A stretch of DNA of 64,000 nucleotides. Source: Glutamicibacter ardleyensis (GTDB lineage: Bacteria; Actinomycetota; Actinomycetes; Actinomycetales; Micrococcaceae). Each line of letters opens with the position of its first letter. Positions within the stretch are counted from its first letter, which is position 1. This document shows positions 1 through 64,000 of this stretch, piece by piece. The translations under genes and the position numbers were made by a program. The notes beneath the pieces were generated by a model. That model was not told where the DNA came from and did not search any database. It was given only the letters and a program-made list of their open reading frames with translations. The stretch is taken from positions 1-64,000 of the forward strand of contig NZ_BMKX01000006.1 of NCBI RefSeq assembly GCF_014644555.1, written 5' to 3'.

Positions 1-511
1 CCAAAAAACTTTGAAGAAAATCCCTCCAAAGCCTTGACGAAAAACATAGGGACACCCCCCTGGCCCACAGGGTGGGGCCCGGGATCCTGCCGTTGTAGCT
101 CCAGCCCGGGAAGTTGACCCCGGGGGCAATCTCGAAGTCCTGGTCCACGGCGACGATGTCCCATTCGCGCAGGGTGCGCCCGTCGGGCAGGGTGCTGGTC
201 TTGCCGCGGTCGAAGTCCCGCAGGATCGCGGTGGGGTCGATCCCAGCACGCTCCGGCGGCACGGATCCTCCCGCGAACCCGGCATGCCCGGCATGGTTGG
301 TCATCATGCTCTGGCTCGTGTCGGGAATCGAGCTGGCAGGTTTGGAGCCTTCGCCCAACAACGGTGCCGGGTCGCCGCCCGCGGAGCCGGAGTGCTGGCC
401 ATGCCCGCCATTGGCCTGCAATGCCGAGAGAGCCGGCACCGCGGCAAGGGCTGCGGTGCCGAAGAGCATCGAGCGCCTGTTGAGAAGCTTCTCCAGGCTA
501 AGGTTCGGCAT
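1..511 (-). pseudogene. Multicopper oxidase, 5' fragment, cut off at about base 60
   Basis: Reading leftwards from an ATG at 511 (GGAG about 6 bases upstream), the frame encodes a twin-arginine signal (NRRSMLFGTAALAAV, residues about 11-25), a His/Gly/Ser-rich stretch with many Met and His residues, then the start of a cupredoxin domain: REWDIVAVDQDFEIAPG and WSYNGRIPGPTL. This is the N-terminal pattern of CueO/CopA-like multicopper oxidases, which oxidise Cu(I), Mn(II) or phenolic substrates outside the membrane. After GPTLWA, where the family continues with a stretch like REGDxVxVxxxN, the sequence turns into unrelated, codon-poor DNA (bases 1-60), although the frame stays open to the window edge. 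I read this as truncation, probably by an insertion or rearrangement at about base 60. None of the copper-ligand His motifs is present in the retained part. It is transcribed divergently from the regulator remnant at 593. Confidence 0.75.
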
Positions 512-544
512 ACCGACTCCAATGGTTTCGACGTTGAAAACAAA

Positions 545-566
545 AATGTTCGGCTAGTCTAACATT
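545..566. promoter_or_regulatory. Palindromic operator between multicopper oxidase and DtxR-type regulator
   Basis: A 22-base imperfect palindrome with perfect outer arms AATGTT and AACATT and 18 of 22 positions symmetric. It lies 34 bases from the ATG of the oxidase fragment (511) and about 27 bases from the ATG of the regulator remnant (593). Size and symmetry suit a DtxR/MntR-family dimer site. Metal-dependent repression of both divergent genes is an inference from position. Confidence 0.55.
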
Positions 567-592
567 CGGAGTTCGACGGGTAACACGGAGTC

Positions 593-1161
593 ATGCTTCT
601 TACGGATTTGTCGTCCTGGATCAGGACTACCTGAAGTTCATCTGGTCCGTCACGGAATGGTCCGACGCCCCGATTAGCGTCGGGGTCCTGGCCGAGCACC
701 CTAGAATCCGCCCGTCTACCGCCTCCGAGAACAACAAAAACGATCTACCAAGACTTGGTCGTGCACGCACCGTAGGGCAGCATCGAACTGAAGGGCGATG
801 GCCGAAAACACGCCCTCGCAATGGTCCGCAGGCATCGGCTCCTGGAAACCTTTCAGGTGGTCAGGGTTCTTAACTACGGTTGGGGCGGGGTCCGCGATGA
901 AGCCGAAATCCTCGAGCATGGGGTCTCGGGCAAACTGATCGCCAAGATCGACAGTCACCTGGACCGCCCCACCCGCGACCCCCACGGCGAGCCGATGCCT
1001 TCCCTCGAGGGTCAGGCGCACCGGCCGGAGGCAAGACAGCTCTCCGCCGCGGTCGCCGTCACCCGTATGCGGATCTGACCACCATTCGACTGCGTGGACA
1101 CGAACAGGACATCGACCTCGGCACACCAGCCGCGGACGCGATCTGGGTCCTCGCCCCCTAG
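593..1161 (+). pseudogene. Decayed DtxR/MntR-family metal-dependent regulator
   Basis: Three reading frames must be joined to follow one protein. From about 611 the frame reads DQDYLKFIWSVTEW and then SVGVLAEHxxIRPSTASEN, the winged-helix start of DtxR/MntR repressors. A shift near 738 moves to the frame containing VVHAP, an in-frame TAG at about 770, and then GSIELKGDGRKHALAMVRRH and RLLETF...LNYGW...DEAEILEHGVS, the dimerisation and metal-binding helices. This runs to TRDPHGEPMPS and RPEARQLSAA before stopping at 1078. A third frame (about 1080-1161) gives GTPAADAIWVLAP, the end of the SH3-like C-terminal domain, of which the middle is missing. At least two shifts plus a stop make it non-functional unless sequencing errors are involved. 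A CACGGAG sequence precedes the ATG at 593. Intact relatives repress manganese uptake genes when Mn(II) is bound. Confidence 0.75.
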
Positions 1162-1644
1162 CCCGATCCCGACCGCGGTCCAACCGGCGTTATTCGATGC
1201 GAGCACGGCAGCGTTGACCCTCGAGCGTTTAGCATGCGCCTAGATAGCAACTGTTAGCTTTGTTTGGCTCTGGCGCGAATTTTGTGAATGGTTGCAGATC
1301 TTCGTTGCGTGCGCCGTTCCCATACCAAGACAAGGTGCTGGTCAAACAGATGTACCGCGTAGACGGGATAATGAGGGTGTCGGTCCGAACCCGCGCGAAT
1401 TGTGCTCCCGTGCCCAGACTGCAAAGTGGTGTCGCTGCAAACAGCTCGGAGCCTCGCTGATTCCAGGGCTTATGTTCGCGCACTGCCACAAGCGAAATTG
1501 GCTTGAGGTAATCTAGGAACGCTTCCGACAAGATCGAAATAAGTGGCTCCTACGTACAGGAGTAATTTCTAGCATCCTGGAACGTTCCAAACAAAAAATT
1601 CGCGTAGCTCCTTGTAAAGGGCTAAACGAATCTTCTTGGTTGCT
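1162..1644. other. Gene-free stretch
   Basis: About 480 bases with no frame that I recognise. The longest open frame (1229-1531, minus strand) would need a TTG start, has no convincing ribosome binding site and no family resemblance. It is best read as decayed sequence between the regulator remnant and the small gene at 1645. Confidence 0.5.
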
Positions 1645-1875
1645 CTAGCATTCCGGGACTGTTCGGTGGCGACGTTTCCATATTGTATTGATGATCGATA
1701 GGACCGCACCAAGTGCTGGAACTGCGATGACCAGGAACACGAAAACCATCTTTGCTCCTACTGAAAATCGAGGACTGCCTAGAACGAGTGCTGTTACCAA
1801 CAAGGTCGGATACAGCGCAGAGAATCCGCAAGGCAAAGCTTGCGTTTTCCATGGAAGAACGGGCTTAACGTTCAT
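1645..1875 (-). CDS. Small membrane protein, PLDc_N-like
   Basis: A 76-residue protein starting at ATG 1875 behind a perfect AGGAGG eight bases upstream, the best ribosome binding site in the first 3 kb, which argues that it is a live gene in otherwise decayed DNA. It has two hydrophobic helices (about residues 20-34 and 43-63) joined by the short polar loop SPRFSVGAK, and ends in a basic tail (IWKRRHR). The helix - (S/G)GAK - helix layout resembles the phospholipase D nuclease N-terminal domain (PLDc_N), a small two-helix membrane module that in actinobacteria often occurs alone. No enzymatic residues are visible, and function is unknown. A spurious family match is possible given the length. 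Confidence 0.55.
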   Translation of the reverse strand: MNVKPVLPWKTQALPCGFSALYPTLLVTALVLGSPRFSVGAKMVFVFLVIAVPALGAVLSIINTIWKRRHRTVPEC

Positions 1876-2051
1876 GTAGTTTTCCTCCTACGAATGAGCA
1901 GTTCCCGCGTCAGAAGCTCCTTCCTGTAGCTGCAACCATAGCTCGCATGAACCCAATCCCGCCGAAACGGTGGAAGTTGCCTGCGCTATAGAAGGGATGT
2001 TAAAGCCGCCACAGCAACGCCCCACCGGTAAAAATCCTCATCCACTCGCCT

Positions 2052-2083
2052 GTCCGCTTTTAAAACAGTCCGCTTTTAAAACA
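2052..2083. repeat. Tandem duplication of a 16-base unit
   Basis: The unit GTCCGCTTTTAAAACA occurs twice without a gap (2052-2067, 2068-2083). The second copy ends on the A of the ATG that opens the regulator remnant at 2083. It looks like a local slippage or insertion scar. Confidence 0.8.
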
Positions 2084-2425
2084 TGGGCTGCCTCAGTGCC
2101 GTAGACGCGAGCGACCTCAACCTGTTACATGATGCCTCGGATCTCTCCGACTCAAGCCTCTCCCAGAAGCTCACACGACTGGCAGATGCAGGTTTCGATG
2201 CGATCGAGAAACACCAATCCCGGATAGGCTCAAAGGGAAGATTATTTAGTGTGAGCTGGACAGCGGGACCTAGATCGGTTGAAAACTCCATTGGTGGGTG
2301 GATTGGAAGCCGAAGGGCACAAGTTCGCACCGATGGAGTTTGCTGCGTTAGTGCATGAAGAATCTTCGGTGTTAAGTGCCAAGCTGCAGAAAAAGCTACG
2401 CGAGGACGATGAACTACGTTATTGA
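2083..2425 (+). pseudogene. Remnant of a winged-helix (ArsR/MarR-like) regulator
   Basis: The frame from 2083 gives AVDASDLNLLHDASDLSDSS, then SQKLTRLADAGFDAIEKHQS. This is the pattern of single-domain winged-helix regulators whose consensus reads roughly ALxxVDxxDFxxLRDxxxxSDSxLSKxLxxLExAGYxxxxK. The N-terminal helix is missing: the frame begins directly after a tandem 16-base repeat. The wing region (SRIGSKGRLFSVSW) is recognisable, but the C-terminal part drifts. An overlapping frame continues as GGLEAEGHKFAPMEF to a TGA at 2423-2425, overlapping a further 48-residue frame (2409-2555, MNYVIDIVLKSQG...) that I do not recognise. I interpret the whole as a decayed regulator gene fused to unrelated coding remnants. 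Confidence 0.45.
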
Positions 2426-2555
2426 TATCGTGCTCAAATCGCAAGGATCAGCACAGGAAGACCCCGCGATTTTGGACAAATGCGTATACATCGATGACGT
2501 TGAGAGTGTGCAAGCTTCTTGCGAGGAGTTCAAGGCTGGAAGCTATGGCCGGTAG

Positions 2556-3059
2556 AAAGAAGGGCGTGAAGCATTCGAGCGCGGCGCAGATGCTCTAGTT
2601 GTCGCTCAATGCCAGCCCGCCCGTGAGGCATTTGTGGTCCATGCCCTTCCGCAGCGCGCGAAGATGCCGGCTAATAGTTAGCAAGTTAAATCCGAATCTA
2701 TGTTCTACTAACATTCGTCTCTGTGACCTCCGCTGGTGGTAAAAGGCAAGACCGGAGCGCAGGCACCTGCTCTCGATGTGAATGGAAAGCCACCTGCTGC
2801 TGGAACCGGCAGGATCTCTGTGAGCGGGCTGTGGACATATGCTTGCCATCTAATCCCAAGATTTCCTTGCTTGGCGTTTCGTGCTCGTTCAGCGCGTCGG
2901 AGCGGGTGTCGCAAGACGGGAGGTGGACGCCTGCTTTGATTCTGGGCAAATACGCGTTCATGGACCATGCGCGGCACACTGCACACCGCCTTGTCGCAGG
3001 ACGTGCGCTGGCGGATGGCACCGACCAAAGGGCTCACCCTGCAAAAAGCCGTACCCCGC
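2556..3059. other. Gene-free stretch
   Basis: About 500 bases with overlapping frames on both strands, none of which shows a ribosome binding site, a recognisable motif or coherent codon use. It probably belongs to the decayed DNA that continues on both sides. Confidence 0.4.
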
Positions 3060-3595
3060 TGGCGAGAATTTCAGATCAATACCGCAAACCATCGACCCGG
3101 CAACATCCCGGATCCATGACTACCTGCAGGCTCAGAGGAGTGCCAGCCGCAAAACGTTGTTCGCCGAACATAATGGCCGTGGCATCGAGACAAGCAACCG
3201 GAGCGGAATCCATTTGCTCATGGTCCGGGCGCAGGAAGCACTGATTGGCTTGGGACCGCTTCCCAAGGGAACGGACAAAGTCGCCCAAGACTCCGTGCCT
3301 ATTGCTTGATCAGTTGGTCCGCACCCGCAATAGGCCACAGTATCCAACGCAAGAACTTCTGGTGCGTCACCTGACCTCGCACTTTCCGGCAACCTTTCGC
3401 GATGCTCCCTGGTATAGCGGGCAAACGGTGACCACCATCAGGCACATGGCAGCAGGCATCGGCACTGCTCTCGTGAGTACCGGTATTGATTGCAGGGGCG
3501 AGGACTTGTGGGTTGTGGCCGATTCTGCAGTGGAACGGCAAATTGCCGCAGACGAGCGGACTGTATTACCGCAACGCCTGATGGAGGAGCCTTAA
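3060..3595 (+). pseudogene. Possible LysR-type regulator effector-domain remnant
   Basis: Two overlapping plus-strand frames together resemble the effector-binding half of a LysR-type regulator. The first (to the TGA at about 3307) contains LLMVRAQEALIGLGPLPKG and DSVPIA, comparable to the stretch around the central loop. The second (to 3595) contains TVTTIRHMAAGIGTALVSTG, comparable to the TIxxLVAAGLGIALVP motif near the C-terminus. No N-terminal helix-turn-helix can be read upstream, and the frame switch near 3300 would break the protein. The resemblance is weak and judged by eye; an unrelated decayed gene is a real alternative. Confidence 0.3.
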
Positions 3596-3800
3596 CGCGT
3601 ATTACCTGCCTCACGCCGATTGGTCCACGGTAGCTACGAAGGAGGGTGGCAGATCTCACCGGGCAAAATGGCACGTTCCTGCCATTTTGGCTAGCTGGTG
3701 GTCAGGCCCGGCGTCCATAGAACGCAAAAGCAGCGCCGACCGATGCCCTCGGTGCGACGCTGCATCAGCGTAATCTAGCATTTTGAAGCGGTGAGCGGAC

Positions 3801-4373
3801 CTAATGTCCGAAGGGATCCTCATCGGTACCCGGCAGCCAGGTAATACCGGGAACGCCCCAACCTAATGACTTCTTCGCCTTCAGCCAGCGCTTATCCCAC
3901 CGGGGTACCAGCTTGTCCACGTACAGCAAACCGTCCAGGTGATCGAACTCGTGCTGCAAGATTCGAGCGAACCAGCCGGTCGCTTCGAATGAGACCGGCT
4001 TGCCAAACTCATCGAAGCCTTCCACCTTGGCGTACTCAGCACGCTTGAGCGGGAAGTTCAGGCCCGGTACGGACAGGCAGCCCTCGGCCTCTTCATCGGG
4101 GTCCGGCGTCGCCTGTGAGACCTTAGAGAGCGTGAGTACCGGGTTGATGAGCACCCCGCGCTCTGGAGCCGTATCTTGATCAGCGTAGATGTAGGTAAAG
4201 ATGCGCAGTCCGACACCGATTTGCGGTGCCGCTAGTCCGACACCGTGGGCCGCATCCATGGTGGCATGCATATCAGCGACAAGTTGACGCAACTGGTCAT
4301 CAAATTCGGTGACCTCAGCTGCGCGTCGGTGCAGCACTGGTTCTCCATATACGGTGATTTGCCGAATGGGCAC
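3801..4373 (-). CDS. def: Peptide deformylase
   Basis: Removes the N-formyl group from nascent polypeptides in the cytoplasm (iron- or zinc-dependent). All three motifs are present, numbering from the chosen start: GVGLAAPQ (44-51), EGCLS (97-101, Cys99 a metal ligand) and QHEFDH (140-145, His141 and His145 as ligands, Glu142 catalytic). The open frame extends upstream to an ATG at 4604, but I choose GTG 4373. It is preceded by GGAAAGGA eight bases upstream, gives MPIRQITVYGEPVLH, the usual deformylase beginning, and yields 190 residues, the normal length. The 77 extra residues of the long form (two adjacent Cys, no motif) match nothing I know in this family. It is transcribed alone, with no fmt neighbour. 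Confidence 0.93.
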   Translation of the reverse strand: MPIRQITVYGEPVLHRRAAEVTEFDDQLRQLVADMHATMDAAHGVGLAAPQIGVGLRIFTYIYADQDTAPERGVLINPVLTLSKVSQATPDPDEEAEGCLSVPGLNFPLKRAEYAKVEGFDEFGKPVSFEATGWFARILQHEFDHLDGLLYVDKLVPRWDKRWLKAKKSLGWGVPGITWLPGTDEDPFGH

Positions 4374-4742
4374 GTGATAGGTCCTTTCCCAAGGTGCTAA
4401 GAAGTCTTCTCCAATAGTTTCACGGCTGATCTTATTTGTGCCACTGCAACAGTCCATCAAAAGCTCGCGGGCCACTGTATGCGCCGCGAGGCTGATGGTG
4501 TAAACACCAACGGATAGCTCGCTGGCCCACGGGTTTTCCGCGGATTCACTGGCAGTCAATACTCTCTGCAGGCGACGAGACAGTAATCGCGGGGGCAGGA
4601 ACACGTGACCAGTGACTCAGCATTAAACTTGCGAATACTCCGCATGGACCGGGAGCACAATATGGCTTTCGGCCGATATTCGAATCCATCTTCGAATAAT
4701 CTTGAGCGGACCTGCTCGACGCTCTTGGAGTCTTTTAAATGT

Positions 4743-4775
4743 GGAAGGCCAACGACCCCATGTCGTCAGCCTTCC
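4743..4775 (-). terminator. Hairpin downstream of the LuxR-type gene
   Basis: Inverted repeat with 14-base arms (GGAAGGCCAACGAC against GTCGTCAGCCTTCC, two mismatches) around a 5-base loop. It lies about 155 bases beyond the stop of the regulator at 4931. On the minus strand it is followed by a moderately T-rich tail, so it is a plausible but not classical terminator. Confidence 0.5.
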
Positions 4776-4930
4776 GGTGAGCTTCCTAGGCGCTCATCCT
4801 GATGCGAGTGACTAAAAAGCGTTTCCCCAAAGGTCGAATTGTGAATCCCCCAAGATTCCCCATACATGCCTCGACCCTGTGAGGTTTAGTCTAGAGTGGC
4901 GTGGGCCCTATTTTTAGCAAAAGACCGGGA

Positions 4931-7606
4931 CTAAGTATGCCTTTGCCAAGATACAGGTACCGAACCGGAAGTCTCGTCGAGAATTTCGTCGGTAATCGGC
5001 GTTGCATCGCTGACCGGAAGCAATTGGCGGCGATCGGTGATGCCCAGCTTCGTGTAGGAACGCTGCAAGTGTCCTTCGACCGTCCGAGGCGAGAGGAATA
5101 GCTCCTCTGCGATCTCCTGGTTGCTCGCGCCACGGGCTGCTAATACGCAGGTAGCGTACTCCCGCACGGTTAGCAGTGAGCGGACGATGCGCCCACGACC
5201 CAGCGACGGTGTGTTGACCTCTGCTAGCGGGCTAGCCAGTTCCGCAGAGAGAGCCACCAGCCGCGTCGCGAGCTTCCGCTGGCCCAAGTCTCTGGCCCGG
5301 ACCGCGGCGCGATGGGCGACTTCACCTGCATAAAGCAGCCGGCCGGCCGAAACATGAGCTTCGGCTAGCAAGCGTACGTCTGCTTCGGTGGGCGAATCCA
5401 TGACCCGCGCATACTCGGCGAACGTTTGCGCCATAGGCCCCTGAACCTGCGCGGCAGTTTCACTGAGCTGTGTCGCATCCTCTACGAGGTGCAGTCTCCA
5501 GGCGTCATGGAGCAATTGCATCCGTAGCAGCTTGCGGCCGAATTTATCGGCGAGGGCCAAGCATTGTGCCAAGTGTTCCTGCGCTGCCGCACGGCCTTCA
5601 AGCTCCAAGATCACGGGCAGCAGGTAACGCTGGGCCATGGGCCGCATGATCTGCCCCGCTACCTTGGGTGCGGCGCATGCCATGGCGTAGTAGCGACCCG
5701 CCTTTGCTGAATCGCCAACCATCACCGCACCGGCTGCGGCAAAGGACGCAGTGAAGCCCGCGACCAGGTATGGGTCGGACACCGAAATCAAAGCCAGGGC
5801 CTGCTCCAACGCATCCAGTGCGCGGAGCCCCAGCCCCTGTTCCAAGAACTCGACGCCCCAGCCTGACAAATAGTTCGCCGGATTCAATGCAACGCTCGTG
5901 AAGTCTATGGCGGCCAGTGTCTCGGTGAATTCCGGCCCACCGCCTCCGACGCTGGTCATCACCGCCAAGATGGCATAAACCAATTCGGACTGGACGGCAG
6001 GGGAGGACTTCTTCCAGAAATCCCCTTTAATCAATCCGGACAGCTCCTGGAGCGAGTCCACCGGTCTGCCGGCGTAGCAATCCTCGATGAGCACATGTGC
6101 CAGGCAAGCGGCGCGCAGTTCGGGGGTGATGCTTGAATCCGCCGCATACTCGCGTAGCTTCACGGAATCCATCGCCTGCTGTGCCCTGCTGAGCAGGAGC
6201 AATCGGTAGGCCCGGATCTCGGCCGGATTCTCCGGCCAGGAATCAATGATCTCCGTGGCCAAGTCGATGCGGCCCAATCCCGCAAAGGCAATATTGGCCG
6301 CAACACCACGCACTTTCGCACTGCCGGTACCGAACAAGGGCTTGAGCACCGCCAACGCTGCCTCCGCCTTGCCCAGCTCGTAAAGGGCGTCAGCCCGAAG
6401 TACCAGGATCTTCTCCAGCTTGCGCTCATCCGTGTATGACGAGTGCTCGATCGAATCGGTCAAGGCAACGACCTGCGCAAAATGCCTGGCCTCGGCCGAT
6501 CCCACCACATCTTCGAATAGCTCGTCCGCTGAAACATCAAGCCCCAGCTGCACCCGATGCCCGGTGAACCATGCACGAGCCTGGGAAGTCAGCTGCTCGC
6601 GAGGGAACGCCTTGTCGGCGCGCTGGAGGTAGCCACGCAACTTGGTTTGCGTCAACGTGCTCAAGACCGTCTGCGGAGCCAGCCCGGAACTCAGTGCGAC
6701 TGCCAATTCGCGCTCGCCGGTCGCGTCATCTTCGGATAGGACGACCAGCTCGACAAGCCTTGAATCCAGCACTTCGGGCAGTGCATCGCCGAGTAGCCGC
6801 TTGGCGAGCGGATAATGCAAGCGGCCCGTAACCGCCAGCAATTCGATGGCCTCGCGGATTTCGTGTGGCTGTTCATGCAGTCGGGAGGTGATGAGATCCG
6901 AAATCCTGGGTCCCTGAGGGATCCACCGCCGATCCAGGGTCCAATAGGATCTCTGCAGGGTCAGTGCATTCGCAGTTTGGGCATCCAAAGTCAGCTCGCG
7001 CAAATGCAAAGCGTTCCCGCCCGAGAATTCCAGGAGAGCTTCGACGGTGCTGGTATTCACCTGGCCGCCGAGCACGCCATTGAGCGTGGCCTCGGCATCT
7101 TCATAGGACAGCGCGGAAAGTTCCACGCGCTGGGTCTGCGGGCCGGCACGCAGATCCCGCAAGGACTTGGGGAGCCGGTGAACCGCGGTGGTTGCCATCA
7201 CTAGGAGGATATTCCGTGTCAGGGATAGCTGTGCCAGCACGGCGGCGCTTTGCTCGTCGGTGTATTCTGCTTGGTCTAGGAATATGCACAGGGGTTGCTT
7301 TGAGGTGTACTGGAATAGCTCCGAAAGCATCACACCCGGGGTGAAGTTTGCGTTGCTCGTGGGTAACTGTGCGCAGAGGGCAGTCAGCATCGCGAAGGGA
7401 ACACCCTGGATCGCCTTGGCAGCAGTGAGCCAATAGACGTTTCCGTCTGCCTCGGCGAGGAGCTGATGTGCGAAGGTCGTGCGTCCGCTCCCGTGTTGCC
7501 CAATGACAAATACCGCGGCCCTCTGGGCAGCCGCCGCACGTGCACTTTCGTAAGCACCTTGAAGCGATGGAAGCACCGCCGGTAGCGGGCTGAGCGGACC
7601 AGTCAT
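4931..7606 (-). CDS. Large ATP-binding LuxR-family transcriptional regulator (LAL type)
   Basis: A protein of 891 residues with an N-terminal STAND-type ATPase module, a long helical middle of repeat-like segments (TPR-like, about 340-780) and a C-terminal LuxR/GerE helix-turn-helix (about 815-870: REYATCVLAARGASNQEIAE, then LFLSPRTVEGHL). This is the architecture of MalT/LAL regulators, which bind ATP and an inducer before activating transcription. The Walker A region is GQHGSGRTT (36-44), with Arg where Lys is expected; a Walker B-like strand LCIFLDQAEY follows at about 108-117. The Arg may weaken ATP hydrolysis. It stands alone, flanked by intergenic DNA, so no target operon is suggested by position. 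The start at ATG 7606 lacks a strong ribosome binding site but gives the complete ATPase module. Confidence 0.85.
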   Translation of the reverse strand: MTGPLSPLPAVLPSLQGAYESARAAAAQRAAVFVIGQHGSGRTTFAHQLLAEADGNVYWLTAAKAIQGVPFAMLTALCAQLPTSNANFTPGVMLSELFQYTSKQPLCIFLDQAEYTDEQSAAVLAQLSLTRNILLVMATTAVHRLPKSLRDLRAGPQTQRVELSALSYEDAEATLNGVLGGQVNTSTVEALLEFSGGNALHLRELTLDAQTANALTLQRSYWTLDRRWIPQGPRISDLITSRLHEQPHEIREAIELLAVTGRLHYPLAKRLLGDALPEVLDSRLVELVVLSEDDATGERELAVALSSGLAPQTVLSTLTQTKLRGYLQRADKAFPREQLTSQARAWFTGHRVQLGLDVSADELFEDVVGSAEARHFAQVVALTDSIEHSSYTDERKLEKILVLRADALYELGKAEAALAVLKPLFGTGSAKVRGVAANIAFAGLGRIDLATEIIDSWPENPAEIRAYRLLLLSRAQQAMDSVKLREYAADSSITPELRAACLAHVLIEDCYAGRPVDSLQELSGLIKGDFWKKSSPAVQSELVYAILAVMTSVGGGGPEFTETLAAIDFTSVALNPANYLSGWGVEFLEQGLGLRALDALEQALALISVSDPYLVAGFTASFAAAGAVMVGDSAKAGRYYAMACAAPKVAGQIMRPMAQRYLLPVILELEGRAAAQEHLAQCLALADKFGRKLLRMQLLHDAWRLHLVEDATQLSETAAQVQGPMAQTFAEYARVMDSPTEADVRLLAEAHVSAGRLLYAGEVAHRAAVRARDLGQRKLATRLVALSAELASPLAEVNTPSLGRGRIVRSLLTVREYATCVLAARGASNQEIAEELFLSPRTVEGHLQRSYTKLGITDRRQLLPVSDATPITDEILDETSGSVPVSWQRHT

Positions 7607-7828
7607 AGGCTCAAGTTAGTACCGTCCAAGCCTGACGGTCAAGTAACCTATCTCAAAAGACAGGTAGCAGTGCGGGTAGGCGGCAGACGCTTGACTCGCC
7701 TATCCTACGCGTGCGCCTGATTCGGCGGTGCAAGGGAGGACTATAACCGGCTCCGGCTATGGTCCTGCGTCAGATATCCCCGTCTCTTTCACGAGAACGA
7801 AAATCGAGATCAGCAGTTCGCCAAGTTA

Positions 7829-7877
7829 AGAAAAAAATCAGCCTGATCCAAGTATTTCGTTTTGGATCAGGCTGATT
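7829..7877 (-). terminator. Terminator of the first tRNA-His
   Basis: Perfect 15-base arms (AATCAGCCTGATCCA with TGGATCAGGCTGATT) around a 12-base loop. Read on the minus strand it is followed by a run of seven Ts. A close copy lies at 8089-8136. Confidence 0.85.
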
Positions 7878-7884
7878 GCCTTTG

Positions 7885-7958
7885 GGTGAGTAACGGGGCT
7901 TGAACCCGCGACCTTCTGGACCACAACCAGACGCTCTACCAACTGAGCTATACCCACC
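7885..7958 (-). tRNA. tRNA-His (GTG), copy 1
   Basis: Folds as a full cloverleaf on the minus strand: acceptor stem GTGGGTA/TACTCAC, D arm GCTC...GAGC, anticodon arm TCTGG-TTGTGGT-CCAGA with anticodon GTG, and T loop TTCAAGC. It has the additional G at position -1 paired with C73, the identity mark of bacterial tRNA-His. The bases after C73 read CAA, so the CCA end is not encoded here, unlike in copy 2. Confidence 0.95.
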
Positions 7959-8021
7959 ATAATTACTTTGCGACTAGTCGGAAGCTACAAGCTTCGGAAC
8001 TCGTTTCAAGCAACGAGAAAT

Positions 8022-8027
8022 ACTATA
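8022..8027 (-). promoter_or_regulatory. -10 element of tRNA-His copy 1
   Basis: TATAGT on the minus strand inside TGTATAGTATTTCTCGTTG. The same block recurs at 8281-8286 in front of copy 2, which marks it as a conserved promoter core. A -35 box is not obvious. Confidence 0.5.
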
Positions 8028-8088
8028 CATGTATCTGGGGTGAAACTAATAATCGGGGTGTCATCTAGCTAGAGCCATTTTTAAGGAA

Positions 8089-8136
8089 AACAAAAAACGG
8101 TCTGATCCACAACTTTCGTTTTGGATCAGACCGTTT
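8089..8136 (-). terminator. Terminator of the second tRNA-His
   Basis: Perfect 15-base arms (AAACGGTCTGATCCA with TGGATCAGACCGTTT), loop of 12, followed on the minus strand by Ts. The loop-proximal halves of the arms are identical to those of the terminator at 7829-7877. Confidence 0.85.
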
Positions 8137-8139
8137 GTC

Positions 8140-8216
8140 TGGGGTGAGTAACGGGGCTTGAACCCGCGACCTTCTGGACCACAACCAGACGCTCTACCAA
8201 CTGAGCTATACCCACC
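8140..8216 (-). tRNA. tRNA-His (GTG), copy 2
   Basis: Identical in the mature part to the copy at 7885-7958 (anticodon GTG, G-1:C73 pair), but here C73 is followed by CCA, so the 3' end is encoded. Two adjacent tRNA-His genes, each with its own promoter core and terminator, indicate a tandem duplication of a unit of roughly 257 bases. Confidence 0.95.
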
Positions 8217-8280
8217 ATGTTCACTTCGACACTAGTCATTCCGCTTTTGCGAGCTGATTTCGTATCTGGCAACGAGAAAT

Positions 8281-8311
8281 ACTATACACATATCGAGGGG
8301 GTGAGTGCCAA
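8281..8311 (-). promoter_or_regulatory. Promoter of tRNA-His copy 2
   Basis: On the minus strand: TTGGCA (8311-8306), a 19-base spacer, then TATAGT (8286-8281). The block downstream of the -10, up to CAACGAGAAATACTATACA on the plus strand, is shared with copy 1. Confidence 0.4.
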
Positions 8312-8317
8312 CTTGAA

Positions 8318-8364
8318 AGCCCCCTAAATCGCTGTGTTGTGCATCACCTGCGATTTAGGGGGCT
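8318..8364 (-). terminator. Terminator of orn
   Basis: Perfect 15-base arms (AGCCCCCTAAATCGC with GCGATTTAGGGGGCT) around a 17-base loop. It begins 10 bases beyond the orn stop codon. Confidence 0.8.
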
Positions 8365-8373
8365 GACTAGTGC

Positions 8374-8988
8374 TTACTTTTCCCCGATGGCGCTTACCTG
8401 AGCGGCGATTTTGCGTGCCTGATCGCTAGTTGGTCCGGGGGAGGGCACCATGATGGCCGCCCGGTAGTAGCGAAGCTCGTCAATTGAATCCTGGATATCA
8501 CCTAACGCACGGTGGTTGCCGGTCTTGGCGGGAGCCGCGTAGTGCGCTTTGGTGAACCAGCGTCGGCTCAGTTCCTTCAGGGTGGAGACGTCGATGATGC
8601 GGTAATGCAGGTGGTTAATGATTTCTGGCATGTCGCGAGCCAGGAAGTTCTTATCGGTGCCTACGGAGTTTCCTCCAAGCAGGGCCTTGTTGGGCTCTGG
8701 GACGTGCTTACGGATGTAGTCCATGACCAGGCGTTGGGCCTGTTCCATTTGCATTCCGCCGTCGAGTTCCACCAGCAAGCCGGAGACCTGATGCATATTG
8801 CGAACGAAGTCATCCATCTGTGCCAGAGCCGCATCATCAGGCTTGATGACCACCTGGATGCCCTCGTCAATGATGTTCAAGTCCGAATCGGTAATCAGTA
8901 CCGCTACCTCGATCAACGCATCATTGACCAGGTCTAAACCGGTCATTTCGCAGTCGATCCATACTATTTTCTCTGAGTTACTAGCCAC
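8374..8988 (-). CDS. orn: Oligoribonuclease
   Basis: 3'-to-5' exonuclease that degrades RNA oligomers of two to five nucleotides, including pGpG, to mononucleotides in the cytoplasm. The 204-residue protein starts almost directly with the Exo I motif, WIDCEMTGLD, with the metal ligands Asp12 and Glu14. The Exo II region NSVGTDKNFL and the Exo III region HRALGDIQDSI (His and Asp of the DEDDh type) follow in order. The length is normal for Orn, with a short Lys-containing tail. It is a single gene between the tRNA-His pair and the mannosyltransferases, with its own terminator at 8318-8364. Confidence 0.96.
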   Translation of the reverse strand: MASNSEKIVWIDCEMTGLDLVNDALIEVAVLITDSDLNIIDEGIQVVIKPDDAALAQMDDFVRNMHQVSGLLVELDGGMQMEQAQRLVMDYIRKHVPEPNKALLGGNSVGTDKNFLARDMPEIINHLHYRIIDVSTLKELSRRWFTKAHYAAPAKTGNHRALGDIQDSIDELRYYRAAIMVPSPGPTSDQARKIAAQVSAIGEK

Positions 8989-9199
8989 GGAACCAATCTA
9001 CCCTCTGAATTGCTAGTGAGGCAGCGCACGGCATGAAAGCAACAGGGATCTCGGTGTCACACCGGTAAGCGGATCGCAGGCGATGCTAAAATCATGGGAG
9101 ATTTCATGACGTTGAACGATGAGCCTACTGCTGGCTAACCGGATGCAACGTCAATCTTTTTAAACGATCTTTTTGTCCAATCCAGCACGAGGTGTCCCG

Positions 9200-10723
9200 G
9201 TGTCCGCTAGTAAGGCAGAAGTTCTGGCTCCCCAGCCATACGCTGGTGTTAATAAGACATTGCTTAGCGGAATAATCGGCTCCTCGATGATCCTCTTCGG
9301 CTCCTTCGGCACGGGTTGGCTGGCCAGCGTTTCACCGCTGAACCGCGATCCTTTTTTCATCATGGTGCGCACCGAGGCCACCGGCGTCACGATTTGCGTG
9401 ATCCTCTTGGCGCTTGGTTGCTGGTTGCTTTTTCGTGCATGGTGGCGCCTGGGGCAGAAGCTAAAGACCTGGGACGAAGGCTCGCTCAAGATTGTGCAGC
9501 GCGCGGTGATGCTCTGGAGCATTCCAATGCTCATCGCACTTCCCATCATGAGCCGAGACGTTTTTGCTTACATTGGACAAGGCCGCCTGGTTGATGCCGG
9601 GCAAGATCCTTATGTCGACGGCATTTCAAGTCTGAATAACTGGTTCCAGCTAGGCGCCGACACCATGTGGGCCCAAGATGGAACGCCCTATGGTCCGCTG
9701 TTCCTGACCATTGAATACATCGTGGTCAACATCGTTGGCGGGTCTACCGATGCGGCTGTTCTGGCCTTCCGTGCCATCGCGGTCATCGGTGTCCTGCTAT
9801 GCCTGCGATATGTGCCCAAGCTGGCTGAACTGCATTCGGTTTCCGGCGCCAAAGCGACTTGGATGACCGTGGCAAACCCGCTCTTCCTAGTGAATTTTGT
9901 GGCTAGTGCGCATAATGACGCGCTGATGACTGGCCTATCGGTGTGGGCCGTGTATCTGGCGTGCAAACGACACGGCTTCTGGGCGATTGTGGTGCTCGCT
10001 GCCTCGATCGGCGTCAAACCCATAACCCTGGTATTGCTGCCGTTTATCGGTTTGCTCTGGGCCGGGCCGGAAGCCAAATGGCCGCGCCGATTCCTCTATT
10101 GGTTCTACTCCGGATCCATATTCCTGGTTCTGATGACCCTCGTGGGCTGGCTCAACGGCTACTGGTTTGGCTGGCTGAGCGTGTTGCTGAACTACACCGG
10201 AACTGGTGTTTCCATTGTCGCGCCGCTGGGAATGCTCACCATCGCGTTGCAAGGTATTTTCGGGTCATTCGGCATGGAAACCGACTGGATACTGTCGGTC
10301 ATAAAAACTGGTGGCCGGCTGCTCGGTGTGGGGCTTGCCATCGTGCTGATGTTCCGCGGGAAGTACTCGCATCTGGTCCAACGCATGGGTATCGCGTATG
10401 CGGCAATTGTGGTGCTGTCACCGGTAATCCAGCCGTGGTATCTGCTGTGGTTGCTGCCTTTCTTCGCGGCGACCGGATTGCGCGATGACTGGCAGATGCT
10501 CTGGCTGCACCTGACCACAATATTCTTCCTGGCCTACCAAGCAGCGGATCAAATTTTCGTCTGGCAGTTCCTCCAAGAAGACCTGGTCCCACGGGTGCAA
10601 TTGATCTCTTGGGGAATTTCGATCCTCTGTGCGCTATTCCTGGTCTTCTTGGATCCCAAGACTAAAAAAATATGTCCCGAGCTGCTGAGCTCCACAAACT
10701 GGCTGAAAAAGAAAGCCAAGTGA
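9200..10723 (+). CDS. MptB-like polyprenol-phosphomannose-dependent alpha-1,6-mannosyltransferase, copy 1
   Basis: A polytopic GT-C fold membrane protein of 507 residues with about 12 predicted helices. The first extracytoplasmic loop carries SRDVFAYIGQGRLVDAGQDP, the conserved region of MptA/MptB with the catalytic Asp, followed by GTPYGPLF. Further on are ANPLFLVNFVASAHNDALM and SIGVKPITLVLLPF, also typical. Relatives extend the alpha-1,6-mannan core of lipomannan or lipoglycan using polyprenyl-phosphomannose outside the membrane. I start at GTG 9200, which has ACGAGG six bases upstream; a TTG at 9173 has none. The gene overlaps or directly precedes a paralog at 10672, and the two are presumably co-transcribed. 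Whether the product is a lipomannan or another Micrococcaceae mannan cannot be read from sequence. Confidence 0.85.
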   Translation: MSASKAEVLAPQPYAGVNKTLLSGIIGSSMILFGSFGTGWLASVSPLNRDPFFIMVRTEATGVTICVILLALGCWLLFRAWWRLGQKLKTWDEGSLKIVQRAVMLWSIPMLIALPIMSRDVFAYIGQGRLVDAGQDPYVDGISSLNNWFQLGADTMWAQDGTPYGPLFLTIEYIVVNIVGGSTDAAVLAFRAIAVIGVLLCLRYVPKLAELHSVSGAKATWMTVANPLFLVNFVASAHNDALMTGLSVWAVYLACKRHGFWAIVVLAASIGVKPITLVLLPFIGLLWAGPEAKWPRRFLYWFYSGSIFLVLMTLVGWLNGYWFGWLSVLLNYTGTGVSIVAPLGMLTIALQGIFGSFGMETDWILSVIKTGGRLLGVGLAIVLMFRGKYSHLVQRMGIAYAAIVVLSPVIQPWYLLWLLPFFAATGLRDDWQMLWLHLTTIFFLAYQAADQIFVWQFLQEDLVPRVQLISWGISILCALFLVFLDPKTKKICPELLSSTNWLKKKAK

Positions 10724-12216
10724 GTTTGCTGGTGCACAAACTAATGCGACGAGGCGTCTCGCTGAAAGCTCTGGGATGGCAAGGCTTTGCCGCTTCGGTG
10801 TTGATCACCGTGGCTTCTTGGGGCATCGGCTGGTTTCCGCGCAGTCAGCTCTCTCCGTTGGCCCGAAGCGGATTTTTTGTCGAATTCCGCACCGAAGCAT
10901 GGGGAGTTATCAGCTGTATCATCTTGATGGCCGCCGGTCTGGCCTGGCTAACCAGAGCTTGGATTCTTGCTCGTCCGCTGGTTGATACGGCAGAACTGAT
11001 CAGTACGCGGCAATTAGCGCAGCTATTCGTTAAGTGGTCTGCACCGTTGATGTTTTCCTTCCCGATTCTCAGTCGGGATGTTTACTCGTATCTGGCCCAG
11101 GGCCGGATGCTTCACGCCGATAAGTCTCCCTATCATGAGGGTATTTCGGCACTGCCAGGTTGGTTCGAAGGTGGTTCGGACGGGCTCTGGGCCCAATCAC
11201 CTTCTCCTTATGGCCCATTCTTCTTGGTGCTGTCACGTATTATTTATTTTGTCTCCAACGGGGTGCCCGAAATTGGAGTAGGGCTCTTGCGCATTACCGC
11301 GTTACTCGGGGTCATCGGATGTTTTCATTTCACCGCCAAGCTGGCGAAAAAAATGGGACAAAATCCAAACTGGGCTAACTGGGCCATTGTGGGAAATCCA
11401 CTATTCTTATTGACCATGATCGGCGGCGCTCACAACGATGCGTTGATGATTGCCGGAGTGTTCAGTGCTTTCGCGCTGGCTTATGACCGTCGTCCCCTCG
11501 CAGCCACGTTGGCTTTAGCTATCGCGGTGTCTGTGAAACCGATTGTGCTCTTGGTGCTGCCATTTATAGGGTTGATCCTATTAGGCCGCGATACGTCATT
11601 GCGTGCTAAATGCATGGTTTGGCTCAAAGTGCTCTGCTATTGCCTGATTTGGCTAACGATCATCGGAGCGGTGACTAACCTCTGGTTTGGATGGTTGCCG
11701 GCAATGTTTACCGCCGGGGACGCAGCCTTCCCCTACGCTCCTGTGGGTTTGACTGGTTGGTTGCTTGGCCTGCTGGTGGGAGTGCTGGGCGGCTCAGCAA
11801 GCCAGACACAGAGCATCGTGGTGTTCATTTTTCAGCTTGTTTCAGTGGCAATCGTGGCATGGCTTGCCTTGGCTAAAGACATTTCCCGGCCAGTGCGCCT
11901 GGCCGCGTGGGCACTGTCTGCGGTGATCTTGCTCGCACCGATCATCCAGCCTTGGTACATCTTGTGGATGATTGCGCTCTTCGCCATCTCGCATCGTGTC
12001 TCATGGTCCTCCGAGAAGCTGATGATCTATTTGGCCAGTTTGATTCTAGTGGTGGTCTTCGTGGATCAACTCTCGATTGAGCAATGGCACATCGTGTGGC
12101 TGATGCGGGTATTTGCGGCGGTACTGGCGGTTGGTTTATTTGCCGTCCTCTTCCGCTTCGACCCGAAGACCCGCACTGTCCTCAGTGGAGACACAGGGCC
12201 AGCTTCCATTCAGTAA
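10672..12216 (+). CDS. MptB-like alpha-1,6-mannosyltransferase, copy 2
   Basis: Paralog of the preceding gene with the same layout: SRDVYSYLAQGRMLHADKSP, SPSPYGPFF, GNPLFLLTMIGGAHNDALM and SVKPIVLLVLPFIGL in the same order, with about 12 membrane helices. It ends in a hydrophilic tail (DPKTRTVLSGD). The start is uncertain: the ATG at 10672 would overlap the upstream gene by 52 bases, while GTG 10732 or ATG 10744 would leave no overlap; none has a good ribosome binding site, which suggests translational coupling. The pair probably adds successive alpha-1,6-mannoses, or acts on different acceptors, as MptA and MptB do in corynebacteria. That division of labour is an inference. Confidence 0.82.
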   Translation: MSRAAELHKLAEKESQVSLLVHKLMRRGVSLKALGWQGFAASVLITVASWGIGWFPRSQLSPLARSGFFVEFRTEAWGVISCIILMAAGLAWLTRAWILARPLVDTAELISTRQLAQLFVKWSAPLMFSFPILSRDVYSYLAQGRMLHADKSPYHEGISALPGWFEGGSDGLWAQSPSPYGPFFLVLSRIIYFVSNGVPEIGVGLLRITALLGVIGCFHFTAKLAKKMGQNPNWANWAIVGNPLFLLTMIGGAHNDALMIAGVFSAFALAYDRRPLAATLALAIAVSVKPIVLLVLPFIGLILLGRDTSLRAKCMVWLKVLCYCLIWLTIIGAVTNLWFGWLPAMFTAGDAAFPYAPVGLTGWLLGLLVGVLGGSASQTQSIVVFIFQLVSVAIVAWLALAKDISRPVRLAAWALSAVILLAPIIQPWYILWMIALFAISHRVSWSSEKLMIYLASLILVVVFVDQLSIEQWHIVWLMRVFAAVLAVGLFAVLFRFDPKTRTVLSGDTGPASIQ

Positions 12217-12291
12217 CCATCCAGCCAACGATGACTGACCTCACACCGGACGTCACAGGTTGCGTGTATTTTTCTCGGCTTAGATAGAAAT

Positions 12292-13392
12292 ATGCAAACG
12301 ATGTTTTGGCCCGCGACGATCGCCATGCTTGGTGGTGTCCTCTTCTTAGGCGCAGCCGGTATTTTCCTGCTCGCCATCCAGTATCACCGTCATGGGCGGT
12401 TATCTTGGCGACGCACGTTGACCACCGGTGCCGCAGTGATCTACGGCTTTGGCCTCTTCAGCTACACGATGCTGCCCCTGCCCGAAACACGTGACGCATT
12501 TTGCCGCCCCGGGGTAGCTGTTCCGCAGCTGCAACCGCTGAACTTCCTCAATGACTTTGCGCTCTCATATGAACTGGGAATGCGCCACTTTCTGACCAGC
12601 TTTACGCTGTGGCAGGTCCTTTTTAATGTGATCTTGTTCATGCCGCTCGGTATCCTGGCGGTCCGCTGGCTGCGCGGGAACGTATTTCTGGGCACGCTCA
12701 TTGGACTCACTGCCAGTCTGGCAATTGAGCTGACTCAGTACACCGGGATCTGGGGCCTGTATACCTGTGCCTACCGGGTTGCCGATGTTGACGATCTGCT
12801 GCTGAACACCTTCGGCGCGCTGCTTGGATCCATGGTGGCCTACCTGCCGATCTTTGCGTGGCTGACCGGGCCACGAGAACAAAGTGCTATGAAGTCCGGA
12901 CCGCGCAAGGTGACCAGGCTTCGCCGCTTCATGGCCAACGGTTTTGATATCGCCTTTGTCCTCGGCCTGGTGATGCTCACCACTTTCGTGCTGGAGATCG
13001 CCGAAAAACTTGGAGCCCCGCAGGCCTCCTACAACCTGACGCAGCGGTGGATTCCCACGATCTCGGTGCTGCTGGTCTTCTTGCTTCCAACCCTGATGCC
13101 AGGCCGCGCGAGCCTAGGGCAGCGCTGTGCCTGGATTCGAGTGGCCGGACATGGCACGCGTCCAGCACCTGCATGGCAGGCAGTGGCGCGCAGCATTCTG
13201 GGTCTCGGCGGAATCTCTTTCGCTTTCCAAATTGCCGACAGCATCTGGGCTGCAAGCCCCTGGGCCTGGCTCAGTGCACTGGTACTTGGCTACCTGCTGC
13301 TGAGCTCGATTTTCCTCTTATGCGATCCGGCCGGCCGCGGAATAGCCGGCAGGCTCACCGGCACCAGATTCGTTGATCGGCGAATTCACTAA
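12292..13392 (+). CDS. VanZ-like and RDD-domain fusion membrane protein
   Basis: A 366-residue membrane protein. Residues about 1-195 form a VanZ-like domain: four to five helices with the signature LNFLNDFALSYELG..., NVILFMPLGILAVRW and SLAIELTQYTGIWG, then RVADVDDLLLNTFGALLG. Residues about 215-366 form an RDD domain: NGFDIAFVLGLVML, PGRASLGQRCAWIRVAG and the closing DPAGRGIAGRLTGTRFVD. VanZ of enterococci gives low-level teicoplanin resistance; the function of most homologues is unknown. The RDD part is a membrane module of unknown role. It is the third gene in the same direction after two mannosyltransferases, so envelope work is likely. It starts at ATG 12292 close to the upstream gene (75-base gap). 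Confidence 0.8.
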   Translation: MQTMFWPATIAMLGGVLFLGAAGIFLLAIQYHRHGRLSWRRTLTTGAAVIYGFGLFSYTMLPLPETRDAFCRPGVAVPQLQPLNFLNDFALSYELGMRHFLTSFTLWQVLFNVILFMPLGILAVRWLRGNVFLGTLIGLTASLAIELTQYTGIWGLYTCAYRVADVDDLLLNTFGALLGSMVAYLPIFAWLTGPREQSAMKSGPRKVTRLRRFMANGFDIAFVLGLVMLTTFVLEIAEKLGAPQASYNLTQRWIPTISVLLVFLLPTLMPGRASLGQRCAWIRVAGHGTRPAPAWQAVARSILGLGGISFAFQIADSIWAASPWAWLSALVLGYLLLSSIFLLCDPAGRGIAGRLTGTRFVDRRIH

Positions 13393-13523
13393 TCGTTCAC
13401 CACCAAGCTGTCAGCTGATGGGGCTAAAATAGTCCAGGTGGCCGGTACTCGATGCAACTGGCAACCACATTCGCTTAAAAGACGTTCCGTTTCATCTCTC
13501 CAAAGTTAGGCCTGCCCCGCAGC

Positions 13524-14291
13524 ATGGATACTCAGCAAGAAATTCCGCACGAACCGCACCGCGCCGTCCTCGGCACCGCCGTCGGAGCCACGGTCCTGAT
13601 CGCGATTGGTGCATTCGTCCTATCCTTCGCGGCGCTGACCGACTTGGCTGAACGCTCCGGCATCCAGTCGAATCTGGCCTGGATCTGGCCAATCATCATC
13701 GACGGCATGATTGTCGCAGCCACCGTTGCCATCGTTGCGCTGAACGGTTTTAACCGTAAAGCCATGATCTACCCGTGGTCCTTGCTGTTCTTCGGCGCTA
13801 TCGTGTCGACCGCAGCGAACTCCACCCATGCGATCCTGACCGTGGATTCCATCGTTAATGGTGTGCCACCGCTGGTATCGGCCCTCGTTGCGGCCATGCC
13901 GCCTATCGTGCTGCTGGCCATTACCCACCTGACCGTGCATATGTACCAGAAGAAGTCCGAAGCTGCGAAGCTCCGCGCGGCCTTCGAATATGACGAAGAG
14001 CAGATCAATGCTGAGAAGTACGGCGTCGCCTACGATGACGGTTACAACTCCGCACTTTCTGATGCACAGCAGGCAGAAGCCGAGCGCACGGCCCAGCTGG
14101 AGCAGGAGCACCAGGACGCTATCGCCCAGGCCCGTGCCGAGGCCATCGCCCAGTCGCGTTCGGAAAAGGTCACCCCGCTGAAACAGGCGCCGGCTCCGGC
14201 AGCCGCTAAGCAAGCTGCCGCTGCCAAGCCGGCTGGCGAAGACAAGGCCCCGTTGTACGAGGATATGGCCAAGCGCCTGACCCGCCCATAG
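13524..14291 (+). CDS. DUF2637 membrane protein
   Basis: A 255-residue protein. Four membrane helices fill residues about 18-140 (GAFVLSFAALTDLAERSG, WIWPIIIDGMIVAATVAIVA, the WSLLFFGAIVSTAANSTHAI stretch, and VSALVAAMPPIVLLAITHLT). These match DUF2637, a family found both on actinobacterial plasmids (the SpdB spread proteins) and in many actinobacterial chromosomes. The C-terminal 110 residues are soluble, rich in Ala, Gln and Glu, and likely to form a coiled coil, ending in an Ala/Pro/Lys-rich tail. Function is unknown. The ribosome binding site before ATG 13524 is weak. No transfer genes lie nearby, so a plasmid origin is not supported. Confidence 0.75.
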   Translation: MDTQQEIPHEPHRAVLGTAVGATVLIAIGAFVLSFAALTDLAERSGIQSNLAWIWPIIIDGMIVAATVAIVALNGFNRKAMIYPWSLLFFGAIVSTAANSTHAILTVDSIVNGVPPLVSALVAAMPPIVLLAITHLTVHMYQKKSEAAKLRAAFEYDEEQINAEKYGVAYDDGYNSALSDAQQAEAERTAQLEQEHQDAIAQARAEAIAQSRSEKVTPLKQAPAPAAAKQAAAAKPAGEDKAPLYEDMAKRLTRP

Positions 14292-14349
14292 CTAGGGCAC
14301 GCACCGTTTCGACCACCCGCGGCATTTCAAGGCATTAGGAGGCATCACT

Positions 14350-15447
14350 ATGGATCAATTGACCAGCAACACCGAACCGGAACAGTTCAGCGAACAAATC
14401 GACGAGGCGGTGTCTCGTTTTGAAACCGTGGGCAGGGAACTCGATGAGGTGCTGCGGGCGATGAAATCAAAAATTCGCTCGCTGTTTATCGATAGTGAAG
14501 TCCAACCCTTGTTTGTGACCGGACGGGTGAAAACCGCCGAGTCCTTCCGGGCTAAAGCTTCGCGCCAGCTACAGGAAACTCCGGATTCAACCCCGGTATT
14601 GGAGTTCCCTAACCCGCTGCGGGAAATCCATGACATGGTGGGTTTGCGCATCATCGTGATGCTTCCCCACGAAATCCAGCAGGTAGCCACGCTCATCAAG
14701 GCGCACCGCGAGGACTTCGACTGCCGCAGTGACCGTGAGAAAGACATCGGTTCGGTGGAATCCGGAACCTATGGCTACTCCTCACGGCACCTGCTGCTCA
14801 AAACCCGCAACGAACCGAGCGTGTCAAAGTTCCAAACGGCTTTGGGCAAACCAGTGGTACCCAGCGGCAACTTCGTCTTCGAGGTTCAGATCCGCACGGT
14901 GCTCCAGCATGCATGGAGCGAGATGGAACATGACATCCGCTTTAAGCATCCTGGGGAAGCCGCGTGGAACCCGCAGATCGACCGGCATTTCACCGCCACC
15001 GCAGCGATGCTCGAAACGGTGGAAAACTACTTCACCGACATTGATGATCTCTACCATCGGATGAACGGCTACCACGACCGCGAAGGCTTGGGCACGGAGA
15101 AGCTGACCGGCGAGAAAATCGGCGAAATATGGCAGACGCTGCTTCCGCACGTGGACCGCAAGCGCGACGATGACTGGTCCTGGGCCGCCGAATTGCTCGG
15201 CTCCCACGGCATCGATCAAACGTGGCAGCTGGCCGAACTTTTGGATGCAAATGTAGTCACCGAGGTCCGTGCCGCACTGGATCACCGGTATTCTCCGGGG
15301 CCAGATAGGCTGCTTGACGACGTGTTGCTTTGGCGTTTTGGCAAGGCACATATCGATAAGACCAGTGGCTCGGATTTGAAACGCGAAGCCTCGCTTCGTC
15401 GCAGACTGATCCAAATGAAAGACTTCCGCTCCACGCAGCGCAGCTAG
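14350..15447 (+). CDS. RelA/SpoT-domain nucleotide pyrophosphokinase-like protein
   Basis: A 365-residue protein preceded by AGGAGG seven bases from ATG 14350. Residues about 30-230 match the RelA/SpoT nucleotidyltransferase fold: GRVKTAESFRAKASR (substrate-binding basic stretch), LREIHDMVGLRIIVM (the DxxGxR core with the Mg-binding Asp), GTYGYSSRHLLLKT in place of the usual GYRSxH, and FEVQIRTVLQHAWSEMEHD (the E-Q-R-T motif). It has no HD hydrolase, TGS or ACT domain, so it belongs with small alarmone synthetases, but carries about 135 additional C-terminal residues. (p)ppGpp synthesis, pyrophosphorylation of other molecules (as in toxic SAS) or an inactive role are all possible; the SSR in place of RS is the detail to check. 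Confidence 0.8.
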   Translation: MDQLTSNTEPEQFSEQIDEAVSRFETVGRELDEVLRAMKSKIRSLFIDSEVQPLFVTGRVKTAESFRAKASRQLQETPDSTPVLEFPNPLREIHDMVGLRIIVMLPHEIQQVATLIKAHREDFDCRSDREKDIGSVESGTYGYSSRHLLLKTRNEPSVSKFQTALGKPVVPSGNFVFEVQIRTVLQHAWSEMEHDIRFKHPGEAAWNPQIDRHFTATAAMLETVENYFTDIDDLYHRMNGYHDREGLGTEKLTGEKIGEIWQTLLPHVDRKRDDDWSWAAELLGSHGIDQTWQLAELLDANVVTEVRAALDHRYSPGPDRLLDDVLLWRFGKAHIDKTSGSDLKREASLRRRLIQMKDFRSTQRS

Positions 15448-15452
15448 CACAA

Positions 15453-15484
15453 CTGCCCGGCACCCAATATTGGGTGCCGGGCAG
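15453..15484. terminator. 32-base perfect palindrome, probable terminator
   Basis: CTGCCCGGCACCCAAT followed immediately by its exact reverse complement. It lies 6 bases after the stop of the RelA/SpoT-type gene. There is no T-run, but the arms are very GC-rich. Confidence 0.65.
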
Positions 15485-15611
15485 TGAGCGTTAAGATGTT
15501 GGTTCGCACACAGTAAGCCTGATCCCGCCTATACGACCGGTAGGATAGACAAGTTGCCCTTTATATGGGCGAATAGTTTTTCCTTACCCCGTTTTGAAAG
15601 GGCCACACCAT

Positions 15612-17213
15612 ATGATTTCCGTAGCCAACCTTGAGCTACGCGTCGGCGCCCGCTTGCTGATGGACGAAGTAAATTTCCGCATCGACAAGGGCGACAAGAT
15701 CGGACTGGTGGGTCGAAACGGTGCCGGTAAGACCACCATGACCAAGGTCTTGGCCGGAGAATCCCAGCCGGCTAGCGGTAACGTCTCGCTGAAGGGTTCC
15801 ATTGGCTACCTGCCACAGGATCCGAAGACCGAAGACATGGAGCAGCTGGCGAAGGACCGTATCCTCGCCGCTCGTGGCCTAGACGTTGTACTCAATAAGC
15901 TGGCTAAGGCCCGCGATGAGATGGCTAGCGATGACGCGTCCGTAGCGAAGAAGGCCATGGGCCGATATGACCGTCTGGAAGCCGAATTTATGGCTGCCGG
16001 CGGCTACTCCGCCGAATCCGAAGCCGCGGCCATCTGTTCTAACCTGGATTTGCCAGAACGTATTCTTGAGCAGCCATTGCGCACCCTATCCGGTGGCCAG
16101 CGCCGCCGTGTGGAGCTTGCCCGCATCCTTTACTCGGACGCCGAAACGCTGCTGCTCGATGAGCCAACTAACCACTTGGATGCCGATTCCATCACCTGGT
16201 TACGTGACTTCATCAAGAACTACACCGGCGGCGTGCTGATGATCAGTCACGACACCGGCCTGTTGGATGCCACCGTGAACAAGGTGCTTTTCCTTGACGC
16301 TAACCGCGCCACCGTTGATGTGTACAACATGAACTGGAAGCGTTACCAGACCCAGCGCGAAACCGATGAGCGTGCTCGTAAGCGCGAGCGCGGCAACATT
16401 GAGAAGAAGGCTTCGGTCTTGATGGCTCAGGCTAACAAGATGAAGGCTCGTGCTTCCGGTGCTTCCGCCGCGCAATCGATGCTCAAGCGAGTTGACCGCA
16501 TGCTTTCGGGCCTGGAAGAAGTGCGCGCGAACGACCGTGTTGCAGCTTTGCGCTTCCCGGATCCTGCCCCTTGTGGCAAGACCCCAATGATGGCCGAGGG
16601 CCTATCCAAGGCCTATGGATCCCTGGAAATCTTCACCGATGTGTCGCTGGCTATCGACCGGGGTTCAAAGGTAGTAATCCTGGGCCTTAACGGCGCGGGT
16701 AAGACCACCTTGCTGCGTATGCTTGCCGGAGTTTCGGAGCCAGATACCGGAACGATCATCCCGGGACACGGTTTAAAGATCGGTTACTTCGCACAGGAGC
16801 ACGACACCCTGGATCCAGACGCGACGGTGCTTGAAAATATGCGTCGCAACGCCCCGGATCACCTCGGTGATGCCGACGTGCGTTCGATTCTTGGTTCCTT
16901 CATGTTTGTTGGCGATGACGTCTCGAAGCCAGCCGGAGTACTCTCCGGTGGTGAGAAGACCCGTCTGGCCTTGGCCACCATCGTGGCTTCCAGCGCTAAC
17001 GTGCTGCTACTCGATGAGCCTACTAACAACCTTGACCCGGCCTCGCGCGCCGAGGTACTTGGTGCGCTATCCAGCTTCCCAGGCGCCGTAGTGATGGTCA
17101 GCCACGATGAGGGCGCCGTGATGGCACTGAAGCCCGAGCGTGTGGTCATCCTGCCTGATGGCGACGAGGACCTGTTCAACGAGGGCTATCTGGAATTGGT
17201 CTCACTGACCTAA
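15612..17213 (+). CDS. ABC-F family ATPase
   Basis: A soluble protein of 533 residues with two ABC ATPase domains and no membrane segment. Domain 1: GRNGAGKTT, LSGGQRRRVELARILY, LLLDEPTNHLD. Domain 2: GLNGAGKTT, LSGGEKTRLALA, LLLDEPTNNLD. A basic, helical linker of about 80 residues (RETDERARKRERGNIEKKA onward) joins them, as in ribosome-binding ABC-F proteins (EttA, Uup, or antibiotic-protection types). The role is therefore translation-related, acting at the ribosomal E site; resistance cannot be assigned. I start at ATG 15612 (GAAAGGG nine bases upstream, giving MISVANLELRVG), six codons inside the longest frame. It is monocistronic, with a strong terminator at 17227-17273. Confidence 0.92.
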   Translation: MISVANLELRVGARLLMDEVNFRIDKGDKIGLVGRNGAGKTTMTKVLAGESQPASGNVSLKGSIGYLPQDPKTEDMEQLAKDRILAARGLDVVLNKLAKARDEMASDDASVAKKAMGRYDRLEAEFMAAGGYSAESEAAAICSNLDLPERILEQPLRTLSGGQRRRVELARILYSDAETLLLDEPTNHLDADSITWLRDFIKNYTGGVLMISHDTGLLDATVNKVLFLDANRATVDVYNMNWKRYQTQRETDERARKRERGNIEKKASVLMAQANKMKARASGASAAQSMLKRVDRMLSGLEEVRANDRVAALRFPDPAPCGKTPMMAEGLSKAYGSLEIFTDVSLAIDRGSKVVILGLNGAGKTTLLRMLAGVSEPDTGTIIPGHGLKIGYFAQEHDTLDPDATVLENMRRNAPDHLGDADVRSILGSFMFVGDDVSKPAGVLSGGEKTRLALATIVASSANVLLLDEPTNNLDPASRAEVLGALSSFPGAVVMVSHDEGAVMALKPERVVILPDGDEDLFNEGYLELVSLT

Positions 17214-17226
17214 GCCAGTACAGCTT

Positions 17227-17273
17227 AAAAGCCGCGGGTCACCATTCTCTAAAGATGGTGACCCGCGGCTTTT
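17227..17273 (+). terminator. Terminator of the ABC-F gene
   Basis: AAAAGCCGCGGGTCACCAT and its exact reverse complement around a 9-base loop, ending in TTTT. Strong rho-independent terminator, 13 bases beyond the stop codon, with A- and T-runs on both sides so that it could act in both directions. Confidence 0.9.
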
Positions 17274-17295
17274 GTGTTGCCCTGATGCTAAAGGG

Positions 17296-17324
17296 CAAGC
17301 CCACGACCGGTGGTCGTGGGCTTG
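17296..17324 (-). terminator. Hairpin at the 3' end of the SURF1 gene
   Basis: Perfect 13-base arms (CAAGCCCACGACC with GGTCGTGGGCTTG), loop GGT. It begins 5 bases beyond the SURF1 stop codon on the minus strand, followed there by GCCCTTTAG. A second hairpin between convergent genes. Confidence 0.7.
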
Positions 17325-17329
17325 TCGCC

Positions 17330-18238
17330 TTACTGGGGTTTGTCGCCGTCCTTCGGCGGATCTTCATCAAGCATGAGATCCTCATAGGCCTCATCGGTCA
17401 GCGACCCGTCGCGACGGAACTTCTTTTCTTCCTTCGCACGTAGCTTGCGGACCCGGTGAATTGGTTCTTCAAAGCCCAACGCCTGCGCCTCGGCGAGCTC
17501 GGCAGCGTCTTCGGCATTGATCTTGCGTTGTTGCTTCGCCGCGTACCAGAAGCCGACGAAGGATAAGATCCCAAAGAAGTACCACTGGAACTCATAGGAA
17601 AGGTGCGGACCTTCATCGGTGTCCGGTGCATCCAAGGGCTGTGGTGCTGTGGCCGGAGCCGGATCTTCCTCGTACATGATGCCGTAGGCACCTTCGGAGA
17701 TCGGGTAGGGGAGTTGCGCGGCGTAGGCGGGCAGATGAATGGATGCGAGCTGGCCATCGGGGGCCCCACGATCCAGTTTGATCTCGCCGGCCTTCAAACG
17801 TGCGTTCACGGTGACCGTTCCGGCAGGAGCAGCGGGAACCGTATCGGGGCGACCGCCTTCGGAATTGCCGATAGGTAGGAAGCCGCGGTCGATAATTACC
17901 GTAGTGCCGGTTTCGGTGCGGAACGGAACCAGCACCTCATAACCCGGGCGGGAGGCCTTAATCCGGTTGCGCACGATGCGCGTGTCATCGCTGAGGTACT
18001 GACCGGTGAGCTCAACAGTCATCCAGGTGTCTTCTTCAGGCAATGAATTAAACTTGTCCAGCGCCTGATCACCGGAAACTGGTGTGGCGTCGTAGTTGTT
18101 GTTCACGTGGGAAATGCTGGTGAGCACTTCGGTGCGACGGTCAGACTGCCATTTACCTAGCCCCGCACAGGCTGCAGCAAAAATGACGACGAGTAGCAAC
18201 CAGCCAACCCAGCGGGTGCTGGCCAAAAAACGGTACAT
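17330..18238 (-). CDS. SURF1-family cytochrome oxidase assembly protein
   Basis: A 302-residue membrane protein with the SURF1 layout: an N-terminal helix (about 12-28, WLLLVVIFAAACAGLGKWQSD), a large extracytoplasmic domain with the conserved GYEVLVPFRTETGTTVIIDRG-like strand and RGFLPIGN, and a C-terminal helix (SYEFQWYFFGILSFVGFWYA) where the Q-W pair is typical. It ends in a charged cytoplasmic tail of about 65 residues. SURF1 proteins assist heme insertion into the aa3-type oxidase, which fits the heme A synthase at 46745 elsewhere in the window. It is the last gene of a three-gene unit: its ATG at 18238 abuts the stop codon of the small gene upstream with no gap. Confidence 0.9.
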   Translation of the reverse strand: MYRFLASTRWVGWLLLVVIFAAACAGLGKWQSDRRTEVLTSISHVNNNYDATPVSGDQALDKFNSLPEEDTWMTVELTGQYLSDDTRIVRNRIKASRPGYEVLVPFRTETGTTVIIDRGFLPIGNSEGGRPDTVPAAPAGTVTVNARLKAGEIKLDRGAPDGQLASIHLPAYAAQLPYPISEGAYGIMYEEDPAPATAPQPLDAPDTDEGPHLSYEFQWYFFGILSFVGFWYAAKQQRKINAEDAAELAEAQALGFEEPIHRVRKLRAKEEKKFRRDGSLTDEAYEDLMLDEDPPKDGDKPQ

Positions 18239-18481
18239 TTACTGAGTAGCTCCTTCGCCCATGGGCAGGGTTTCCTTATAGAGCAAACGCTCCTTCAGAT
18301 AGGTTTCTAACCACTCGCGGTGCTCAGTACAGGCCAACCAGATCTTTCGGCGCTCGGGAGTATGAATCTTTGGGTTATTCCATAAAATCTGAAAAGCTGC
18401 CGGCGCCCGGCATCCCTTACGCGAGCATTGAACTTCGGTAGGCGCAGAACTCGCGCCTGCTAATGAACCGAGAAGATCCAT
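18239..18481 (-). CDS. Conserved small Cys-containing protein next to SURF1
   Basis: An 80-residue soluble protein with the pattern CSRKGC (19-24), then C and H in LACTEHREWLETYL (about 50-63). Four potential ligands in a C-x4-C...C-x2-H arrangement suggest a small zinc site. It has no recognised name and I assign no function. The position is informative: stop and start codons abut the DUF3099 gene upstream and the SURF1 gene downstream without a gap, so it is made from the same message and might serve in the same oxidase assembly step. Confidence 0.75.
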   Translation of the reverse strand: MDLLGSLAGASSAPTEVQCSRKGCRAPAAFQILWNNPKIHTPERRKIWLACTEHREWLETYLKERLLYKETLPMGEGATQ

Positions 18482-18886
18482 TTATGCCTCCTTAGACGTA
18501 TCGGACGGGGGAGCAGTATCGGTCAGTGTGCCCTCGATGATCACGATCTCTGGTTCGTCCACCACAGTTGGCCGGACCGTATTTTCGATCTGTTCCGGCT
18601 CCTTGCCACTATAAAATTCTGCGGGAGGTTCGCGCCTAGTCAGGTCTGCTCCGCCATTGGCGATGACTACGGCAATATAGGGCAGGATCACTGCTCCGGC
18701 GAGCAGCACCCACCGTACCCAGCCTTCGAAGAAGAAGGCCAAGATGAAGCACACCATGCGCACGGTCATGGAAATCGTGTATTTGCGTATGCGCAGGTCG
18801 CGCTCCGAGGTGTGTGACTCGCGCGCTTCGGTAATACGGTGAACCGGCTGGTCCTTTGGACCATGGTTCGCATGCTGATGTGACAT
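18482..18886 (-). CDS. DUF3099 membrane protein
   Basis: A 134-residue protein. The segment ITEARESHTSERDLRIRKYT followed by the helix-forming MTVRMVCFILAFFFEGWVRW is characteristic of the actinobacterial DUF3099 family (ITxAxxS...D...R...Y...M..R..CF..A). Two membrane helices (about 42-58 and 62-78) are followed by an acidic cytoplasmic or extracytoplasmic tail rich in Pro, Glu and Thr. The function is unknown. It is the first gene of the SURF1 unit, starting at ATG 18886; the intergenic DNA to fabG (18887-19095) must hold divergent promoters. Confidence 0.8.
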   Translation of the reverse strand: MSHQHANHGPKDQPVHRITEARESHTSERDLRIRKYTISMTVRMVCFILAFFFEGWVRWVLLAGAVILPYIAVVIANGGADLTRREPPAEFYSGKEPEQIENTVRPTVVDEPEIVIIEGTLTDTAPPSDTSKEA

Positions 18887-19029
18887 AGCTTTCGAACTTC
18901 GCTCAACGGGGCTATTTCTGTCTTCATTCTCTCACTTGTGTCTGTGAGAACCGAATTTCTACCTACCGTCGAAGCTGTAATACTGCGGGGTAACTAATAG
19001 GATTGTTTTCAGACTAGCTACTGACCTAA

Positions 19030-19818
<789 letters not shown>

Positions 19819-19856
19819 AACTACCCCCAATTTTTAGATACCTAAGGAGTAAGAAG

Positions 19857-20606
19857 TTGAGCGAATACAAGGGTGCAATCGTCACCGGCTCGTCGCGCGG
19901 AATCGGCGCGGTCACCGCACAGGAACTGGCCGCACAGGGCCTGGGAGTGGTCATCAACTACCGCGCCAAGGCACCGCGGGCGAACAAGATCGTGGCAGCT
20001 ATTGAAGACAAGGGCGGCAAGGCCGTTGCCATCGGCGCGGACCTGACCGCCACCGAGGGCCCACAGGCTCTCGTTGACGCAGCCGTGGAGAACTTCGGAA
20101 CGCTAGACGTGCTGGTGCTCAACGCCTCCGGTGGCATGGAAACCTCGATGGGGGAGAACTACGCGCTCCGGCTTAACCGCGACGCTCAGGTAGCCATGCT
20201 CGAAGCTGCGTTGCCGGCGATGAGCGCGGGCGGCCGTGTGGTCTTCGTGACCAGCCACCAGGCGCATTTCATCAAGCAGGTCTCCACCATGGAAGCCTAT
20301 GACCAGGTGGCACAGTCCAAGCGCGCCGGTGAAGACGCACTGCGTGAGTTCATTCCAAAGCTGGCCGAGAAGAACATCAATTTTGTGGTGGTCTCCGGTG
20401 ACATGATCGAGGGCACCATCACCGCCACCTTGCTCAATCGCATGGAGCCAGGTGCAATCGATGCCCGCCGCGAAGCGGCCGGCAAGCTGTACTCAGTTGA
20501 AGAGTTTGGTGCCGAAGTTGCCAAGATGGTCTTCGCTGATGTGGAAACCGGACACACCGAACTTGTCGGTGGCGCCGGGGACTTCCTCAAGCAGGCCGAG
20601 CAGTAA
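19857..20606 (+). CDS. FabL-like SDR reductase, candidate enoyl-ACP reductase
   Basis: A 249-residue SDR protein starting at TTG 19857 behind AAGGAG. The cofactor loop is the classical TGSSRGIG (10-17). The catalytic pair is Tyr148...Lys155 (YDQVAQSK), i.e. Y-x6-K rather than the Y-x3-K of ordinary SDR enzymes. That spacing is the mark of enoyl-ACP reductases (FabI, InhA and FabL); the combination of TGxxRGIG with Y-x6-K is that of Bacillus FabL. The position directly after fabG fits a role in the last reduction of the elongation cycle. The ending GGAGDFLKQ lacks the usual VDGG strand. Another SDR function is possible. The tail is followed by a bidirectional terminator. Confidence 0.7.
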   Translation: MSEYKGAIVTGSSRGIGAVTAQELAAQGLGVVINYRAKAPRANKIVAAIEDKGGKAVAIGADLTATEGPQALVDAAVENFGTLDVLVLNASGGMETSMGENYALRLNRDAQVAMLEAALPAMSAGGRVVFVTSHQAHFIKQVSTMEAYDQVAQSKRAGEDALREFIPKLAEKNINFVVVSGDMIEGTITATLLNRMEPGAIDARREAAGKLYSVEEFGAEVAKMVFADVETGHTELVGGAGDFLKQAEQ

Positions 20607-20631
20607 GAACCTGCTCGCCCAGTAGTTTTTC

Positions 20632-20674
20632 AGGCCTGTCGTTCACTCCCGCACCGGAGGCGAACGGCAGGCCT
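20632..20674. terminator. Bidirectional terminator
   Basis: AGGCCTGTCGTTC pairs with GAACGGCAGGCCT (one mismatch) around an imperfect inner stem. TTTTT on the left and TTT on the right let it serve both the SDR gene at 19857 and the acetyltransferase at 20698. Confidence 0.75.
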
Positions 20675-20697
20675 TTATGCTGCCCTGCCAGCGCCGT

Positions 20698-21504
20698 TTA
20701 ATCCAGCGTCCGGCTCCAGCGGTAGGGCGTCGTGGTGGAGACCTGCAGCAGGCCGTAGCGCGCCAGGATGGGCTTGGAGTAGCCGGTGGAGTCACTGTGG
20801 ATCAGTGTTTTGCCCAGTTCGAGGGCGGACCGTGCTCTCGCGGCGGTCAGCGCCCGGTAAATTCCTTGTCCACGGTAGGCCGCAACGGTTGCGCCACCCC
20901 AGATTCCTGCAAAATCCGTGCCGGGAACCGGTTCGAGGCGGCCAGCACTGAGTATTGTTCCCGTGCTGTCCTCGGCCACCCACAGTTGCATTCCATCCGC
21001 GGTGGCCAAGCGGCGGAGGATCGCCTCGGCATGACGGGGCGATACCGCTTCCCCGAAAGTCAGGTCCTGCATCGCGGTCATCGCGCGAACATCATCTTCA
21101 CAGAAGATCCGACGTAGCGTGACCCCAGCCGGCAGCGGCGTTTCGGCACTCAGATCGGCGGCTCGCCCGATCATTATTGACTCGCTGGCGTCGAGGGCGA
21201 AACCGTGTGCGAGCAACTGCTCGTGCAGTCCCGGTGCGTGGTCATGGCCGCGGCTCTTCCATTCGACGTCGTTGATTTCTGGCTGCGCTCGATAGTAGGC
21301 GAGCGCCTCGCCGACCAGGGCAGCCAGATTGACGCCGCTCGTGGGAGAAATGTGCCGATAGGTGATGAACCCTTGACCGCCCGTAAAATTGATCAGACGC
21401 AGGGGACCTAGACGCTGGACCTTTACGGCGCTGGGAGTCTCCGCGTCGGTACGCAATTGTGCGTCGTAGTAACTGAGGTATTGCCTGGCTAAACTTTCAC
21501 GCAC
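20698..21504 (-). CDS. GNAT-family N-acetyltransferase
   Basis: A protein of 268 residues whose C-terminal half carries the GNAT core: a strand ending in GRLEPVPGTDFAGIWGGATV, then AAYRGQGIYRALTAARARSA, the RGxGxxxAL pyrophosphate loop that binds acetyl-CoA. The end (GYSKPILARYGLLQVSTTTPY) resembles the motif of a subgroup in which a Tyr acts as general acid. The N-terminal half is less conserved. The acceptor is unknown. I start at GTG 21504 with AGGAGG four bases upstream; an ATG at 21531 lies upstream in frame and cannot be excluded. Monocistronic, converging with the SDR gene. Confidence 0.8.
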   Translation of the reverse strand: MRESLARQYLSYYDAQLRTDAETPSAVKVQRLGPLRLINFTGGQGFITYRHISPTSGVNLAALVGEALAYYRAQPEINDVEWKSRGHDHAPGLHEQLLAHGFALDASESIMIGRAADLSAETPLPAGVTLRRIFCEDDVRAMTAMQDLTFGEAVSPRHAEAILRRLATADGMQLWVAEDSTGTILSAGRLEPVPGTDFAGIWGGATVAAYRGQGIYRALTAARARSALELGKTLIHSDSTGYSKPILARYGLLQVSTTTPYRWSRTLD

Positions 21505-21533
21505 AAATCCTCCTGCTGGAATCGAGTTCAAAA

Positions 21534-21566
21534 AAGGCGCCTTTTGACAGATTCAAAAGGCGCCTT
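21534..21566 (-). terminator. Terminator of the VanW-domain gene
   Basis: Perfect arms AAGGCGCCTTTTGA and TCAAAAGGCGCCTT with a short loop, followed on the minus strand by six Ts, 12 bases beyond the stop codon of the gene at 21579. Confidence 0.9.
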
Positions 21567-21578
21567 GAAATTTTTGAG

Positions 21579-23318
21579 TTATGGCTTCTCGCCGCACACT
21601 ACCTTGTGCCATGGCTGGTAGGTCCAGCTCTTGACATCTGGTGGCAGAGTTTTGGAGCCATCAATCGTGCTGCGGTTACGCGTAATGTCGATGCTAAAGC
21701 CCTTCTGTCCACCGCGTTCCGAAACACACTTGTCGGCAGGGTTATACCGAGTCTCAGGATTAGTCTTGTTGTACTTGCCCGAGCTCTTCTGGCTGACCTT
21801 CCAGTACTTGGTGCTCCACAAGCGGGTGTGGACACGATCGCCGCTGACCCATGCCTGAATCATCACGCCGTAGGGGGTGTTGTTCTTCCACACCATGTCG
21901 ACCTGGCCCTCCCAGAGGGTGGCTTCACGGCCTGCTGGGTAGCGTTCAAACCACCGAGAGTGCGGCTTATGGGTCACGTCGTCATAGCCGGCGAGGAAGC
22001 CGACGTTGTACAGCTGAGTGGAAATCTGCGAGAGACCGCCACCCACTGCCTCGGTACTGAAACCGCTTTCGACCACACCGGAACTGAAATAGCCGTTAGC
22101 CACGGTAATCGGGCCAAGGGCCTGAAGCAGTGAGAAGTTCTCCCCAGGCTTGATCACGGTTCCATTGATGCGATTCGATCCGGCATGCAGGTTCTTGGTG
22201 CGCACCTTATCGGAGGTTGGATAAGGGGTGGAGAATTCAACGATCTCTTCCTTGATCCCCAACTTCTTGGCATCCGCGGTGGTGAAGTCGGCCTCGGACG
22301 TCTTGAGAACCACCTTTGCGGTGCGCTCTTTAGTTTCGGTGGCCGCTAGGACCTTTGCGCCCAATCCCTCAGTCTCCAAGGCCAGACCCGTGGTCGACTT
22401 GGTGATGGTTGGCTTGCCGCCGGATAGGGTAATGCGAGCATTCTTTGCGGTGCTGTTGAACTCGGAATTCGTCGTAGCTGCTTTAAAGAGTTTTTTATCA
22501 TCCAAGGTGATCGCTGGCGTGCCATCCTTGGGCGTGTAGCTTGCCGCCGCCGCGATGGCTGCAGCCGAAATATCGACCTTCTTCTTATCCGAGGTCAAGC
22601 TCACTTTGTCCTTCAGCAGAGCTTTGACCTTGTCGTCGTAGAAAGACTGCAGCGTCTCCTCGGAAATTTCCGGCTTGGCGATGTCGCTGGGCAATTCGAT
22701 CGCCGGTGCGCCGATTCGCCAGTCGCTGGTGAGGACCTGAGCGGCCTCATCTTGTTTCAGGCTCACCCCATCTACGGGCTTGACCAGTGTGGCCTTGCCT
22801 TCGGCGAAGGTGATATCGCCTTCGGTCACCTTGGCGTCAGCCTTCTTCGCGAGCGCCGCCAGCTGGGAATTCAGCTTGTCTTGATCTACATCGATGCTGG
22901 CGGTGGCCGTGTACTTGCTCGTCAAGCGGTCAATGAGTTCTACCGGGTTTGCCTCGTAGCCGGTCAAATCGGCCACGGTGTCGTCAACGTTGAGCGACAG
23001 CCCAGCTTTCACCGGGTCCATCGTGTAGCTTTGCGAGTTGACCAGCACATCGAAAGGCTTCGCAGCCAAAGGAGCAACAGACTTGTTCAGTGCCGCTCGG
23101 GCATCATCCTGGTTCATTGATCCGATGCTCACCCCGGCGATGCTGGCGTTCGCTGGAACCTGGGCGCTAATAAGTGCGGCGCCTCCGAAATAGAGTGCTG
23201 CTGCCGCCACCACGCAGGAACCAGTGATGATCCAGGGCTTGGCCTTGTTGCGGCCTTGGTCCTTGGTCCGGTTGCTTGGCGATGGCGAGGAGGAACTGTC
23301 CGGGGAGGGGGTCTGCAC
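21579..23318 (-). CDS. VanW-family cell-wall protein with peptidoglycan-binding-like repeats
   Basis: A 579-residue protein with a cytoplasmic Ser/Pro-rich N-terminus, one membrane anchor (about 31-50, WIITGSCVVAAAALYFGGAA) and a large external part. This part contains two copies of a putative peptidoglycan-binding module (PG_binding_4 type; each begins near a GVSIGSM- or GVSLKQD-like turn and runs about 110 residues). The VanW domain lies at about 380-500: LHAGSNRINGTVIKPGENFS, GGGLSQISTQLYNVGFLAGY, then RYPAGREATLWEG. VanW proteins are widespread in Gram-positive envelopes; their catalytic role is not established. The start is GTG 23318 with only a weak ribosome binding site. Monocistronic, strong terminator. 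Confidence 0.88.
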   Translation of the reverse strand: MQTPSPDSSSSPSPSNRTKDQGRNKAKPWIITGSCVVAAAALYFGGAALISAQVPANASIAGVSIGSMNQDDARAALNKSVAPLAAKPFDVLVNSQSYTMDPVKAGLSLNVDDTVADLTGYEANPVELIDRLTSKYTATASIDVDQDKLNSQLAALAKKADAKVTEGDITFAEGKATLVKPVDGVSLKQDEAAQVLTSDWRIGAPAIELPSDIAKPEISEETLQSFYDDKVKALLKDKVSLTSDKKKVDISAAAIAAAASYTPKDGTPAITLDDKKLFKAATTNSEFNSTAKNARITLSGGKPTITKSTTGLALETEGLGAKVLAATETKERTAKVVLKTSEADFTTADAKKLGIKEEIVEFSTPYPTSDKVRTKNLHAGSNRINGTVIKPGENFSLLQALGPITVANGYFSSGVVESGFSTEAVGGGLSQISTQLYNVGFLAGYDDVTHKPHSRWFERYPAGREATLWEGQVDMVWKNNTPYGVMIQAWVSGDRVHTRLWSTKYWKVSQKSSGKYNKTNPETRYNPADKCVSERGGQKGFSIDITRNRSTIDGSKTLPPDVKSWTYQPWHKVVCGEKP

Positions 23319-23478
23319 TTGTCTGTTAGCTCTTTCGAAAAGCGATTGGGGCCGGGCACGAGACGCGAATTTCTACTTCGCTGCGCATCGGTGCACCAAA
23401 AGAAATACTAACTGTTGGAACAACCGATGCATGGCGTTGCGGGGGTAAACGCCGAAATTGTTATCGACTTGTTGGATT

Positions 23479-24402
23479 TCACGCGTCAAAGTCCGCTAAA
23501 ACTAGGTCGGCGATCACATCTAGGCGGCTGAAATCAATGCGCGCACCGGATTGCTCGCGCAAGGCTGGTTTCGCATTAAACGCTACACCCAGTCCGGCAG
23601 CGGTGACCATGTCCAGGTCGTTGGCTCCGTCGCCGGCGGCAATAGTTGCTGACATGCTGATTCCGTGTTCGGCAGCCCAAGCGCGCAGCATTTTTTCTTT
23701 CATCGCACGGTCAACGATTTGTCCGTGAACTGTGCCATCAAGCAATCCGTCGGTAATTCCCAGCGTATTTGCCAACGCGTGATCCAATTTCAGCTCTTGA
23801 GCCAGGGGATCAAGGATCTGCTGGAATCCGCCGGAAACGACACCCACTATGTGACCAGCCGCGTGCATCCGCTGAACTAATTCGCGTGCTCCGTCGGAGT
23901 AAATGACTCGTGAAATAACCTCGGGTAGGACCGACTCCGGTAGACCTTTGAGCGTTGCCACGCGTTGGATTAAGGACTGGGCGAAGTCCAATTCACCGCG
24001 CATCGCCGCCTCGGTCACGGCCGCTACCTCTTGTTCGCGTCCGGCGTGGGCCGCGAGAAGCTCGATGACTTCCTGTTTGATCAGTGTTGAATCTACGTCC
24101 ATCAAGAGCAAGATGCGCTTGGCATCGGTCAGCGCGCTGTCCAGAACCGTAACGCACGCTTCGTCGGCGGAAAAAAATCCTGAGTCAACCAAAGTGTCAA
24201 AGCTAGCTAGAGCTTCGGTGCGCAAGTCTAAGGCGTCAATGTTTTCGATCCTGGTCTTGGCGACCCAGCGTGTAGCCGACTCGTGCACGCTAAAAATTGC
24301 CTCGGCAGCGGCTGGGAGTCGATTAACCAGCTGTGCAAGGAGTTCATCAAAACGATCACGGGGGAGTGCTGGGCGGGATACGAGGGTCAAAGTTGAAGCC
24401 AT
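23479..24402 (-). CDS. serB: Phosphoserine phosphatase
   Basis: Last step of serine synthesis: hydrolysis of O-phospho-L-serine in the cytoplasm. HAD-superfamily signatures in order (307-residue form): DVDSTLIKQE (102-111; nucleophile Asp102, acid Asp104), VVSGGFQQILDPLA (motif II Ser), a Lys in the KEKMLRAWA region (motif III), and GDGANDLDMVTAAGLGVAF (motif IV Asp pair), all matching SerB rather than generic HAD enzymes. The first about 95 residues form an ACT-like regulatory domain. I start at ATG 24402; 25 upstream codons in the same frame to 24477 would run into the divergent promoter region and look non-coding. Confidence 0.93.
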   Translation of the reverse strand: MASTLTLVSRPALPRDRFDELLAQLVNRLPAAAEAIFSVHESATRWVAKTRIENIDALDLRTEALASFDTLVDSGFFSADEACVTVLDSALTDAKRILLLMDVDSTLIKQEVIELLAAHAGREQEVAAVTEAAMRGELDFAQSLIQRVATLKGLPESVLPEVISRVIYSDGARELVQRMHAAGHIVGVVSGGFQQILDPLAQELKLDHALANTLGITDGLLDGTVHGQIVDRAMKEKMLRAWAAEHGISMSATIAAGDGANDLDMVTAAGLGVAFNAKPALREQSGARIDFSRLDVIADLVLADFDA

Positions 24403-24480
24403 GAACCTATTTTCGGTGGTGCGAGCGAGTACGACCAAACATGACGTCGAAGTAAACGAGGTGAGATAAAACATCAACCC

Positions 24481-24492
24481 ACTTGTACAAGT
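24481..24492. promoter_or_regulatory. Palindromic operator upstream of the marR-type gene
   Basis: Perfect 12-base palindrome ACTTGTACAAGT, 18 bases before the ATG at 24511 and about 80 bases from the start of serB. The size suits a MarR dimer; autoregulation of the regulator-exporter pair is the simplest reading. Confidence 0.5.
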
Positions 24493-24510
24493 TAGTTGTA
24501 GAATATTTAG

Positions 24511-24951
24511 ATGACCTCATCACCTCCAGATGCCAAGCTTGCAGATGACCTACTTGACGCCATTTATCCGTTATTCGGAATGCTCAATAAGGTTCGAAGT
24601 ATTTCCGCCGGGAAGCTTGGCATTCTGAGTTTGGCTGAGGAACAAGGCAAAATTACGGCGGCCGCCATGAAAGACAAGCTCGGGGTAAGCCAACAAGCGA
24701 TCTCCTTGGCTGCTAAGGAGCTGGTTGAAATGGAACTTCTGGTGCGTACCAAAGATCCGGGCGACCTGCGCCGTACGTGGTTCGCGTTGACCGACTCCGG
24801 GGCCCAAAAACTTCACGCCGAACGCCAACTGGCACGGGCGGTACTCGCTGACGTGATCAACAAAAATCTCGCTCCAAAACAGCAAGAATCGATCCGCCAC
24901 GCAATCGACGCACTGACTCATATTTCACGCGGTGGGCATGAATCGAACTAA
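24511..24951 (+). CDS. MarR-family transcriptional regulator
   Basis: A 146-residue winged-helix protein. The recognition region is AAAMKDKLGVSQQAISLAAK, followed by the wing RTKDPGDLRRTWFALTDSGA with the D-x-R-R-x-x-x-x-LT pattern typical of MarR. It is flanked by N- and C-terminal dimerisation helices. MarR proteins repress neighbouring transporter genes until a small ligand binds. The gene overlaps the MFS transporter gene downstream by about 14 bases, so both are made from one message, and a 12-base palindrome lies just upstream of its ATG. The ligand is unknown. Confidence 0.9.
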   Translation: MTSSPPDAKLADDLLDAIYPLFGMLNKVRSISAGKLGILSLAEEQGKITAAAMKDKLGVSQQAISLAAKELVEMELLVRTKDPGDLRRTWFALTDSGAQKLHAERQLARAVLADVINKNLAPKQQESIRHAIDALTHISRGGHESN

Positions 24952-26329
24952 TTCCAATCTTGTCCCCACATTAATTTTTGCGGCGTTATCCACCGCGATT
25001 GTCAGTTCCTTGGGGATGCTCTTAGTTCCGTCTATCGCAGCGACCTACCAAATTTCGGTCAGTGCAGCTCAATGGATGTTGACGGTAAACCTCCTAGCCG
25101 GTGCGGTGGCTACCCCGGTGATGGGTAGGCTCAGCGATGGACCGCACAAGAAAAAGCTCCTGCTATATTCGCTGGTGATCATTCTGCTTGGCTCCATCCT
25201 CGCGGCGCTGGCCCCTACCTTCGGGATATTCCTCATAGGACGTGCCATGCAGGGGCTGACCTATGGCATCGTGCCGGTGACTATCGCCTTAGCTAGGCGT
25301 TACTCGGATCCCAAGACCGTGCACCATGCGATTTCTTCGTTATCCGTCACCGTTGCCACCGGTATCGGCATCGGTTATCCACTGACCGGGGTCATCGCCG
25401 GGATGTTTAGCTTTCAGTGGGCCTTCTGGTTTGCCGCGGTTTTTGTATTCATCGTGATCTTTGTGGTGCTTCGGATCGTGCCCGACGGACCTGATGAGAA
25501 TGCGCCCCGCACAAAATTCGACTTTGCCGGTGCGTTGCTCTTGGCTGCGGGCCTTGGCTTGCTCTTACTGGGGATCAGTGAAGGCTCACACTGGGGCTGG
25601 ATTTCTGCTCGTACCGTCCTGGTACTTGGAGTAGCAATCATCTTGCTGTTCATCTGGGTGAAAACCGAGTTGCGGATAGCTCACCCGCTAATAAACCTGC
25701 GCACACTACGCCAAGGCGAAGTGCTGCTAGCTAACTTCGCCGCCATCGGCCTCGGTGCAGCCCTGTACATCGGCATGTCCGTGGCCAGTCTTGTCGCTCA
25801 AGCACCGGCAACCACTAACTTCGGGCTTGCACTACCGATCTTGTGGGCCGGATTTGTCATCATGCCACTATCGGTAGGCAGTTTGGTCGCTAACCGTCTG
25901 GTGCACCGGCTCGGGCACCGCGTGGGCTACCCAGCATTGTTACCCATCGGCGCGACACTCTTCGCAGCGGCCGCCACGTTCCTCTGGCTAGCGCACGGCG
26001 CACTGTGGGAACTGCTGCTGGGAATGTTGGTCTTTGGTCTAGGCATGGGTGCCAGCTACGCGGCCATGCCAGCACTTATCGCGCGGAGCGTCGCGGCCGA
26101 ACAATTGGGTAGCTCGGTAAGTTTCAACCAGGTGCTGCGCACCGTGGGTAGTTCCTTCGGTACTGCGGTCTCCGCCGCGATCATCGCCATGCACGCAGAT
26201 TCTTCCGGTGCCACCACAGGTCAGGGCGTCACATTGTCCTTCGCGGTGAGCGCCATTGGCTGCATTTTGCTCGGTCTGGCGCTGACTGTTCATTTCTTTT
26301 ATCGCAAACAAAAGAGCAACGAGTCTTAA
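24938..26329 (+). CDS. MFS transporter, DHA2-type drug/proton antiporter
   Basis: A 463-residue protein with about 13-14 membrane helices. Family marks: motif A-like GRLSDGPHKKKLLLYS between helices 2 and 3; the stretch FLIGRAMQGLTYGIVPVTIA (helix 4, RAxQG as in EmrB/QacA proteins); and TGIGIGYPLTGVIAG (helix 5, motif C region). It exports lipophilic compounds in exchange for protons in the family; the substrate is unknown. Its start (ATG 24938, or GTG 24932 in frame) lies inside the end of the marR-type gene, which strongly suggests control by that repressor. Confidence 0.88.
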   Translation: MNRTNSNLVPTLIFAALSTAIVSSLGMLLVPSIAATYQISVSAAQWMLTVNLLAGAVATPVMGRLSDGPHKKKLLLYSLVIILLGSILAALAPTFGIFLIGRAMQGLTYGIVPVTIALARRYSDPKTVHHAISSLSVTVATGIGIGYPLTGVIAGMFSFQWAFWFAAVFVFIVIFVVLRIVPDGPDENAPRTKFDFAGALLLAAGLGLLLLGISEGSHWGWISARTVLVLGVAIILLFIWVKTELRIAHPLINLRTLRQGEVLLANFAAIGLGAALYIGMSVASLVAQAPATTNFGLALPILWAGFVIMPLSVGSLVANRLVHRLGHRVGYPALLPIGATLFAAAATFLWLAHGALWELLLGMLVFGLGMGASYAAMPALIARSVAAEQLGSSVSFNQVLRTVGSSFGTAVSAAIIAMHADSSGATTGQGVTLSFAVSAIGCILLGLALTVHFFYRKQKSNES

Positions 26330-26392
26330 TCCACATCGGCAATGGTGTTTTCAATTAGTGAATCAGGCAACGAAAGTCTAGGCTTAAAAACC

Positions 26393-27184
26393 ATGAGCGA
26401 AGTGCTAACTTTCAACGATGTCACCGTGGTGCGCGGGCGTAAAGACCTGCTCAAGGACGTGTCCTGGGAAGTCAAAGAAGGCCAGCGGTGGATCGTGCTG
26501 GGCCCGAATGGCGCCGGCAAATCAACCCTGATGAACATTGCAGCCACCCGTCTGCACCCCACCCGCGGTACCGCGGGCATTCTGGGAGAAACCATGGGTA
26601 AGGTCGACGTTTTCGAACTGCGACCGTTGATCGGCCTAAGCTCCTCACTGGTCGCCAACGCTATCCCGGCCAATGAAACCGCACTAAATGTGGTTCTCAC
26701 CGCCGCGTACGGCATGACCGGACGCTGGCGTGAGAAGTACGAGAAACTCGACGAACGCCGTGCGTTCTCGATGCTCCACCAGTGGGGCATGTCCACCTTC
26801 ATGAACCAGCCTTTTGGCAAGCTCTCCGAAGGTGAGCGCAAGCGTGTGCTGATTGCTCGCGCGTTGATGACCGACCCGGAACTGCTGATTCTTGACGAGC
26901 CAGCTGCCGGGCTGGACCTGGCAGGACGCGAAGAGCTCGTTGCTCAGCTGACTGAACTTGCGGCGAATGAAGAAGCTCCGGCTTTGGTCTTGGTCACCCA
27001 CCACCTGGAAGAAATTCCACCGGGCTTCACCCATATATTGATGCTTAACGCAGGTGAAGTAATCGCCGCCGGCGAGATCGCTTCCACCTTGACCGAAGAA
27101 AATCTCAAAGCAACCTACGGGATGGATTTGAGCGTGCGCGAAGTGGACGGTCGTTATAGCGCCGTCGCGCGCCGAGTGAACTAG
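26393..27184 (+). CDS. ABC transporter ATP-binding protein (stand-alone)
   Basis: A 263-residue ATPase domain: Walker A GPNGAGKST (about 40-48), a signature LSEGERKRVLIARAL with LSEGE instead of LSGGQ, Walker B LLILDEPAAGLD and switch His in VTHHLEEIP. The Q-loop falls near LIGLSSSL. It has no membrane domain and no permease neighbour, which resembles the YbbA/ModF-like free ATPases found singly in Actinobacteria. I start at ATG 26393 (MSEVLTFNDV), 17 codons inside the longest frame; those 17 codons look non-coding. The downstream TSUP gene follows after 15 bases, so co-transcription is likely, but a functional link is not obvious. Confidence 0.85.
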   Translation: MSEVLTFNDVTVVRGRKDLLKDVSWEVKEGQRWIVLGPNGAGKSTLMNIAATRLHPTRGTAGILGETMGKVDVFELRPLIGLSSSLVANAIPANETALNVVLTAAYGMTGRWREKYEKLDERRAFSMLHQWGMSTFMNQPFGKLSEGERKRVLIARALMTDPELLILDEPAAGLDLAGREELVAQLTELAANEEAPALVLVTHHLEEIPPGFTHILMLNAGEVIAAGEIASTLTEENLKATYGMDLSVREVDGRYSAVARRVN

Positions 27185-27199
27185 GGGCAACACCACACC

Positions 27200-28006
27200 G
27201 TGATCGATTTTTGGCGTGAAGCGTTAATCCTGTTTGGCGGCCTGTGGGCCGGAACCATCAACACCGTGGTGGGTTCCGGCACCCTGGTGACTTTCCCCAT
27301 CTTGGTGGCCTTAGGCTTTGCGCCGGTTAACGCGGTGGTATCCAACGCAATGGGTCTGATTGCCGGTGGATTCTCCGGCGCCTGGGGCTACCGTCGGGAA
27401 GCTGCCAGCGTCAAAAAAACCTTGTTAAAACTTGTACCGGTCTCCCTGGTCGGGGGACTGATCGGTTCACTGTTACTGTTGAACCTGCCCGAATCGGTGT
27501 TCGGCGTGGTGGCTCCGGTCTTGCTGGTCTGCGCGCTGGTGCTGGTGATCTTCCAACCCAAACTCTCCGCATGGGCTAAGACCCGGCAGGCGCAGCGCGG
27601 GGGAAATGATCCCGACGATGCCGACCGGGCCAAGATCCCCACTATCCTTTACGTGCTGGTCTTTGTTATCGGCGTGTACGGTGGCTACTTCACCGCCGCC
27701 CAGGGTGTCTTGCTTATGGCTGTCTTCGGGGTATTCCTGCAGGCTTCCTTGCAACAGTCCAATGCGATCAAGGTCATTCTTTCGCTGATGGTCAACATCG
27801 TGGCAGCCGCCATGTACCTGCTGATCGCCCCGGAACGCATTCACTGGATTGTGGTGCTGCTCATCGCCGTGGGTTCGTTGATCGGTGGATTTATTGGTGC
27901 CAAGGTAGGGCGCAAACTTTCTCCCGGCTGGCTTCGAGTCATCATCGTTATTCTTGGCGGTATCGCGCTAGTGAATATGGTGTACAAGTTGGTCGCTGGT
28001 GCCTGA
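27200..28006 (+). CDS. TSUP (TauE/SafE) family permease
   Basis: A 268-residue protein with about eight helices in two repeats. Each repeat opens with a Gly-rich stretch: GTINTVVGSGTLVTFPILVA near the N-terminus and YGGYFTAAQGVLLMAVFG in the second half, as usual for this family of sulfite, sulfoacetate or organosulfur exporters. A hydrophilic loop (about 112-145, containing KTRQAQRGGNDPDDADRAK) separates them. The substrate is unknown. GTG start at 27200. Its last 8 bases overlap the start of the RNA methyltransferase gene at 27999. Confidence 0.87.
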   Translation: MIDFWREALILFGGLWAGTINTVVGSGTLVTFPILVALGFAPVNAVVSNAMGLIAGGFSGAWGYRREAASVKKTLLKLVPVSLVGGLIGSLLLLNLPESVFGVVAPVLLVCALVLVIFQPKLSAWAKTRQAQRGGNDPDDADRAKIPTILYVLVFVIGVYGGYFTAAQGVLLMAVFGVFLQASLQQSNAIKVILSLMVNIVAAAMYLLIAPERIHWIVVLLIAVGSLIGGFIGAKVGRKLSPGWLRVIIVILGGIALVNMVYKLVAGA

Positions 28007-28835
28007 GATCGTTAATCCCGAGCGCATTTTGCATATTGCAGACCTGCAAGATGCGCGCCTCGACGAGTACCTGCGACTCTCCGAAGCGCACCTAAGGATG
28101 CGCAGTGACGTGGAAAACGGTCTGTATATTGCCGAGAGCACCACGGTGGTTTCCCGCGCAATCAATGCCGGGCACGTTCCACGCAGCTTCTTGCTAGCGG
28201 AAAAGCATCTGGATCAGCTGGCGCAAGAATTTGCGCGTTTCCCGGACGTCCCAATTTTTGTCGGTAGTGATGAGCAACTTCAAGACCTGGTAGGTTTCCA
28301 CCTGCACCGCGGGGCGATGGCCTCGATGAACCGTCCCGAACCGCTGAATTTGAGTGAAGTGCTTGAGCGGAGCTCGCGGATCGCTATCCTCGAAGACATC
28401 GCCGATCATACAAACTTAGGCGCGATTATGCGTTCGGCCTCAGGATTGGGCGTGGACGCGGTACTGATTACCCCCAAGTGTGTGGACCCCTGGTATCGCC
28501 GAAGCGCACGCGTCTCAATGGGCACCGTCTTTGACCTTCCCTGGGTCAGGCTCACCTCATGGCCCCAGGACATCAACATTCTTAAGGCTCATGGCTACAC
28601 GATGCTGGCCATGGAGCTCACCGAGGACGCAGTGTCCTTGGCCGAGGTTGAAATGACTGAGGGTAAAAAGTTCGCGATGATCCTGGGCAACGAAGGCAGG
28701 GGAGTGACCGAAGAAACCCTGAGCCTGGTGGACCAGGCGGTGTTGATCCCGATGCACCGCGAGGTGTCCTCACTCAATGTTGGGGCGGCTAGCGCCATCG
28801 CCTTCTGGGAACTGTGCTCTTCGACACCTAAATGA
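27999..28835 (+). CDS. TrmH/SpoU-family RNA 2'-O-methyltransferase
   Basis: AdoMet-dependent methylation of ribose 2'-OH in tRNA or rRNA. A 278-residue protein with all three SPOUT motifs: motif 1 DHTNLGAIMRSA (136-147, catalytic Arg in the NxGAIxR pattern), motif 2 MILGNEGRGV (227-236), motif 3 IPMHREVSSLNVGAASAIAF (250-269), which build the trefoil-knot cofactor site. An N-terminal substrate-binding domain (about 1-110, SpoU_sub_bind-like) precedes it. Which RNA is modified cannot be read from sequence. GTG start, overlapping the permease gene by 8 bases. Confidence 0.9.
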   Translation: MPEIVNPERILHIADLQDARLDEYLRLSEAHLRMRSDVENGLYIAESTTVVSRAINAGHVPRSFLLAEKHLDQLAQEFARFPDVPIFVGSDEQLQDLVGFHLHRGAMASMNRPEPLNLSEVLERSSRIAILEDIADHTNLGAIMRSASGLGVDAVLITPKCVDPWYRRSARVSMGTVFDLPWVRLTSWPQDINILKAHGYTMLAMELTEDAVSLAEVEMTEGKKFAMILGNEGRGVTEETLSLVDQAVLIPMHREVSSLNVGAASAIAFWELCSSTPK

Positions 28836-28970
28836 GTTTCACGCAGCATGCTTGCATGAGATAGGATGGAATGTCTGTGTCTCGGCCTTAGGGTCGAAGA
28901 CGCAGTAAAATTTCCGAGCAAGTGGTTGCTGGCAAAATCCAGTGGCCTATCAACATAAAGGTGTATAGCT

Positions 28971-29228
28971 ATGAAGGCTGATATTCATCCAAAGTACGGT
29001 CCAGTTGTCTTCAACGACCTGGCATCCGGCGAGCAGTTCCTGACCCGTTCGACCCGTTCGTCGGACAAGACCGTTGAGTGGGCAGATGGCAACACCTACC
29101 CAGTGATCGACGTCGAAATCTCGGCTGCATCGCACCCGTTCTACACCGGTAAGCAGCGCATCATGGACACCGCTGGCCGTGTCGAGCGCTTCAACGCCCG
29201 CTTCAAGGGCTTCGGCGGCAAGAAGTAA
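28971..29228 (+). CDS. rpmE2: 50S ribosomal protein L31 type B
   Basis: An 85-residue protein beginning [16 protein letters not shown] and containing [20 protein letters not shown], the L31 signature. It has no Cys at all, so it is the zinc-free (C-minus, type B) paralog. In many Actinobacteria this form is made when zinc is scarce and replaces the CxxC form, releasing zinc; Zur control is common. I did not find a clear Zur palindrome in the 135 bases upstream, where AAAGGTG gives a good ribosome binding site. If this is the only L31 gene in the genome it would simply be the housekeeping copy. Strong terminator downstream. Confidence 0.95.
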
Positions 29229-29252
29229 TTCTTCGCCCCTCGCAAGCTTTTT

Positions 29253-29287
29253 ACGGCACGATTCCAGTTCAACTGGAATCGTGCCGT
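29253..29287 (+). terminator. Terminator of rpmE2
   Basis: ACGGCACGATTCCAGTT and its exact reverse complement separated by a single base, so a stem of about 15 pairs with a small loop, followed by TTTG. Confidence 0.85.
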
Positions 29288-29327
29288 TTGCGTTTAAGCA
29301 CAGGTGACAAGACGATAGAATCGACTT

Positions 29328-30383
29328 ATGATGCATCATGGCGAATACAAGGTGGTCGGCGGCAAATTAGTCGTCGTTGATCTCGATAGTGACAACGGGG
29401 TGATCGTTAACGCTTCACTTAACGGCGACTTTTTCCTCGAACCGGATGAGGCACTCGAAGACCTCAACGCGGCATTGAACGGTCTGCCTACCGGCGCTAG
29501 CCATGGCACCATCCGCGACGCGGTCAACAACAATTTGCGCGAAGGCGCGGTGATGTTCGGTTTTGATGCCGACGCAGTGGCGCGCGCGGTCCGCCGAAGC
29601 CTGGGTCACGCCACCAAATGGGAAGATCACCAGTGGGAAATTCTCGGCCCAGAAATCATTCCCGTAGCCGAACAGGTAGCCCTCGACGAGGTGCTCACCC
29701 GGCAAATCGGAACCGGTGAGCGAAAGCCTACGATCCGTTTTTGGGACTGGGACGAATCCGCGGTCGTTATCGGCTCCTTCCAATCCTTAAAAAACGAAGT
29801 GGACATGGAACAAGCCACACACCACGGCATTAAAGTGGTGCGCCGCATTTCAGGTGGCGGGGCAATGTTCATGGAAGCCGGAAACTGCATTACCTATTCC
29901 CTGTACGCCCCAGATTCCTTGGTGGACGGAATGAGCTTTGCCGATTCCTACCCATTCCTTGACGCGTGGGTCATGCAGGCGCTGAAATCACTGGGCATTA
30001 ATGCCTATTACAAGCCACTGAACGATATCGCCACGCCGAGTGGAAAGATCGGGGGAGCGGCGCAGAAACGTCTGGCTAAGGGCGCCCTGTTGCACCACGT
30101 CACCATGAGCTACGACATCGATGCACAGAAGATGGTGCAGGTGTTGCGTATTGGGCGCGAGAAAATCTCGGATAAAGGCATTACCTCGGCCGTTAAGCGA
30201 GTGGATCCGCTGAAATCACAGACCAGCGAAGATCGAGCGCAAATCATTTCCACCATGATGGATACCTTTGCAGCTCGTACCAACGCCACCGTTGTTGAGT
30301 TAGATGACATAACGCGAAAAGCCGCCCAAGACCTGGCTCAAACTAAGTTTGATACCGAGGCCTGGACGGCTCGCGTTCCGTAA
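29328..30383 (+). CDS. Lipoate-protein ligase A family protein with N-terminal accessory domain
   Basis: A 351-residue protein. The catalytic BPL/LplA/LipB domain occupies about 105-320: AEQVALDEVLTRQI, RRISGGGAMF (172-181, the lipoate/lipoyl-AMP binding loop with RRxSGGGA), NCITYSLYAP, and the lysine Lys240 in PSGKIGGAAQKR. A first domain (1-93: EYKVVGGKLVVVDLDSDNG onward) matches the small accessory domain that in E. coli LplA sits at the C-terminus, so the order is exchanged. It ligates free lipoate, or octanoate, to E2 and H proteins in the family. Start at ATG 29328 or 29331 (MMHH). The gene ends one base from the convergent pepN. Confidence 0.85.
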   Translation: MMHHGEYKVVGGKLVVVDLDSDNGVIVNASLNGDFFLEPDEALEDLNAALNGLPTGASHGTIRDAVNNNLREGAVMFGFDADAVARAVRRSLGHATKWEDHQWEILGPEIIPVAEQVALDEVLTRQIGTGERKPTIRFWDWDESAVVIGSFQSLKNEVDMEQATHHGIKVVRRISGGGAMFMEAGNCITYSLYAPDSLVDGMSFADSYPFLDAWVMQALKSLGINAYYKPLNDIATPSGKIGGAAQKRLAKGALLHHVTMSYDIDAQKMVQVLRIGREKISDKGITSAVKRVDPLKSQTSEDRAQIISTMMDTFAARTNATVVELDDITRKAAQDLAQTKFDTEAWTARVP

Positions 30384-30384
30384 A

Positions 30385-33030
30385 CTACTGGCTAGCGCGG
30401 CTGTGCTGCTGCGCGTTGAGGCTTCGTTCAAGCTCTGCGCGCTGTTCGATGAGAATGCGTAGCAGTGCTGCCGGAGCGCCCTGGTGATGTTCCAGCCAGA
30501 CGTTTCCGGCCTGCAAGGTTGGATTTTCTTCCGGTTCGCCGGTGAGATCCTGCGAACCCGGGTAAAGGCCCTCGATGACGCGAGTGGCAAATTCCATGCT
30601 CATCGTTTCAAAGACCGGCAGGATTGCAGCCCAGTAACGCGACTGGAAACCAGCTAGCAGGCTAGCCGAGCCCATCGCAAAACCATCGGCGATAGCCGAA
30701 AGTGCATCGTTTGATAATGGACCGTGTTCATCGTGGCCCATCAACACGGTATCAAAAGCAGCTTCTTTCACGTCCGTATCCGGACGGGCAGCCAACGCGG
30801 TGCGGACCGCGTTTTGTGCCACGCTCGTAGGATTGCGCTTCGCAGCCTGATGCATCCGCGCTTCGGCCTGCGCGTCCAAGCCGCCCGCGGCCGCCAAAGC
30901 AATGTAGCTTGCCCAGCGAAGTTGTTCGTCAACTGTGACCCGGTAAGGATTCTCTTCCTCGGCAAGGAAGGAATCAATCACCTCGCGCGCCACACCGGAG
31001 CGCGCCAAGCGAGCTAGCGTGCGCGCGGTAGTGGTCTGCTGGTCGCTACCAGCTTCGAAATTCGCCAGCCAGCCGGTGAGAACTTCGGCAGCACGTTCGC
31101 GGATCGAGACTCGCAGTTCCGGGGCAACATATTTCGAGATTGAAGTGACCAGCTGATCAAGCAGCATCGCAAAGACACCGGAATCGGTCACCGTGTGCGC
31201 ATGTTCCAAAATGGCGTTGACATAGGTCTGAGAAGCTAGCTTTGACTGACGTACGCCGTCCCATAAGGAGGCCCAACTGGTGGCGCGTGGCAAAGATTCC
31301 TGCAACGATCCAAGATTTCCCAGCAAGGTTTTCAGTGAATTTTCATCAAACTCAATGAGCGCGTAGGTTTCATCGCCCACGTTGGGCAAGATCAGATCGG
31401 GTAGCGGCTGACCGACGAGGAAATCTAGTGCGACGCTATCTCCGGAAAGTTCAACACGCTGTGTTGCGGTGCGCGTGAGCACGCCATCGGTCAGCGTGTA
31501 GGCGCCGACGGTGAGCACATGGGGTCGCACAATTGCTTGGCCACTAATCGGATCTATGCCGTGCTGTTCAAGATTCGCAGCGGTCAGGATCCCGGCGTCA
31601 TCCACGGTGTAGTTCACCGCGAGTTTGGGCACGCCACTAGTCTTCAGCCAGGCATCGGCCCAGCTGCGCATATCGCGTCCGCTGGCTTTTTCTAGTGCCT
31701 GCAGGAAGTCTTCCAAGGAGGTGTTGGCGTATTCGTGTTGACGGAAGTACGCACGAGCCGCGTCGCGGAAGGCTTCTGCCCCGACAAAGGCGGCCAACTG
31801 CTTGAGCACGCTAGCGCCCTTGGCGTAGGTGATGCCATCGAAGTTCTGGTCTGCAGCCAGCAGATCTGGAATATCGGCCACGATCGGGTGGGTGGTTGGC
31901 ATCTGATCTGCCACGTAGGCCCACGCCTTACGACGCGCGGCAAAGGTGGTCCATGCGGTGGTGAATTCTGTGGCTTCATCGTTAGCAAGCGTTCCGATAT
32001 AGTCCGCAAAGGATTCCTTCAACCACAGATCGTCCCACCAGGCCATGGTCACCAGGTCGCCAAACCACATGTGCGCCATTTCGTGCATGAGCGTATTAGC
32101 ACGCTGCTCATACTGGGCTTCGGTGGCCTGGGAGGTAAATACATAACGTTCGGTGAAGGTGACGAGGCCAGGATTTTCCATGGCACCGAGGTTATATTCC
32201 GGAACAAACGCCGAGTCGTATTTGCCCCATGGGTAGGGGTAGTCAAAGAGCTCGTGGAAATAATCCAGGCCTTGGCTGGTGAGCTTGAGAATTTCTTCGC
32301 CGTCAAAGTGTTCGGCCAACGAGGCGCGGCAGGTGGCTGCCATTTCAATGTCTAGCGATTCGCCTTCTGCAAGCTTTTGCACGTGGGTACCGCGCACCAC
32401 ATGGTATGGGCCGGCAAGGACCGCGGTGATATAGGTGGAGATCGGGCCGGTTGGTGCGCAGGCGACGGTTTTGGTGCCGTCACCATGATTCATCTCGTCG
32501 ATGATCTGCTGGTTGCTGGCCAGATGCCAGTCTTCCGGGCCAGTCAAGGTGAATTGGTAGCTGGTTTTGAGATCCGGCTGTTCAAAGCAGGCAAAAACAC
32601 GGCGTGCTTCCGAGGGCTCAAACTGTGTGTAGAGGTAGGTCTGGCCATCTTGTGGGTCCACGAAGCGGTGCAGTCCCTCGCCGGAACGTGAGTAGCTGGA
32701 GCGTCCGGTAATGCGCACGGTATTTGCCGCGTCCGTGCGCAAACCATCGAGGTAGATGCGGGCGTCGAGTACCGCGTCCGCGACGGAGATTTCGGCTCCA
32801 TTAACCACGATGCTTTCAATCGACTCATGAATGTAGTCAATGAAGGTTTGCGGTGACTTTGAAGAGAAATTCAGTGTTGTGATCGCGGTGTAGGAAGTTT
32901 CCTGCGCTTGGGTGGCGTTGCTCAGATCAAGCTCTACGGCTGCATAGTGCCAGCTGATGTTCGCGGCACGCCAAGCGGCCTCATCGCGTCGAAGGTTCTC
33001 ATTGGGTGCATAGCGTTCTAATGTGTCCAC
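30385..33030 (-). CDS. pepN: Aminopeptidase N
   Basis: An 881-residue M1-family zinc aminopeptidase that removes N-terminal residues from peptides in the cytoplasm. GAMEN exopeptidase motif at 282-286, HEMAH zinc motif at 316-320 (His316, Glu317, His320) and third ligand Glu339 in LKESFADY, the exact HExxH-x18-E spacing. Tyr in the TYAKGASVLKQL region is the transition-state residue area. The C-terminal ERAP1-like helical domain (about 560-870) is complete, so this is the actinobacterial/Streptomyces-type PepN. Single gene; the start MDTLERYAPNENLRRDEA is typical. Confidence 0.96.
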   Translation of the reverse strand: MDTLERYAPNENLRRDEAAWRAANISWHYAAVELDLSNATQAQETSYTAITTLNFSSKSPQTFIDYIHESIESIVVNGAEISVADAVLDARIYLDGLRTDAANTVRITGRSSYSRSGEGLHRFVDPQDGQTYLYTQFEPSEARRVFACFEQPDLKTSYQFTLTGPEDWHLASNQQIIDEMNHGDGTKTVACAPTGPISTYITAVLAGPYHVVRGTHVQKLAEGESLDIEMAATCRASLAEHFDGEEILKLTSQGLDYFHELFDYPYPWGKYDSAFVPEYNLGAMENPGLVTFTERYVFTSQATEAQYEQRANTLMHEMAHMWFGDLVTMAWWDDLWLKESFADYIGTLANDEATEFTTAWTTFAARRKAWAYVADQMPTTHPIVADIPDLLAADQNFDGITYAKGASVLKQLAAFVGAEAFRDAARAYFRQHEYANTSLEDFLQALEKASGRDMRSWADAWLKTSGVPKLAVNYTVDDAGILTAANLEQHGIDPISGQAIVRPHVLTVGAYTLTDGVLTRTATQRVELSGDSVALDFLVGQPLPDLILPNVGDETYALIEFDENSLKTLLGNLGSLQESLPRATSWASLWDGVRQSKLASQTYVNAILEHAHTVTDSGVFAMLLDQLVTSISKYVAPELRVSIRERAAEVLTGWLANFEAGSDQQTTTARTLARLARSGVAREVIDSFLAEEENPYRVTVDEQLRWASYIALAAAGGLDAQAEARMHQAAKRNPTSVAQNAVRTALAARPDTDVKEAAFDTVLMGHDEHGPLSNDALSAIADGFAMGSASLLAGFQSRYWAAILPVFETMSMEFATRVIEGLYPGSQDLTGEPEENPTLQAGNVWLEHHQGAPAALLRILIEQRAELERSLNAQQHSRASQ

Positions 33031-33083
33031 CCTTACAGCTTAGCTGTGAAATGAATGTTTGATAATGCTGAGCTAGACGAAAA

Positions 33084-33236
33084 TTAATTTACCCGGCCGC
33101 GCATTACGGCGAGTAGCTGGCGGATTCCTTGGAAATGATCTGCGAGTAACAGGCGCGCGGCATCGATGTCTTTGGCGCGCACCGCATCAAAAATTGCGCG
33201 GTGTGCCGCCGCGGTTTCAACCAGTGCTTTAATGCA
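33084..33236 (-). pseudogene. C-terminal remnant of a GntR/FCD-domain regulator
   Basis: Upstream of a TAA at 33084-33086 the minus strand reads ALVETAAAHRAIFDAVRAKD, then IDAARLLLADHFQGIRQLL, which is the last helix pair of the FCD ligand-binding domain (consensus HxxIxxAIxxxDxxxAxxxMxxHxxxxxxxL) of FadR-type GntR regulators. The resemblance stops at about 33233, and a stop codon lies in frame there. This is exactly where the stop codon of the GlxA-type gene (33237) begins, so the first about 180 codons of the regulator were lost when the neighbouring block arrived. Confidence 0.7.
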
Positions 33237-34193
33237 TTATTCAGGCTTGCGAAAAGCCTGGCGATACTCCATCGGGGAGACACCTTTGAGAACACGGAAT
33301 CGTTGGCGGAAAGTCACAGGCGTTCCAAAACCCACAGCCGCCGAGACCTCAGCAATGGATCCGTGACTTTCCTCAAGGAGCTTGCACGCTTCATCAATAC
33401 GCCAGCTCATCGCCCATTGGTGTGGTGTACTGCCCGTTTCGGCCAGGAAGTGGCGGAGAAAGGTTCGCTCCGACATACACGCCTCACCGGCAAAATCGCT
33501 AAGCGTAAGAGTTCTTGTCGGGTCTTTCATCATTAGAGTGCGAACTGTCATCATCGCTTGACCATCACCGTGCTTCACCGCAACCGGTGTCGTGAGAAAT
33601 TGTGCCTGACCACCCGTACGATGTGGGGCCATCACCATGGAGCGAGCGATAGTAGAGGCAACCGACGATCCGCAGAACTGACCTATCAGGTGAATGCTTA
33701 AATCGATTCCGGCCGCCACACCAGCGGAAGTCCAGACTCTGCTTTCCCCAACAAATAACACTGCGGGGTCGACATTGATTTCTAGGAAGCGACTCGCTAG
33801 CTCATCGGTTAAGGCCCAATGAGTGGTAGCGGTAAGACCATCCAATAATCCGGTCTGGGCCAATACAAAAGCGCCCGAACAAAGTGAGGCCACCACTGCT
33901 CCGCGTTGATGAGCTTCACGTATCGTTTCCAGATACTGATTGGGTGGTGTGGCTGTGAAGTCTCCAAGCCCGGGGATCAAGATCAGATCTGCATTTTGGG
34001 CCCATTCCAGAGTCTCATCAGCCATAGCCTGCGACGAGTCGGTCAGTTCTACCATCCCTTTGTTTATCGCACACCGGCGGAGATCGACGTTCAAGTCAGG
34101 CGACGATAAACGCTTTGCCGCCCAGGTCTCGGTCACAATTGAGACATCGAAGAGTCGAGTTCCGGGCATGAGCAAAAGCGCGACATCGATCAT
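33237..34193 (-). CDS. GlxA-family transcriptional regulator (DJ-1/PfpI plus AraC)
   Basis: A 318-residue protein. Residues about 1-170 form a DJ-1/PfpI-type domain: DVALLLMPGTRLFDVSIV, DLILIPGLGDFTATPPNQYL and VVASLCSGAFVLAQTGLLDG with the nucleophile-elbow Cys. The C-terminal 100 residues carry two AraC helix-turn-helix motifs (TLSDFAGEACMSERTFLRHF, and SIAEVSAAVGFGTPVTFRQR, then FRVLKGVSPMEYR). Such regulators sense small metabolites and often activate the adjacent catabolic gene. I choose ATG 34193 (MIDVALLLMPGTR); the longer frame from 34241 runs across the promoter. It is divergent from the cysteine hydrolase at 34279, which is the likely target. Confidence 0.88.
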   Translation of the reverse strand: MIDVALLLMPGTRLFDVSIVTETWAAKRLSSPDLNVDLRRCAINKGMVELTDSSQAMADETLEWAQNADLILIPGLGDFTATPPNQYLETIREAHQRGAVVASLCSGAFVLAQTGLLDGLTATTHWALTDELASRFLEINVDPAVLFVGESRVWTSAGVAAGIDLSIHLIGQFCGSSVASTIARSMVMAPHRTGGQAQFLTTPVAVKHGDGQAMMTVRTLMMKDPTRTLTLSDFAGEACMSERTFLRHFLAETGSTPHQWAMSWRIDEACKLLEESHGSIAEVSAAVGFGTPVTFRQRFRVLKGVSPMEYRQAFRKPE

Positions 34194-34278
34194 AAGCAAA
34201 GTATATGGCGATAAACCATCGGACATTGTCAAAACTGTCACTCACTGTGCACCGACCATGTCAGGCAAAGTATTAAAC

Positions 34279-34914
34279 ATGGACAACACAGACTTTTTTC
34301 AGGCGACGTCTACGTCGTTTTCCTCCGAGAAATTTTCGCAGAGCAGCTGCCCCGACGCTGCGTTAATCATCATCGATGTACAACGAACTTTCGATGATGA
34401 ATTATTTTGGGGCATCCGGGACAACCCGCATGCTGAAGAGCATATTCAGGAACTTATCCAGAAGTGGGAACAACTGAACATGCCAATAGTCATGGTTACC
34501 CATAGTTCAAATCGTCTCGAATCAACTTTTCATCCGGTTCATGACAGTTCAAAACTGAAAGGATTTCTCGATTCCGTGCAACCAACTATTTCGATCACCA
34601 AGACGGTGAACTCTGCGTTTTATGGAACACCCGACCTAGCCGAGTGGCTCGAAAAGGAGAATATTCGGCAGGTCGTACTGTGCGGAATTCAAACAAATAT
34701 GTGCGTCGAAACGACCGCGCGTATGTCCGGAAATCTTGGGTTTCACACCACAGTGGCATTTGATGCTTGCCATACATTCAGTTTGAAAGACGCTGACGGA
34801 AAGATGGTGGACGCTGCATCACTCGCCCGTATCAGTGCAATAAATCTTGCACGTGGGGACTTCGCAAGAGTCACATCAACGGAAAGAATTCTGAAGGAAT
34901 TGGCAAACCGGTAA
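34279..34914 (+). CDS. Isochorismatase-family cysteine hydrolase
   Basis: A 211-residue hydrolase with the family triad: Asp33 in ALIIIDVQRTF, Lys108 in SITKTVNSAFYGT and Cys142 in VLCGIQTNMCVETTARM. Relatives hydrolyse isochorismate, nicotinamide, N-carbamoyl amines or similar amides. There is no fused carrier domain. I start at ATG 34279 (MDNTDFFQ) with AGGCAAAG eight bases upstream; a longer frame reaching 33940 would overlap the divergent regulator and is a shadow. The DNA is clearly AT-richer than the flanking housekeeping genes. Control by the divergent GlxA-type regulator is likely; the substrate is unknown. Confidence 0.87.
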   Translation: MDNTDFFQATSTSFSSEKFSQSSCPDAALIIIDVQRTFDDELFWGIRDNPHAEEHIQELIQKWEQLNMPIVMVTHSSNRLESTFHPVHDSSKLKGFLDSVQPTISITKTVNSAFYGTPDLAEWLEKENIRQVVLCGIQTNMCVETTARMSGNLGFHTTVAFDACHTFSLKDADGKMVDAASLARISAINLARGDFARVTSTERILKELANR

Positions 34915-34977
34915 TCACGAATAGTTGGTGGTTTGCTTGGCAGGCCATTGATCCCAGCTGATCCGTGGGTTGAACGG

Positions 34978-35523
34978 CTATTTTCCTGCGATTGGCTTCC
35001 GAGATTTGTGCATCCTGTACTCATACCAAGTCAGCCAGAGGATCAACAGGTCAAAGACGGTTAGAAGCGCCATGCCTAGGCTAAATTTTACGGCAAGCTG
35101 ATAGACCTGATAGCCAATAAAAATTAGTAAGAATGCCATCATCCATGGGTACGCCCAGAGGAAATTTCGAAGCACCGCCCAAGCCAAAACAACTTTCACG
35201 AACCCATGCAGAAGCAAGTAGATAGCACCAAACAAGGAAGCTGAGAGTGTCAGTCCGTGAGCCGCGATAATTAGAGCGTTGGCTACAAGGTCTTGAGGAT
35301 CCTCAGAAAGTTCGTGCTGGGTGAGAATCCGGACAAAGGTGCCAATTTGGTTCGGTGGAACCAGCAACAAAAGCCCGCCGCCTATTAGCTCGAGTAAACC
35401 GTCAAGTCCCTTCAGATCCAAGGTCACGCGAAAGATGCGGTTGAGAGCACTTCCTTTGGTTTCTCCGACACTATTCCCGACGTCTCCAGGCGAGAGGAAT
35501 ACTTCTAATTTGGATTCTGGCAC
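34978..35523 (-). CDS. DUF2127 membrane protein
   Basis: A 181-residue protein with four membrane helices: KGLDGLLELIGGGLLLLV, SASLFGAIYLLLHGFVKVVL, a central WMMAFLLIFIGYQVYQL and LLTVFDLLILWLTWYEYRM. The segments IFRVTLDLKGLDGLLELIGG and LLHGFVKVVLAWAVLRNFLW are the conserved parts of DUF2127, a family of unknown function. It lies between two hydrolase genes of opposite direction. No role can be stated. Confidence 0.8.
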   Translation of the reverse strand: MPESKLEVFLSPGDVGNSVGETKGSALNRIFRVTLDLKGLDGLLELIGGGLLLLVPPNQIGTFVRILTQHELSEDPQDLVANALIIAAHGLTLSASLFGAIYLLLHGFVKVVLAWAVLRNFLWAYPWMMAFLLIFIGYQVYQLAVKFSLGMALLTVFDLLILWLTWYEYRMHKSRKPIAGK

Positions 35524-35589
35524 ATAGCGGTGTCATTAGAGAATTGAGTGAAGTGTTGCGTTTTCTTCACGAGGTAAGCTTCTGATCCA

Positions 35590-36579
35590 ATGGAAAGATA
35601 TCCCGAAGAGCAATTGACCAAGGCAGCAACCCGAAATGGCCATGTGGCAGACACGGGACTTCAGCAATGGCTGTCCACGGTGCGCTCGGTACCTGAAACT
35701 GCAACGTCCCCAGACTTGGAAAGTTTACGGTTGCCGCGTTCACGCGGGCCAGGTCCCGATCTGTATTCCGTGCGGAACTTTCAAATCCCGAGCCAAAAGA
35801 CAATTCCGGTTCGGTATTACCAGACGAGGGAGCAGTCGCGGCCATTGGTGGTTTATGTTCATGGCGGTGCATTTACTTTTGGTGATCTCGAATCGCACGA
35901 CCGAACATGTCGGCGACTAGCAGTACACGGTGATGTCAACGTGATGGCAGTAGATTTTAGGTTGGCACCCGAGCATCCTGCCCCTGCAGCAATTGAAGAC
36001 GTGGTTGATGTTTTGCGTTGGGCATCAAATGAGCAAAGTCAGATAAATCAGCCAACCATACCGGTGGCTCTTGCCGGCGATAGCTCTGGTGGACTCATTG
36101 CCGCCTTAGCAGCGAATGAGTACATTTCAACCGGGGGCCATGTATCCGCAGTGCTACTTGCCTGCCCGAATACTGACCTAACGTTGAGCAGTCCCAGCAT
36201 ACGGACCAAAGGACAGGGTTGGGGTCTTAGCAGTGCAGACTTGCGGTGGTTCATCCAACAGTGGGTTCAGGATCTGGAACCAGAAACGCTAGAGAAATAT
36301 AGTCCACTGCACGTAGAACTAAGAGCGCTACCCACAACAATGATTGCGATTGCAGAACATGATCCGCTACATGATGAAGGGGCAGAGTTAGCCAAGAAAC
36401 TGAACCTGCTTGGAGTAGACGTTCAATTACTAGACCATGAGGGCCTAGTGCATGGGTTCTTGAGCCTAGACGAAGTGTCGACTGCAGCTGAAGTGGCAGG
36501 CACCAAAATGTTCACGCTTTTTGGACAGGTTTTACACGACCAGTTATCTCGATCGTTGCCCCGAAATAGGGGGCGCTAG
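35590..36579 (+). CDS. Alpha/beta hydrolase, hormone-sensitive-lipase-type esterase
   Basis: A 329-residue soluble enzyme. It carries the HSL oxyanion motif HGGAFTFGDL (91-100), then RLAPEHPAPAAIEDV (about 124-138), the nucleophile motif GDSSGG (163-168, Ser165), a late Asp in AEHDPLHDEG and His in EGLVHGFLSL, in the right order. These enzymes cleave short-chain esters, including lactones or acetylated compounds. Codon use and composition resemble the cysteine hydrolase nearby rather than the housekeeping genes, so it probably came with the same block. No signal peptide is visible. The physiological substrate is unknown. Confidence 0.9.
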   Translation: MERYPEEQLTKAATRNGHVADTGLQQWLSTVRSVPETATSPDLESLRLPRSRGPGPDLYSVRNFQIPSQKTIPVRYYQTREQSRPLVVYVHGGAFTFGDLESHDRTCRRLAVHGDVNVMAVDFRLAPEHPAPAAIEDVVDVLRWASNEQSQINQPTIPVALAGDSSGGLIAALAANEYISTGGHVSAVLLACPNTDLTLSSPSIRTKGQGWGLSSADLRWFIQQWVQDLEPETLEKYSPLHVELRALPTTMIAIAEHDPLHDEGAELAKKLNLLGVDVQLLDHEGLVHGFLSLDEVSTAAEVAGTKMFTLFGQVLHDQLSRSLPRNRGR

Positions 36580-36799
36580 ATATGGTGGCGTTCACTCACG
36601 CAACTATCGCATGCGCGAAGCTGCACGGCCCCAGGAGCAAAATCATCTCTCAGGCAATCCGCTTTAAACCCGTCAGATGGATGCAAGATTTATAGAATCG
36701 CGGATTTGCTAGCAAACTCTTTTTCACTCAGGTAGTCTAAAGCGTGGTGTTTGATCGAGTTTATGGTTTCATCTGAAGAACAAGAGGAAGGGAGAAAAA

Positions 36800-37312
36800 A
36801 TGCCAAGTAGCGCAAATGAAAAGTTAAGTTGCCCTGCTGGTACTCGTCGTCTTTTTCTTGTTGCTCCAGTCTTGGCCCTTGTATTGACCTTTATGGGCTA
36901 TTGGTTGGCCAGACCTTTTATCCCTGGACACGTTGCAATCCACATGGGACCCGATGGTGTCGGCTATGGATCCGCATTCCGCATGCTGATGGTTTGCGCA
37001 GTTATCGCCGCGGTGGCTTTTGTTGTTGGCGGAATAACAGCGCGAGGATTTTTAGTCGCGGGCCACTGGTACCAGGTAGAAAAGGCCATCGTGATTAGCG
37101 TTGAAGCTTTCGCCTATGCAGTGCTCGGTGTTGGGCTGGGCTCGGTTCTGAGCACCCTGGGTGTGGAATCAAACGGCACCAGTTCCCAAAGCGTGGGCTT
37201 GGGGCTTTTGTCGTTCGTAATCGTCTTTATTCTTGCCTCGATCATTTACGTCGTGGCACTTCCCAAGGGACGATTTGAAGAACTCCAGGCTCGACAACAA
37301 CCGACGGATTAA
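36800..37312 (+). CDS. Small membrane protein, DUF1648-like
   Basis: A 170-residue protein preceded by GAGGAAGGGAG, an extended ribosome binding site. Four helices: RLFLVAPVLALVLTFMGYWL, AFRMLMVCAVIAAVAFVVGG, the VISVEAFAYAVLGVGLGSVL region and LGLLSFVIVFILASIIYVVA. The loop after helix 1, FIPGHVAIHMGPDGVGYGS, resembles the PxxxAxHWxxxGxxD loop of DUF1648, also seen in the unrelated protein at 39389. Function is unknown. It closes the AT-richer block and converges with the HNH gene. Confidence 0.65.
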   Translation: MPSSANEKLSCPAGTRRLFLVAPVLALVLTFMGYWLARPFIPGHVAIHMGPDGVGYGSAFRMLMVCAVIAAVAFVVGGITARGFLVAGHWYQVEKAIVISVEAFAYAVLGVGLGSVLSTLGVESNGTSSQSVGLGLLSFVIVFILASIIYVVALPKGRFEELQARQQPTD

Positions 37313-37329
37313 CATTCAGTAGTGTTTTC

Positions 37330-38751
37330 CTACTTGCGGGGCTGTTCATTCGCCTGCGGGTCAGCCTCGCGCACAATGCCCGTGGCAGGTGGAGCCAGTG
37401 AACGATACGTTCGTCCATCTCCCGTGTTGATCACGATGGAATGCGGAATGGAATAATCTACTTTTTCGTACCAACCCGGCAACTCTTTGGCCAAGTTGCA
37501 AAAGCGACATCTGTAGGACGAATTATGTACCGAGGTTGGTCCGTTCAGATGGCGTTGCACCACGTGGTCAATTTCTTCAGGAACACCGTCACAGTAAGGC
37601 GTCATGCAATGGGAATCTCGAATTCGGATGAACTCTTTTAGCGACTCAGGGAATTCACGAGCCTTTGAATCCATAGCGATGAGGTCTTGATTACCGGGTG
37701 CGGTGTAGATCCTTTGAATTTCCGGGAAAGTGAAAATTCTGCGGTTCAATTCATCGTCTTTCAGCGTCAGGTGGAATGGATCTTCGAGGTCCACCTTCGC
37801 TCCAGCGACTAACTCACGAGCATACTGCGCCGGTATGATTCCGTAGCCCGGCAGGTTTGCCGGCTCATGGCTGCCTGCAAACAGTGTCTTATCGGTCATG
37901 ATGAGTTTGACGTCCAAGAACAGCGGAACCTTCGGCGGAAAACCTTCCAATTGACTGCAGATGAGCATGTCTGCCTGGAGCTGTTGCTTGGTGCGTGGGT
38001 CGTTGCCCATGCGGAAGATTGCCTTGGCGCGTTTTTTGATGGACTTGGCTAAGGCTATGCCTTCGGCCAAGGGCAGCTTCGCACTGAGCATCACACAGTC
38101 CTTGCTCTTGCGGAAGCGGACATAACGTTTCGCGGCTTCATCTTCAATCTTGACGGCCTTTTCACTGCTTTGAAATCGCTCGGTGAATTTTCGAACGAGG
38201 TCGCTGATGGCCCGCACCCCAAGATTCTCAAACATATCCGTGTGATCAGCGAAAATCGCATCAAATTCACGACGGCCATTCGCGTCAACTTCTTCAAGTG
38301 GTTCGGTAATGGCTTTGATCTGGCGCTCGGTCAGATGCCCATGGGCAAAACAATCGAAGAGGTTCGGGGTGTCTTCGAGGAGGATCCGGCAGGCTCTTAG
38401 GTAACTACAGGCCCCATTGGTGCTTTGCCGACGATTGATGGCAATAGCCGCTGCGGCGCCACGTTCACTTTGGTATATGTGCACCCCGCGGTCCTCATTT
38501 TCACGGACAACTTGCTTCTCGTAAAAGTAAGCCATTCTGGCTTGCTTGGCACTAAAGCTGGCCTTGCGACGTTCAGTCTCGTTAATATACTGGGCGAGTA
38601 AAGAATTATCATGAAGAGCGATGGCATCGTCGATGCCGTCATCTATAGCTTGCTCGCTGAGCTCGGTGTAATCGAGCGCCACGGATGTAGGTGGTCTCGT
38701 TGGCGGCGGAGCTTCGAACTCCTTGTCAGGACTAGCTTCTTCTTCGTACAT
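37330..38751 (-). CDS. DUF222-type protein with C-terminal HNH endonuclease domain
   Basis: A 473-residue protein of the 13E12-repeat class abundant in Actinobacteria. The long helical DUF222 part (about 60-330; LRACRILLEDTPNLFDCFAH, GHLTERQIKAI) is followed by an HNH domain (about 380-430: DSHCMTPYCDGVPEEIDHVV, where Asp-His is the catalytic core, then SYRCRFCNLAKELPGW). Cys pairs (C-x4-C and C-x2-C) suggest a structural zinc. Members often occur in multiple mobile-looking copies, but none is proven to be a self-splicing or homing element. It stands at the right border of the AT-richer block. Confidence 0.85.
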   Translation of the reverse strand: MYEEEASPDKEFEAPPPTRPPTSVALDYTELSEQAIDDGIDDAIALHDNSLLAQYINETERRKASFSAKQARMAYFYEKQVVRENEDRGVHIYQSERGAAAAIAINRRQSTNGACSYLRACRILLEDTPNLFDCFAHGHLTERQIKAITEPLEEVDANGRREFDAIFADHTDMFENLGVRAISDLVRKFTERFQSSEKAVKIEDEAAKRYVRFRKSKDCVMLSAKLPLAEGIALAKSIKKRAKAIFRMGNDPRTKQQLQADMLICSQLEGFPPKVPLFLDVKLIMTDKTLFAGSHEPANLPGYGIIPAQYARELVAGAKVDLEDPFHLTLKDDELNRRIFTFPEIQRIYTAPGNQDLIAMDSKAREFPESLKEFIRIRDSHCMTPYCDGVPEEIDHVVQRHLNGPTSVHNSSYRCRFCNLAKELPGWYEKVDYSIPHSIVINTGDGRTYRSLAPPATGIVREADPQANEQPRK

Positions 38752-38909
38752 AGTTTCACTTTACGCCGTTGTACCGACGTTTTAGGCTCGCAGGAACCGT
38801 TTGTGGATAAGTGGGTATATTCTTTTTATACTCAGGTCAGCCGGGTGATCACGAAAAATCTGCCTGGTAAATTTGGCGTAAATCATCAATTGACAGGATG
38901 GTACGTAAA

Positions 38910-39305
38910 ATGTTTTTGCATCATGTACAGCTTTCGATGGGATCAGGAAAAGAAACGCTTGCTCGCAGCTTTTACGTAGGGGCCTTAGGCCTCACCGAGG
39001 TGCCCAAACCGCCGTCGCTACAGCAGCGCGGCGGGTGCTGGTTTCGAGCGTTCGAAGGCGAACAGGTGGTCGCTGAAGTGCATCTTGGTGTTGATCAAAA
39101 CTTTGTCCCGAGCGGCAAGGCGCATCCGGCATTTCTAGTCAAGAATATTGCCACATTGGAAGCGATGGCCCGGCGGATTGAATCGGGTGGGCATGAACTG
39201 TCTTGGGTGGAGCGGCATAGCTTTGAGGGTTACCAGCGGTTCCACTGCCGTGACCCGTTTGGCAATAGGATCGAAATCCTTGCACGTGATCTCAATAATA
39301 ATTAA
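38910..39305 (+). CDS. VOC-superfamily (glyoxalase-like) protein
   Basis: A 131-residue protein with two beta-alpha-beta-beta-beta modules: MFLHHVQLSMGSGKETLARS FYVGALGLTEV at the start and FLVKNIATLEAMARRIESGG ... FHCRDPFGNRIEILARD at the end. Likely metal ligands are His4 or His5 in the first strand and the final Glu of GNRIEIL. Substrate unknown: glyoxalase, fosfomycin-modifying or ring-cleaving activity cannot be separated by sequence alone. I start at ATG 38910, which gives the usual MxLHHVQLxM opening; an ATG at 38898 in the same frame is the alternative. Confidence 0.85.
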   Translation: MFLHHVQLSMGSGKETLARSFYVGALGLTEVPKPPSLQQRGGCWFRAFEGEQVVAEVHLGVDQNFVPSGKAHPAFLVKNIATLEAMARRIESGGHELSWVERHSFEGYQRFHCRDPFGNRIEILARDLNNN

Positions 39306-39388
39306 ATAGAACAACTCTGATTTGGTAAGCTTAAATCAGGTAGGTAGAAATTTTATGCCACATTTGGGAACTTTCACGAGAGGGTGTC

Positions 39389-40423
39389 GTGTCCGAAGAG
39401 GACCAGAGATATAACCGCAATTGGATCATCGGCATTATCAGTGGATTGCTGATTCTTGCCCTGTTGGCAGGCGCCTGGATGGTTATGGTCAAGGACCAGC
39501 TGCCGGCGGAACTCGCGACGCACTGGAATGGCCGCGGCGAGGTAGACGGTTATGATTCCCTCTTAGGTCACGTGCTGACGATGACCTTTTTCTCTGTGTT
39601 TGTTGTCGGGGCTATCGGATGCGCGGCGATCATGACCCGCGCTCAGTCGATCATGCTGGCCCGGATTGGTCTCGGATTCGCGGTGGTGCTTGGACTAATG
39701 ATCAATGGTTTGAGCCTTGCTTTGGTCGTGGGCCAATTGGGGATGGGCTCTGCCCAGTTCGCTTCCGTGCACGGGCTGACACTTGCTGTATCTTTGACCG
39801 GATCCGCACTGTTGGGCCTATTAGTATTCTTCGCCTACCGTCCGCGGGAGGTGATGCACGAACAATCACACGAGATCATCGCCGCGGATTTGGAAGCTAA
39901 CGACCCAGCCTCTGCTGTGACGCTTAGCCAGGCACAGCGCGCGCAGCTCGACGAGGTATCGCAGGTGACGCTGACAGTGCCCGGGATGCGCTGGTTGATT
40001 GCCGCAGTTGCGATACTACTGATGCTGATCGGTTGGTACGCCGACCAATTCGTGGTGATTTTCGGCGCGCTGGCCGGCGGCCTGTGCTACTGGTTCTTCT
40101 TTGCTGGAGCTTTTGAAGTCGACGGACAAGGCACACGGATTGTGGCTTCCAGATGCTTTAAGGTCATGAAGCTTCAGTACTCGGATATCAAAGCCGTGCA
40201 CGTGAAAGACGTAAGGGCCTTGGAATACGGTGGGTGGGGCTACCGCTCGGACATCTCGCATAAGGGGTTTTTGACCGGCAATGGGCCGGCCGTCGTCATC
40301 GATATGGGCTACTACCAACAGCAGATCATCTCGATGCCGGACGTAGCCACGGCCAGCCAGATTTGTGCGCTCATCAACGCTTATCGACTACTTGAGACGA
40401 CCAAGGCCGCGACCACCAAGTAG
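39389..40423 (+). CDS. DUF1648-domain membrane protein with PH-like tail
   Basis: A 344-residue protein starting at GTG 39389. The N-terminal half has four to five helices and the DUF1648 loop LPAELATHWNGRGEVDGYDS (about 36-55). A second hydrophobic pair (about 205-245) is followed by a soluble domain of about 100 residues (FEVDGQGTRIVASRCFKVMK, YSDIKAVHVKDVRALEYGGW) with the strand pattern of a PH-like fold. Similar proteins are common in Micrococcaceae; function is unknown. Not visibly in an operon; it converges with fadE5. Confidence 0.75.
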   Translation: MSEEDQRYNRNWIIGIISGLLILALLAGAWMVMVKDQLPAELATHWNGRGEVDGYDSLLGHVLTMTFFSVFVVGAIGCAAIMTRAQSIMLARIGLGFAVVLGLMINGLSLALVVGQLGMGSAQFASVHGLTLAVSLTGSALLGLLVFFAYRPREVMHEQSHEIIAADLEANDPASAVTLSQAQRAQLDEVSQVTLTVPGMRWLIAAVAILLMLIGWYADQFVVIFGALAGGLCYWFFFAGAFEVDGQGTRIVASRCFKVMKLQYSDIKAVHVKDVRALEYGGWGYRSDISHKGFLTGNGPAVVIDMGYYQQQIISMPDVATASQICALINAYRLLETTKAATTK

Positions 40424-40446
40424 GTAGCCGCGGCCCTGAAGCGAAC

Positions 40447-42456
40447 TTACGCCTTGGACTTCTTCAACGACTTCTCGCTGACCGGAGCATTGTCACTGGC
40501 CCGTAGCTTGCGGAAGTACTCCATGGCCTCATCTTGGCGGGTGGCCTCGATACCGGTGGAGATCTCCGCGCGCAGATGCTCCTGAGTGTAGCCAAACGCG
40601 TCAACCAGATCCTGAGCATGGGGGCGCAGGCGGTCTAGCAGACGATTGAGGTAACCCGGGAGGGTGCGCGCACGCTGCATGGACAGTCGGCCGTGGGCCA
40701 AGAACCAGCCCAGATCATCTTCGATCAAGCTCAGTGCGAAGACATCACGCAACCAGGTCAACACCTCGGCGGTAGTTGGATCCTCAACCTTGGTCAGCGC
40801 CGCGGTGAAAGCTTCCCAGCGCAACAGCTGCCCGTGATCACGAGCGGCCGAGATCAGCAGGTCTTGATTCTCGTTGAAAGCCTTGGCGCCCTTGACTTTA
40901 TCCTTGCCTGCCGCGCGTAAAGCGTTTGCCACCTCTGCAACTTTGGCGTTGACCCGGTCGGTCAACAGCTCGCGCTGGTTCGCCGGATCCTTGAAGAAGT
41001 TTGCGCTCTTACGCTCATCGGAGACATCGACGAAGGCCTGGCCCACGCTGCGCAACCCCGAACGGTAGAGCGCTGTGGTACCGACCTGCTTGGCCACGTA
41101 ACGGGCCATCGCCCCGGTATCTAGCTTGCGGAACTCCGCCGCGTAATCGGTGAGCAGGCGCTTGCCCACCAGCTGCAAGAGCACATTGTTATCCCCTTCG
41201 AAGGTCACGTACACATCCAGATCCTGGTAGAGCTGGGTGAAGCGATTCTTGGCGATGTAACCCGAACCGCCGCAGGCTTCGCGTGATTCTTGGATGGTGT
41301 CTAACGCGTCCCAGGTGCTCAACGGCTTCAACGCCGCGGCCAGGGTTTCTAGATCTTGACGATCCTCGTCGGTGTCTTCGCGGCCGGAGAAGACCGCGTC
41401 AAACTTCGAGAGCAGTTCATCGTGTGCAAAGGACGCGGCGTAGGTGCGTGCCATCCGGGTGATCAGCCGACGCTGATGACGCTGGTAATCCAAGATCGTG
41501 GTTTCTTCGGTATCTGAGACGCTGTTGAACTGGCGACGCTGGTTGCCGTAAGTTACGGCGATCTGCAGGGCCATCTTCGAGGCGCCAGTTGCTGCGCCGT
41601 CGAGTGAGACTCGACCCTGGACCAGGGTGCCGAGCATCGTGAAGAAGCGTCGGCCGGGGGAGGAGATCGGGGAGCTGTAGCTGCCATCGGCGGCCACATC
41701 GCCGTAGCGGTTGAGCAGGTTGGTGCGTGGGATGCGCACGTTGGTGAAGTGCAAACGGCCGTTGTCGATACCGTTCAGTCCGCCCTTAAGCCCGTCATCC
41801 TCGCCTCCGACACCTTCAACGAAGCTACCGTCTTCATTGCGGATCGGCACGTAGAAACAGTGCACGCCGTGGTTTACCCCGTTGGTGATCAGCTGCGCGA
41901 AGACCGTCGCTGCGGTGCCGTGCAACGCGGCGTTGCCCAAGAATTCTTTCCAGGCAGCGGCGAAGGGCGTGTGGATGACAAACTCTTCGGTTTCCGGGTC
42001 ATAGGTGGCGGTGGTCGCTACCGCAGCCACGTCGGAGCCGTGGCCGATCTCGGTCATGGCAAACGCGCCAGGTACATCCAGGTTCATTGCGCCCGGCAGC
42101 CACTTGGCGTGGTGTTCTTCGGTGCCTAGGTGCATGATGGCACCGGCAAAAAGACCCCACTGCACGCCGGCTTTGATCTGCAGCGAAGGGTCCGCGGCGA
42201 CAAGTTCCACGAACGCGGCGATGGAGCTTCCGTGGTCATCGAGCCCCCCAAACTTCTTCGGGAATGCGCGCTGTACCGCTTTTTGATCAACTAAGACCTT
42301 CAGCTGGCGCAGCACCTGTTCGCGGTGTTCATCCATGGACCACGCAGGGTCACGCTGCAACTGCGGGTCGGCGGCGCGAGCACGCGAAGCCTTGCGGATT
42401 TCTGCGTAGGGGCCAAGGAGCTGTTCGGCCAGGGCTTTAACGTTGATGCTGTTCAT
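40447..42456 (-). CDS. fadE5: Acyl-CoA dehydrogenase/oxidase-like flavoprotein, FadE5 type
   Basis: A 669-residue flavoenzyme much longer than ordinary acyl-CoA dehydrogenases (about 380). The order is N-terminal helices, AGAIMHLGTEEHHAKWLPGA, the FAD-contacting FAMTEIGHGSDVAAVATTA, LVQGRVSLDGAATGASKMAL, EACGGSGYIAKNRFTQLYQD (Glu of the EACGGxG motif, the family's catalytic-base region) and a C-terminal oxidase-like helical domain. The gene context (TetR, fadA2, fabG4, htdX) matches the mycobacterial Rv0241c-Rv0244c locus, where fadE5 acts on acyl-CoAs of diverse chain length. I start at ATG 42456 with GAAAGG eight bases upstream; the longer frame would overlap the TetR gene, whose stop is 11 bases upstream, so they form an operon. 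Confidence 0.9.
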   Translation of the reverse strand: MNSINVKALAEQLLGPYAEIRKASRARAADPQLQRDPAWSMDEHREQVLRQLKVLVDQKAVQRAFPKKFGGLDDHGSSIAAFVELVAADPSLQIKAGVQWGLFAGAIMHLGTEEHHAKWLPGAMNLDVPGAFAMTEIGHGSDVAAVATTATYDPETEEFVIHTPFAAAWKEFLGNAALHGTAATVFAQLITNGVNHGVHCFYVPIRNEDGSFVEGVGGEDDGLKGGLNGIDNGRLHFTNVRIPRTNLLNRYGDVAADGSYSSPISSPGRRFFTMLGTLVQGRVSLDGAATGASKMALQIAVTYGNQRRQFNSVSDTEETTILDYQRHQRRLITRMARTYAASFAHDELLSKFDAVFSGREDTDEDRQDLETLAAALKPLSTWDALDTIQESREACGGSGYIAKNRFTQLYQDLDVYVTFEGDNNVLLQLVGKRLLTDYAAEFRKLDTGAMARYVAKQVGTTALYRSGLRSVGQAFVDVSDERKSANFFKDPANQRELLTDRVNAKVAEVANALRAAGKDKVKGAKAFNENQDLLISAARDHGQLLRWEAFTAALTKVEDPTTAEVLTWLRDVFALSLIEDDLGWFLAHGRLSMQRARTLPGYLNRLLDRLRPHAQDLVDAFGYTQEHLRAEISTGIEATRQDEAMEYFRKLRASDNAPVSEKSLKKSKA

Positions 42457-42467
42457 TTGTTTGCCTT

Positions 42468-43148
42468 TCATGCGCTGCGTTGGGTGGTGGAGATGCCGTG
42501 GGTGAGCCAAGAGCTGAGGGCCTGGGCCATTTCATTCAAAGTTGCTTTGTCTTCGCCTTCGGGCTGGCGCAACCAGATTTCTCCGGCGGAGCGGATCATC
42601 CCGAGGGCCGCGCGTGGCCACAATCCGGTGGCCTTGGAGGCACTGTGCGTATTGCCGGCCAGATGTGCGGTTAGCCGCTCATTCATCAATGCGGTGACCT
42701 CGTCGAAGAAGGCATTGAGTACTCCCAGGGAGCCGGTTGCCGTGCGATCTGGTGCGGTGAGCACGTCCGGGGCTTGGGCGGTGACAAAAAAGTAAAGGTT
42801 CGGACTGCCCTTGGCTAGCTCCAGGTAGGCGGTAACCATTGCGCGTAGCGCCCCGGCTTCGTCTCCCTCGGCCAGGCCCGCGGCGATGATCGAATCGCGG
42901 AAGTCTGTGATAACCACCGCGCCGAGCGCTTGGCGCAACCCTTCCTTATCTCCGAAATAGCGGTAGTAGACCGGTTTGGAGGTTTTGGCGTGCGCGGCGA
43001 TGTCTTCCATGGACACCTGCGGGCCCAGCTTATGTACCGCTTTGCGGGCGAGCTTGAGCAGCTCGGTATGGCGTTGGCTGCGATGCGCCTGCCAGCGGGC
43101 CGAACGACCATCGGTGACCGCATCGTTATCTTGGGTGATTTTGTTCAC
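42468..43148 (-). CDS. TetR-family regulator of the fadE5/fadA2 locus
   Basis: A 226-residue regulator. The N-terminal helix-turn-helix reads ELLKLARKAVHKLGPQVSME, DIAAHAKTSKPVYYRYFGDK, the usual TetR pattern, followed by an all-helical ligand-binding domain (about 70-215). GTG start at 43148. An inverted repeat TACTGT-N5-ACAGTA lies at 43167-43183 in the 64-base gap to the divergent fadA2, so the protein probably represses both its own gene with fadE5 and the fadA2-fabG4-htdX unit, and is released by an acyl-CoA. The ligand is an inference. Confidence 0.9.
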   Translation of the reverse strand: MNKITQDNDAVTDGRSARWQAHRSQRHTELLKLARKAVHKLGPQVSMEDIAAHAKTSKPVYYRYFGDKEGLRQALGAVVITDFRDSIIAAGLAEGDEAGALRAMVTAYLELAKGSPNLYFFVTAQAPDVLTAPDRTATGSLGVLNAFFDEVTALMNERLTAHLAGNTHSASKATGLWPRAALGMIRSAGEIWLRQPEGEDKATLNEMAQALSSWLTHGISTTQRSA

Positions 43149-43166
43149 GTAACTCAGAGTATCATG

Positions 43167-43183
43167 TACTGTTGGTTACAGTA
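43167..43183. promoter_or_regulatory. TetR-type operator between divergent lipid operons
   Basis: Perfect inverted repeat TACTGTTGGTTACAGTA (6-base arms, 5-base centre) between the TetR gene start (43148) and the fadA2 start (43213). This is the only clear dyad in the gap. Confidence 0.65.
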
Positions 43184-43212
43184 ATACTTCTCACAACCCT
43201 AGGAGTTCTTCC

Positions 43213-44508
43213 ATGGCCGATCAGCCAGTGCGCCACGCGGTAATCATCGGTGGCAACCGTATTCCCTTTGCCCGGTCAAACACCGCCTACGTGAACGTCT
43301 CCAATCAGGACATGTTCACCGCCGCGCTGGAAGGCCTGGTAGCCCGCTTTGGCCTGCAGGGACAGCGCATCGGCGCGGTCTCCGGCGGCGCGGTACTCAA
43401 ACACTCCAAGGACTTTAACCTGATGCGCGAGTGCGTACTGGGTAGCTCATTGGACGCGGCTACTCCGGCGTACGACGTACAGATGGCTTGCGCCACCGGC
43501 ATGGAAGCCATCGGTTCGCTGGCAAATAAGATCAAGCTCGGCCAGCTCGACTCGGCCATCGGCGGTGGCGTGGATACCACCAGTGACGCGCCAATTGTGG
43601 TCTCCGAGCCATTGCGCGCTATCCTGCTGGAACTTTCGCGGGCGCGCAGCACCAAGGCCAAGCTCAGCGCCTTGGCGAAGATCCGCCCGGCACACCTAGC
43701 ACCCAGCGCTCCGGGCACCGGTGAACCACGCACCGGGATGTCAATGGGTGAACACCAAGCCATCACCACCCATGCCTGGGGCATCACCCGCGAAGCCCAA
43801 GACGAACTAGCGTTGGCCAGCCACAAAAATCTTGCAGCCGCCTATGACCGTGGTTTCTTCGATGATTTGATCACCGCGTTTAACGGGCTAGCCAAGGATA
43901 ATAACCTGCGCGCCGATTCCTCCATGGACAAGCTGGCAAAGCTTAAGCCAGCCTTCGGCAAGTCGCTGGGGGAGCAGGCCACGATGACCGCTGCGAACTC
44001 CACCCCGCTGACCGATGGCGCCTCGGCAGTGCTTTTGGGTAGCGAGGCTTACGCTCAGGAAAACGATCTGCCGATGTTGGCGAACTTTGTAGACTTCGAA
44101 GCTGCCGCGGTGGACTTTGTCCACGGTAGCGAAGGACTACTGATGGCTCCTGCCTACGCCACCGCCCGACTGCTCAAGCGCAATAACCTCAGCTTCGAAG
44201 ATTTTGACTTCTTCGAGATCCACGAGGCCTTTGCCGGCACCGTGCTAGCCACGCTGAAGGCGTGGGAGTCCGAAGAGTTCTGCCGCGAAAAGCTGGGACT
44301 AGACGAACCACTAGGCACCGTGGACCGCGCCAAGCTCAACGTGAATGGTTCCTCGCTGGCCGCTGGCCACCCATTCGCCGCCACCGGCGGACGACTGATC
44401 GCCAGCACCGCAAAAATGTTGCATGAAAAGGGTTCGGGCCGCGCACTGATCTCCGTGTGTGCCGCCGGTGGTCAGGGTGTTGTTGCAATCTTGGAGGCAC
44501 GAAAGTAA
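43213..44508 (+). CDS. fadA2: Acetyl-CoA acyltransferase (thiolase), FadA2/FadI type
   Basis: Thiolytic cleavage of 3-ketoacyl-CoA, or the reverse condensation. A 431-residue enzyme with nucleophile Cys93 in DVQMACATGMEAI, His in FFEIHEAFAGTVLATL, His in NVNGSSLAAGHPFAATGGR and the second catalytic Cys in SVCAAGGQGVVAI near the C-terminus. The N-terminal RIPFARSNTAYVNVSNQDM matches the FadI/FadA2 subgroup. TAGGAG lies 8 bases before the ATG. It is the first gene of a three-gene unit in which stop and start codons abut (TAAATG) between fadA2 and fabG4 and again between fabG4 and htdX. Confidence 0.92.
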   Translation: MADQPVRHAVIIGGNRIPFARSNTAYVNVSNQDMFTAALEGLVARFGLQGQRIGAVSGGAVLKHSKDFNLMRECVLGSSLDAATPAYDVQMACATGMEAIGSLANKIKLGQLDSAIGGGVDTTSDAPIVVSEPLRAILLELSRARSTKAKLSALAKIRPAHLAPSAPGTGEPRTGMSMGEHQAITTHAWGITREAQDELALASHKNLAAAYDRGFFDDLITAFNGLAKDNNLRADSSMDKLAKLKPAFGKSLGEQATMTAANSTPLTDGASAVLLGSEAYAQENDLPMLANFVDFEAAAVDFVHGSEGLLMAPAYATARLLKRNNLSFEDFDFFEIHEAFAGTVLATLKAWESEEFCREKLGLDEPLGTVDRAKLNVNGSSLAAGHPFAATGGRLIASTAKMLHEKGSGRALISVCAAGGQGVVAILEARK

Positions 44509-45846
44509 ATGGCTGATAAGTACCTAGAACTAGTGAACAGTGGGATGACCAAGAAGCTTGCGAAGCTGCTTGGACTTCCACGCCCACCGCGCCTGCGCCG
44601 CTACGGGGTAGACACCCCGCTGCTTCCCGGTCCGGTATTGGTCTTAGGCACCTCCGCCCGTGCCCAGGAACTCAGCGACGTCATGGTCTCTTGGGGATTG
44701 GATGTGCGCCGCCACGATGCGGGGCAGAGCAAACTAGGTGGGCTGGTGTTGCTACTCGATGAGCTGAGCCATCCCGAACAGCTCTCCGCCCTGATGCTTG
44801 CCACCGGTGCTGCCTTGCGCAAACTAGTGCCCGGAGCCCGGGTGGTTTCCGTCTCCAAGCCGGCGTTGGCTAACGATGAGCCTGCGGTCGCCGCGGTCCG
44901 CCAAGGCATTGATGGCGCGATGCGTTCCTTGGGACGCGAAATGCGCGGTGGAGCCACCGCCAACGGCATCGTCTTAGCTGGTGACACCAGCATTGTCAGC
45001 CCGAGCGCACTGGGAGCGCTACGCTTCTTCTTCTCCGGGCGCAGCGCATACGTGGATGGTCAATTTTTGACCGTCCGCACCGAAGCTGGAGAACTTCCCG
45101 ATGACTTCCGGGCACCACTGGCCGGTAAGGTCGCAGTCGTCACCGGCGCCGCCCGTGGTATCGGCGCGGAGATTGCCCGCACCCTGGCCCGTGACGGTGC
45201 CAAGGTGGTCTTAGTTGACATGCCGCAGGCGGGCGACGCGCTCGCAAAGGTGGCAAATCAGGTCGGTGGCACTACGCTGCAGCTAGATGTCACCGCCAAG
45301 GATGCTGGCGCACGCATCATGGACCACGCGCTCACTCGGCACGGCTCGCTGGATTTGGTAGTGCACAACGCCGGAATCACCCGGGACAAGCTACTGGCAA
45401 ATATGGATGCCGCCCGCTGGGATTCGGTGATCGCTGTTAATATCGCCTCGCAGCTGCGCATGAATGAGGTCTTCCTGGCCGCAAAACTACCCGGGCTACG
45501 CGTCGTCAGCCTGGCCTCGACCTCCGGCATTGCCGGTAACCGCGGCCAGACAAATTACGCCGCCAGCAAGGGCGGGGTCATCGGCATGGTACGGGCCAGC
45601 GCCGCACTATTCGCCGAAAGCGGTGGCTCGATCACCGCCGTGGCACCGGGCTTTATCGAAACCGAGATGACCGCAAAGATCCCGCTGGGCACTCGAACCG
45701 TGGCACGCTTGGTGTTGCCTTCGCTCATGCAGGGTGGCTTGCCGGTAGATGTCGCCGAGGCGATTGGATTCCTTGGCTCTGACGCTGCCGCCGGCCTCAA
45801 CGGCCAGACACTGCGTGTCTGCGGTCAGTCGCTAGTGGGTGCCTAA
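44509..45846 (+). CDS. fabG4: High-molecular-weight 3-oxoacyl reductase, FabG4 type
   Basis: A 445-residue enzyme made of an N-terminal flavodoxin-like, non-catalytic domain (about 1-195) and a C-terminal SDR domain (about 205-445). The catalytic part has TGAARGIG (212-219), NAG at 287-289, Ser in LASTSG (about 335-340), Tyr350 and Lys354 in YAASK, and the FIETEMT segment. This two-domain form is the one described for mycobacterial FabG4, an NADH-dependent ketoacyl-CoA reductase. With a thiolase, a dehydratase and an acyl-CoA dehydrogenase beside it, the locus encodes a full set of four beta-oxidation or chain-extension activities. Confidence 0.9.
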   Translation: MADKYLELVNSGMTKKLAKLLGLPRPPRLRRYGVDTPLLPGPVLVLGTSARAQELSDVMVSWGLDVRRHDAGQSKLGGLVLLLDELSHPEQLSALMLATGAALRKLVPGARVVSVSKPALANDEPAVAAVRQGIDGAMRSLGREMRGGATANGIVLAGDTSIVSPSALGALRFFFSGRSAYVDGQFLTVRTEAGELPDDFRAPLAGKVAVVTGAARGIGAEIARTLARDGAKVVLVDMPQAGDALAKVANQVGGTTLQLDVTAKDAGARIMDHALTRHGSLDLVVHNAGITRDKLLANMDAARWDSVIAVNIASQLRMNEVFLAAKLPGLRVVSLASTSGIAGNRGQTNYAASKGGVIGMVRASAALFAESGGSITAVAPGFIETEMTAKIPLGTRTVARLVLPSLMQGGLPVDVAEAIGFLGSDAAAGLNGQTLRVCGQSLVGA

Positions 45847-46704
45847 ATGGGTGCCGAAGTAGTTTCCGCGATCCCCTCGATGGGATCGGTTTATGCGCGG
45901 GCGGTCAAAACGCTGAACCGTAAGAGTAAGAACCCGGTGTTGCCCGAGGTGACGCTGGTCTTCCAAGGGGCTCAAGCCGACCGGGAAAAACTCGGAGAAT
46001 TCCGCCGCGCGGTCAAAGCGCCGGCCAACGGTAAACTGCCTAGCCTCTACGTACATTCGCTGGCGTTCCCGCTGGCGATGTCCTTGATGCTACGCGAAGA
46101 TTTTCCGCTGCCGTTGCTGGGCATGATTCACCTAACCAACCAGGTGGACGTCGCCGAGCCGCTGGGGGACGCCGAGTTATTTGACGTGGAAGTGAACGCC
46201 GAGAACTTAGTGGCACACCCCAAGGGGGTCTGCTGCGATCTGCTGGTAAAGATTGTGGTGGACGGGCAAACCCGAATGTTGTTGCGCAGCACCTTCCTGG
46301 CTAAAGGCGTCAAAATTGATGGCCAAACGCCGCCGAGTGTGGAGCATAGTGAGTTTAGTGCGCCGCAGCGCACCGCACAATGGAAACTGGGAGCAGGTGC
46401 TGGACGGGCATGGGCTTCCGTGGCCGGGGACTACAACCCGATTCACCTCAGTGCACTCAGCGCGAAGGCCCTAGGAATGCCTCGGGCCATTGCCCACGGT
46501 ATTTATTTGGCGGCTCGCGCGCTGGCAGGAATTGAACCGGCTAGCGGAAACTATTCGTGGCGCATTGAATTTAAAACTCCGGTGCTACTGCCGGCCACCG
46601 TAGATCTGGGATTTGAAGCGACCAGCCAGGGGTACAAAGTGCAAGGGTGGAACCCGCGCAAGCTCAAACCACACTTTGAGCTGGACCTGACCCGCAAAGA
46701 CTAA
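45847..46704 (+). CDS. htdX: MaoC-like (R)-hydratase/dehydratase, HtdX type
   Basis: A 285-residue protein of double-hotdog build. The C-terminal hotdog carries the hydratase motif SVAGDYNPIHLSALSAKALG (Asp195 and His200, the Asp-His pair of R-specific hydratases), followed by AIAHGIYLAARALAG. The N-terminal half (about 60-160) is the degenerate hotdog. It hydrates trans-2-enoyl thioesters to (R)-3-hydroxyacyl thioesters. Its ATG abuts the fabG4 stop codon. A symmetrical terminator at 46704-46747 ends the unit. Confidence 0.88.
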   Translation: MGAEVVSAIPSMGSVYARAVKTLNRKSKNPVLPEVTLVFQGAQADREKLGEFRRAVKAPANGKLPSLYVHSLAFPLAMSLMLREDFPLPLLGMIHLTNQVDVAEPLGDAELFDVEVNAENLVAHPKGVCCDLLVKIVVDGQTRMLLRSTFLAKGVKIDGQTPPSVEHSEFSAPQRTAQWKLGAGAGRAWASVAGDYNPIHLSALSAKALGMPRAIAHGIYLAARALAGIEPASGNYSWRIEFKTPVLLPATVDLGFEATSQGYKVQGWNPRKLKPHFELDLTRKD

Positions 46705-46747
46705 AATTTAGTGGTCCGTAGCAATTAGCTACGGACCACTAAATTTA
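46704..46747. terminator. Bidirectional terminator between htdX and ctaA
   Basis: AAATTTAGTGGTCCGTAGC and its exact reverse complement around AATTA. A/T-rich outer arms on both sides allow termination in both directions; the left arm starts at the last base of htdX and the right arm reaches the ctaA stop codon. Confidence 0.88.
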
Positions 46748-47683
46748 TACGGCCATTGCGGGGATTCGTGTTGTAGCGTGATGGCTTCCTTCGGCCGCCA
46801 AAAGTACGCGGACGGCGCCAATCCAGACCAATGCCGAACCGACTAGATGCAAAACGACCATCAGCTCGGGCAGGTGAGTTAGGGACTGAATGATTCCCAG
46901 AGCTCCTTGGCCTAGAAAAACGAGAATAAAAAGCAAGGTCTTGTCTGCGAGGAGCTTCTCGCCGGCCCGCTTCGCACGGCACCATAAGCCGACTGCCAAG
47001 CTGAACGCCGCCAGCGCCGCGACACCATGGATCAGGGTGACCCAAATCCAGGAGAACGGCATGCGCGGAACGTTGGCCGAATCGCCGGCGTGAGGGCCTG
47101 TACCGGTAACCACGGTTCCCAGAATGACCAGCACCGCGGTCATGGCCAGAAGCCAGCGGGCGAGCACGCGTGAATTCCGCGAACCGGCGGGCAGCTGCGG
47201 CTTATCGAGGTTCTGACTTTTCTGCCAGGTGATGGCCGCGGCAGTGAGCAGCCCGGTAGCCGCCAGGAAGTGCCCAGACACCACATACGCATTCAGATCG
47301 ACCCAGACGGTGATGCCACCGATGACGGCGTTCAAAACCACAAACCAGAACTGCATCCAAGCCCAACGGGTCACCTCCGGAGCCTGCCTGCGTTGCAAGC
47401 GAGCGGTAATAATTACCCAGCCCACCACGACGCATAATCCAACGGTCAGCAGTCGATTGACGAACTCGATAATGGCATGCAATCCCATCTGCGCACTCGG
47501 TGCTACTGACCCGCCCGCGCAGGTGGGCCAGTCAGGGCAACCGAGCCCCGAGCCAGTAACGCGGACTACACCGCCGCCAAGAATGATCAAGATCGCTGCA
47601 ATCAGCGCAGCAAGTGATGCGATACGAAGTGAGCGACGTTCTAGTGGGAAACGATGTGCCAGCCAGAAGAAAGGGGTACGCAT
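46745..47683 (-). CDS. ctaA: Heme A synthase (COX15/CtaA)
   Basis: Oxidises the C8 methyl of heme O to the formyl group of heme A for aa3-type cytochrome oxidase. A 312-residue membrane protein with eight helices. Helix 1 ends in GGVVRVTGSGLGCPDWPTCA, where the Cys pair and the Arg-x-Thr-Gly-Ser-Gly-x3-x2 stretch are characteristic. His residues in IIEFVNRLLT, VVSGHFLAATGLL, WVTLIHGVAAL and MVVLHLVGSALVW are the likely heme ligands. SURF1 at 17330 serves the same oxidase. The mshA gene ends directly upstream (7 bases beyond the start of ctaA), in the same direction. Confidence 0.92.
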   Translation of the reverse strand: MRTPFFWLAHRFPLERRSLRIASLAALIAAILIILGGGVVRVTGSGLGCPDWPTCAGGSVAPSAQMGLHAIIEFVNRLLTVGLCVVVGWVIITARLQRRQAPEVTRWAWMQFWFVVLNAVIGGITVWVDLNAYVVSGHFLAATGLLTAAAITWQKSQNLDKPQLPAGSRNSRVLARWLLAMTAVLVILGTVVTGTGPHAGDSANVPRMPFSWIWVTLIHGVAALAAFSLAVGLWCRAKRAGEKLLADKTLLFILVFLGQGALGIIQSLTHLPELMVVLHLVGSALVWIGAVRVLLAAEGSHHATTRIPAMAV

Positions 47684-47690
47684 GTGATCC

Positions 47691-48896
47691 TTAGAGCTGT
47701 TGCGATGGTGTCGGGGCCGGGGTGCTCGCCATGCGATAGCTGGCTAGCGAAGTCACAGCTGCCCGTTCCCAAGTGAACTCACCACTATGTTCAAGCGCTG
47801 CGTGCCCAGCCTGGGTGACCATCGCAGGATTGCGCGCGAGTGTCAGTAGCTGTTGTGCCCAAAGATGGGGAGAACAATCTTCCATCAACCAGCCCGATTC
47901 ACCGTCGTTGACCGCATAAGCCAATCCGCCCACATGGTTTGCGAGAACCGGGGTGCCGCAGGCCTGTGCCTCAGCAGCTACCAACCCGAAGGTTTCTGAT
48001 AGCGAGGGTACTGCCACCACGTCGGCGTTGGCGAAGACTGCGGCAAGCTGTGCGGGCTGTAGCGGACCGAAGAAGCTCAATACATCGGCGACTGAGTGTT
48101 TCTCGGCAAGAGCTGGCAGGTCGTAATCGGCGGAACCAGAATTCGCACCGAACAATGACGCGGTGATTTTCAGTGTCGGGTCCTCGGCGCGGGCGAGGGC
48201 GATCGCCTCGATCAGTACATGGGCACCCTTGAGCCGCTGTAGCCTACCAGCGTAAACCAGATGGAGATCATCGGCACCTAACGGGCGGCGGAGTTTGTTC
48301 TGGTCGGGGTGGAAAACCTTGTGGTCAACCCCCGGCAGCACCACATCGAGCTTTTCTTTATCTACGCTGTAGAACCGGGAAAGCTGCCTGGCCTCGACCG
48401 GAGTGTTTGCGATGATGCGAGTTGCTCCGGCGAGGAGACGGCGCTCGGCTTCCTTGCGCTCTTCGGGCTCGGGAATACCAGACTCAAACTCTTTGGCGGC
48501 AGCGGAGGTATGAAGCGAAACAACTAGGGGAATTTTCCATGCTTCGGCTAGTTGTAAACCGACCATCCCAGAGAGCCAGTAATGACCGTGGATGATGTCG
48601 ATGTTCAGGCCAGCCATATGTTCCTTGAGCAGGGAAGCGGCTTCATCGATGATGTCCGGCAGTTCTTCTTTGGACAACTGAGCCCCAGGACGTATCTGCA
48701 CCTGATGCATGAAGACGGCCGGGCTCACTTCGCTCGACGTTGATTCATCAGCGGTACGAGTGAACATATGCACCTCATGGCCCAGCGCCCCGAGGGCTAA
48801 GGAGAGGTTTCGAATGTATACATTCATGCCACCCGCGTCGCCGGACCCGGGTTGTTCCATGGGCGAGGTGTGCAGGGAAAGCATGGCGATTCGCAT
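47691..48896 (-). CDS. mshA: D-inositol-3-phosphate glycosyltransferase MshA
   Basis: First committed step of mycothiol synthesis: transfer of GlcNAc from UDP-GlcNAc to 1-L-myo-inositol-1-phosphate. A 401-residue GT-B enzyme of family GT4. The start MRIAMLSLHTSPMEQPGSGD, then AGGMNVYIRNLSLALG, is the MshA signature (nucleotide and inositol-phosphate contacts). VYAGRLQRLKGAHVLIEA opens the C-terminal Rossmann half, and PSLSETFGLVAAEAQACG holds the catalytic E-x7-E pair that contacts the sugar nucleotide. Mycothiol is made only by Actinobacteria, so this gene is the best taxonomic marker in the window. Same strand as ctaA with a 7-base gap. Confidence 0.95.
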   Translation of the reverse strand: MRIAMLSLHTSPMEQPGSGDAGGMNVYIRNLSLALGALGHEVHMFTRTADESTSSEVSPAVFMHQVQIRPGAQLSKEELPDIIDEAASLLKEHMAGLNIDIIHGHYWLSGMVGLQLAEAWKIPLVVSLHTSAAAKEFESGIPEPEERKEAERRLLAGATRIIANTPVEARQLSRFYSVDKEKLDVVLPGVDHKVFHPDQNKLRRPLGADDLHLVYAGRLQRLKGAHVLIEAIALARAEDPTLKITASLFGANSGSADYDLPALAEKHSVADVLSFFGPLQPAQLAAVFANADVVAVPSLSETFGLVAAEAQACGTPVLANHVGGLAYAVNDGESGWLMEDCSPHLWAQQLLTLARNPAMVTQAGHAALEHSGEFTWERAAVTSLASYRMASTPAPTPSQQL

Positions 48897-49072
48897 TGGG
48901 TCTCCAAGATGATGAGCGGATAGCGGGCCGCGCCACCTAGCGAGCAGCCATATTCGATCATATCAACTTGGATGCGACAGCGTATCAAGGGGCTTGTATC
49001 CATGCCTCACGACTGTTGTTAGTGCACTGCCGAAGCATGTAATTGTTGTTCGGCTGTAGAGGCTGATCCCGG

Positions 49073-49339
49073 TTAGTGAGGAAATTTGAAGATGTCGCTC
49101 ATCGAAAAATGATTAAGGGCGAGTTCGGGAGATATTGCGAAAACGTCGTTATCTTCCAACGCACGATCCTTTAAATACCTCTTTTCGAACGAAGCGAATT
49201 GTCGGAGCATCTTAGATAACCACCTGACTCCAAAAATTGGATCTCTCTGTCGAATGAAATCTATTACATGCCAAGCCAGATGGATGGTAAAGGGATTTTT
49301 ATAATGGCAGGCTCTAGAAAACGAAATTTTGATATTGGT
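49073..49339 (-). pseudogene. Unrecognised gene fragment without start codon
   Basis: An open frame of 88 codons ending at TAA 49073-49075 with no ATG, GTG or TTG in its first half. Its protein (HYKNPFTIHLAWHVIDFIRQ, then RDPIFGVRWLSKMLRQFASF, EKRYLKDRALEDNDVFAISP) has natural composition, with aromatic and charged residues alternating as in a real enzyme, unlike random frames nearby. I do not recognise the family; the C-terminal part of a glycosyltransferase or polymerase-like enzyme is one guess. The rest of the 700-base gap (48897-49607) shows nothing else. It is likely a relic of a displaced gene. Confidence 0.35.
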
Positions 49340-49607
49340 TTAGCGGTTCATGCAAAGATTTAAACATTGTTGATTGTGCTTACTTCAAGTCACATCGTGC
49401 GAGTGCGATGAGAAAATTTGGTGCGAAAAGTCAATACCTACTAAACGATTGGAACTACGTAGCGAGTACATATGAGAAGCACGTTTAATGTCACTCTGGG
49501 AAGCAAAAACTAGTATTTGCTCGCCCTATTGTGTCCGCTATTTGGGGTAATCTTCAAGTGAATCAACGTAGACTTATCTCAATAGCAAAGTCTTTAAGGA
49601 GTACGGC

Positions 49608-50837
49608 ATGTTTAACCCTCTCGATCTGGATGGTAATTCGTCTTCACCGGCAGTAAGCCCGCTTAAATTGGAACCGCCTCAGCCTGTGCCGGAAGTGACG
49701 ATTCACTCGCCAGAAAAAGTAGGTGGCATGATTCTGGTCGACGTAGATGCGCAAGAGAAACATGCGTTAACTGCAAATAGCTTTGTGGATGATCTTTTGA
49801 GCACTCCATTACAAAGTCCAGAGTTTCAGGCAAAGCTGGCACAGCTCACACGTCTTGGTGAAGGGACTATGCAGCTAGCGGGTACCGCCTCCAATCGCAT
49901 GCTGAAGAGGCCCGCAGCCGCATTGGCTGCGACCGGTGCCGACCCTGCGTCACGTACCGGAAATAGTTTGGTAGAGCTACGCCAGATTGTGACCGAGTTA
50001 GATCCGCAACGTCATGATTTGACTGGTGCGAAAAGAATCTTCAAGTTCTTGCCGGGTGGGAACGCCATACAGCGATACTTCTTGAAGTATGAATCGGCGC
50101 AAACGCAACTTGATGCGATTACAAAAGCGCTGAAAGGTGGTCAGGACGACTTGCGTCAAGACAACGCGGCCATTCAGACAGAACGTGATGCGCTCTGGGC
50201 GGCAATGGGACAACTAGCCAATTATGCAGTCCTGGCGAACCATCTCGCCGACGGTTTAGAACGAAAAATCGAGGGGTTGCAGAATGCGGGTAACTCGGAT
50301 GATGCCACAACGCTTGAAGTTGAGGCTCTCTTCTACGTCCGCCAACGCCACCAAGACCTACTCACCCAAATGGCTGTTTCTGTCCAAGGTTATCTTGCGC
50401 TTGATGTCGTGAAGAAGAACAATCTGGAATTGATCAAGGGAGTTGATCGAGCGCTTGATACGACCCTATCTGCTCTTCGCGTAGCGGTAATTGTTGCGCA
50501 GGCTCTTGCACAGCAAAAGATCGTTTTAGCGCAGATCGATGCACTGAATTCGACCACGGCAGACATTATCGTTTCCACGTCGGAACTTCTTCGGTCGCAG
50601 GGCACTGCAATCCATAAAAATGCCACACAAGCGACGATCGATCCGGCGAAACTACAGCAGGCCTTCAACAACGTGTTCCAAGCCATGGATGAAATTGACA
50701 GATTCAAGATTGAAGCAAACAAATCCATGAAACAGACTGTGCAGGTCCTTGAAGGACAGGTGGAACAGGCAAGGCATCAACTTGAGCGAAGTCACCTGTC
50801 AGACAACACGAACACCAGCGTAACGAAGGGGTACTGA
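49608..50837 (+). CDS. TelA/YaaN-family toxic anion resistance-like protein
   Basis: A 409-residue cytoplasmic protein, almost entirely helical (coiled-coil-rich from about 60 to the end). The segments FKFLPGGNAIQRYFLKYESA, QTQLDAITKALKGGQDDLRQ and NKSMKQTVQVLEGQVEQARH (near the C-terminus) match the TelA family. The family is named from a tellurite resistance locus; the Bacillus member YaaN has no proven role, but genetic context links the family to chemical-stress and envelope-associated systems. AAGGAG lies 9 bases before ATG 49608. The stop codon overlaps the start of the XpaC-like gene (TGATG), so the two are translationally coupled. Confidence 0.88.
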   Translation: MFNPLDLDGNSSSPAVSPLKLEPPQPVPEVTIHSPEKVGGMILVDVDAQEKHALTANSFVDDLLSTPLQSPEFQAKLAQLTRLGEGTMQLAGTASNRMLKRPAAALAATGADPASRTGNSLVELRQIVTELDPQRHDLTGAKRIFKFLPGGNAIQRYFLKYESAQTQLDAITKALKGGQDDLRQDNAAIQTERDALWAAMGQLANYAVLANHLADGLERKIEGLQNAGNSDDATTLEVEALFYVRQRHQDLLTQMAVSVQGYLALDVVKKNNLELIKGVDRALDTTLSALRVAVIVAQALAQQKIVLAQIDALNSTTADIIVSTSELLRSQGTAIHKNATQATIDPAKLQQAFNNVFQAMDEIDRFKIEANKSMKQTVQVLEGQVEQARHQLERSHLSDNTNTSVTKGY

Positions 50838-51643
50838 TGAAACGGTTAACTGGAGGCAATGTTGTAAAAGTTGTACTAGCTTTTCTGTTCTGGTTGTTTG
50901 TTTCCTTTTTGGTGCTTGTTATTGGAATATTCGCTAAGCGCAAGAATGTAATTATTGAGGGAGCAATTTACGCGGCTGCCTTCGTCTCGGCGTTCGCTGT
51001 ACCTTCATCATCACCGATTTTCGGAATTGCTGCTTTTGCTGGGGTGGGATCAATGGTGGCTTCTGCCATTCGATCCTATTTCTTACGGGATCTATGGCTT
51101 CCACGTAGGGGTACGGTTATCCCAGTTCAGGAGAGGGCCCGTCCAGTTGTGGCCAATCCATCTCCGCAGTACCAAACGCCTGCGGTAATCCGGAACCCTC
51201 AGGCGCCAGATGAAAGGTCAGCGGCGCTGACGTGGGTTAGTTCACAAGCGAAACAGAATAAGCACAGGCTTCCTAATGGAGCCTACGTAACGATATTGGA
51301 GACTTGCCAGCTGCTCGATTCCGTAATTGATGCTGAAAATCGTCAGCCATCAGGCGATGCCAGGTTTGAATATGAACTAGACGCTGTTTCGAAAGAATAT
51401 CTGCCTTCCGTACTTCAAGGATTCCTTGCTATACCTCCGAACATGGTAGAGAACACCCAGCCGAATGGACGAACTCCAAATGATGAGTTCGTTGAACAGC
51501 TCCAGCTGTTGTTTAGGCAGGCTGAAACGTTGCATTCAACTCGACACAGCCAGACATCAACAGATTTGACCAGTACCGGTAACTTCTTGAGGGAACGGTT
51601 TGGACACCATCAGCAGGGTGGTTTCGACTTCGGAATCAAGTAG
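50837..51643 (+). CDS. XpaC-like membrane protein partnered with TelA
   Basis: A 268-residue protein. Two N-terminal helices (about 9-28, VVKVVLAFLFWLFVSFLVLV, and 39-75) are followed by a Pro-rich linker and a helical cytoplasmic domain (LPNGAYVTILETCQLLDSVI, FEYELDAVSKEYLPSVLQGF). This layout and the pairing with TelA match the XpaC family (named after 5-bromo-4-chloroindolyl phosphate hydrolysis in Bacillus, where xpaC precedes yaaN); here the order is reversed. It probably anchors the TelA protein to the membrane. Function is otherwise unknown. Followed by a terminator at 51770. Confidence 0.78.
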   Translation: MKRLTGGNVVKVVLAFLFWLFVSFLVLVIGIFAKRKNVIIEGAIYAAAFVSAFAVPSSSPIFGIAAFAGVGSMVASAIRSYFLRDLWLPRRGTVIPVQERARPVVANPSPQYQTPAVIRNPQAPDERSAALTWVSSQAKQNKHRLPNGAYVTILETCQLLDSVIDAENRQPSGDARFEYELDAVSKEYLPSVLQGFLAIPPNMVENTQPNGRTPNDEFVEQLQLLFRQAETLHSTRHSQTSTDLTSTGNFLRERFGHHQQGGFDFGIK

Positions 51644-51769
51644 CAGCATTCTGAAGTTATTGGTTAATTTTGGCGCCATGACGCTGCACATCAGATATAT
51701 AGGTGCTCGACATCTCTAGATTTTGCATTAATGAAATACTGAGATGAGAGAGTAATTCAACATTTTCAA

Positions 51770-51821
51770 AAACTCCCCAACGTTTCTATTGATACATCAG
51801 ATAGGAACGCTGGGGAGTTTT
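51770..51821 (+). terminator. Terminator after the TelA/XpaC pair
   Basis: AAACTCCCCAACGTTTCTAT pairs with ATAGGAACGCTGGGGAGTTT (two mismatches) around an 11-base loop, followed by TTCTG. It lies about 125 bases beyond the stop codon. Confidence 0.8.
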
Positions 51822-51913
51822 CTGTAGCTTTCAACTGCCAAGGCAGTTGGACCGTTGTAGTGTTATTTCCTCAGAACATTTCTGGGTATCCATGAAGGAT
51901 AAGGAGGACTTCC

Positions 51914-52084
51914 TTGCGGCAGCGCTTTCTATGTTGGATGTTTGAAGAGCGTTTCGGCAGTTCACCCGAGCAGTCAATGCGAATAGCGCTTAGGAGATTG
52001 TTGCAACCGCGGTCACTGCTGACCAGGTTGTTGAATCCCAATAACGAAATTTCGGGTGAAGCCCTTGAAAAGTATTTTGGGTAA
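51914..52084 (+). CDS. Candidate small basic protein of 56 residues
   Basis: A frame opening at TTG 51914 with AAGGAGG six bases upstream, one of the strongest ribosome binding sites in the window. The product begins MRQRFLCWMFEERFGSSPEQ and continues with the amphipathic basic stretch MRIALRRLLQPRSLLTRLLN, ending in SGEALEKYFG. It is Arg/Leu-rich, has no export signal, and is not recognised. It could be a small regulator, a toxin-like peptide or a decayed gene. It is free-standing between the TelA/XpaC terminator and the convergent nuclease gene. The family being unknown, conservation is the decisive test. Confidence 0.4.
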   Translation: MRQRFLCWMFEERFGSSPEQSMRIALRRLLQPRSLLTRLLNPNNEISGEALEKYFG

Positions 52085-52177
52085 ACGGCTGAAAGTTAGG
52101 CAAGCATTATAGTTTCCCCGTTTGTCCCGATTTTGGCCGCATTTCCCTAGCCAACCAGTAGATGAGATTTGGCCTTA

Positions 52178-53008
52178 CTATGCGCATCGTTCCTTTAGGA
52201 TGCGACCGCTAATATCGTGTTCGGCTTCGGTCATCCAGAGGCCGTATTTGTGCTTGACCTCAACCTGTCGCGTGGTGTATTCGCACCAGTAGCCGCGGTT
52301 CGGTGGTAGCCAGGATGCGGCATCGGAGTCACCTTTTGATGCGTTGGTTGGACCATCCACTGCGAGGAGGTTGAGGGGGTCGTTTGAGAATGACACTCTA
52401 CGTTCGGCTGATAGCTTTTGTGCTCCTTTCTGCCAAGCATCTGAGAGCGCTACGACATGGTCAATCTGGACGGCGTTGCTAGTGCCTTGTCCACGTTGGA
52501 ATTCAATCGTCTGGCCAGTAAAAGGATCAAGCAAAGTACCGGTAAGAACAACGCATTCGTGTGTGCCCGGCTTATAGGTGTGCACATCTAGGTCGCGGTC
52601 AAGGATATCGTTACGGGCGTCGCACCCGTTTCTGTCCGGATCGCCCCACCCGCTACCGAACAGGTCGCGGTCATAACCTGTTTTCGGTGCACGTCCCTTG
52701 ACCGGAATTTCCGCTAACAGTGAGAGCGTGCCAGTAGCTTGGCCAGTTTTCTTCGCCTTCGGTGCCGTGGACATAGTGGGTTCAGGTGTGCCGAACTCTT
52801 TAGGTTCTACTGTTAGTGATTCCGGTGTAGCAGTGGGCTCTTCCGTGCTGATAAGGATCGGTGGTGCTTCGGTACGAATGACTATCTCAGCCGGTATGTT
52901 CGGCGAGATTGCACCAGGTGACGGTTCGGCGCTACCGGCCTGGGCGCCACATCCGGCCAGTAACGCTGAAACCAAAGTCACCCCTAGGGTGTTGACTAGC
53001 TTTCGCAA
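52178..53008 (-). CDS. Secreted lipoprotein with HNH (DUF1524) nuclease domain
   Basis: A 276-residue protein with a lipoprotein signal (MRKLVNTLGVTLVSALLAGC, Cys20 in the lipobox LAGC), a low-complexity Pro/Thr/Glu linker (about 28-95) and a C-terminal nuclease domain of the DUF1524/GmrSD-C type. In this domain GYDRDLFGSGWGDPDRNGCD and DARNDILDRDL precede the catalytic VQIDHVVALSDAWQKGAQ (Asp-His pair) and NDPLNLLAVDGPTNASKGD (Asn in the HNH pattern). It should cut DNA or RNA at the outer face of the membrane. Its start overlaps the end of the excalibur gene by 13 bases, indicating joint expression. Confidence 0.85.
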   Translation of the reverse strand: MRKLVNTLGVTLVSALLAGCGAQAGSAEPSPGAISPNIPAEIVIRTEAPPILISTEEPTATPESLTVEPKEFGTPEPTMSTAPKAKKTGQATGTLSLLAEIPVKGRAPKTGYDRDLFGSGWGDPDRNGCDARNDILDRDLDVHTYKPGTHECVVLTGTLLDPFTGQTIEFQRGQGTSNAVQIDHVVALSDAWQKGAQKLSAERRVSFSNDPLNLLAVDGPTNASKGDSDAASWLPPNRGYWCEYTTRQVEVKHKYGLWMTEAEHDISGRILKERCA

Positions 53009-53883
53009 GCGACGCCATCCCCATCTCTATCGAGTTTGCCTGAATAGCCTGGATCGCCACGGTAAATTGGCGCGGCGCCAGCGGCTTTCACAGCACTGCA
53101 GTTCTGGTAGTAAGTGGAAACCGGTGCAGGTGCTTCATAAGCTTCTTCGATGGCCTCTCGTTCAGCGATACGAGCGGCTTCTTCCCGTTGCGCGATGCGT
53201 TTTTCTTCAGCCTTCTGCTCGGCCTTTTTAGCTACGGCCATTTCTGCGGCTTTCTTTTCCGCTACTTTCTTGTCAGCGGCGGCTTTCTCAATGGCTTTCT
53301 TTTTCGCGGCAGCCTCTCCTTTCGCTGCTTTTTCTTCAGCTACTTCCTTGGCCGCCAAAATAGTTTTGTCATGGTCATCTTGGTTAGCCCAAAGCAAAAC
53401 ACCAGCTGTGCTTTCGTCGCAGTAGAGCTTCTCCGCTCCCTGCTCCATGAGCAATTCTTCACCCTCGCACTCCTGTCCGACGAAATCAGCAATGGCTGTA
53501 GAGGACGGGGACTCTGACGGTGTAGGGCTTGGCGACTCACTGCTAATCACCATAGGATCCGCAACAGCAGGCGCCGGATTGTCAGCGGCATACTGGGATG
53601 AGCCGGTGATGGCGGACGCGACGAACAGCAAGACCATTACTCCACCGAACCCGGCGCTTCGTTTACGATCGCGTAGCCAGGGGAGACGTCCGATAATGAT
53701 GCCGATTATTGCCGCGATGATGCCAAGAATGCTCAGGGCGAAGACTAGCTCTGGTTGAGCGATCATCAATGCGAAAGCAGCTACGATGACTACGGCCAGG
53801 ATGATCCAGCCTAGTTTCCCCATTCCAGGCTTCTTCTGTTTGACGGGTCGATCGGGCGCGATGGGGCTAGGAAAGTGGTCCAT
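52996..53883 (-). CDS. Membrane protein with Lys/Ala-rich coiled coil and excalibur domain
   Basis: A 295-residue protein. Short cytoplasmic tail, two to three helices (about 23-40, 47-66 and 78-95), a Ser/Pro linker, then a coiled coil of about 90 residues (165-255) made almost only of Ala, Glu and Lys. It ends in an excalibur domain: QNCSAVKAAGAAPIYRGDPG, then YSGKLDRDGDGVACES, with the Asp-x-Asp-x-Asp-Gly calcium loop and the Cys pair. Excalibur domains occur in extracellular Ca-binding proteins, often beside or fused to secreted nucleases. It is upstream of, and overlaps, the DUF1524 lipoprotein nuclease. Confidence 0.85.
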   Translation of the reverse strand: MDHFPSPIAPDRPVKQKKPGMGKLGWIILAVVIVAAFALMIAQPELVFALSILGIIAAIIGIIIGRLPWLRDRKRSAGFGGVMVLLFVASAITGSSQYAADNPAPAVADPMVISSESPSPTPSESPSSTAIADFVGQECEGEELLMEQGAEKLYCDESTAGVLLWANQDDHDKTILAAKEVAEEKAAKGEAAAKKKAIEKAAADKKVAEKKAAEMAVAKKAEQKAEEKRIAQREEAARIAEREAIEEAYEAPAPVSTYYQNCSAVKAAGAAPIYRGDPGYSGKLDRDGDGVACES

Positions 53884-54596
53884 TGATCCTTCTGGAGGGT
53901 TGCGAGTGAATACTAATTATTAGTTTGACGAACCCCATGGGTAAAGGCAATTTAAAGGTTTTAAGTTCAAGTTCCCGCGTAATTTATGTACCAGAATGCA
54001 CGTGAAATCAGTAGCAGAAAATTAACGTGGCATGAAAGTTAATGGCTCGAAAAATAACTAAGAAAAAAACTTTTGCCAGATTTACTGAACATGAGCCTTG
54101 CTAGTCCAATAGTAGAGGTTCGACCAACAGGCGACGCAAAAAACAGTTATTAGTCTCCCAGCGGTCAAATTACACACTCCCACGCATTCCCACGAGGTTT
54201 ACGGGAACCTTGGACCCAACCATCCCGCGCTTCAAAGAAAACTGAATATCTCCAAATGTGTGCAGGTCGAAGCGATTGAACACGTCCTCCGTGGTGTTTC
54301 GAGATAAATGCTGAGCGGAGAACGCCGTGACCATCGAGCAAATCGACGAACGGGCATGACGCACGGAGTCGCATTCGGCGAATAACAACGAACTTAATCT
54401 AACTGAAAATATCTTCAATGTAGGTAGAGCGGTGACTGGTTAGGCAGCTGCTCAGCCATCGGTGCATGAGCGTAGAAAGTCAGTGCTGTATTTAGTACCA
54501 CAACCAACGAGATCGGACACTCTGTCTCTGTCGAATGCGCCGCAAAGAGCTAAGTATTGGCCTATGAGCCGGAAATGACGGGTTAAACGCGAAGAT
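53884..54596. other. AT-rich gene-free stretch
   Basis: About 700 bases with no supported gene. Minus-strand frames at 54170-54418 and 54165-54374 lack ribosome binding sites and known motifs. The promoter of the excalibur gene must lie in the first 150 bases (an ATTATTAGT block at about 53917-53925 is a possible element). Confidence 0.4.
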
Positions 54597-54620
54597 GGCC
54601 TCGCTCCGAGGAGCGAGGCC
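54597..54620 (-). terminator. Hairpin downstream of the GlsB/YeaQ-type gene
   Basis: Perfect 10-base GC-rich arms (GGCCTCGCTC with GAGCGAGGCC), loop CGAG. It starts 16 bases beyond the stop codon. There is no long T-run. Confidence 0.65.
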
Positions 54621-54636
54621 GTTTCTATATGCGTGA

Positions 54637-54897
54637 TTACGCCTTCTTGCGAGTCAAGAATCCCCAGATAATGAGAACAATCAACGAGCCGCCGATTGCC
54701 AACAGCCAAGTCGACAACGACCAGAACGAGCTAATGTCCGCGTTGAACAACGCGGAGCCGATCCAGCCGCCAACAACGGCGCCAACAACGCCAAGTACCA
54801 ACGTAGCGATCCAGCCGCCACCCTGCTTACCTGGCTTGATTGCCTTTGCAATCGCACCGGCAATAAGACCCAAAACAATCCAACCAATGAAACCCAT
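54637..54897 (-). CDS. GlsB/YeaQ/YmgE-family membrane protein
   Basis: An 86-residue protein with three helices: MGFIGWIVLGLIAGAIAKAI, WIATLVLGVVGAVVGGWIGS and STWLLAIGGSLIVLIIWGFL, with the conserved KPGKQGGGW loop after the first helix (PGxxGGG...T.xLGixGa.vGG). This is the transglycosylase-associated / stress-response family. The members are induced by general stress in several bacteria, but the biochemical role is unknown. GAAAGAGGA lies 5 bases upstream of the ATG. Confidence 0.92.
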   Translation of the reverse strand: MGFIGWIVLGLIAGAIAKAIKPGKQGGGWIATLVLGVVGAVVGGWIGSALFNADISSFWSLSTWLLAIGGSLIVLIIWGFLTRKKA

Positions 54898-55591
54898 GAC
54901 TATTCCTCTTTCAAGTTATAAGTGACTTCGTTCAGCATCTGGACTGAGATGCACTCGCAGAACATTACCGATGAGTAGCAGTGATTACTAATCAAGAACT
55001 GTGTAGCTCCTGTTGTTGGGTCCAACCGACCGGTAAATTCGCGTCGTTGGATTAGTTTCCCGCGAATTGGATAGTGAAGTTTGATCCTGGACTGAGCCTA
55101 AATAATCACATGACTATCCAAGTCAGCTGAGGTTTCATGGTTGTAAACATAAAATACCTAATTATGGAGAGTTGCCCGAAAAGCGACATGTGTTGCTTGC
55201 GTTACAGGGACCAAAATCACAGTATTTCGGCCAGGTTAGCGAGAGGCAATGCCTGGGACTCGAAGCATTACTCAGGGGAGTGAACGACCTAATCAAGACC
55301 TGAATCAACATTGCTGAGCTTCGCTCGAAAATTTTCTGCGTTGGAGGAATCTGCCGGAACCCAGGCGATCTGGCCTATGTGCCATGTCCTACCGCAGTAC
55401 TTAGATTGGAACTAAGTTGGGGCAGTGAAGTGATCTGGGGAATCTGGTGATGAGTCGCGCCGGCTCGCGAATGCCTTGCGCGGGGTGCTTGTCAATGCTT
55501 GTCAGCAGATGACATCTTTATGACTTGAGTTCCATACACACATTTTGGGACTTAACCCAGATTTGGCGTTCCTGTCAACATGGGTAAAAGA
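54898..55591. other. Gene-free stretch upstream of tRNA-Leu
   Basis: About 690 bases with no supported frame, no obvious integrase remnant and no copy of the tRNA-Leu 3' end that could be an attachment site. Confidence 0.4.
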
Positions 55592-55623
55592 AAACCCCGA
55601 TCGACCGAAGTCAACCGGGGTTT
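55592..55623 (-). terminator. Terminator of tRNA-Leu
   Basis: AAACCCCG and CGGGGTTT pair around a 16-base loop, with further As beyond (Ts on the minus strand). It begins 8 bases after the tRNA 3' end. Confidence 0.75.
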
Positions 55624-55630
55624 CTACCTG

Positions 55631-55714
55631 TGCGCGAAAGGGGACTTGAACCCCCACCCCCTTGCGAGGACTAGCACCTCAAGCTAGCGCGTCTACCTAT
55701 TCCGCCACCCGCGC
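55631..55714 (-). tRNA. tRNA-Leu (GAG)
   Basis: Type II tRNA of 84 bases on the minus strand. Acceptor GCGCGGG pairs with TTTCGCGC; D arm begins TGGCGGAATAGG; anticodon arm CTAGC-TTGAGGT-GCTAG with anticodon GAG; long variable arm (TCCTCGCAAGGGGGT); T loop TTCAAGT. Discriminator A, no encoded CCA. Reads CUC (and CUU) codons. Confidence 0.95.
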
Positions 55715-55943
55715 AGGTCATGCGTTGTCTGCGTTATTACCGCTGGCAACGAAGTAAAACTCTACCACCAGATATTCATGAACTCCAATTCGGCAAGCTC
55801 GGGTCCTCGGAGGCTTGATTTTCCCGGAATCTTGCGGATAAATCGCAGTTGAGTAGTGCTTTCGAAAGCGAAATGACGCAATCCGTGTCAAGGGTCACAG
55901 GCAAATTCTGTGCGTATCGACCAAATGCGTATCCACGCGGGTA

Positions 55944-56630
55944 TTAGCTTTTGTGCAATAGTGCGCGCAACTGTGCCGGGCTAAGTACTTGATTGAAAAT
56001 TTCCCCCTCAGGCTCCAGCAAACTGCCTTTGGGTAGCTCCCCAACTAGAACCGGAGTGAAACCTAGGGTTCTGACTAGTCGGGCTACAAGAACCGCATCA
56101 GCTTCATGATCCGATGCGACGGCTAAGGCGCGCTGCTGAGCTTGTCGAGTGGAACTGTCCGAATCCAGGTCCCAATGGCTGATGTGATTCAACGCCTTGA
56201 CGATTCGTGAGCTAGCAAAATGTTGCGCAATAACTTCGGAGCTAGAAAGCCCAGCGGCCTGTCCGTCTTCCAGCCAGCTGGGCAGGGGCATGTCTTCCCA
56301 ACGGTTTGTTGCATCGATGAGTGTTAGTCCGGCCAAGGATTCACGGTCCACATCATCGAGATCGTCTTGCGGCACCATGAGCACGACTAAGGAAACGTCG
56401 GTGCTAATGTCTTTGGCTGGTACTGCGGTGGCCTTTGGGGCATATTGAGCTAGATGATATTTCATCTGGCTCGGTGATCGCGAAGAGGCGATGTTCACTG
56501 GAATCCCGACAGTCGCCGCTGCACGCGCCAAAGCGGTGCCGGCTCGCCCAGCGCCTAAGATGCCAATGCGGTTGGTGAAAGGCGCCGTATCTTCCTGAAG
56601 GGGACTCAAATTCTTATCCTGGGTAGTCAT
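55944..56630 (-). CDS. NADP/F420-type oxidoreductase with Rossmann domain
   Basis: A 228-residue protein. The Rossmann start is NRIGILGAGRAGTALARAAA (GxGxxG-like GAGRAG), followed by NIASSRSP, where Ser/Arg after the second strand suits NADP(H). The middle DVSLVVLMVPQDDL and LAGLTLIDATNRW fit the F420-dependent NADP reductase / pyrroline-carboxylate reductase-like NADP-binding superfamily, as does IVKALNHISHWDLD. Actual use of F420 is not certain; many actinobacterial members are annotated only as NADPH-dependent reductases. The stop codon is 229 bases from tRNA-Leu. Confidence 0.75.
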   Translation of the reverse strand: MTTQDKNLSPLQEDTAPFTNRIGILGAGRAGTALARAAATVGIPVNIASSRSPSQMKYHLAQYAPKATAVPAKDISTDVSLVVLMVPQDDLDDVDRESLAGLTLIDATNRWEDMPLPSWLEDGQAAGLSSSEVIAQHFASSRIVKALNHISHWDLDSDSSTRQAQQRALAVASDHEADAVLVARLVRTLGFTPVLVGELPKGSLLEPEGEIFNQVLSPAQLRALLHKS

Positions 56631-56668
56631 TGCCTTCAGCGTAGTCGCTGCCGCCTAACTCACGAACG

Positions 56669-56712
56669 AAAAGAGGCCTTCATCCCGTATTGCTCGGGAT
56701 GAAGGCCTCTTT
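56669..56712. terminator. Strong terminator after the Nramp-family gene
   Basis: AAAGAGGCCTTCATCCCG and its exact reverse complement around TATTGCT, with TTT on the minus strand. It starts 12 bases beyond the stop codon of the gene at 56725. Confidence 0.9.
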
Positions 56713-56724
56713 GGACGCAACTCG

Positions 56725-58026
56725 CTAACCGCCGAAGAGCGGTGCGAGGTTCTTGATCAGTTGCTGGATGCCCAGCGCAATGAACAGTATCGCGGTAATA
56801 GCCAGAGCAGTGTTGGTGTGCCAACGGTTGGCCCAGCCCTTAGGGATTCGCTTGCCGTTAAGCAGGCCAAGCAAGGTGATCGCCAAGAATGGCATGAACA
56901 GCGAGCCGAGCACGCCGTAGGCCAAGATTAGCGCGATTGGCTTGTCCAGCAAGAACAAGACCATTGGCGGGAAGGTCAGCCAGAGTACGTAGAACTTGAA
57001 GTACTTGCCACCGGTCATGGTGTCTGGGTGGCCAGCTGGCTTCTTGCGCATGTGGCCCCAGAAGTCAGCGAACATCAGCGAAACACCGTTCCATACACCG
57101 ATGATCGAGGAGAAGGAAGCGGCCCAGAAGCCCACAAGGAATCCGGTGCCTACAAAGGTGCCGTAACGTTCGTTGAGCACATCACCCAAGTCCAGCAGAC
57201 CGCGGTCGCCTGCGGACAAGGAAACGCCAGCAGCCTGAACTACTTCGGCGCCCACAATCAGCATGGCAATCACGAAGATGCCGGTCATGACGTAAGCCAT
57301 CGAGTTGTCGATACGCATCACACGCATCCACTTTGGGGTGTACCAGCCCTTTTCACGCAGCCAGTATCCGTAAGCAGCCAGGGTAATAGTGCCGCCGACA
57401 CCGCCGGCTAGTGCCAGGGTGTAGACCACGCCGCCGGACGGAATCATTGGAACAAGTCCCTTGATCATCTCCGGGAAGTTCGGCGCAGCAATGACTGCCA
57501 AGCCAACTACGGTAATGAACATGATGCCCACCAGAACCGCGGTGACCTTCTCAAAGAAGGAGTACTTGCCGAACCAGACCATCGCAAAACCGGCCAGGCC
57601 CATCAGGACTGCCCAAATTTTCAAATCCACGGCCGGGAAGAGTGCTGCCAACGGCATGGCCGCAGAACTCATCGCGGTGGCGCCGTAAACGAAGCCCCAA
57701 ATGATGATGTACGGACCGAAGTACCAGGTGGTCCACTTACCAAGGGTCTTCCAACCCTCAAAGATGGTCTTTCCGGTGGCCAGTGTGTAACGTCCGGCGC
57801 CTTCGACCAAAACGATTTTGAGGATGACACCCAAAATCACTGCCCAAAGTAGGGCGTAGCCGTACTGGCTACCCGCAACCAAGGTGGCGACCATATCGGC
57901 TGCGCCTACACCGGTTGCCGCAACAACCAGACCCGGTCCGACAATCTTCCATTTTGGTGGACCGCCACCGTCGCGGTCGCCCTGAACCGCGGCGTCTGAA
58001 GCGCCCGGCTGCTGCTGTTCGGCCAT
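56725..58026 (-). CDS. Nramp-family transporter lacking the canonical metal-site motifs
   Basis: A 433-residue membrane protein with about 11 helices and the Nramp fold landmarks: GPGLVVAATGVGAADMVATL in helix 1, QYGYALLWAVILGVILKIVL in helix 2, and GTGFLVGFWAASFSSIIGVW in a later helix. The DPGN motif of helix 1, whose Asp and Asn bind Mn or Fe, is replaced by GAADM, and the MPHN motif of helix 6 by LAAYGYW. A divalent-metal role therefore cannot be assumed: it may carry Mg or something else, as other Nramp-related clades do. I start at ATG 58026 (AAGG upstream); an upstream frame to 58122 looks non-coding. Single gene with a strong terminator. Confidence 0.8.
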   Translation of the reverse strand: MAEQQQPGASDAAVQGDRDGGGPPKWKIVGPGLVVAATGVGAADMVATLVAGSQYGYALLWAVILGVILKIVLVEGAGRYTLATGKTIFEGWKTLGKWTTWYFGPYIIIWGFVYGATAMSSAAMPLAALFPAVDLKIWAVLMGLAGFAMVWFGKYSFFEKVTAVLVGIMFITVVGLAVIAAPNFPEMIKGLVPMIPSGGVVYTLALAGGVGGTITLAAYGYWLREKGWYTPKWMRVMRIDNSMAYVMTGIFVIAMLIVGAEVVQAAGVSLSAGDRGLLDLGDVLNERYGTFVGTGFLVGFWAASFSSIIGVWNGVSLMFADFWGHMRKKPAGHPDTMTGGKYFKFYVLWLTFPPMVLFLLDKPIALILAYGVLGSLFMPFLAITLLGLLNGKRIPKGWANRWHTNTALAITAILFIALGIQQLIKNLAPLFGG

Positions 58027-58282
58027 GAATATAATCCTTAAAAGTTTTTGCTCGTTTCCGGTGCGAGTACCGGTGTCCGTGATCGGTTTACGTGAGGTAA
58101 AAGCTACATTGATTTTCATCACGCCAACATGAGAGACAGATCTAATGTATGGGTGAGCCAGCCCATATCCAACATGTGCGCCAAATCTTAAGACTGTCTT
58201 AGGAAACCGTTCGGTCAGTTATTCGTTTAGCCCAGCTGATAAAGTGCATCTGGGTGCGTGGTGCACCAGAGATCGAAGGGAC

Positions 58283-58948
58283 ATGACCTTGCAGCTGCTT
58301 ATCGTCGAGGATGACGACGCCGTCGCGACGGCCCTGGTCGACGCCGTGGCAGCTGCCGGACATACGGCAATCTGCGTGGCCCGAGGGGCCGATGCGCTGC
58401 TGCGGCACCGCGAAGCGCAGATGATCCTGCTCGATTTGGGCCTACCGGACATGGATGGGCTCGAGGTTCTGCGCAAGCTGCGACTTATCACCAGTAGTCC
58501 GATAGTCATCCTCAGCGCCCGCGATGATGAACGCAGCGTCGTTCGAGGACTGCGCCAAGGCGCCGATGACTATTTGGTTAAACCCATTGGACTGACGGTG
58601 CTTCTGGCACGCATTGAGGCTGTGGCCAGGCGTTCGCAGCTCAGCTCGAGTTCCAGTAGCGAATTGCAGGTTGGTGAACTGCGTATCGATTTAGATAAGC
58701 GAACCGCCGGGTTGGGGGAGCGGTCACTGAATCTGACAGCGAAAGAGTTTGATTTGCTCTCCTTGCTGGCACAACATGCAGGCTCGGTCGTGACCCGCGA
58801 ACAAATACTCGACGCGCTGTGGGGAGACGCTTTCATAGCGGTTTCCCGTTCCTTGGACGTACATCTGACGGGGCTGCGCGCCAAGCTGGACAGTCCGGGA
58901 ATGATCATCAACGTGCGCGGAGTCGGCTACCGCATCGAGGCCCCGTGA
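58283..58948 (+). CDS. OmpR-family response regulator
   Basis: A 221-residue protein: receiver domain (about 1-115) with acidic pair in LLIVEDDDAVATAL, phospho-acceptor Asp51 in MILLDLGLPDMDG, Ser/Thr in IVILSARDDE and Lys in YLVKPIG. The C-terminal OmpR/PhoB winged helix (about 128-220: LNLTAKEFDLLSLLAQHAGS, and SRSLDVHLTGLRAKL) follows. I start at ATG 58283 (GAAGGGAC upstream). The gene overlaps the histidine kinase by four bases (GTGA), so they are co-translated. It would control target genes in answer to the kinase and TAXI protein downstream. Confidence 0.93.
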   Translation: MTLQLLIVEDDDAVATALVDAVAAAGHTAICVARGADALLRHREAQMILLDLGLPDMDGLEVLRKLRLITSSPIVILSARDDERSVVRGLRQGADDYLVKPIGLTVLLARIEAVARRSQLSSSSSSELQVGELRIDLDKRTAGLGERSLNLTAKEFDLLSLLAQHAGSVVTREQILDALWGDAFIAVSRSLDVHLTGLRAKLDSPGMIINVRGVGYRIEAP

Positions 58949-60369
58949 GACGCCGCGTCATTCTCATCTTGGGTTCCTTGCTGGCGTTGTTAGTGATCAT
59001 CGTTTCCGGCGTGCTGATGCAAAATGCGAGCGTTGATGCCACCCAGCAACTGCGGCTGACCCGTGCCGCGTCGCTGAACCGTTTTGTTCAGCTGGCGGCT
59101 TCCCTGGATGCGGATCATGGCAAATTGCAACAAGAAATGGATACCTACTCACAGCTCTACAACGAGGGGCTGCTGATACGGATGGATCAGCAGACCTTCA
59201 CCTCTGGGAGTATCGATCCGCGTGACCCGCAGGTTCAACAGGTGGTTGAGAACACCGAACTGAATCTAGGACACACCGATATTGACACCATCAACCCTTT
59301 ATCCAACGACAAGTCGCTCATCGCTCGGCCTTATGGCAATTCCACCCAGGTGCTGGGCGCGGTAATTATGCAGGTAAATCTCGATTCTGCCCGAGAACTG
59401 GTTTTGCAACGCTGGGTGCTGGTGGTGTTAGTCAGCCTGACCGCAGGCTCAGCCTTATTGCTTCTGGCAGATCGAGTCACCACCTGGGTATTACGACCTA
59501 TCCACCGGCTCAACGAGGCGACCAAGGCCCTAGCTGCAACAAAAACCGCGGCGCCTTTAGAAGCTGCCGGCCCGCCGGAACTACGGGAATTGGCACGTTC
59601 TTTTAGCACCATGGCTCAGGTGATGACCGCTAGTTTGGCGCAGCAGCGCGAACTTATCGCCGAAACCTCACATCAGTTGCGCAACCCGGTCGCCGCCTTG
59701 CGACTACGCGTGGATCTTCTGAAAATGCGGCTCGGCGACGAGGCGGATCCGCAAGGGGTGCGGGCGGTGGAGAAAGAACTGCGAAGAGTCGAAACCCTGT
59801 TGGACGCGGTGCTGCGTTTGGCCAGCGCCGACCACCGACTCTCTGAGCTCACCGCTGGCACTACGCTGGCCACGGGCGTTGCCGACTCCGCGCCGGTCCC
59901 GGTACGTGATTTGCTCATCGAAGAAATTGAGCGGCGGACCGAGAGCGCCCGCAACACCGGCACGGAGTTATTGTTCAACTCGGGCCAAGAAACTGAATTC
60001 TGGGTAAGTTGCAACGAATTCGAGCTGCAGCAAATGATCGCCGAACTCTACGAGAACTGCCTGAAATATGCTCCGGGAGCACCGGTGCTTACGAGCCTTA
60101 CCGCCACGGAACAAATCGTCGAAATCATCATCAGAGATCACGGACCGGGGCTGCGCACCAAGGACTTAGCCTTGGTCACCGAGCGTTTCTGGCGGGCGGA
60201 TCCCACCGGGGCAAGCCCCGGAACTGGTTTGGGCATGGCGATTGTGGAACGTCTGGCCCAAGCTAATGGCGGCGAACTGATCGTAGAGGCCGGCGTTGGT
60301 GGCGGACTGCAGATGAGACTTCTTCTGCTACGCAGCGCTGCACCGAGACAGGGGGTGCACCTTGGGTAA
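58945..60369 (+). CDS. Sensor histidine kinase
   Basis: A 474-residue membrane kinase. N-terminal helix (about 3-22, VILILGSLLALLVIIVSGVL), an external sensor domain (about 25-150), second helix (LVVLVSLTAGSALLLLA), HAMP-like linker, HisKA domain with phospho-acceptor His243 in LIAETSHQLRNPVAALRL, and HATPase domain with YENCLKYAPG (N box), DHGPGL (G1) and GTGLGMAIVERLAQANGG (G2). I start at GTG 58945, overlapping the regulator stop codon; an open frame extending upstream to 58819 is a shadow of that gene. It ends eight bases into the TAXI gene. Confidence 0.92.
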   Translation: MRRRVILILGSLLALLVIIVSGVLMQNASVDATQQLRLTRAASLNRFVQLAASLDADHGKLQQEMDTYSQLYNEGLLIRMDQQTFTSGSIDPRDPQVQQVVENTELNLGHTDIDTINPLSNDKSLIARPYGNSTQVLGAVIMQVNLDSARELVLQRWVLVVLVSLTAGSALLLLADRVTTWVLRPIHRLNEATKALAATKTAAPLEAAGPPELRELARSFSTMAQVMTASLAQQRELIAETSHQLRNPVAALRLRVDLLKMRLGDEADPQGVRAVEKELRRVETLLDAVLRLASADHRLSELTAGTTLATGVADSAPVPVRDLLIEEIERRTESARNTGTELLFNSGQETEFWVSCNEFELQQMIAELYENCLKYAPGAPVLTSLTATEQIVEIIIRDHGPGLRTKDLALVTERFWRADPTGASPGTGLGMAIVERLAQANGGELIVEAGVGGGLQMRLLLLRSAAPRQGVHLG

Positions 60370-61333
60370 ATCACCGGCTATTGGCGCGCGAACTATCGGA
60401 CGCAGACAGCTACTTCGCTGGGGTGGACTCTCGCTGATGGGTGCCGGGCTGGCCGCTTGTTCCGCCGGGCCGTTGATTCCGCGGCTGGATGTCGCCGGGG
60501 GTGAAAACGGCGGCATGTATTTTGAATTCGCGACCTTATTGTGCGAGGCACTGGTCAAATACAAGATCGCCGAAAACTCCGAGGCGTTGATCACCGAGGC
60601 CAGCGTCGAGAATCTGAAACTTTTGAAGAATGGGACAGCAGGACTTTCGCTGGCACTGGCCGATACTGTGGCCCAACTGAGGCCTGCGGAGAGTTCTTTA
60701 GTTGCCTTGGGGCGTGTGTACCAAAATTATTACCACTGTCTGGTGCCGCGAGAAAGCAGCATCCGCACCTTGGCAGACCTCTCCGGGCGCAGGCTCGGCA
60801 CCGGAGCCCCCGGGTCAGGTACTTGGGTCACCGGGCAGCGCATCCTTAATGCCACGGGACTCGATACCGCTATGCGTAGCCCTCGTGAACGCCAGCTCGG
60901 CTACGTTGGCGGGCTGAAAGCGCTGGAAGAAGGCAGCATCGATGCTCTTTTCCTTTTCGGCGGGATCCCTGTAAGTTCGATTACCGAGTTGGAACAACGT
61001 TTACCACTTCGGCTGATCAGTATGTCCTCGGTACTCCCGCGCTTGCGCGAAGAATACCCGCGGCTCTACGAGCCGGTGATAATCCCGCAAGACACTTATG
61101 CCGGGGTAGCACAGGTCGATACCGTCGGAGTGGCCAACCTCTTGATGGCTAACGTGTCCTTGCCCGATTCGGTGGTCTCGGCGGTAGTTGAACTCTTGGT
61201 CAACCATGCGCGCGAACTCATTCCACGTAACAGTGCGGGAATACAATATTTGACCCCAGATACACTGATCTCAACCGGCGGCCAGCCATTGCACCCGGCG
61301 GCGCAAGCCGCATACCGCAGGCTCCATGGATAA
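60362..61333 (+). CDS. TAXI-family lipoprotein, solute-binding component of a sensory system
   Basis: A 323-residue protein starting at TTG 60362. The N-terminus combines a twin-arginine motif (GRRQLLRWGGL, about 13-23) with a lipobox (GAGLAACS, Cys at about 33), so it is exported folded and anchored in the outer leaflet. The rest is a TAXI periplasmic-type binding protein: DVAGGENGGMYFEFATLLCE, RLGTGAPGSGTWVTGQRI and EEGSIDALFLFGGIPVSSI, the usual ligand-binding loops. No TRAP permease (DctQM/fused) is beside it. It overlaps the kinase gene by eight bases, so the likely job is to present a ligand, perhaps an organic acid or amino acid such as glutamate, to the kinase. Confidence 0.85.
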   Translation: MGKSPAIGARTIGRRQLLRWGGLSLMGAGLAACSAGPLIPRLDVAGGENGGMYFEFATLLCEALVKYKIAENSEALITEASVENLKLLKNGTAGLSLALADTVAQLRPAESSLVALGRVYQNYYHCLVPRESSIRTLADLSGRRLGTGAPGSGTWVTGQRILNATGLDTAMRSPRERQLGYVGGLKALEEGSIDALFLFGGIPVSSITELEQRLPLRLISMSSVLPRLREEYPRLYEPVIIPQDTYAGVAQVDTVGVANLLMANVSLPDSVVSAVVELLVNHARELIPRNSAGIQYLTPDTLISTGGQPLHPAAQAAYRRLHG

Positions 61334-61371
61334 TCCGCTCCCAGGCCGGGCACGAATAGAGGTTTGTAAAT

Positions 61372-62688
61372 ATGCCAAAAACGCACTCCTATGAATTGAT
61401 GCAAGAAGAAGTCGTAGAGATTTGCCGCAAGCTGATCACCATTGACACCACAAACTTCGGCGATAACAACAGTCGTGGAGAGCGCGAAGCAGCAGACTAC
61501 ATTGCGCGCCTACTGAGCGAGGTCGGGTTGGACTCGACCATCTACGAATCAGCACCGGGACGAGCCAATCTGCTCACCCGCATTCCAGGCAGTCACCGGA
61601 GCTTGCCCGCGCTGGTGGTTCACGGACATCTAGATGTAGTGCCCGCTATCGCCGAGGACTGGTCCGTGGATCCCTTCGGAGCGCAAATTATTGATGACAT
61701 GATCTGGGGTCGTGGCGCCGTCGATATGAAAGACATGGACGCGATGATCGTCGCCGTGATCAGACACCTGATGCGGGAGAAGATCAGCCCGCGTCGAGAC
61801 CTGATCATTGCATTTTTCGCGGATGAAGAAGCCGGTAGTGATTATGGCTCCCTGTGGATGGTTGAGCAGCATCCAGAACTCTTCGCCGGAGCGGGCGAGG
61901 CGATCAGCGAAGTGGGTGGTTTTTCTACCGAAATCGCAGGGCAACGCGCATATCTGGTACAAACCGCTGAGAAGGGCATCGCTTGGATCAAACTTGCAGC
62001 TCATGGCGTGGCTGGCCACGGTTCACAGCTAAATGAGGAGAACGCGGTAACTCGCTTGGCGTCGGCAGTTGCGCGCATTGGCGAGTATCAGTGGCCGCTT
62101 TCTTACACGAAAACCACCAGAGCGCTATTTGAAGAACTCTCTGAAATCTCCGGGATTGAGTTCGACGAAGATCATCCCGAGCCGCTGCTCGAAGCGTTGG
62201 GGAACACCAGCCGCTTTGTTGGCGCCACCTTGCAGAACACCTCAAACCCGTCGGTACTCAAGGCCGGGTATAAACACAATGTGCTGCCTGGTTACGCTGA
62301 GGCGCTTATCGATTGCCGAACCTTGCCGATGGAACATGAATCGACACTGGCGACATTGCGGGAACTGGCGGGGGAGCATGTTGAGGTCAGCCTGCTCCAA
62401 GACCAGCAGTCTTTGGAAGTACCCTTCAGCGGCGAACTAGTGGAATCCATGGTTGCGGCGTTAAAATCCGAAGATCCGCAGGCCGTGGTGCTGCCCTACA
62501 TGCTCTCCGGTGGTACCGACAACAAAGCGTTAGCAAAGCTTGGTATCACTGGGTACGGATTTGCTCCGTTGCAGCTGCCTAAAGACCTCGACTTTACTGG
62601 CATGTTCCATGGCGTGGATGAGCGGGTGCCGATCTCGGCCCTGAAGTTCGGAACCCGTGTGCTTGACCGTCTACTTAGAAACTATTAG
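61372..62688 (+). CDS. M20-family metallohydrolase
   Basis: A 438-residue zinc hydrolase. Metal-site motifs: VHGHLDVVP (His86, Asp88), GRGAVDMK (Asp118), catalytic base and ligand in FFADEEAGSDYG (Glu152-Glu153), a late His in FAPLQLPKDLDFTGMFHGVDE. The internal dimerisation lid lies at about 200-310. Relatives are dipeptidases, acylases and deacetylases (ArgE/DapE/ACY1/CPG2 family); the substrate is unknown. Its ATG has AGAGG about nine bases upstream. It follows the TAXI gene by 38 bases and precedes an acyl-CoA dehydrogenase by 11, so the three-gene signalling unit could share transcription with it. Confidence 0.9.
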   Translation: MPKTHSYELMQEEVVEICRKLITIDTTNFGDNNSRGEREAADYIARLLSEVGLDSTIYESAPGRANLLTRIPGSHRSLPALVVHGHLDVVPAIAEDWSVDPFGAQIIDDMIWGRGAVDMKDMDAMIVAVIRHLMREKISPRRDLIIAFFADEEAGSDYGSLWMVEQHPELFAGAGEAISEVGGFSTEIAGQRAYLVQTAEKGIAWIKLAAHGVAGHGSQLNEENAVTRLASAVARIGEYQWPLSYTKTTRALFEELSEISGIEFDEDHPEPLLEALGNTSRFVGATLQNTSNPSVLKAGYKHNVLPGYAEALIDCRTLPMEHESTLATLRELAGEHVEVSLLQDQQSLEVPFSGELVESMVAALKSEDPQAVVLPYMLSGGTDNKALAKLGITGYGFAPLQLPKDLDFTGMFHGVDERVPISALKFGTRVLDRLLRNY

Positions 62689-62699
62689 GAGCCTCCCGC

Positions 62700-63839
62700 G
62701 TGACAATTGAAGAACTACTAAGCGATCAACTACTTGAACGGATCCGCGCACGAGCCGCGGAATACGACGCGGAGAACAGCTTCGCCACCGAAGACTTCGA
62801 AGAGTTGGTCGGCTTAGGGTACTTAAAGGCGCTGGTGCCCGAATCCGCCGGTGGTCTGGGCTGGAGCTTCGAACAGCTGGTGCTTGCTCAACGTCGACTG
62901 GCGACGGCGGCTCCGGGCACCGCGTTGGCGATCAATATGCATCAGGTCTGGGCCGGGGTCGCATACTTGCTTGCGGCACGCGGAGATATGCGGCTGAACA
63001 TGGTTACCGACTGGATCACAGACGGAGAAGTGATGGCCTTCGGGATTTCGGAACCTGGTAATGATTCAGTGCTTTTTGATTCAAATACCGTGGCGGACAC
63101 CGCGGCCGATGGTTCGGTGGCCTTCACCGGAACCAAGATCTTCACCTCACTTTCTCCGGCTTTTACTCGACTGGGAATCTTTGGCAAGGATGAGCAGACC
63201 GGGGAGTTAGTTCATGGCTTTGTGGCACGCGGAGAAAAAGTCCGCTCGCTGGGGGACTGGAACACCTTAGGAATGCGGGCGAGCCAGTCGCACACCACCA
63301 AATTAGAAGGCGCGGTGGCGCCGGCGGCCTGGGTGCATTCCAGATTGCCGGTCGGACCCAACGCGGATCCGCTGATCTTCGCAATCTTTGCGTCCTTCTT
63401 AACGCTCACCGCCAGCGTGTATGTCGGGATGGCTGAACGTGCGGTAGAGCTGAGCCAAAACGCGCTGAACAAACGCACCCATCAAGACGGTAGTAGTTAC
63501 ACCCAAGACGTTCGAGCTCGTGGTCTACTAGCCCAGTCAGGGATGCGGATGCTGAGCCTAGACGCACTGCAACACGCGGTAGCCAGCGACCTGGAATCAC
63601 GCGTTGATCATGGCGAGGGTTGGTTCCCGCGGCTAGTGACGCTACGAACTCTGGCCGGACAAACCGCGCGAGAGAACGTGGAAACTGCCGGCCAATTGCT
63701 TGGTGGTGGCGGATACTTCCGAGGCAGTGAATTTGAACGCCTCTACCGAGATGTGCAGGCCAGCTGGTATCACCCCTCAAATGCTGCCTCGGCGGAAAAC
63801 ACCGTGGCTAGTTGGCTGGTGGGCCCACTAGAGTCCTGA
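62700..63839 (+). CDS. Acyl-CoA dehydrogenase-family flavoprotein
   Basis: A 379-residue protein of the acyl-CoA dehydrogenase fold: GLGYLKALVPESAGGLGWSF at the start, VMAFGISEPGNDSVLFDSNT (flavin-contacting loop), FTGTKIFTSLSPAF, RASQSHTTKLEG, and near the end AGQTARENVETAGQLLGGGG, YFRGSEFERLYRDVQASWYH. The catalytic Glu usually found before the last helix is not obvious; GGYFRGSEFERLYRDV is where the ExxxR/GGxG pattern lies. The substrate could be an acyl-CoA or a sulfur compound (DszC/SoxC-like relatives share this start). GTG start behind GGAG, 11 bases after the M20 gene, so in one unit. Confidence 0.85.
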   Translation: MTIEELLSDQLLERIRARAAEYDAENSFATEDFEELVGLGYLKALVPESAGGLGWSFEQLVLAQRRLATAAPGTALAINMHQVWAGVAYLLAARGDMRLNMVTDWITDGEVMAFGISEPGNDSVLFDSNTVADTAADGSVAFTGTKIFTSLSPAFTRLGIFGKDEQTGELVHGFVARGEKVRSLGDWNTLGMRASQSHTTKLEGAVAPAAWVHSRLPVGPNADPLIFAIFASFLTLTASVYVGMAERAVELSQNALNKRTHQDGSSYTQDVRARGLLAQSGMRMLSLDALQHAVASDLESRVDHGEGWFPRLVTLRTLAGQTARENVETAGQLLGGGGYFRGSEFERLYRDVQASWYHPSNAASAENTVASWLVGPLES

Positions 63840-64000
63840 GCGATCAAGCGTACTGACAACGCGGATCACCTTGCGCCGCATCCAATATTTGCTGGCTCCA
63901 CCCTCATAGCGCAGGGTGCGAACATGCTCCCATTTTCCGTTATCCGAGTGTTCTCGCAAGGCTGCTCGGGCTACGTGTTTGGATTCCGTGGGGAAAGAAG
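63828..64000 (-). CDS. DUF5703-family protein, partial
   Basis: The minus strand from the window edge to TAG 63828-63830 reads ESKHVARAALREHSDNGKWE, HVRTLRYEGGASKYWMRRKV, IRVVSTLDRSGL. This is the C-terminal part of the small actinobacterial DUF5703 family (pattern ...ARxALxEHAExGKWExxRxxxYxGGxRRYWLRRKVxRxxRT). The 5' end lies outside the window. It overlaps the last 12 bases of the acyl-CoA dehydrogenase gene on the other strand. Function unknown. Confidence 0.8.
   Translation of the reverse strand, partial: SFPTESKHVARAALREHSDNGKWEHVRTLRYEGGASKYWMRRKVIRVVSTLDRSGL

Follow-up and report, generated by a model that had tools for sequence, protein, structure and literature searches.

A TAXI-family lipoprotein as putative co-receptor of a GluR-GluK-type two-component system beside an exchangeable transporter gene in Glutamicibacter ardleyensis

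The window analysed in the current study is a 64 000 nt stretch of the G. ardleyensis genome, which measures 3.94 Mb and is rated 100% complete. It contains three overlapping genes on the forward strand, at positions 58283–61333. The first (58283–58948; ATG at 58283, TGA at 58948) encodes an OmpR-type response regulator (RR; PF00072 and PF00486), the second (58945–60369; GTG at 58945, TAA at 60369) a sensor histidine kinase (HK; HAMP, HisKA and HATPase_c in Pfam) and the third (60362–61333; TTG at 60362, TAA at 61333) a TAXI-family solute-binding lipoprotein (TIGR02122). Direct reading of the coordinates confirms the overlaps given in an initial annotation of this DNA, 4 bases (GTGA) between RR and HK and 8 bases between HK and TAXI. 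Longer in-frame starts are available for RR (58244) and HK (58819). Scans for promoters and terminators returned nothing above chance; a −10-like TAAAGT at 58240–58245 was noted by eye.

A survey of RR-HK-TAXI synteny, as proposed in the initial annotation, revealed strong conservation. A TAXI orthologue was found in 17 of the 18 genomes of the genus, that of the window included (G009 has only a match too weak to be counted, and G013 has the gene split into two frames). In all 16 other genus loci fetched, the order is a divergent NRAMP-like gene adjacent to RR, then RR, HK, TAXI, an M20 peptidase gene and an acyl-CoA-dehydrogenase (ACD)-like gene. Of 248 confirmed relatives, the best 80 made up a second set; their titles, where informative, place all of them in Micrococcaceae, and the nearest are Arthrobacter sp. 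MYb213 and MYb229 and Glutamicibacter species. RR, HK and TAXI occur together in 79 of these 80 loci, L205 being without RR. In 72 of the 80, TAXI begins within the HK gene (by 8 bases in 48, 4 bases in 23 and 1 base in one), and the overlap is more than a chance feature.

In G009, RR-HK-TAXI is missing as a block. Both flanks, the NRAMP-like gene and the M20-ACD-UppP genes, are retained, and other genes, one of which we take to be nrdF-like, occupy its place. The M20 peptidase and ACD-like genes were considered as members of the unit and rejected, as they persist in G009 without RR-HK-TAXI. Since they are kept there and lead on to UppP-MshC-PAC2, they are apparently old neighbours. A gap of 38 bases separates them from TAXI, and cotranscription is possible.

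The TAXI protein matches TIGR02122 with 174 bits (cut-off 84.35). Its predicted structure (pLDDT 92.6) has 1us4 as best fold match (TM 0.83, E 3.1e-23), which is the TAXI fold as found in TtGluBP; the fold matches also include 6esk, which is AioX. By Pfam and TIGR it belongs to the NMT1_3/TAXI family and not to the TctC (Bug) family. Its N-terminus, IGRRQLLRWGGLSLMGAGLAAC, carries a twin arginine and a lipobox-like LAAC, so that the combined Tat and lipobox signal claimed in the initial annotation is upheld, as judged by eye and by pattern. The signal is kept in relatives: 72 of the 80 Micrococcaceae N-termini show the arginine pair and lipobox pattern, and six of the remaining eight have, by eye, an N-x-C variant. 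Known glutamate-site residues are retained only in part. A second TAXI-like match in the genome, to the C-terminal part (C1:374687–374857), was discarded because no larger frame fits it.

The kinase consists of a transmembrane segment, a small outer PAS/Cache-like domain, a second transmembrane segment, HAMP, HisKA and HATPase_c, according to Pfam and a predicted (AlphaFold) model of its N-terminal 223 residues (pLDDT 84.5). Among the chains compared, the outer domain is closest to that of YycG/WalK (5is1; VIA Z 11.7), and its Foldseek matches are weak. A Pfam search of the kinase gave no 2CSK_N-type match. The outer part can be aligned across the surveyed loci. No paralogue of the kinase in the genome of the window scores above 64 bits. 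Distances between outer domains correlate with those between TAXI proteins beyond the contribution of RR (partial r 0.64, as against 0.56 for the catalytic part of HK), which gives weak support to a link between TAXI protein and kinase.

TAXI proteins normally serve uptake. No TRAP permease lies in the fetched stretch of any of the 80 Micrococcaceae loci. In the genome of the window there is no match to PF06808 (DctM-type TRAP permease) or to TIGR02123 (fused TRAP permease), and hence no fused DctQM (TRAP_fused) permease of the TAXI-TRAP type was found, nor is there a match to PF03616 (GltS). The same profiles did match control genomes (PF06808 in 7, TIGR02123 in 6 and PF03616 in 2 of 14). TIGR02123 exceeds its cut-off in none of the 18 genus genomes, seven of which have sub-cut-off matches of 38–79 bits. 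The idea that a TRAP or GltS partner is encoded at another locus was therefore rejected. The initial annotation had seen no TRAP permease, and had regarded an orphan one of the matching subfamily elsewhere in the genome as the finding that would overturn its reading; the absence extends genome-wide for both profiles, and no such orphan was found.

A draw from the phylum gave at least 48 matches, namely the window's own, 14 from other members of the class and 33 from outside the class. Among the 14 class members in the matches listed, 13 have TAXI beside RR-HK and one (L075) beside a TRAP permease. Outside the class, 24 of the 33 loci were fetched; TAXI stands beside a TRAP permease in 21 of these and beside a kinase of the HK family in none, other two-component genes being nearby in L100 and L101. 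The RR-HK-TAXI arrangement is widespread in actinobacteria.

The phylum and class surveys supplied 114 TAXI proteins for a tree, which separates two kinds (L106–L111 were left out, as were TAXI pieces of less than 700 bases, and the window sequence alone represents its genus). The 62 proteins encoded nearest to an HK-family kinase, that of the window among them, all lie on the same side of one branch (support 100/99), recovered in 100% of 200 bootstrap trees; outside it are 49 proteins encoded beside TRAP permeases and three others. Sixteen loci hold both kinds, with one kinase-linked TAXI and one or two TRAP-permease TAXI. Since the branch is separate even in loci with two kinds of TAXI, the kinase-linked and permease-linked proteins differ by descent and not only by neighbourhood. 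Six positions distinguish them. The clearest is R319, an Arg in 95% of the 62 kinase-linked proteins as against Glu or Asp in 37 of the 49 permease-linked ones, and this may be a contact site. The position of VcGluP Q93 fails to separate the two classes (L in 26, A in 21 and Q in 7 of the 62; Q in 24 and L in 18 of the 49), and a ligand call from pocket residues was rejected on this ground.

Divergent from RR, on the reverse strand at 56725–58026, is a gene for an NRAMP-like permease (PF01566, 126 bits; NF037982, 257 bits). The motifs DPGN (TM1) and MPH (TM6), which we take to be those of the Nramp metal site, are replaced in the window protein when it is aligned to solved Nramps, and in its homologues. 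PF01566 outgroups that have diverged at the metal site have been described (PMC10606218, in part). In two other genomes, pta and ackA lie beside the NRAMP-like gene.

The neighbour of RR varies among relatives. In the 80 Micrococcaceae loci it is a metabolite:H+ symporter of the MHS type in 64 (49 divergent from RR, 15 codirectional), NRAMP-like in 13 and neither in three. The best-scoring model for the MHS proteins is PRK10406, which we take to be KgtP, the 2-oxoglutarate permease (450 and 528 bits in the two tested; cut-off 550). Isocitrate lyase is encoded in the fetched stretch of 43 of the 80 loci and malate synthase in that of 32. A further 60 loci were hand-picked among the matches listed, mostly from a list sorted by a profile of kinase-linked TAXI, and for this reason the 47 of them that include the kinase give no population figure. 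Those 47 comprise nine with MHS, one with an NRAMP-like gene (L287), 15 with a TAXI-TRAP operon and 22 with none of the three, the stretches having been scanned for the MHS, NRAMP-like and TRAP families only; the remaining 13 all have a TRAP permease. Over all surveys, the neighbours of the cassette span the unrelated NRAMP-like, KgtP-like MFS, TAXI-TRAP and amino-acid ABC families. We propose that the NRAMP-like permease is the target of RR and the importer of the sensed solute.

Comparison of 17 intergenic regions between the NRAMP-like and RR genes yields a single strongly conserved element of about 20 bp, TCTTAAGACTGTCTTAGGAA, on the forward strand at 58186–58205. It contains the repeat CTTAA-N6-CTTAG and is a candidate RR operator. 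A pattern of the element occurs once per genome in 16 of the 18 genus genomes (at the RR-HK-TAXI locus in 15, elsewhere in G005), although it was built from the same sites that it then found, so that loci outside the genus provide the independent test; the reversed pattern, used as control, gave five matches in genus genomes. There is no match to the pattern in G009, the genome without RR-HK-TAXI. A weight matrix from the 17 genus sites detected the element in 65 of 69 loci outside the genus, compared with one match in 345 shuffled loci.

The element follows the transporter. The transporter promoter carries it in 76 of the 80 Micrococcaceae loci, a count that includes L195 and L199, where by coordinates it lies between permease and RR, and that does not represent independent events, as the loci are related. 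The four in which it was not found (L185, L205, L222 and L223) are those without an adjacent transporter; L223, whose permease match lies at a distance of 2.2 kb, is counted among them, and otherwise the figure is 76 of 77. In all 15 loci with a codirectional upstream permease, the element precedes the permease and not RR. Among the wider loci it precedes MHS in L086, L259, L296 and L298 and an NRAMP-like gene of another family in L287. It reached 11 bits in four of the ten wider kinase loci with MHS or NRAMP-like genes, and was not found in six other wider loci with MHS or in the Streptomyces-like loci described below. More weight falls on the shifts in gene order and transporter family than on the element counts. 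We read this as one element with a swappable transporter, in which a TAXI-dependent sensor would control an exchangeable carboxylate or amino-acid transporter.

In nine Streptomyces-like genomes of 7–10 Mb, the RR-HK pair faces a divergent polar amino-acid ABC system, with the ATPase gene in all nine stretches and all four ABC genes in eight. TAXI follows HK in convergent orientation, one gene further away in L080. The window RR and HK share 44 and 29% identity, respectively, with those of one such locus (L076), and the outer domains of the kinases align, indicating homology to the pair in these genomes, which has the gene order of GluR-GluK. The assignment of the nine genomes to Streptomyces is based on their size and gene order.

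We consider it likely that RR-HK-TAXI is a sensory cassette, with the TAXI protein as dedicated co-receptor of a GluK-like kinase that controls the neighbouring transporter. Tethered to the outer face of the cell membrane, the lipoprotein would bind a small solute of the carboxylate type there; through a contact that we infer, it would dock on the small PAS/Cache-like outer domain of HK and control its kinase activity. HK would then phosphorylate RR, which would bind at 58186–58205 and set the expression of the divergent transporter gene, the presumed direction of regulation, and probably also that of its own operon. The initial annotation had proposed a dedicated sensor rather than a transporter. 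Synteny, the separate clade and the absence of a TRAP permease support the sensor, with the correction that the cassette is accompanied by a transporter, which belongs to another family, adjoins it in nearly all loci and shares the element.

That adjacency, seen in 76 of the 80 Micrococcaceae loci, might instead mean that the TAXI protein serves uptake as a receptor, passing its ligand to the neighbouring non-TRAP permease, and is placed beside the kinase for co-regulation only; a TAXI-GltS system without a TRAP permease has been proposed in Bordetella pertussis (PMC12344293, in part). This is rather unlikely, because the family of the permease varies (MHS, NRAMP-like, ABC, TAXI-TRAP) while HK-TAXI is constant, TAXI overlaps HK and not the permease, and HK-TAXI is retained in the four loci without an adjacent permease. 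Moreover, a neighbouring TAXI-TRAP operon comes with a separate TAXI (16 loci), a binding protein is already part of the ABC system, and GltS has no match in the genome of the window. Divided labour is also favoured by the unrelated permease families that accompany a single TAXI clade and by the presence of two separate TAXI proteins in 16 loci. This renders quite improbable a double role, with the TAXI protein both supplying the permease and signalling to the kinase, even though such a role is published for BctC in Bordetella (PMC5812351, in part). Metal sensing or import, with the divergent gene as an ordinary NRAMP metal importer and TAXI minor or unrelated, would agree with the matches to PF01566 and to NF037982, the latter named a divalent metal transporter. 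It is nevertheless very hard to credit, given that DPGN and MPH are replaced and that relatives have a metabolite:H+ symporter in this position, with the same element.

The main doubt about the co-receptor reading is whether the TAXI protein is needed. Glutamate is reported to bind GluK itself (review PMC9739842, in part), so that TAXI could be dispensable. Also against this reading, TAXI is on the opposite strand in the Streptomyces-like loci and is thus not translationally coupled there. Further points on this side are that no element was found in those loci, that it reached 11 bits in four of the ten wider kinase loci with MHS or NRAMP-like genes, and that the glutamate-site residues of the TAXI protein are incompletely retained.

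A short carboxylate or glutamate is suggested as ligand by the glutamate reported for GluK and TAXI proteins, the KgtP-like permeases and the nearby isocitrate lyase, malate synthase, pta and ackA genes. Glutamate is the ligand of several TAXI proteins (PMC11574862 and PMC12344293, both in part). That the ligand class is indeed glutamate, 2-oxoglutarate or another short carboxylate is an evenly balanced judgement. A broader proposal is held tentatively and with rather less than even confidence: an actinobacterial TAXI lineage may have left transport to become the obligatory third part of GluR-GluK-type systems, which would make GluR-GluK itself a three-component system, the operator staying constant while the transporter was swapped between unrelated families, and the NRAMP-like proteins without a metal site in this position may import an organic or amino acid in place of metals. 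If the co-receptor reading is correct, it would add a missing component to the studied glutamate system of Streptomyces, explain TAXI proteins annotated as parts of TRAP transporters in genomes without TRAP permeases, supply a predicted operator for Micrococcaceae and offer a route to the substrate of an orphan NRAMP outgroup.

By homology and gene order, the nearest characterised relative is GluR-GluK of Streptomyces. Streptomyces coelicolor GluR-GluK with gluABCD (SCO5774–5779) resembles the window in its homologous RR and HK, including the outer domain of HK. As proposed here, the pair controls a divergent transporter: the order is gluR-gluK/gluABCD, and GluR binds upstream of the divergent gluA (PMC10345050, in part). 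The window differs in that TAXI is in the same operon and overlaps HK, and in that the divergent gene is NRAMP-like and not part of an ABC system. The term TAXI occurs in neither of two reviews (PMC10345050 and PMC9739842). The initial annotation had drawn a parallel to TctC/TctDE. This stands as a functional parallel, in that in the TctC/BctC systems of TTT transporters (TctDE/BctDE) the binding protein signals to a kinase that controls the transporter, BctC acting on the kinase BctE in Bordetella (PMC5812351, in part), but by descent and gene order GluR-GluK is closer. The binding-protein family and the transporters of the window are different, and its HK has no 2CSK_N-type match; as binding protein and kinase domains differ, RR-HK-TAXI is not a member of the BctC-BctE family.

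The TAXI-TRAP transporters (TtGluBP, VcGluP) share the TAXI fold and family with the window protein, which differs in its separate clade, in signature changes such as R319 and in a genome without a TRAP permease match. The TAXI-GltS system of B. pertussis (BP0403) likewise has a TAXI lipoprotein that lacks a TRAP permease and overlaps its partner gene (PMC12344293, in part). In the window, the overlapping partner is the kinase, and a GltS partner has no counterpart in the genome. In AioX-AioSR, GlnH-GlnX-PknG and MtrAB-LpqB, too, a kinase is acted on by an extracytoplasmic binding protein or lipoprotein, and MtrAB-LpqB is also ordered RR-HK-lipoprotein; the accessory proteins of these systems belong to families other than TAXI. 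No report of a TAXI protein as kinase co-receptor was present among the open-licence literature matches listed. Dependence of a kinase on a binding protein is already known, and the apparently new part would be a TAXI protein in such a role.

Downstream of the TAXI binding lipoprotein gene, at 61372-63839, the window encodes a PRK07906-type M20 hydrolase together with a protein resembling acyl-CoA dehydrogenases; a gap of 38 bases separates the pair from TAXI, and UppP-MshC comes next. These two genes are conserved neighbours of TAXI. In the named Micrococcaceae loci L184-L252, the region just past TAXI often carries genes for a regulator resembling RamB and for the enzymes isocitrate lyase and malate synthase; isocitrate lyase is present in 43 of the 80 named loci.

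Two genus loci differ in the cassette itself. The response regulator, kinase and TAXI genes are absent from L157 (genome G009; 9073-11383, between the NRAMP-like and M20 genes), and their place is occupied, as judged by eye, by a ribonucleotide-reductase small-subunit-like gene. In L050 (genome G013), the TAXI gene consists of two overlapping frames (7589-8541), which is a frameshift or sequencing error; the adjacent regulator and kinase genes are seemingly intact.

TAXI itself also varies. By eye, the kinase-linked TAXI proteins of L077 and L052 carry an N-terminal transmembrane helix, an apparent anchor, rather than a lipobox, and tethering seems to be preserved by other means. In the wider loci L260 and L262, a tandem TAXI pair precedes a single TRAP permease, and the cassette's kinase with its own third TAXI adjoins these genes.

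The NRAMP-like permease gene (56725-58026, minus strand) has homologues in L157-L164 and in L287; pta-ackA adjoins it in L161 and L163. Throughout this family, GA(A/G)D stands in place of the NRAMP metal-site motif DPGN (TM1) and a conserved GGVGGTIT segment replaces MPH (TM6); the substrate is probably not a metal.
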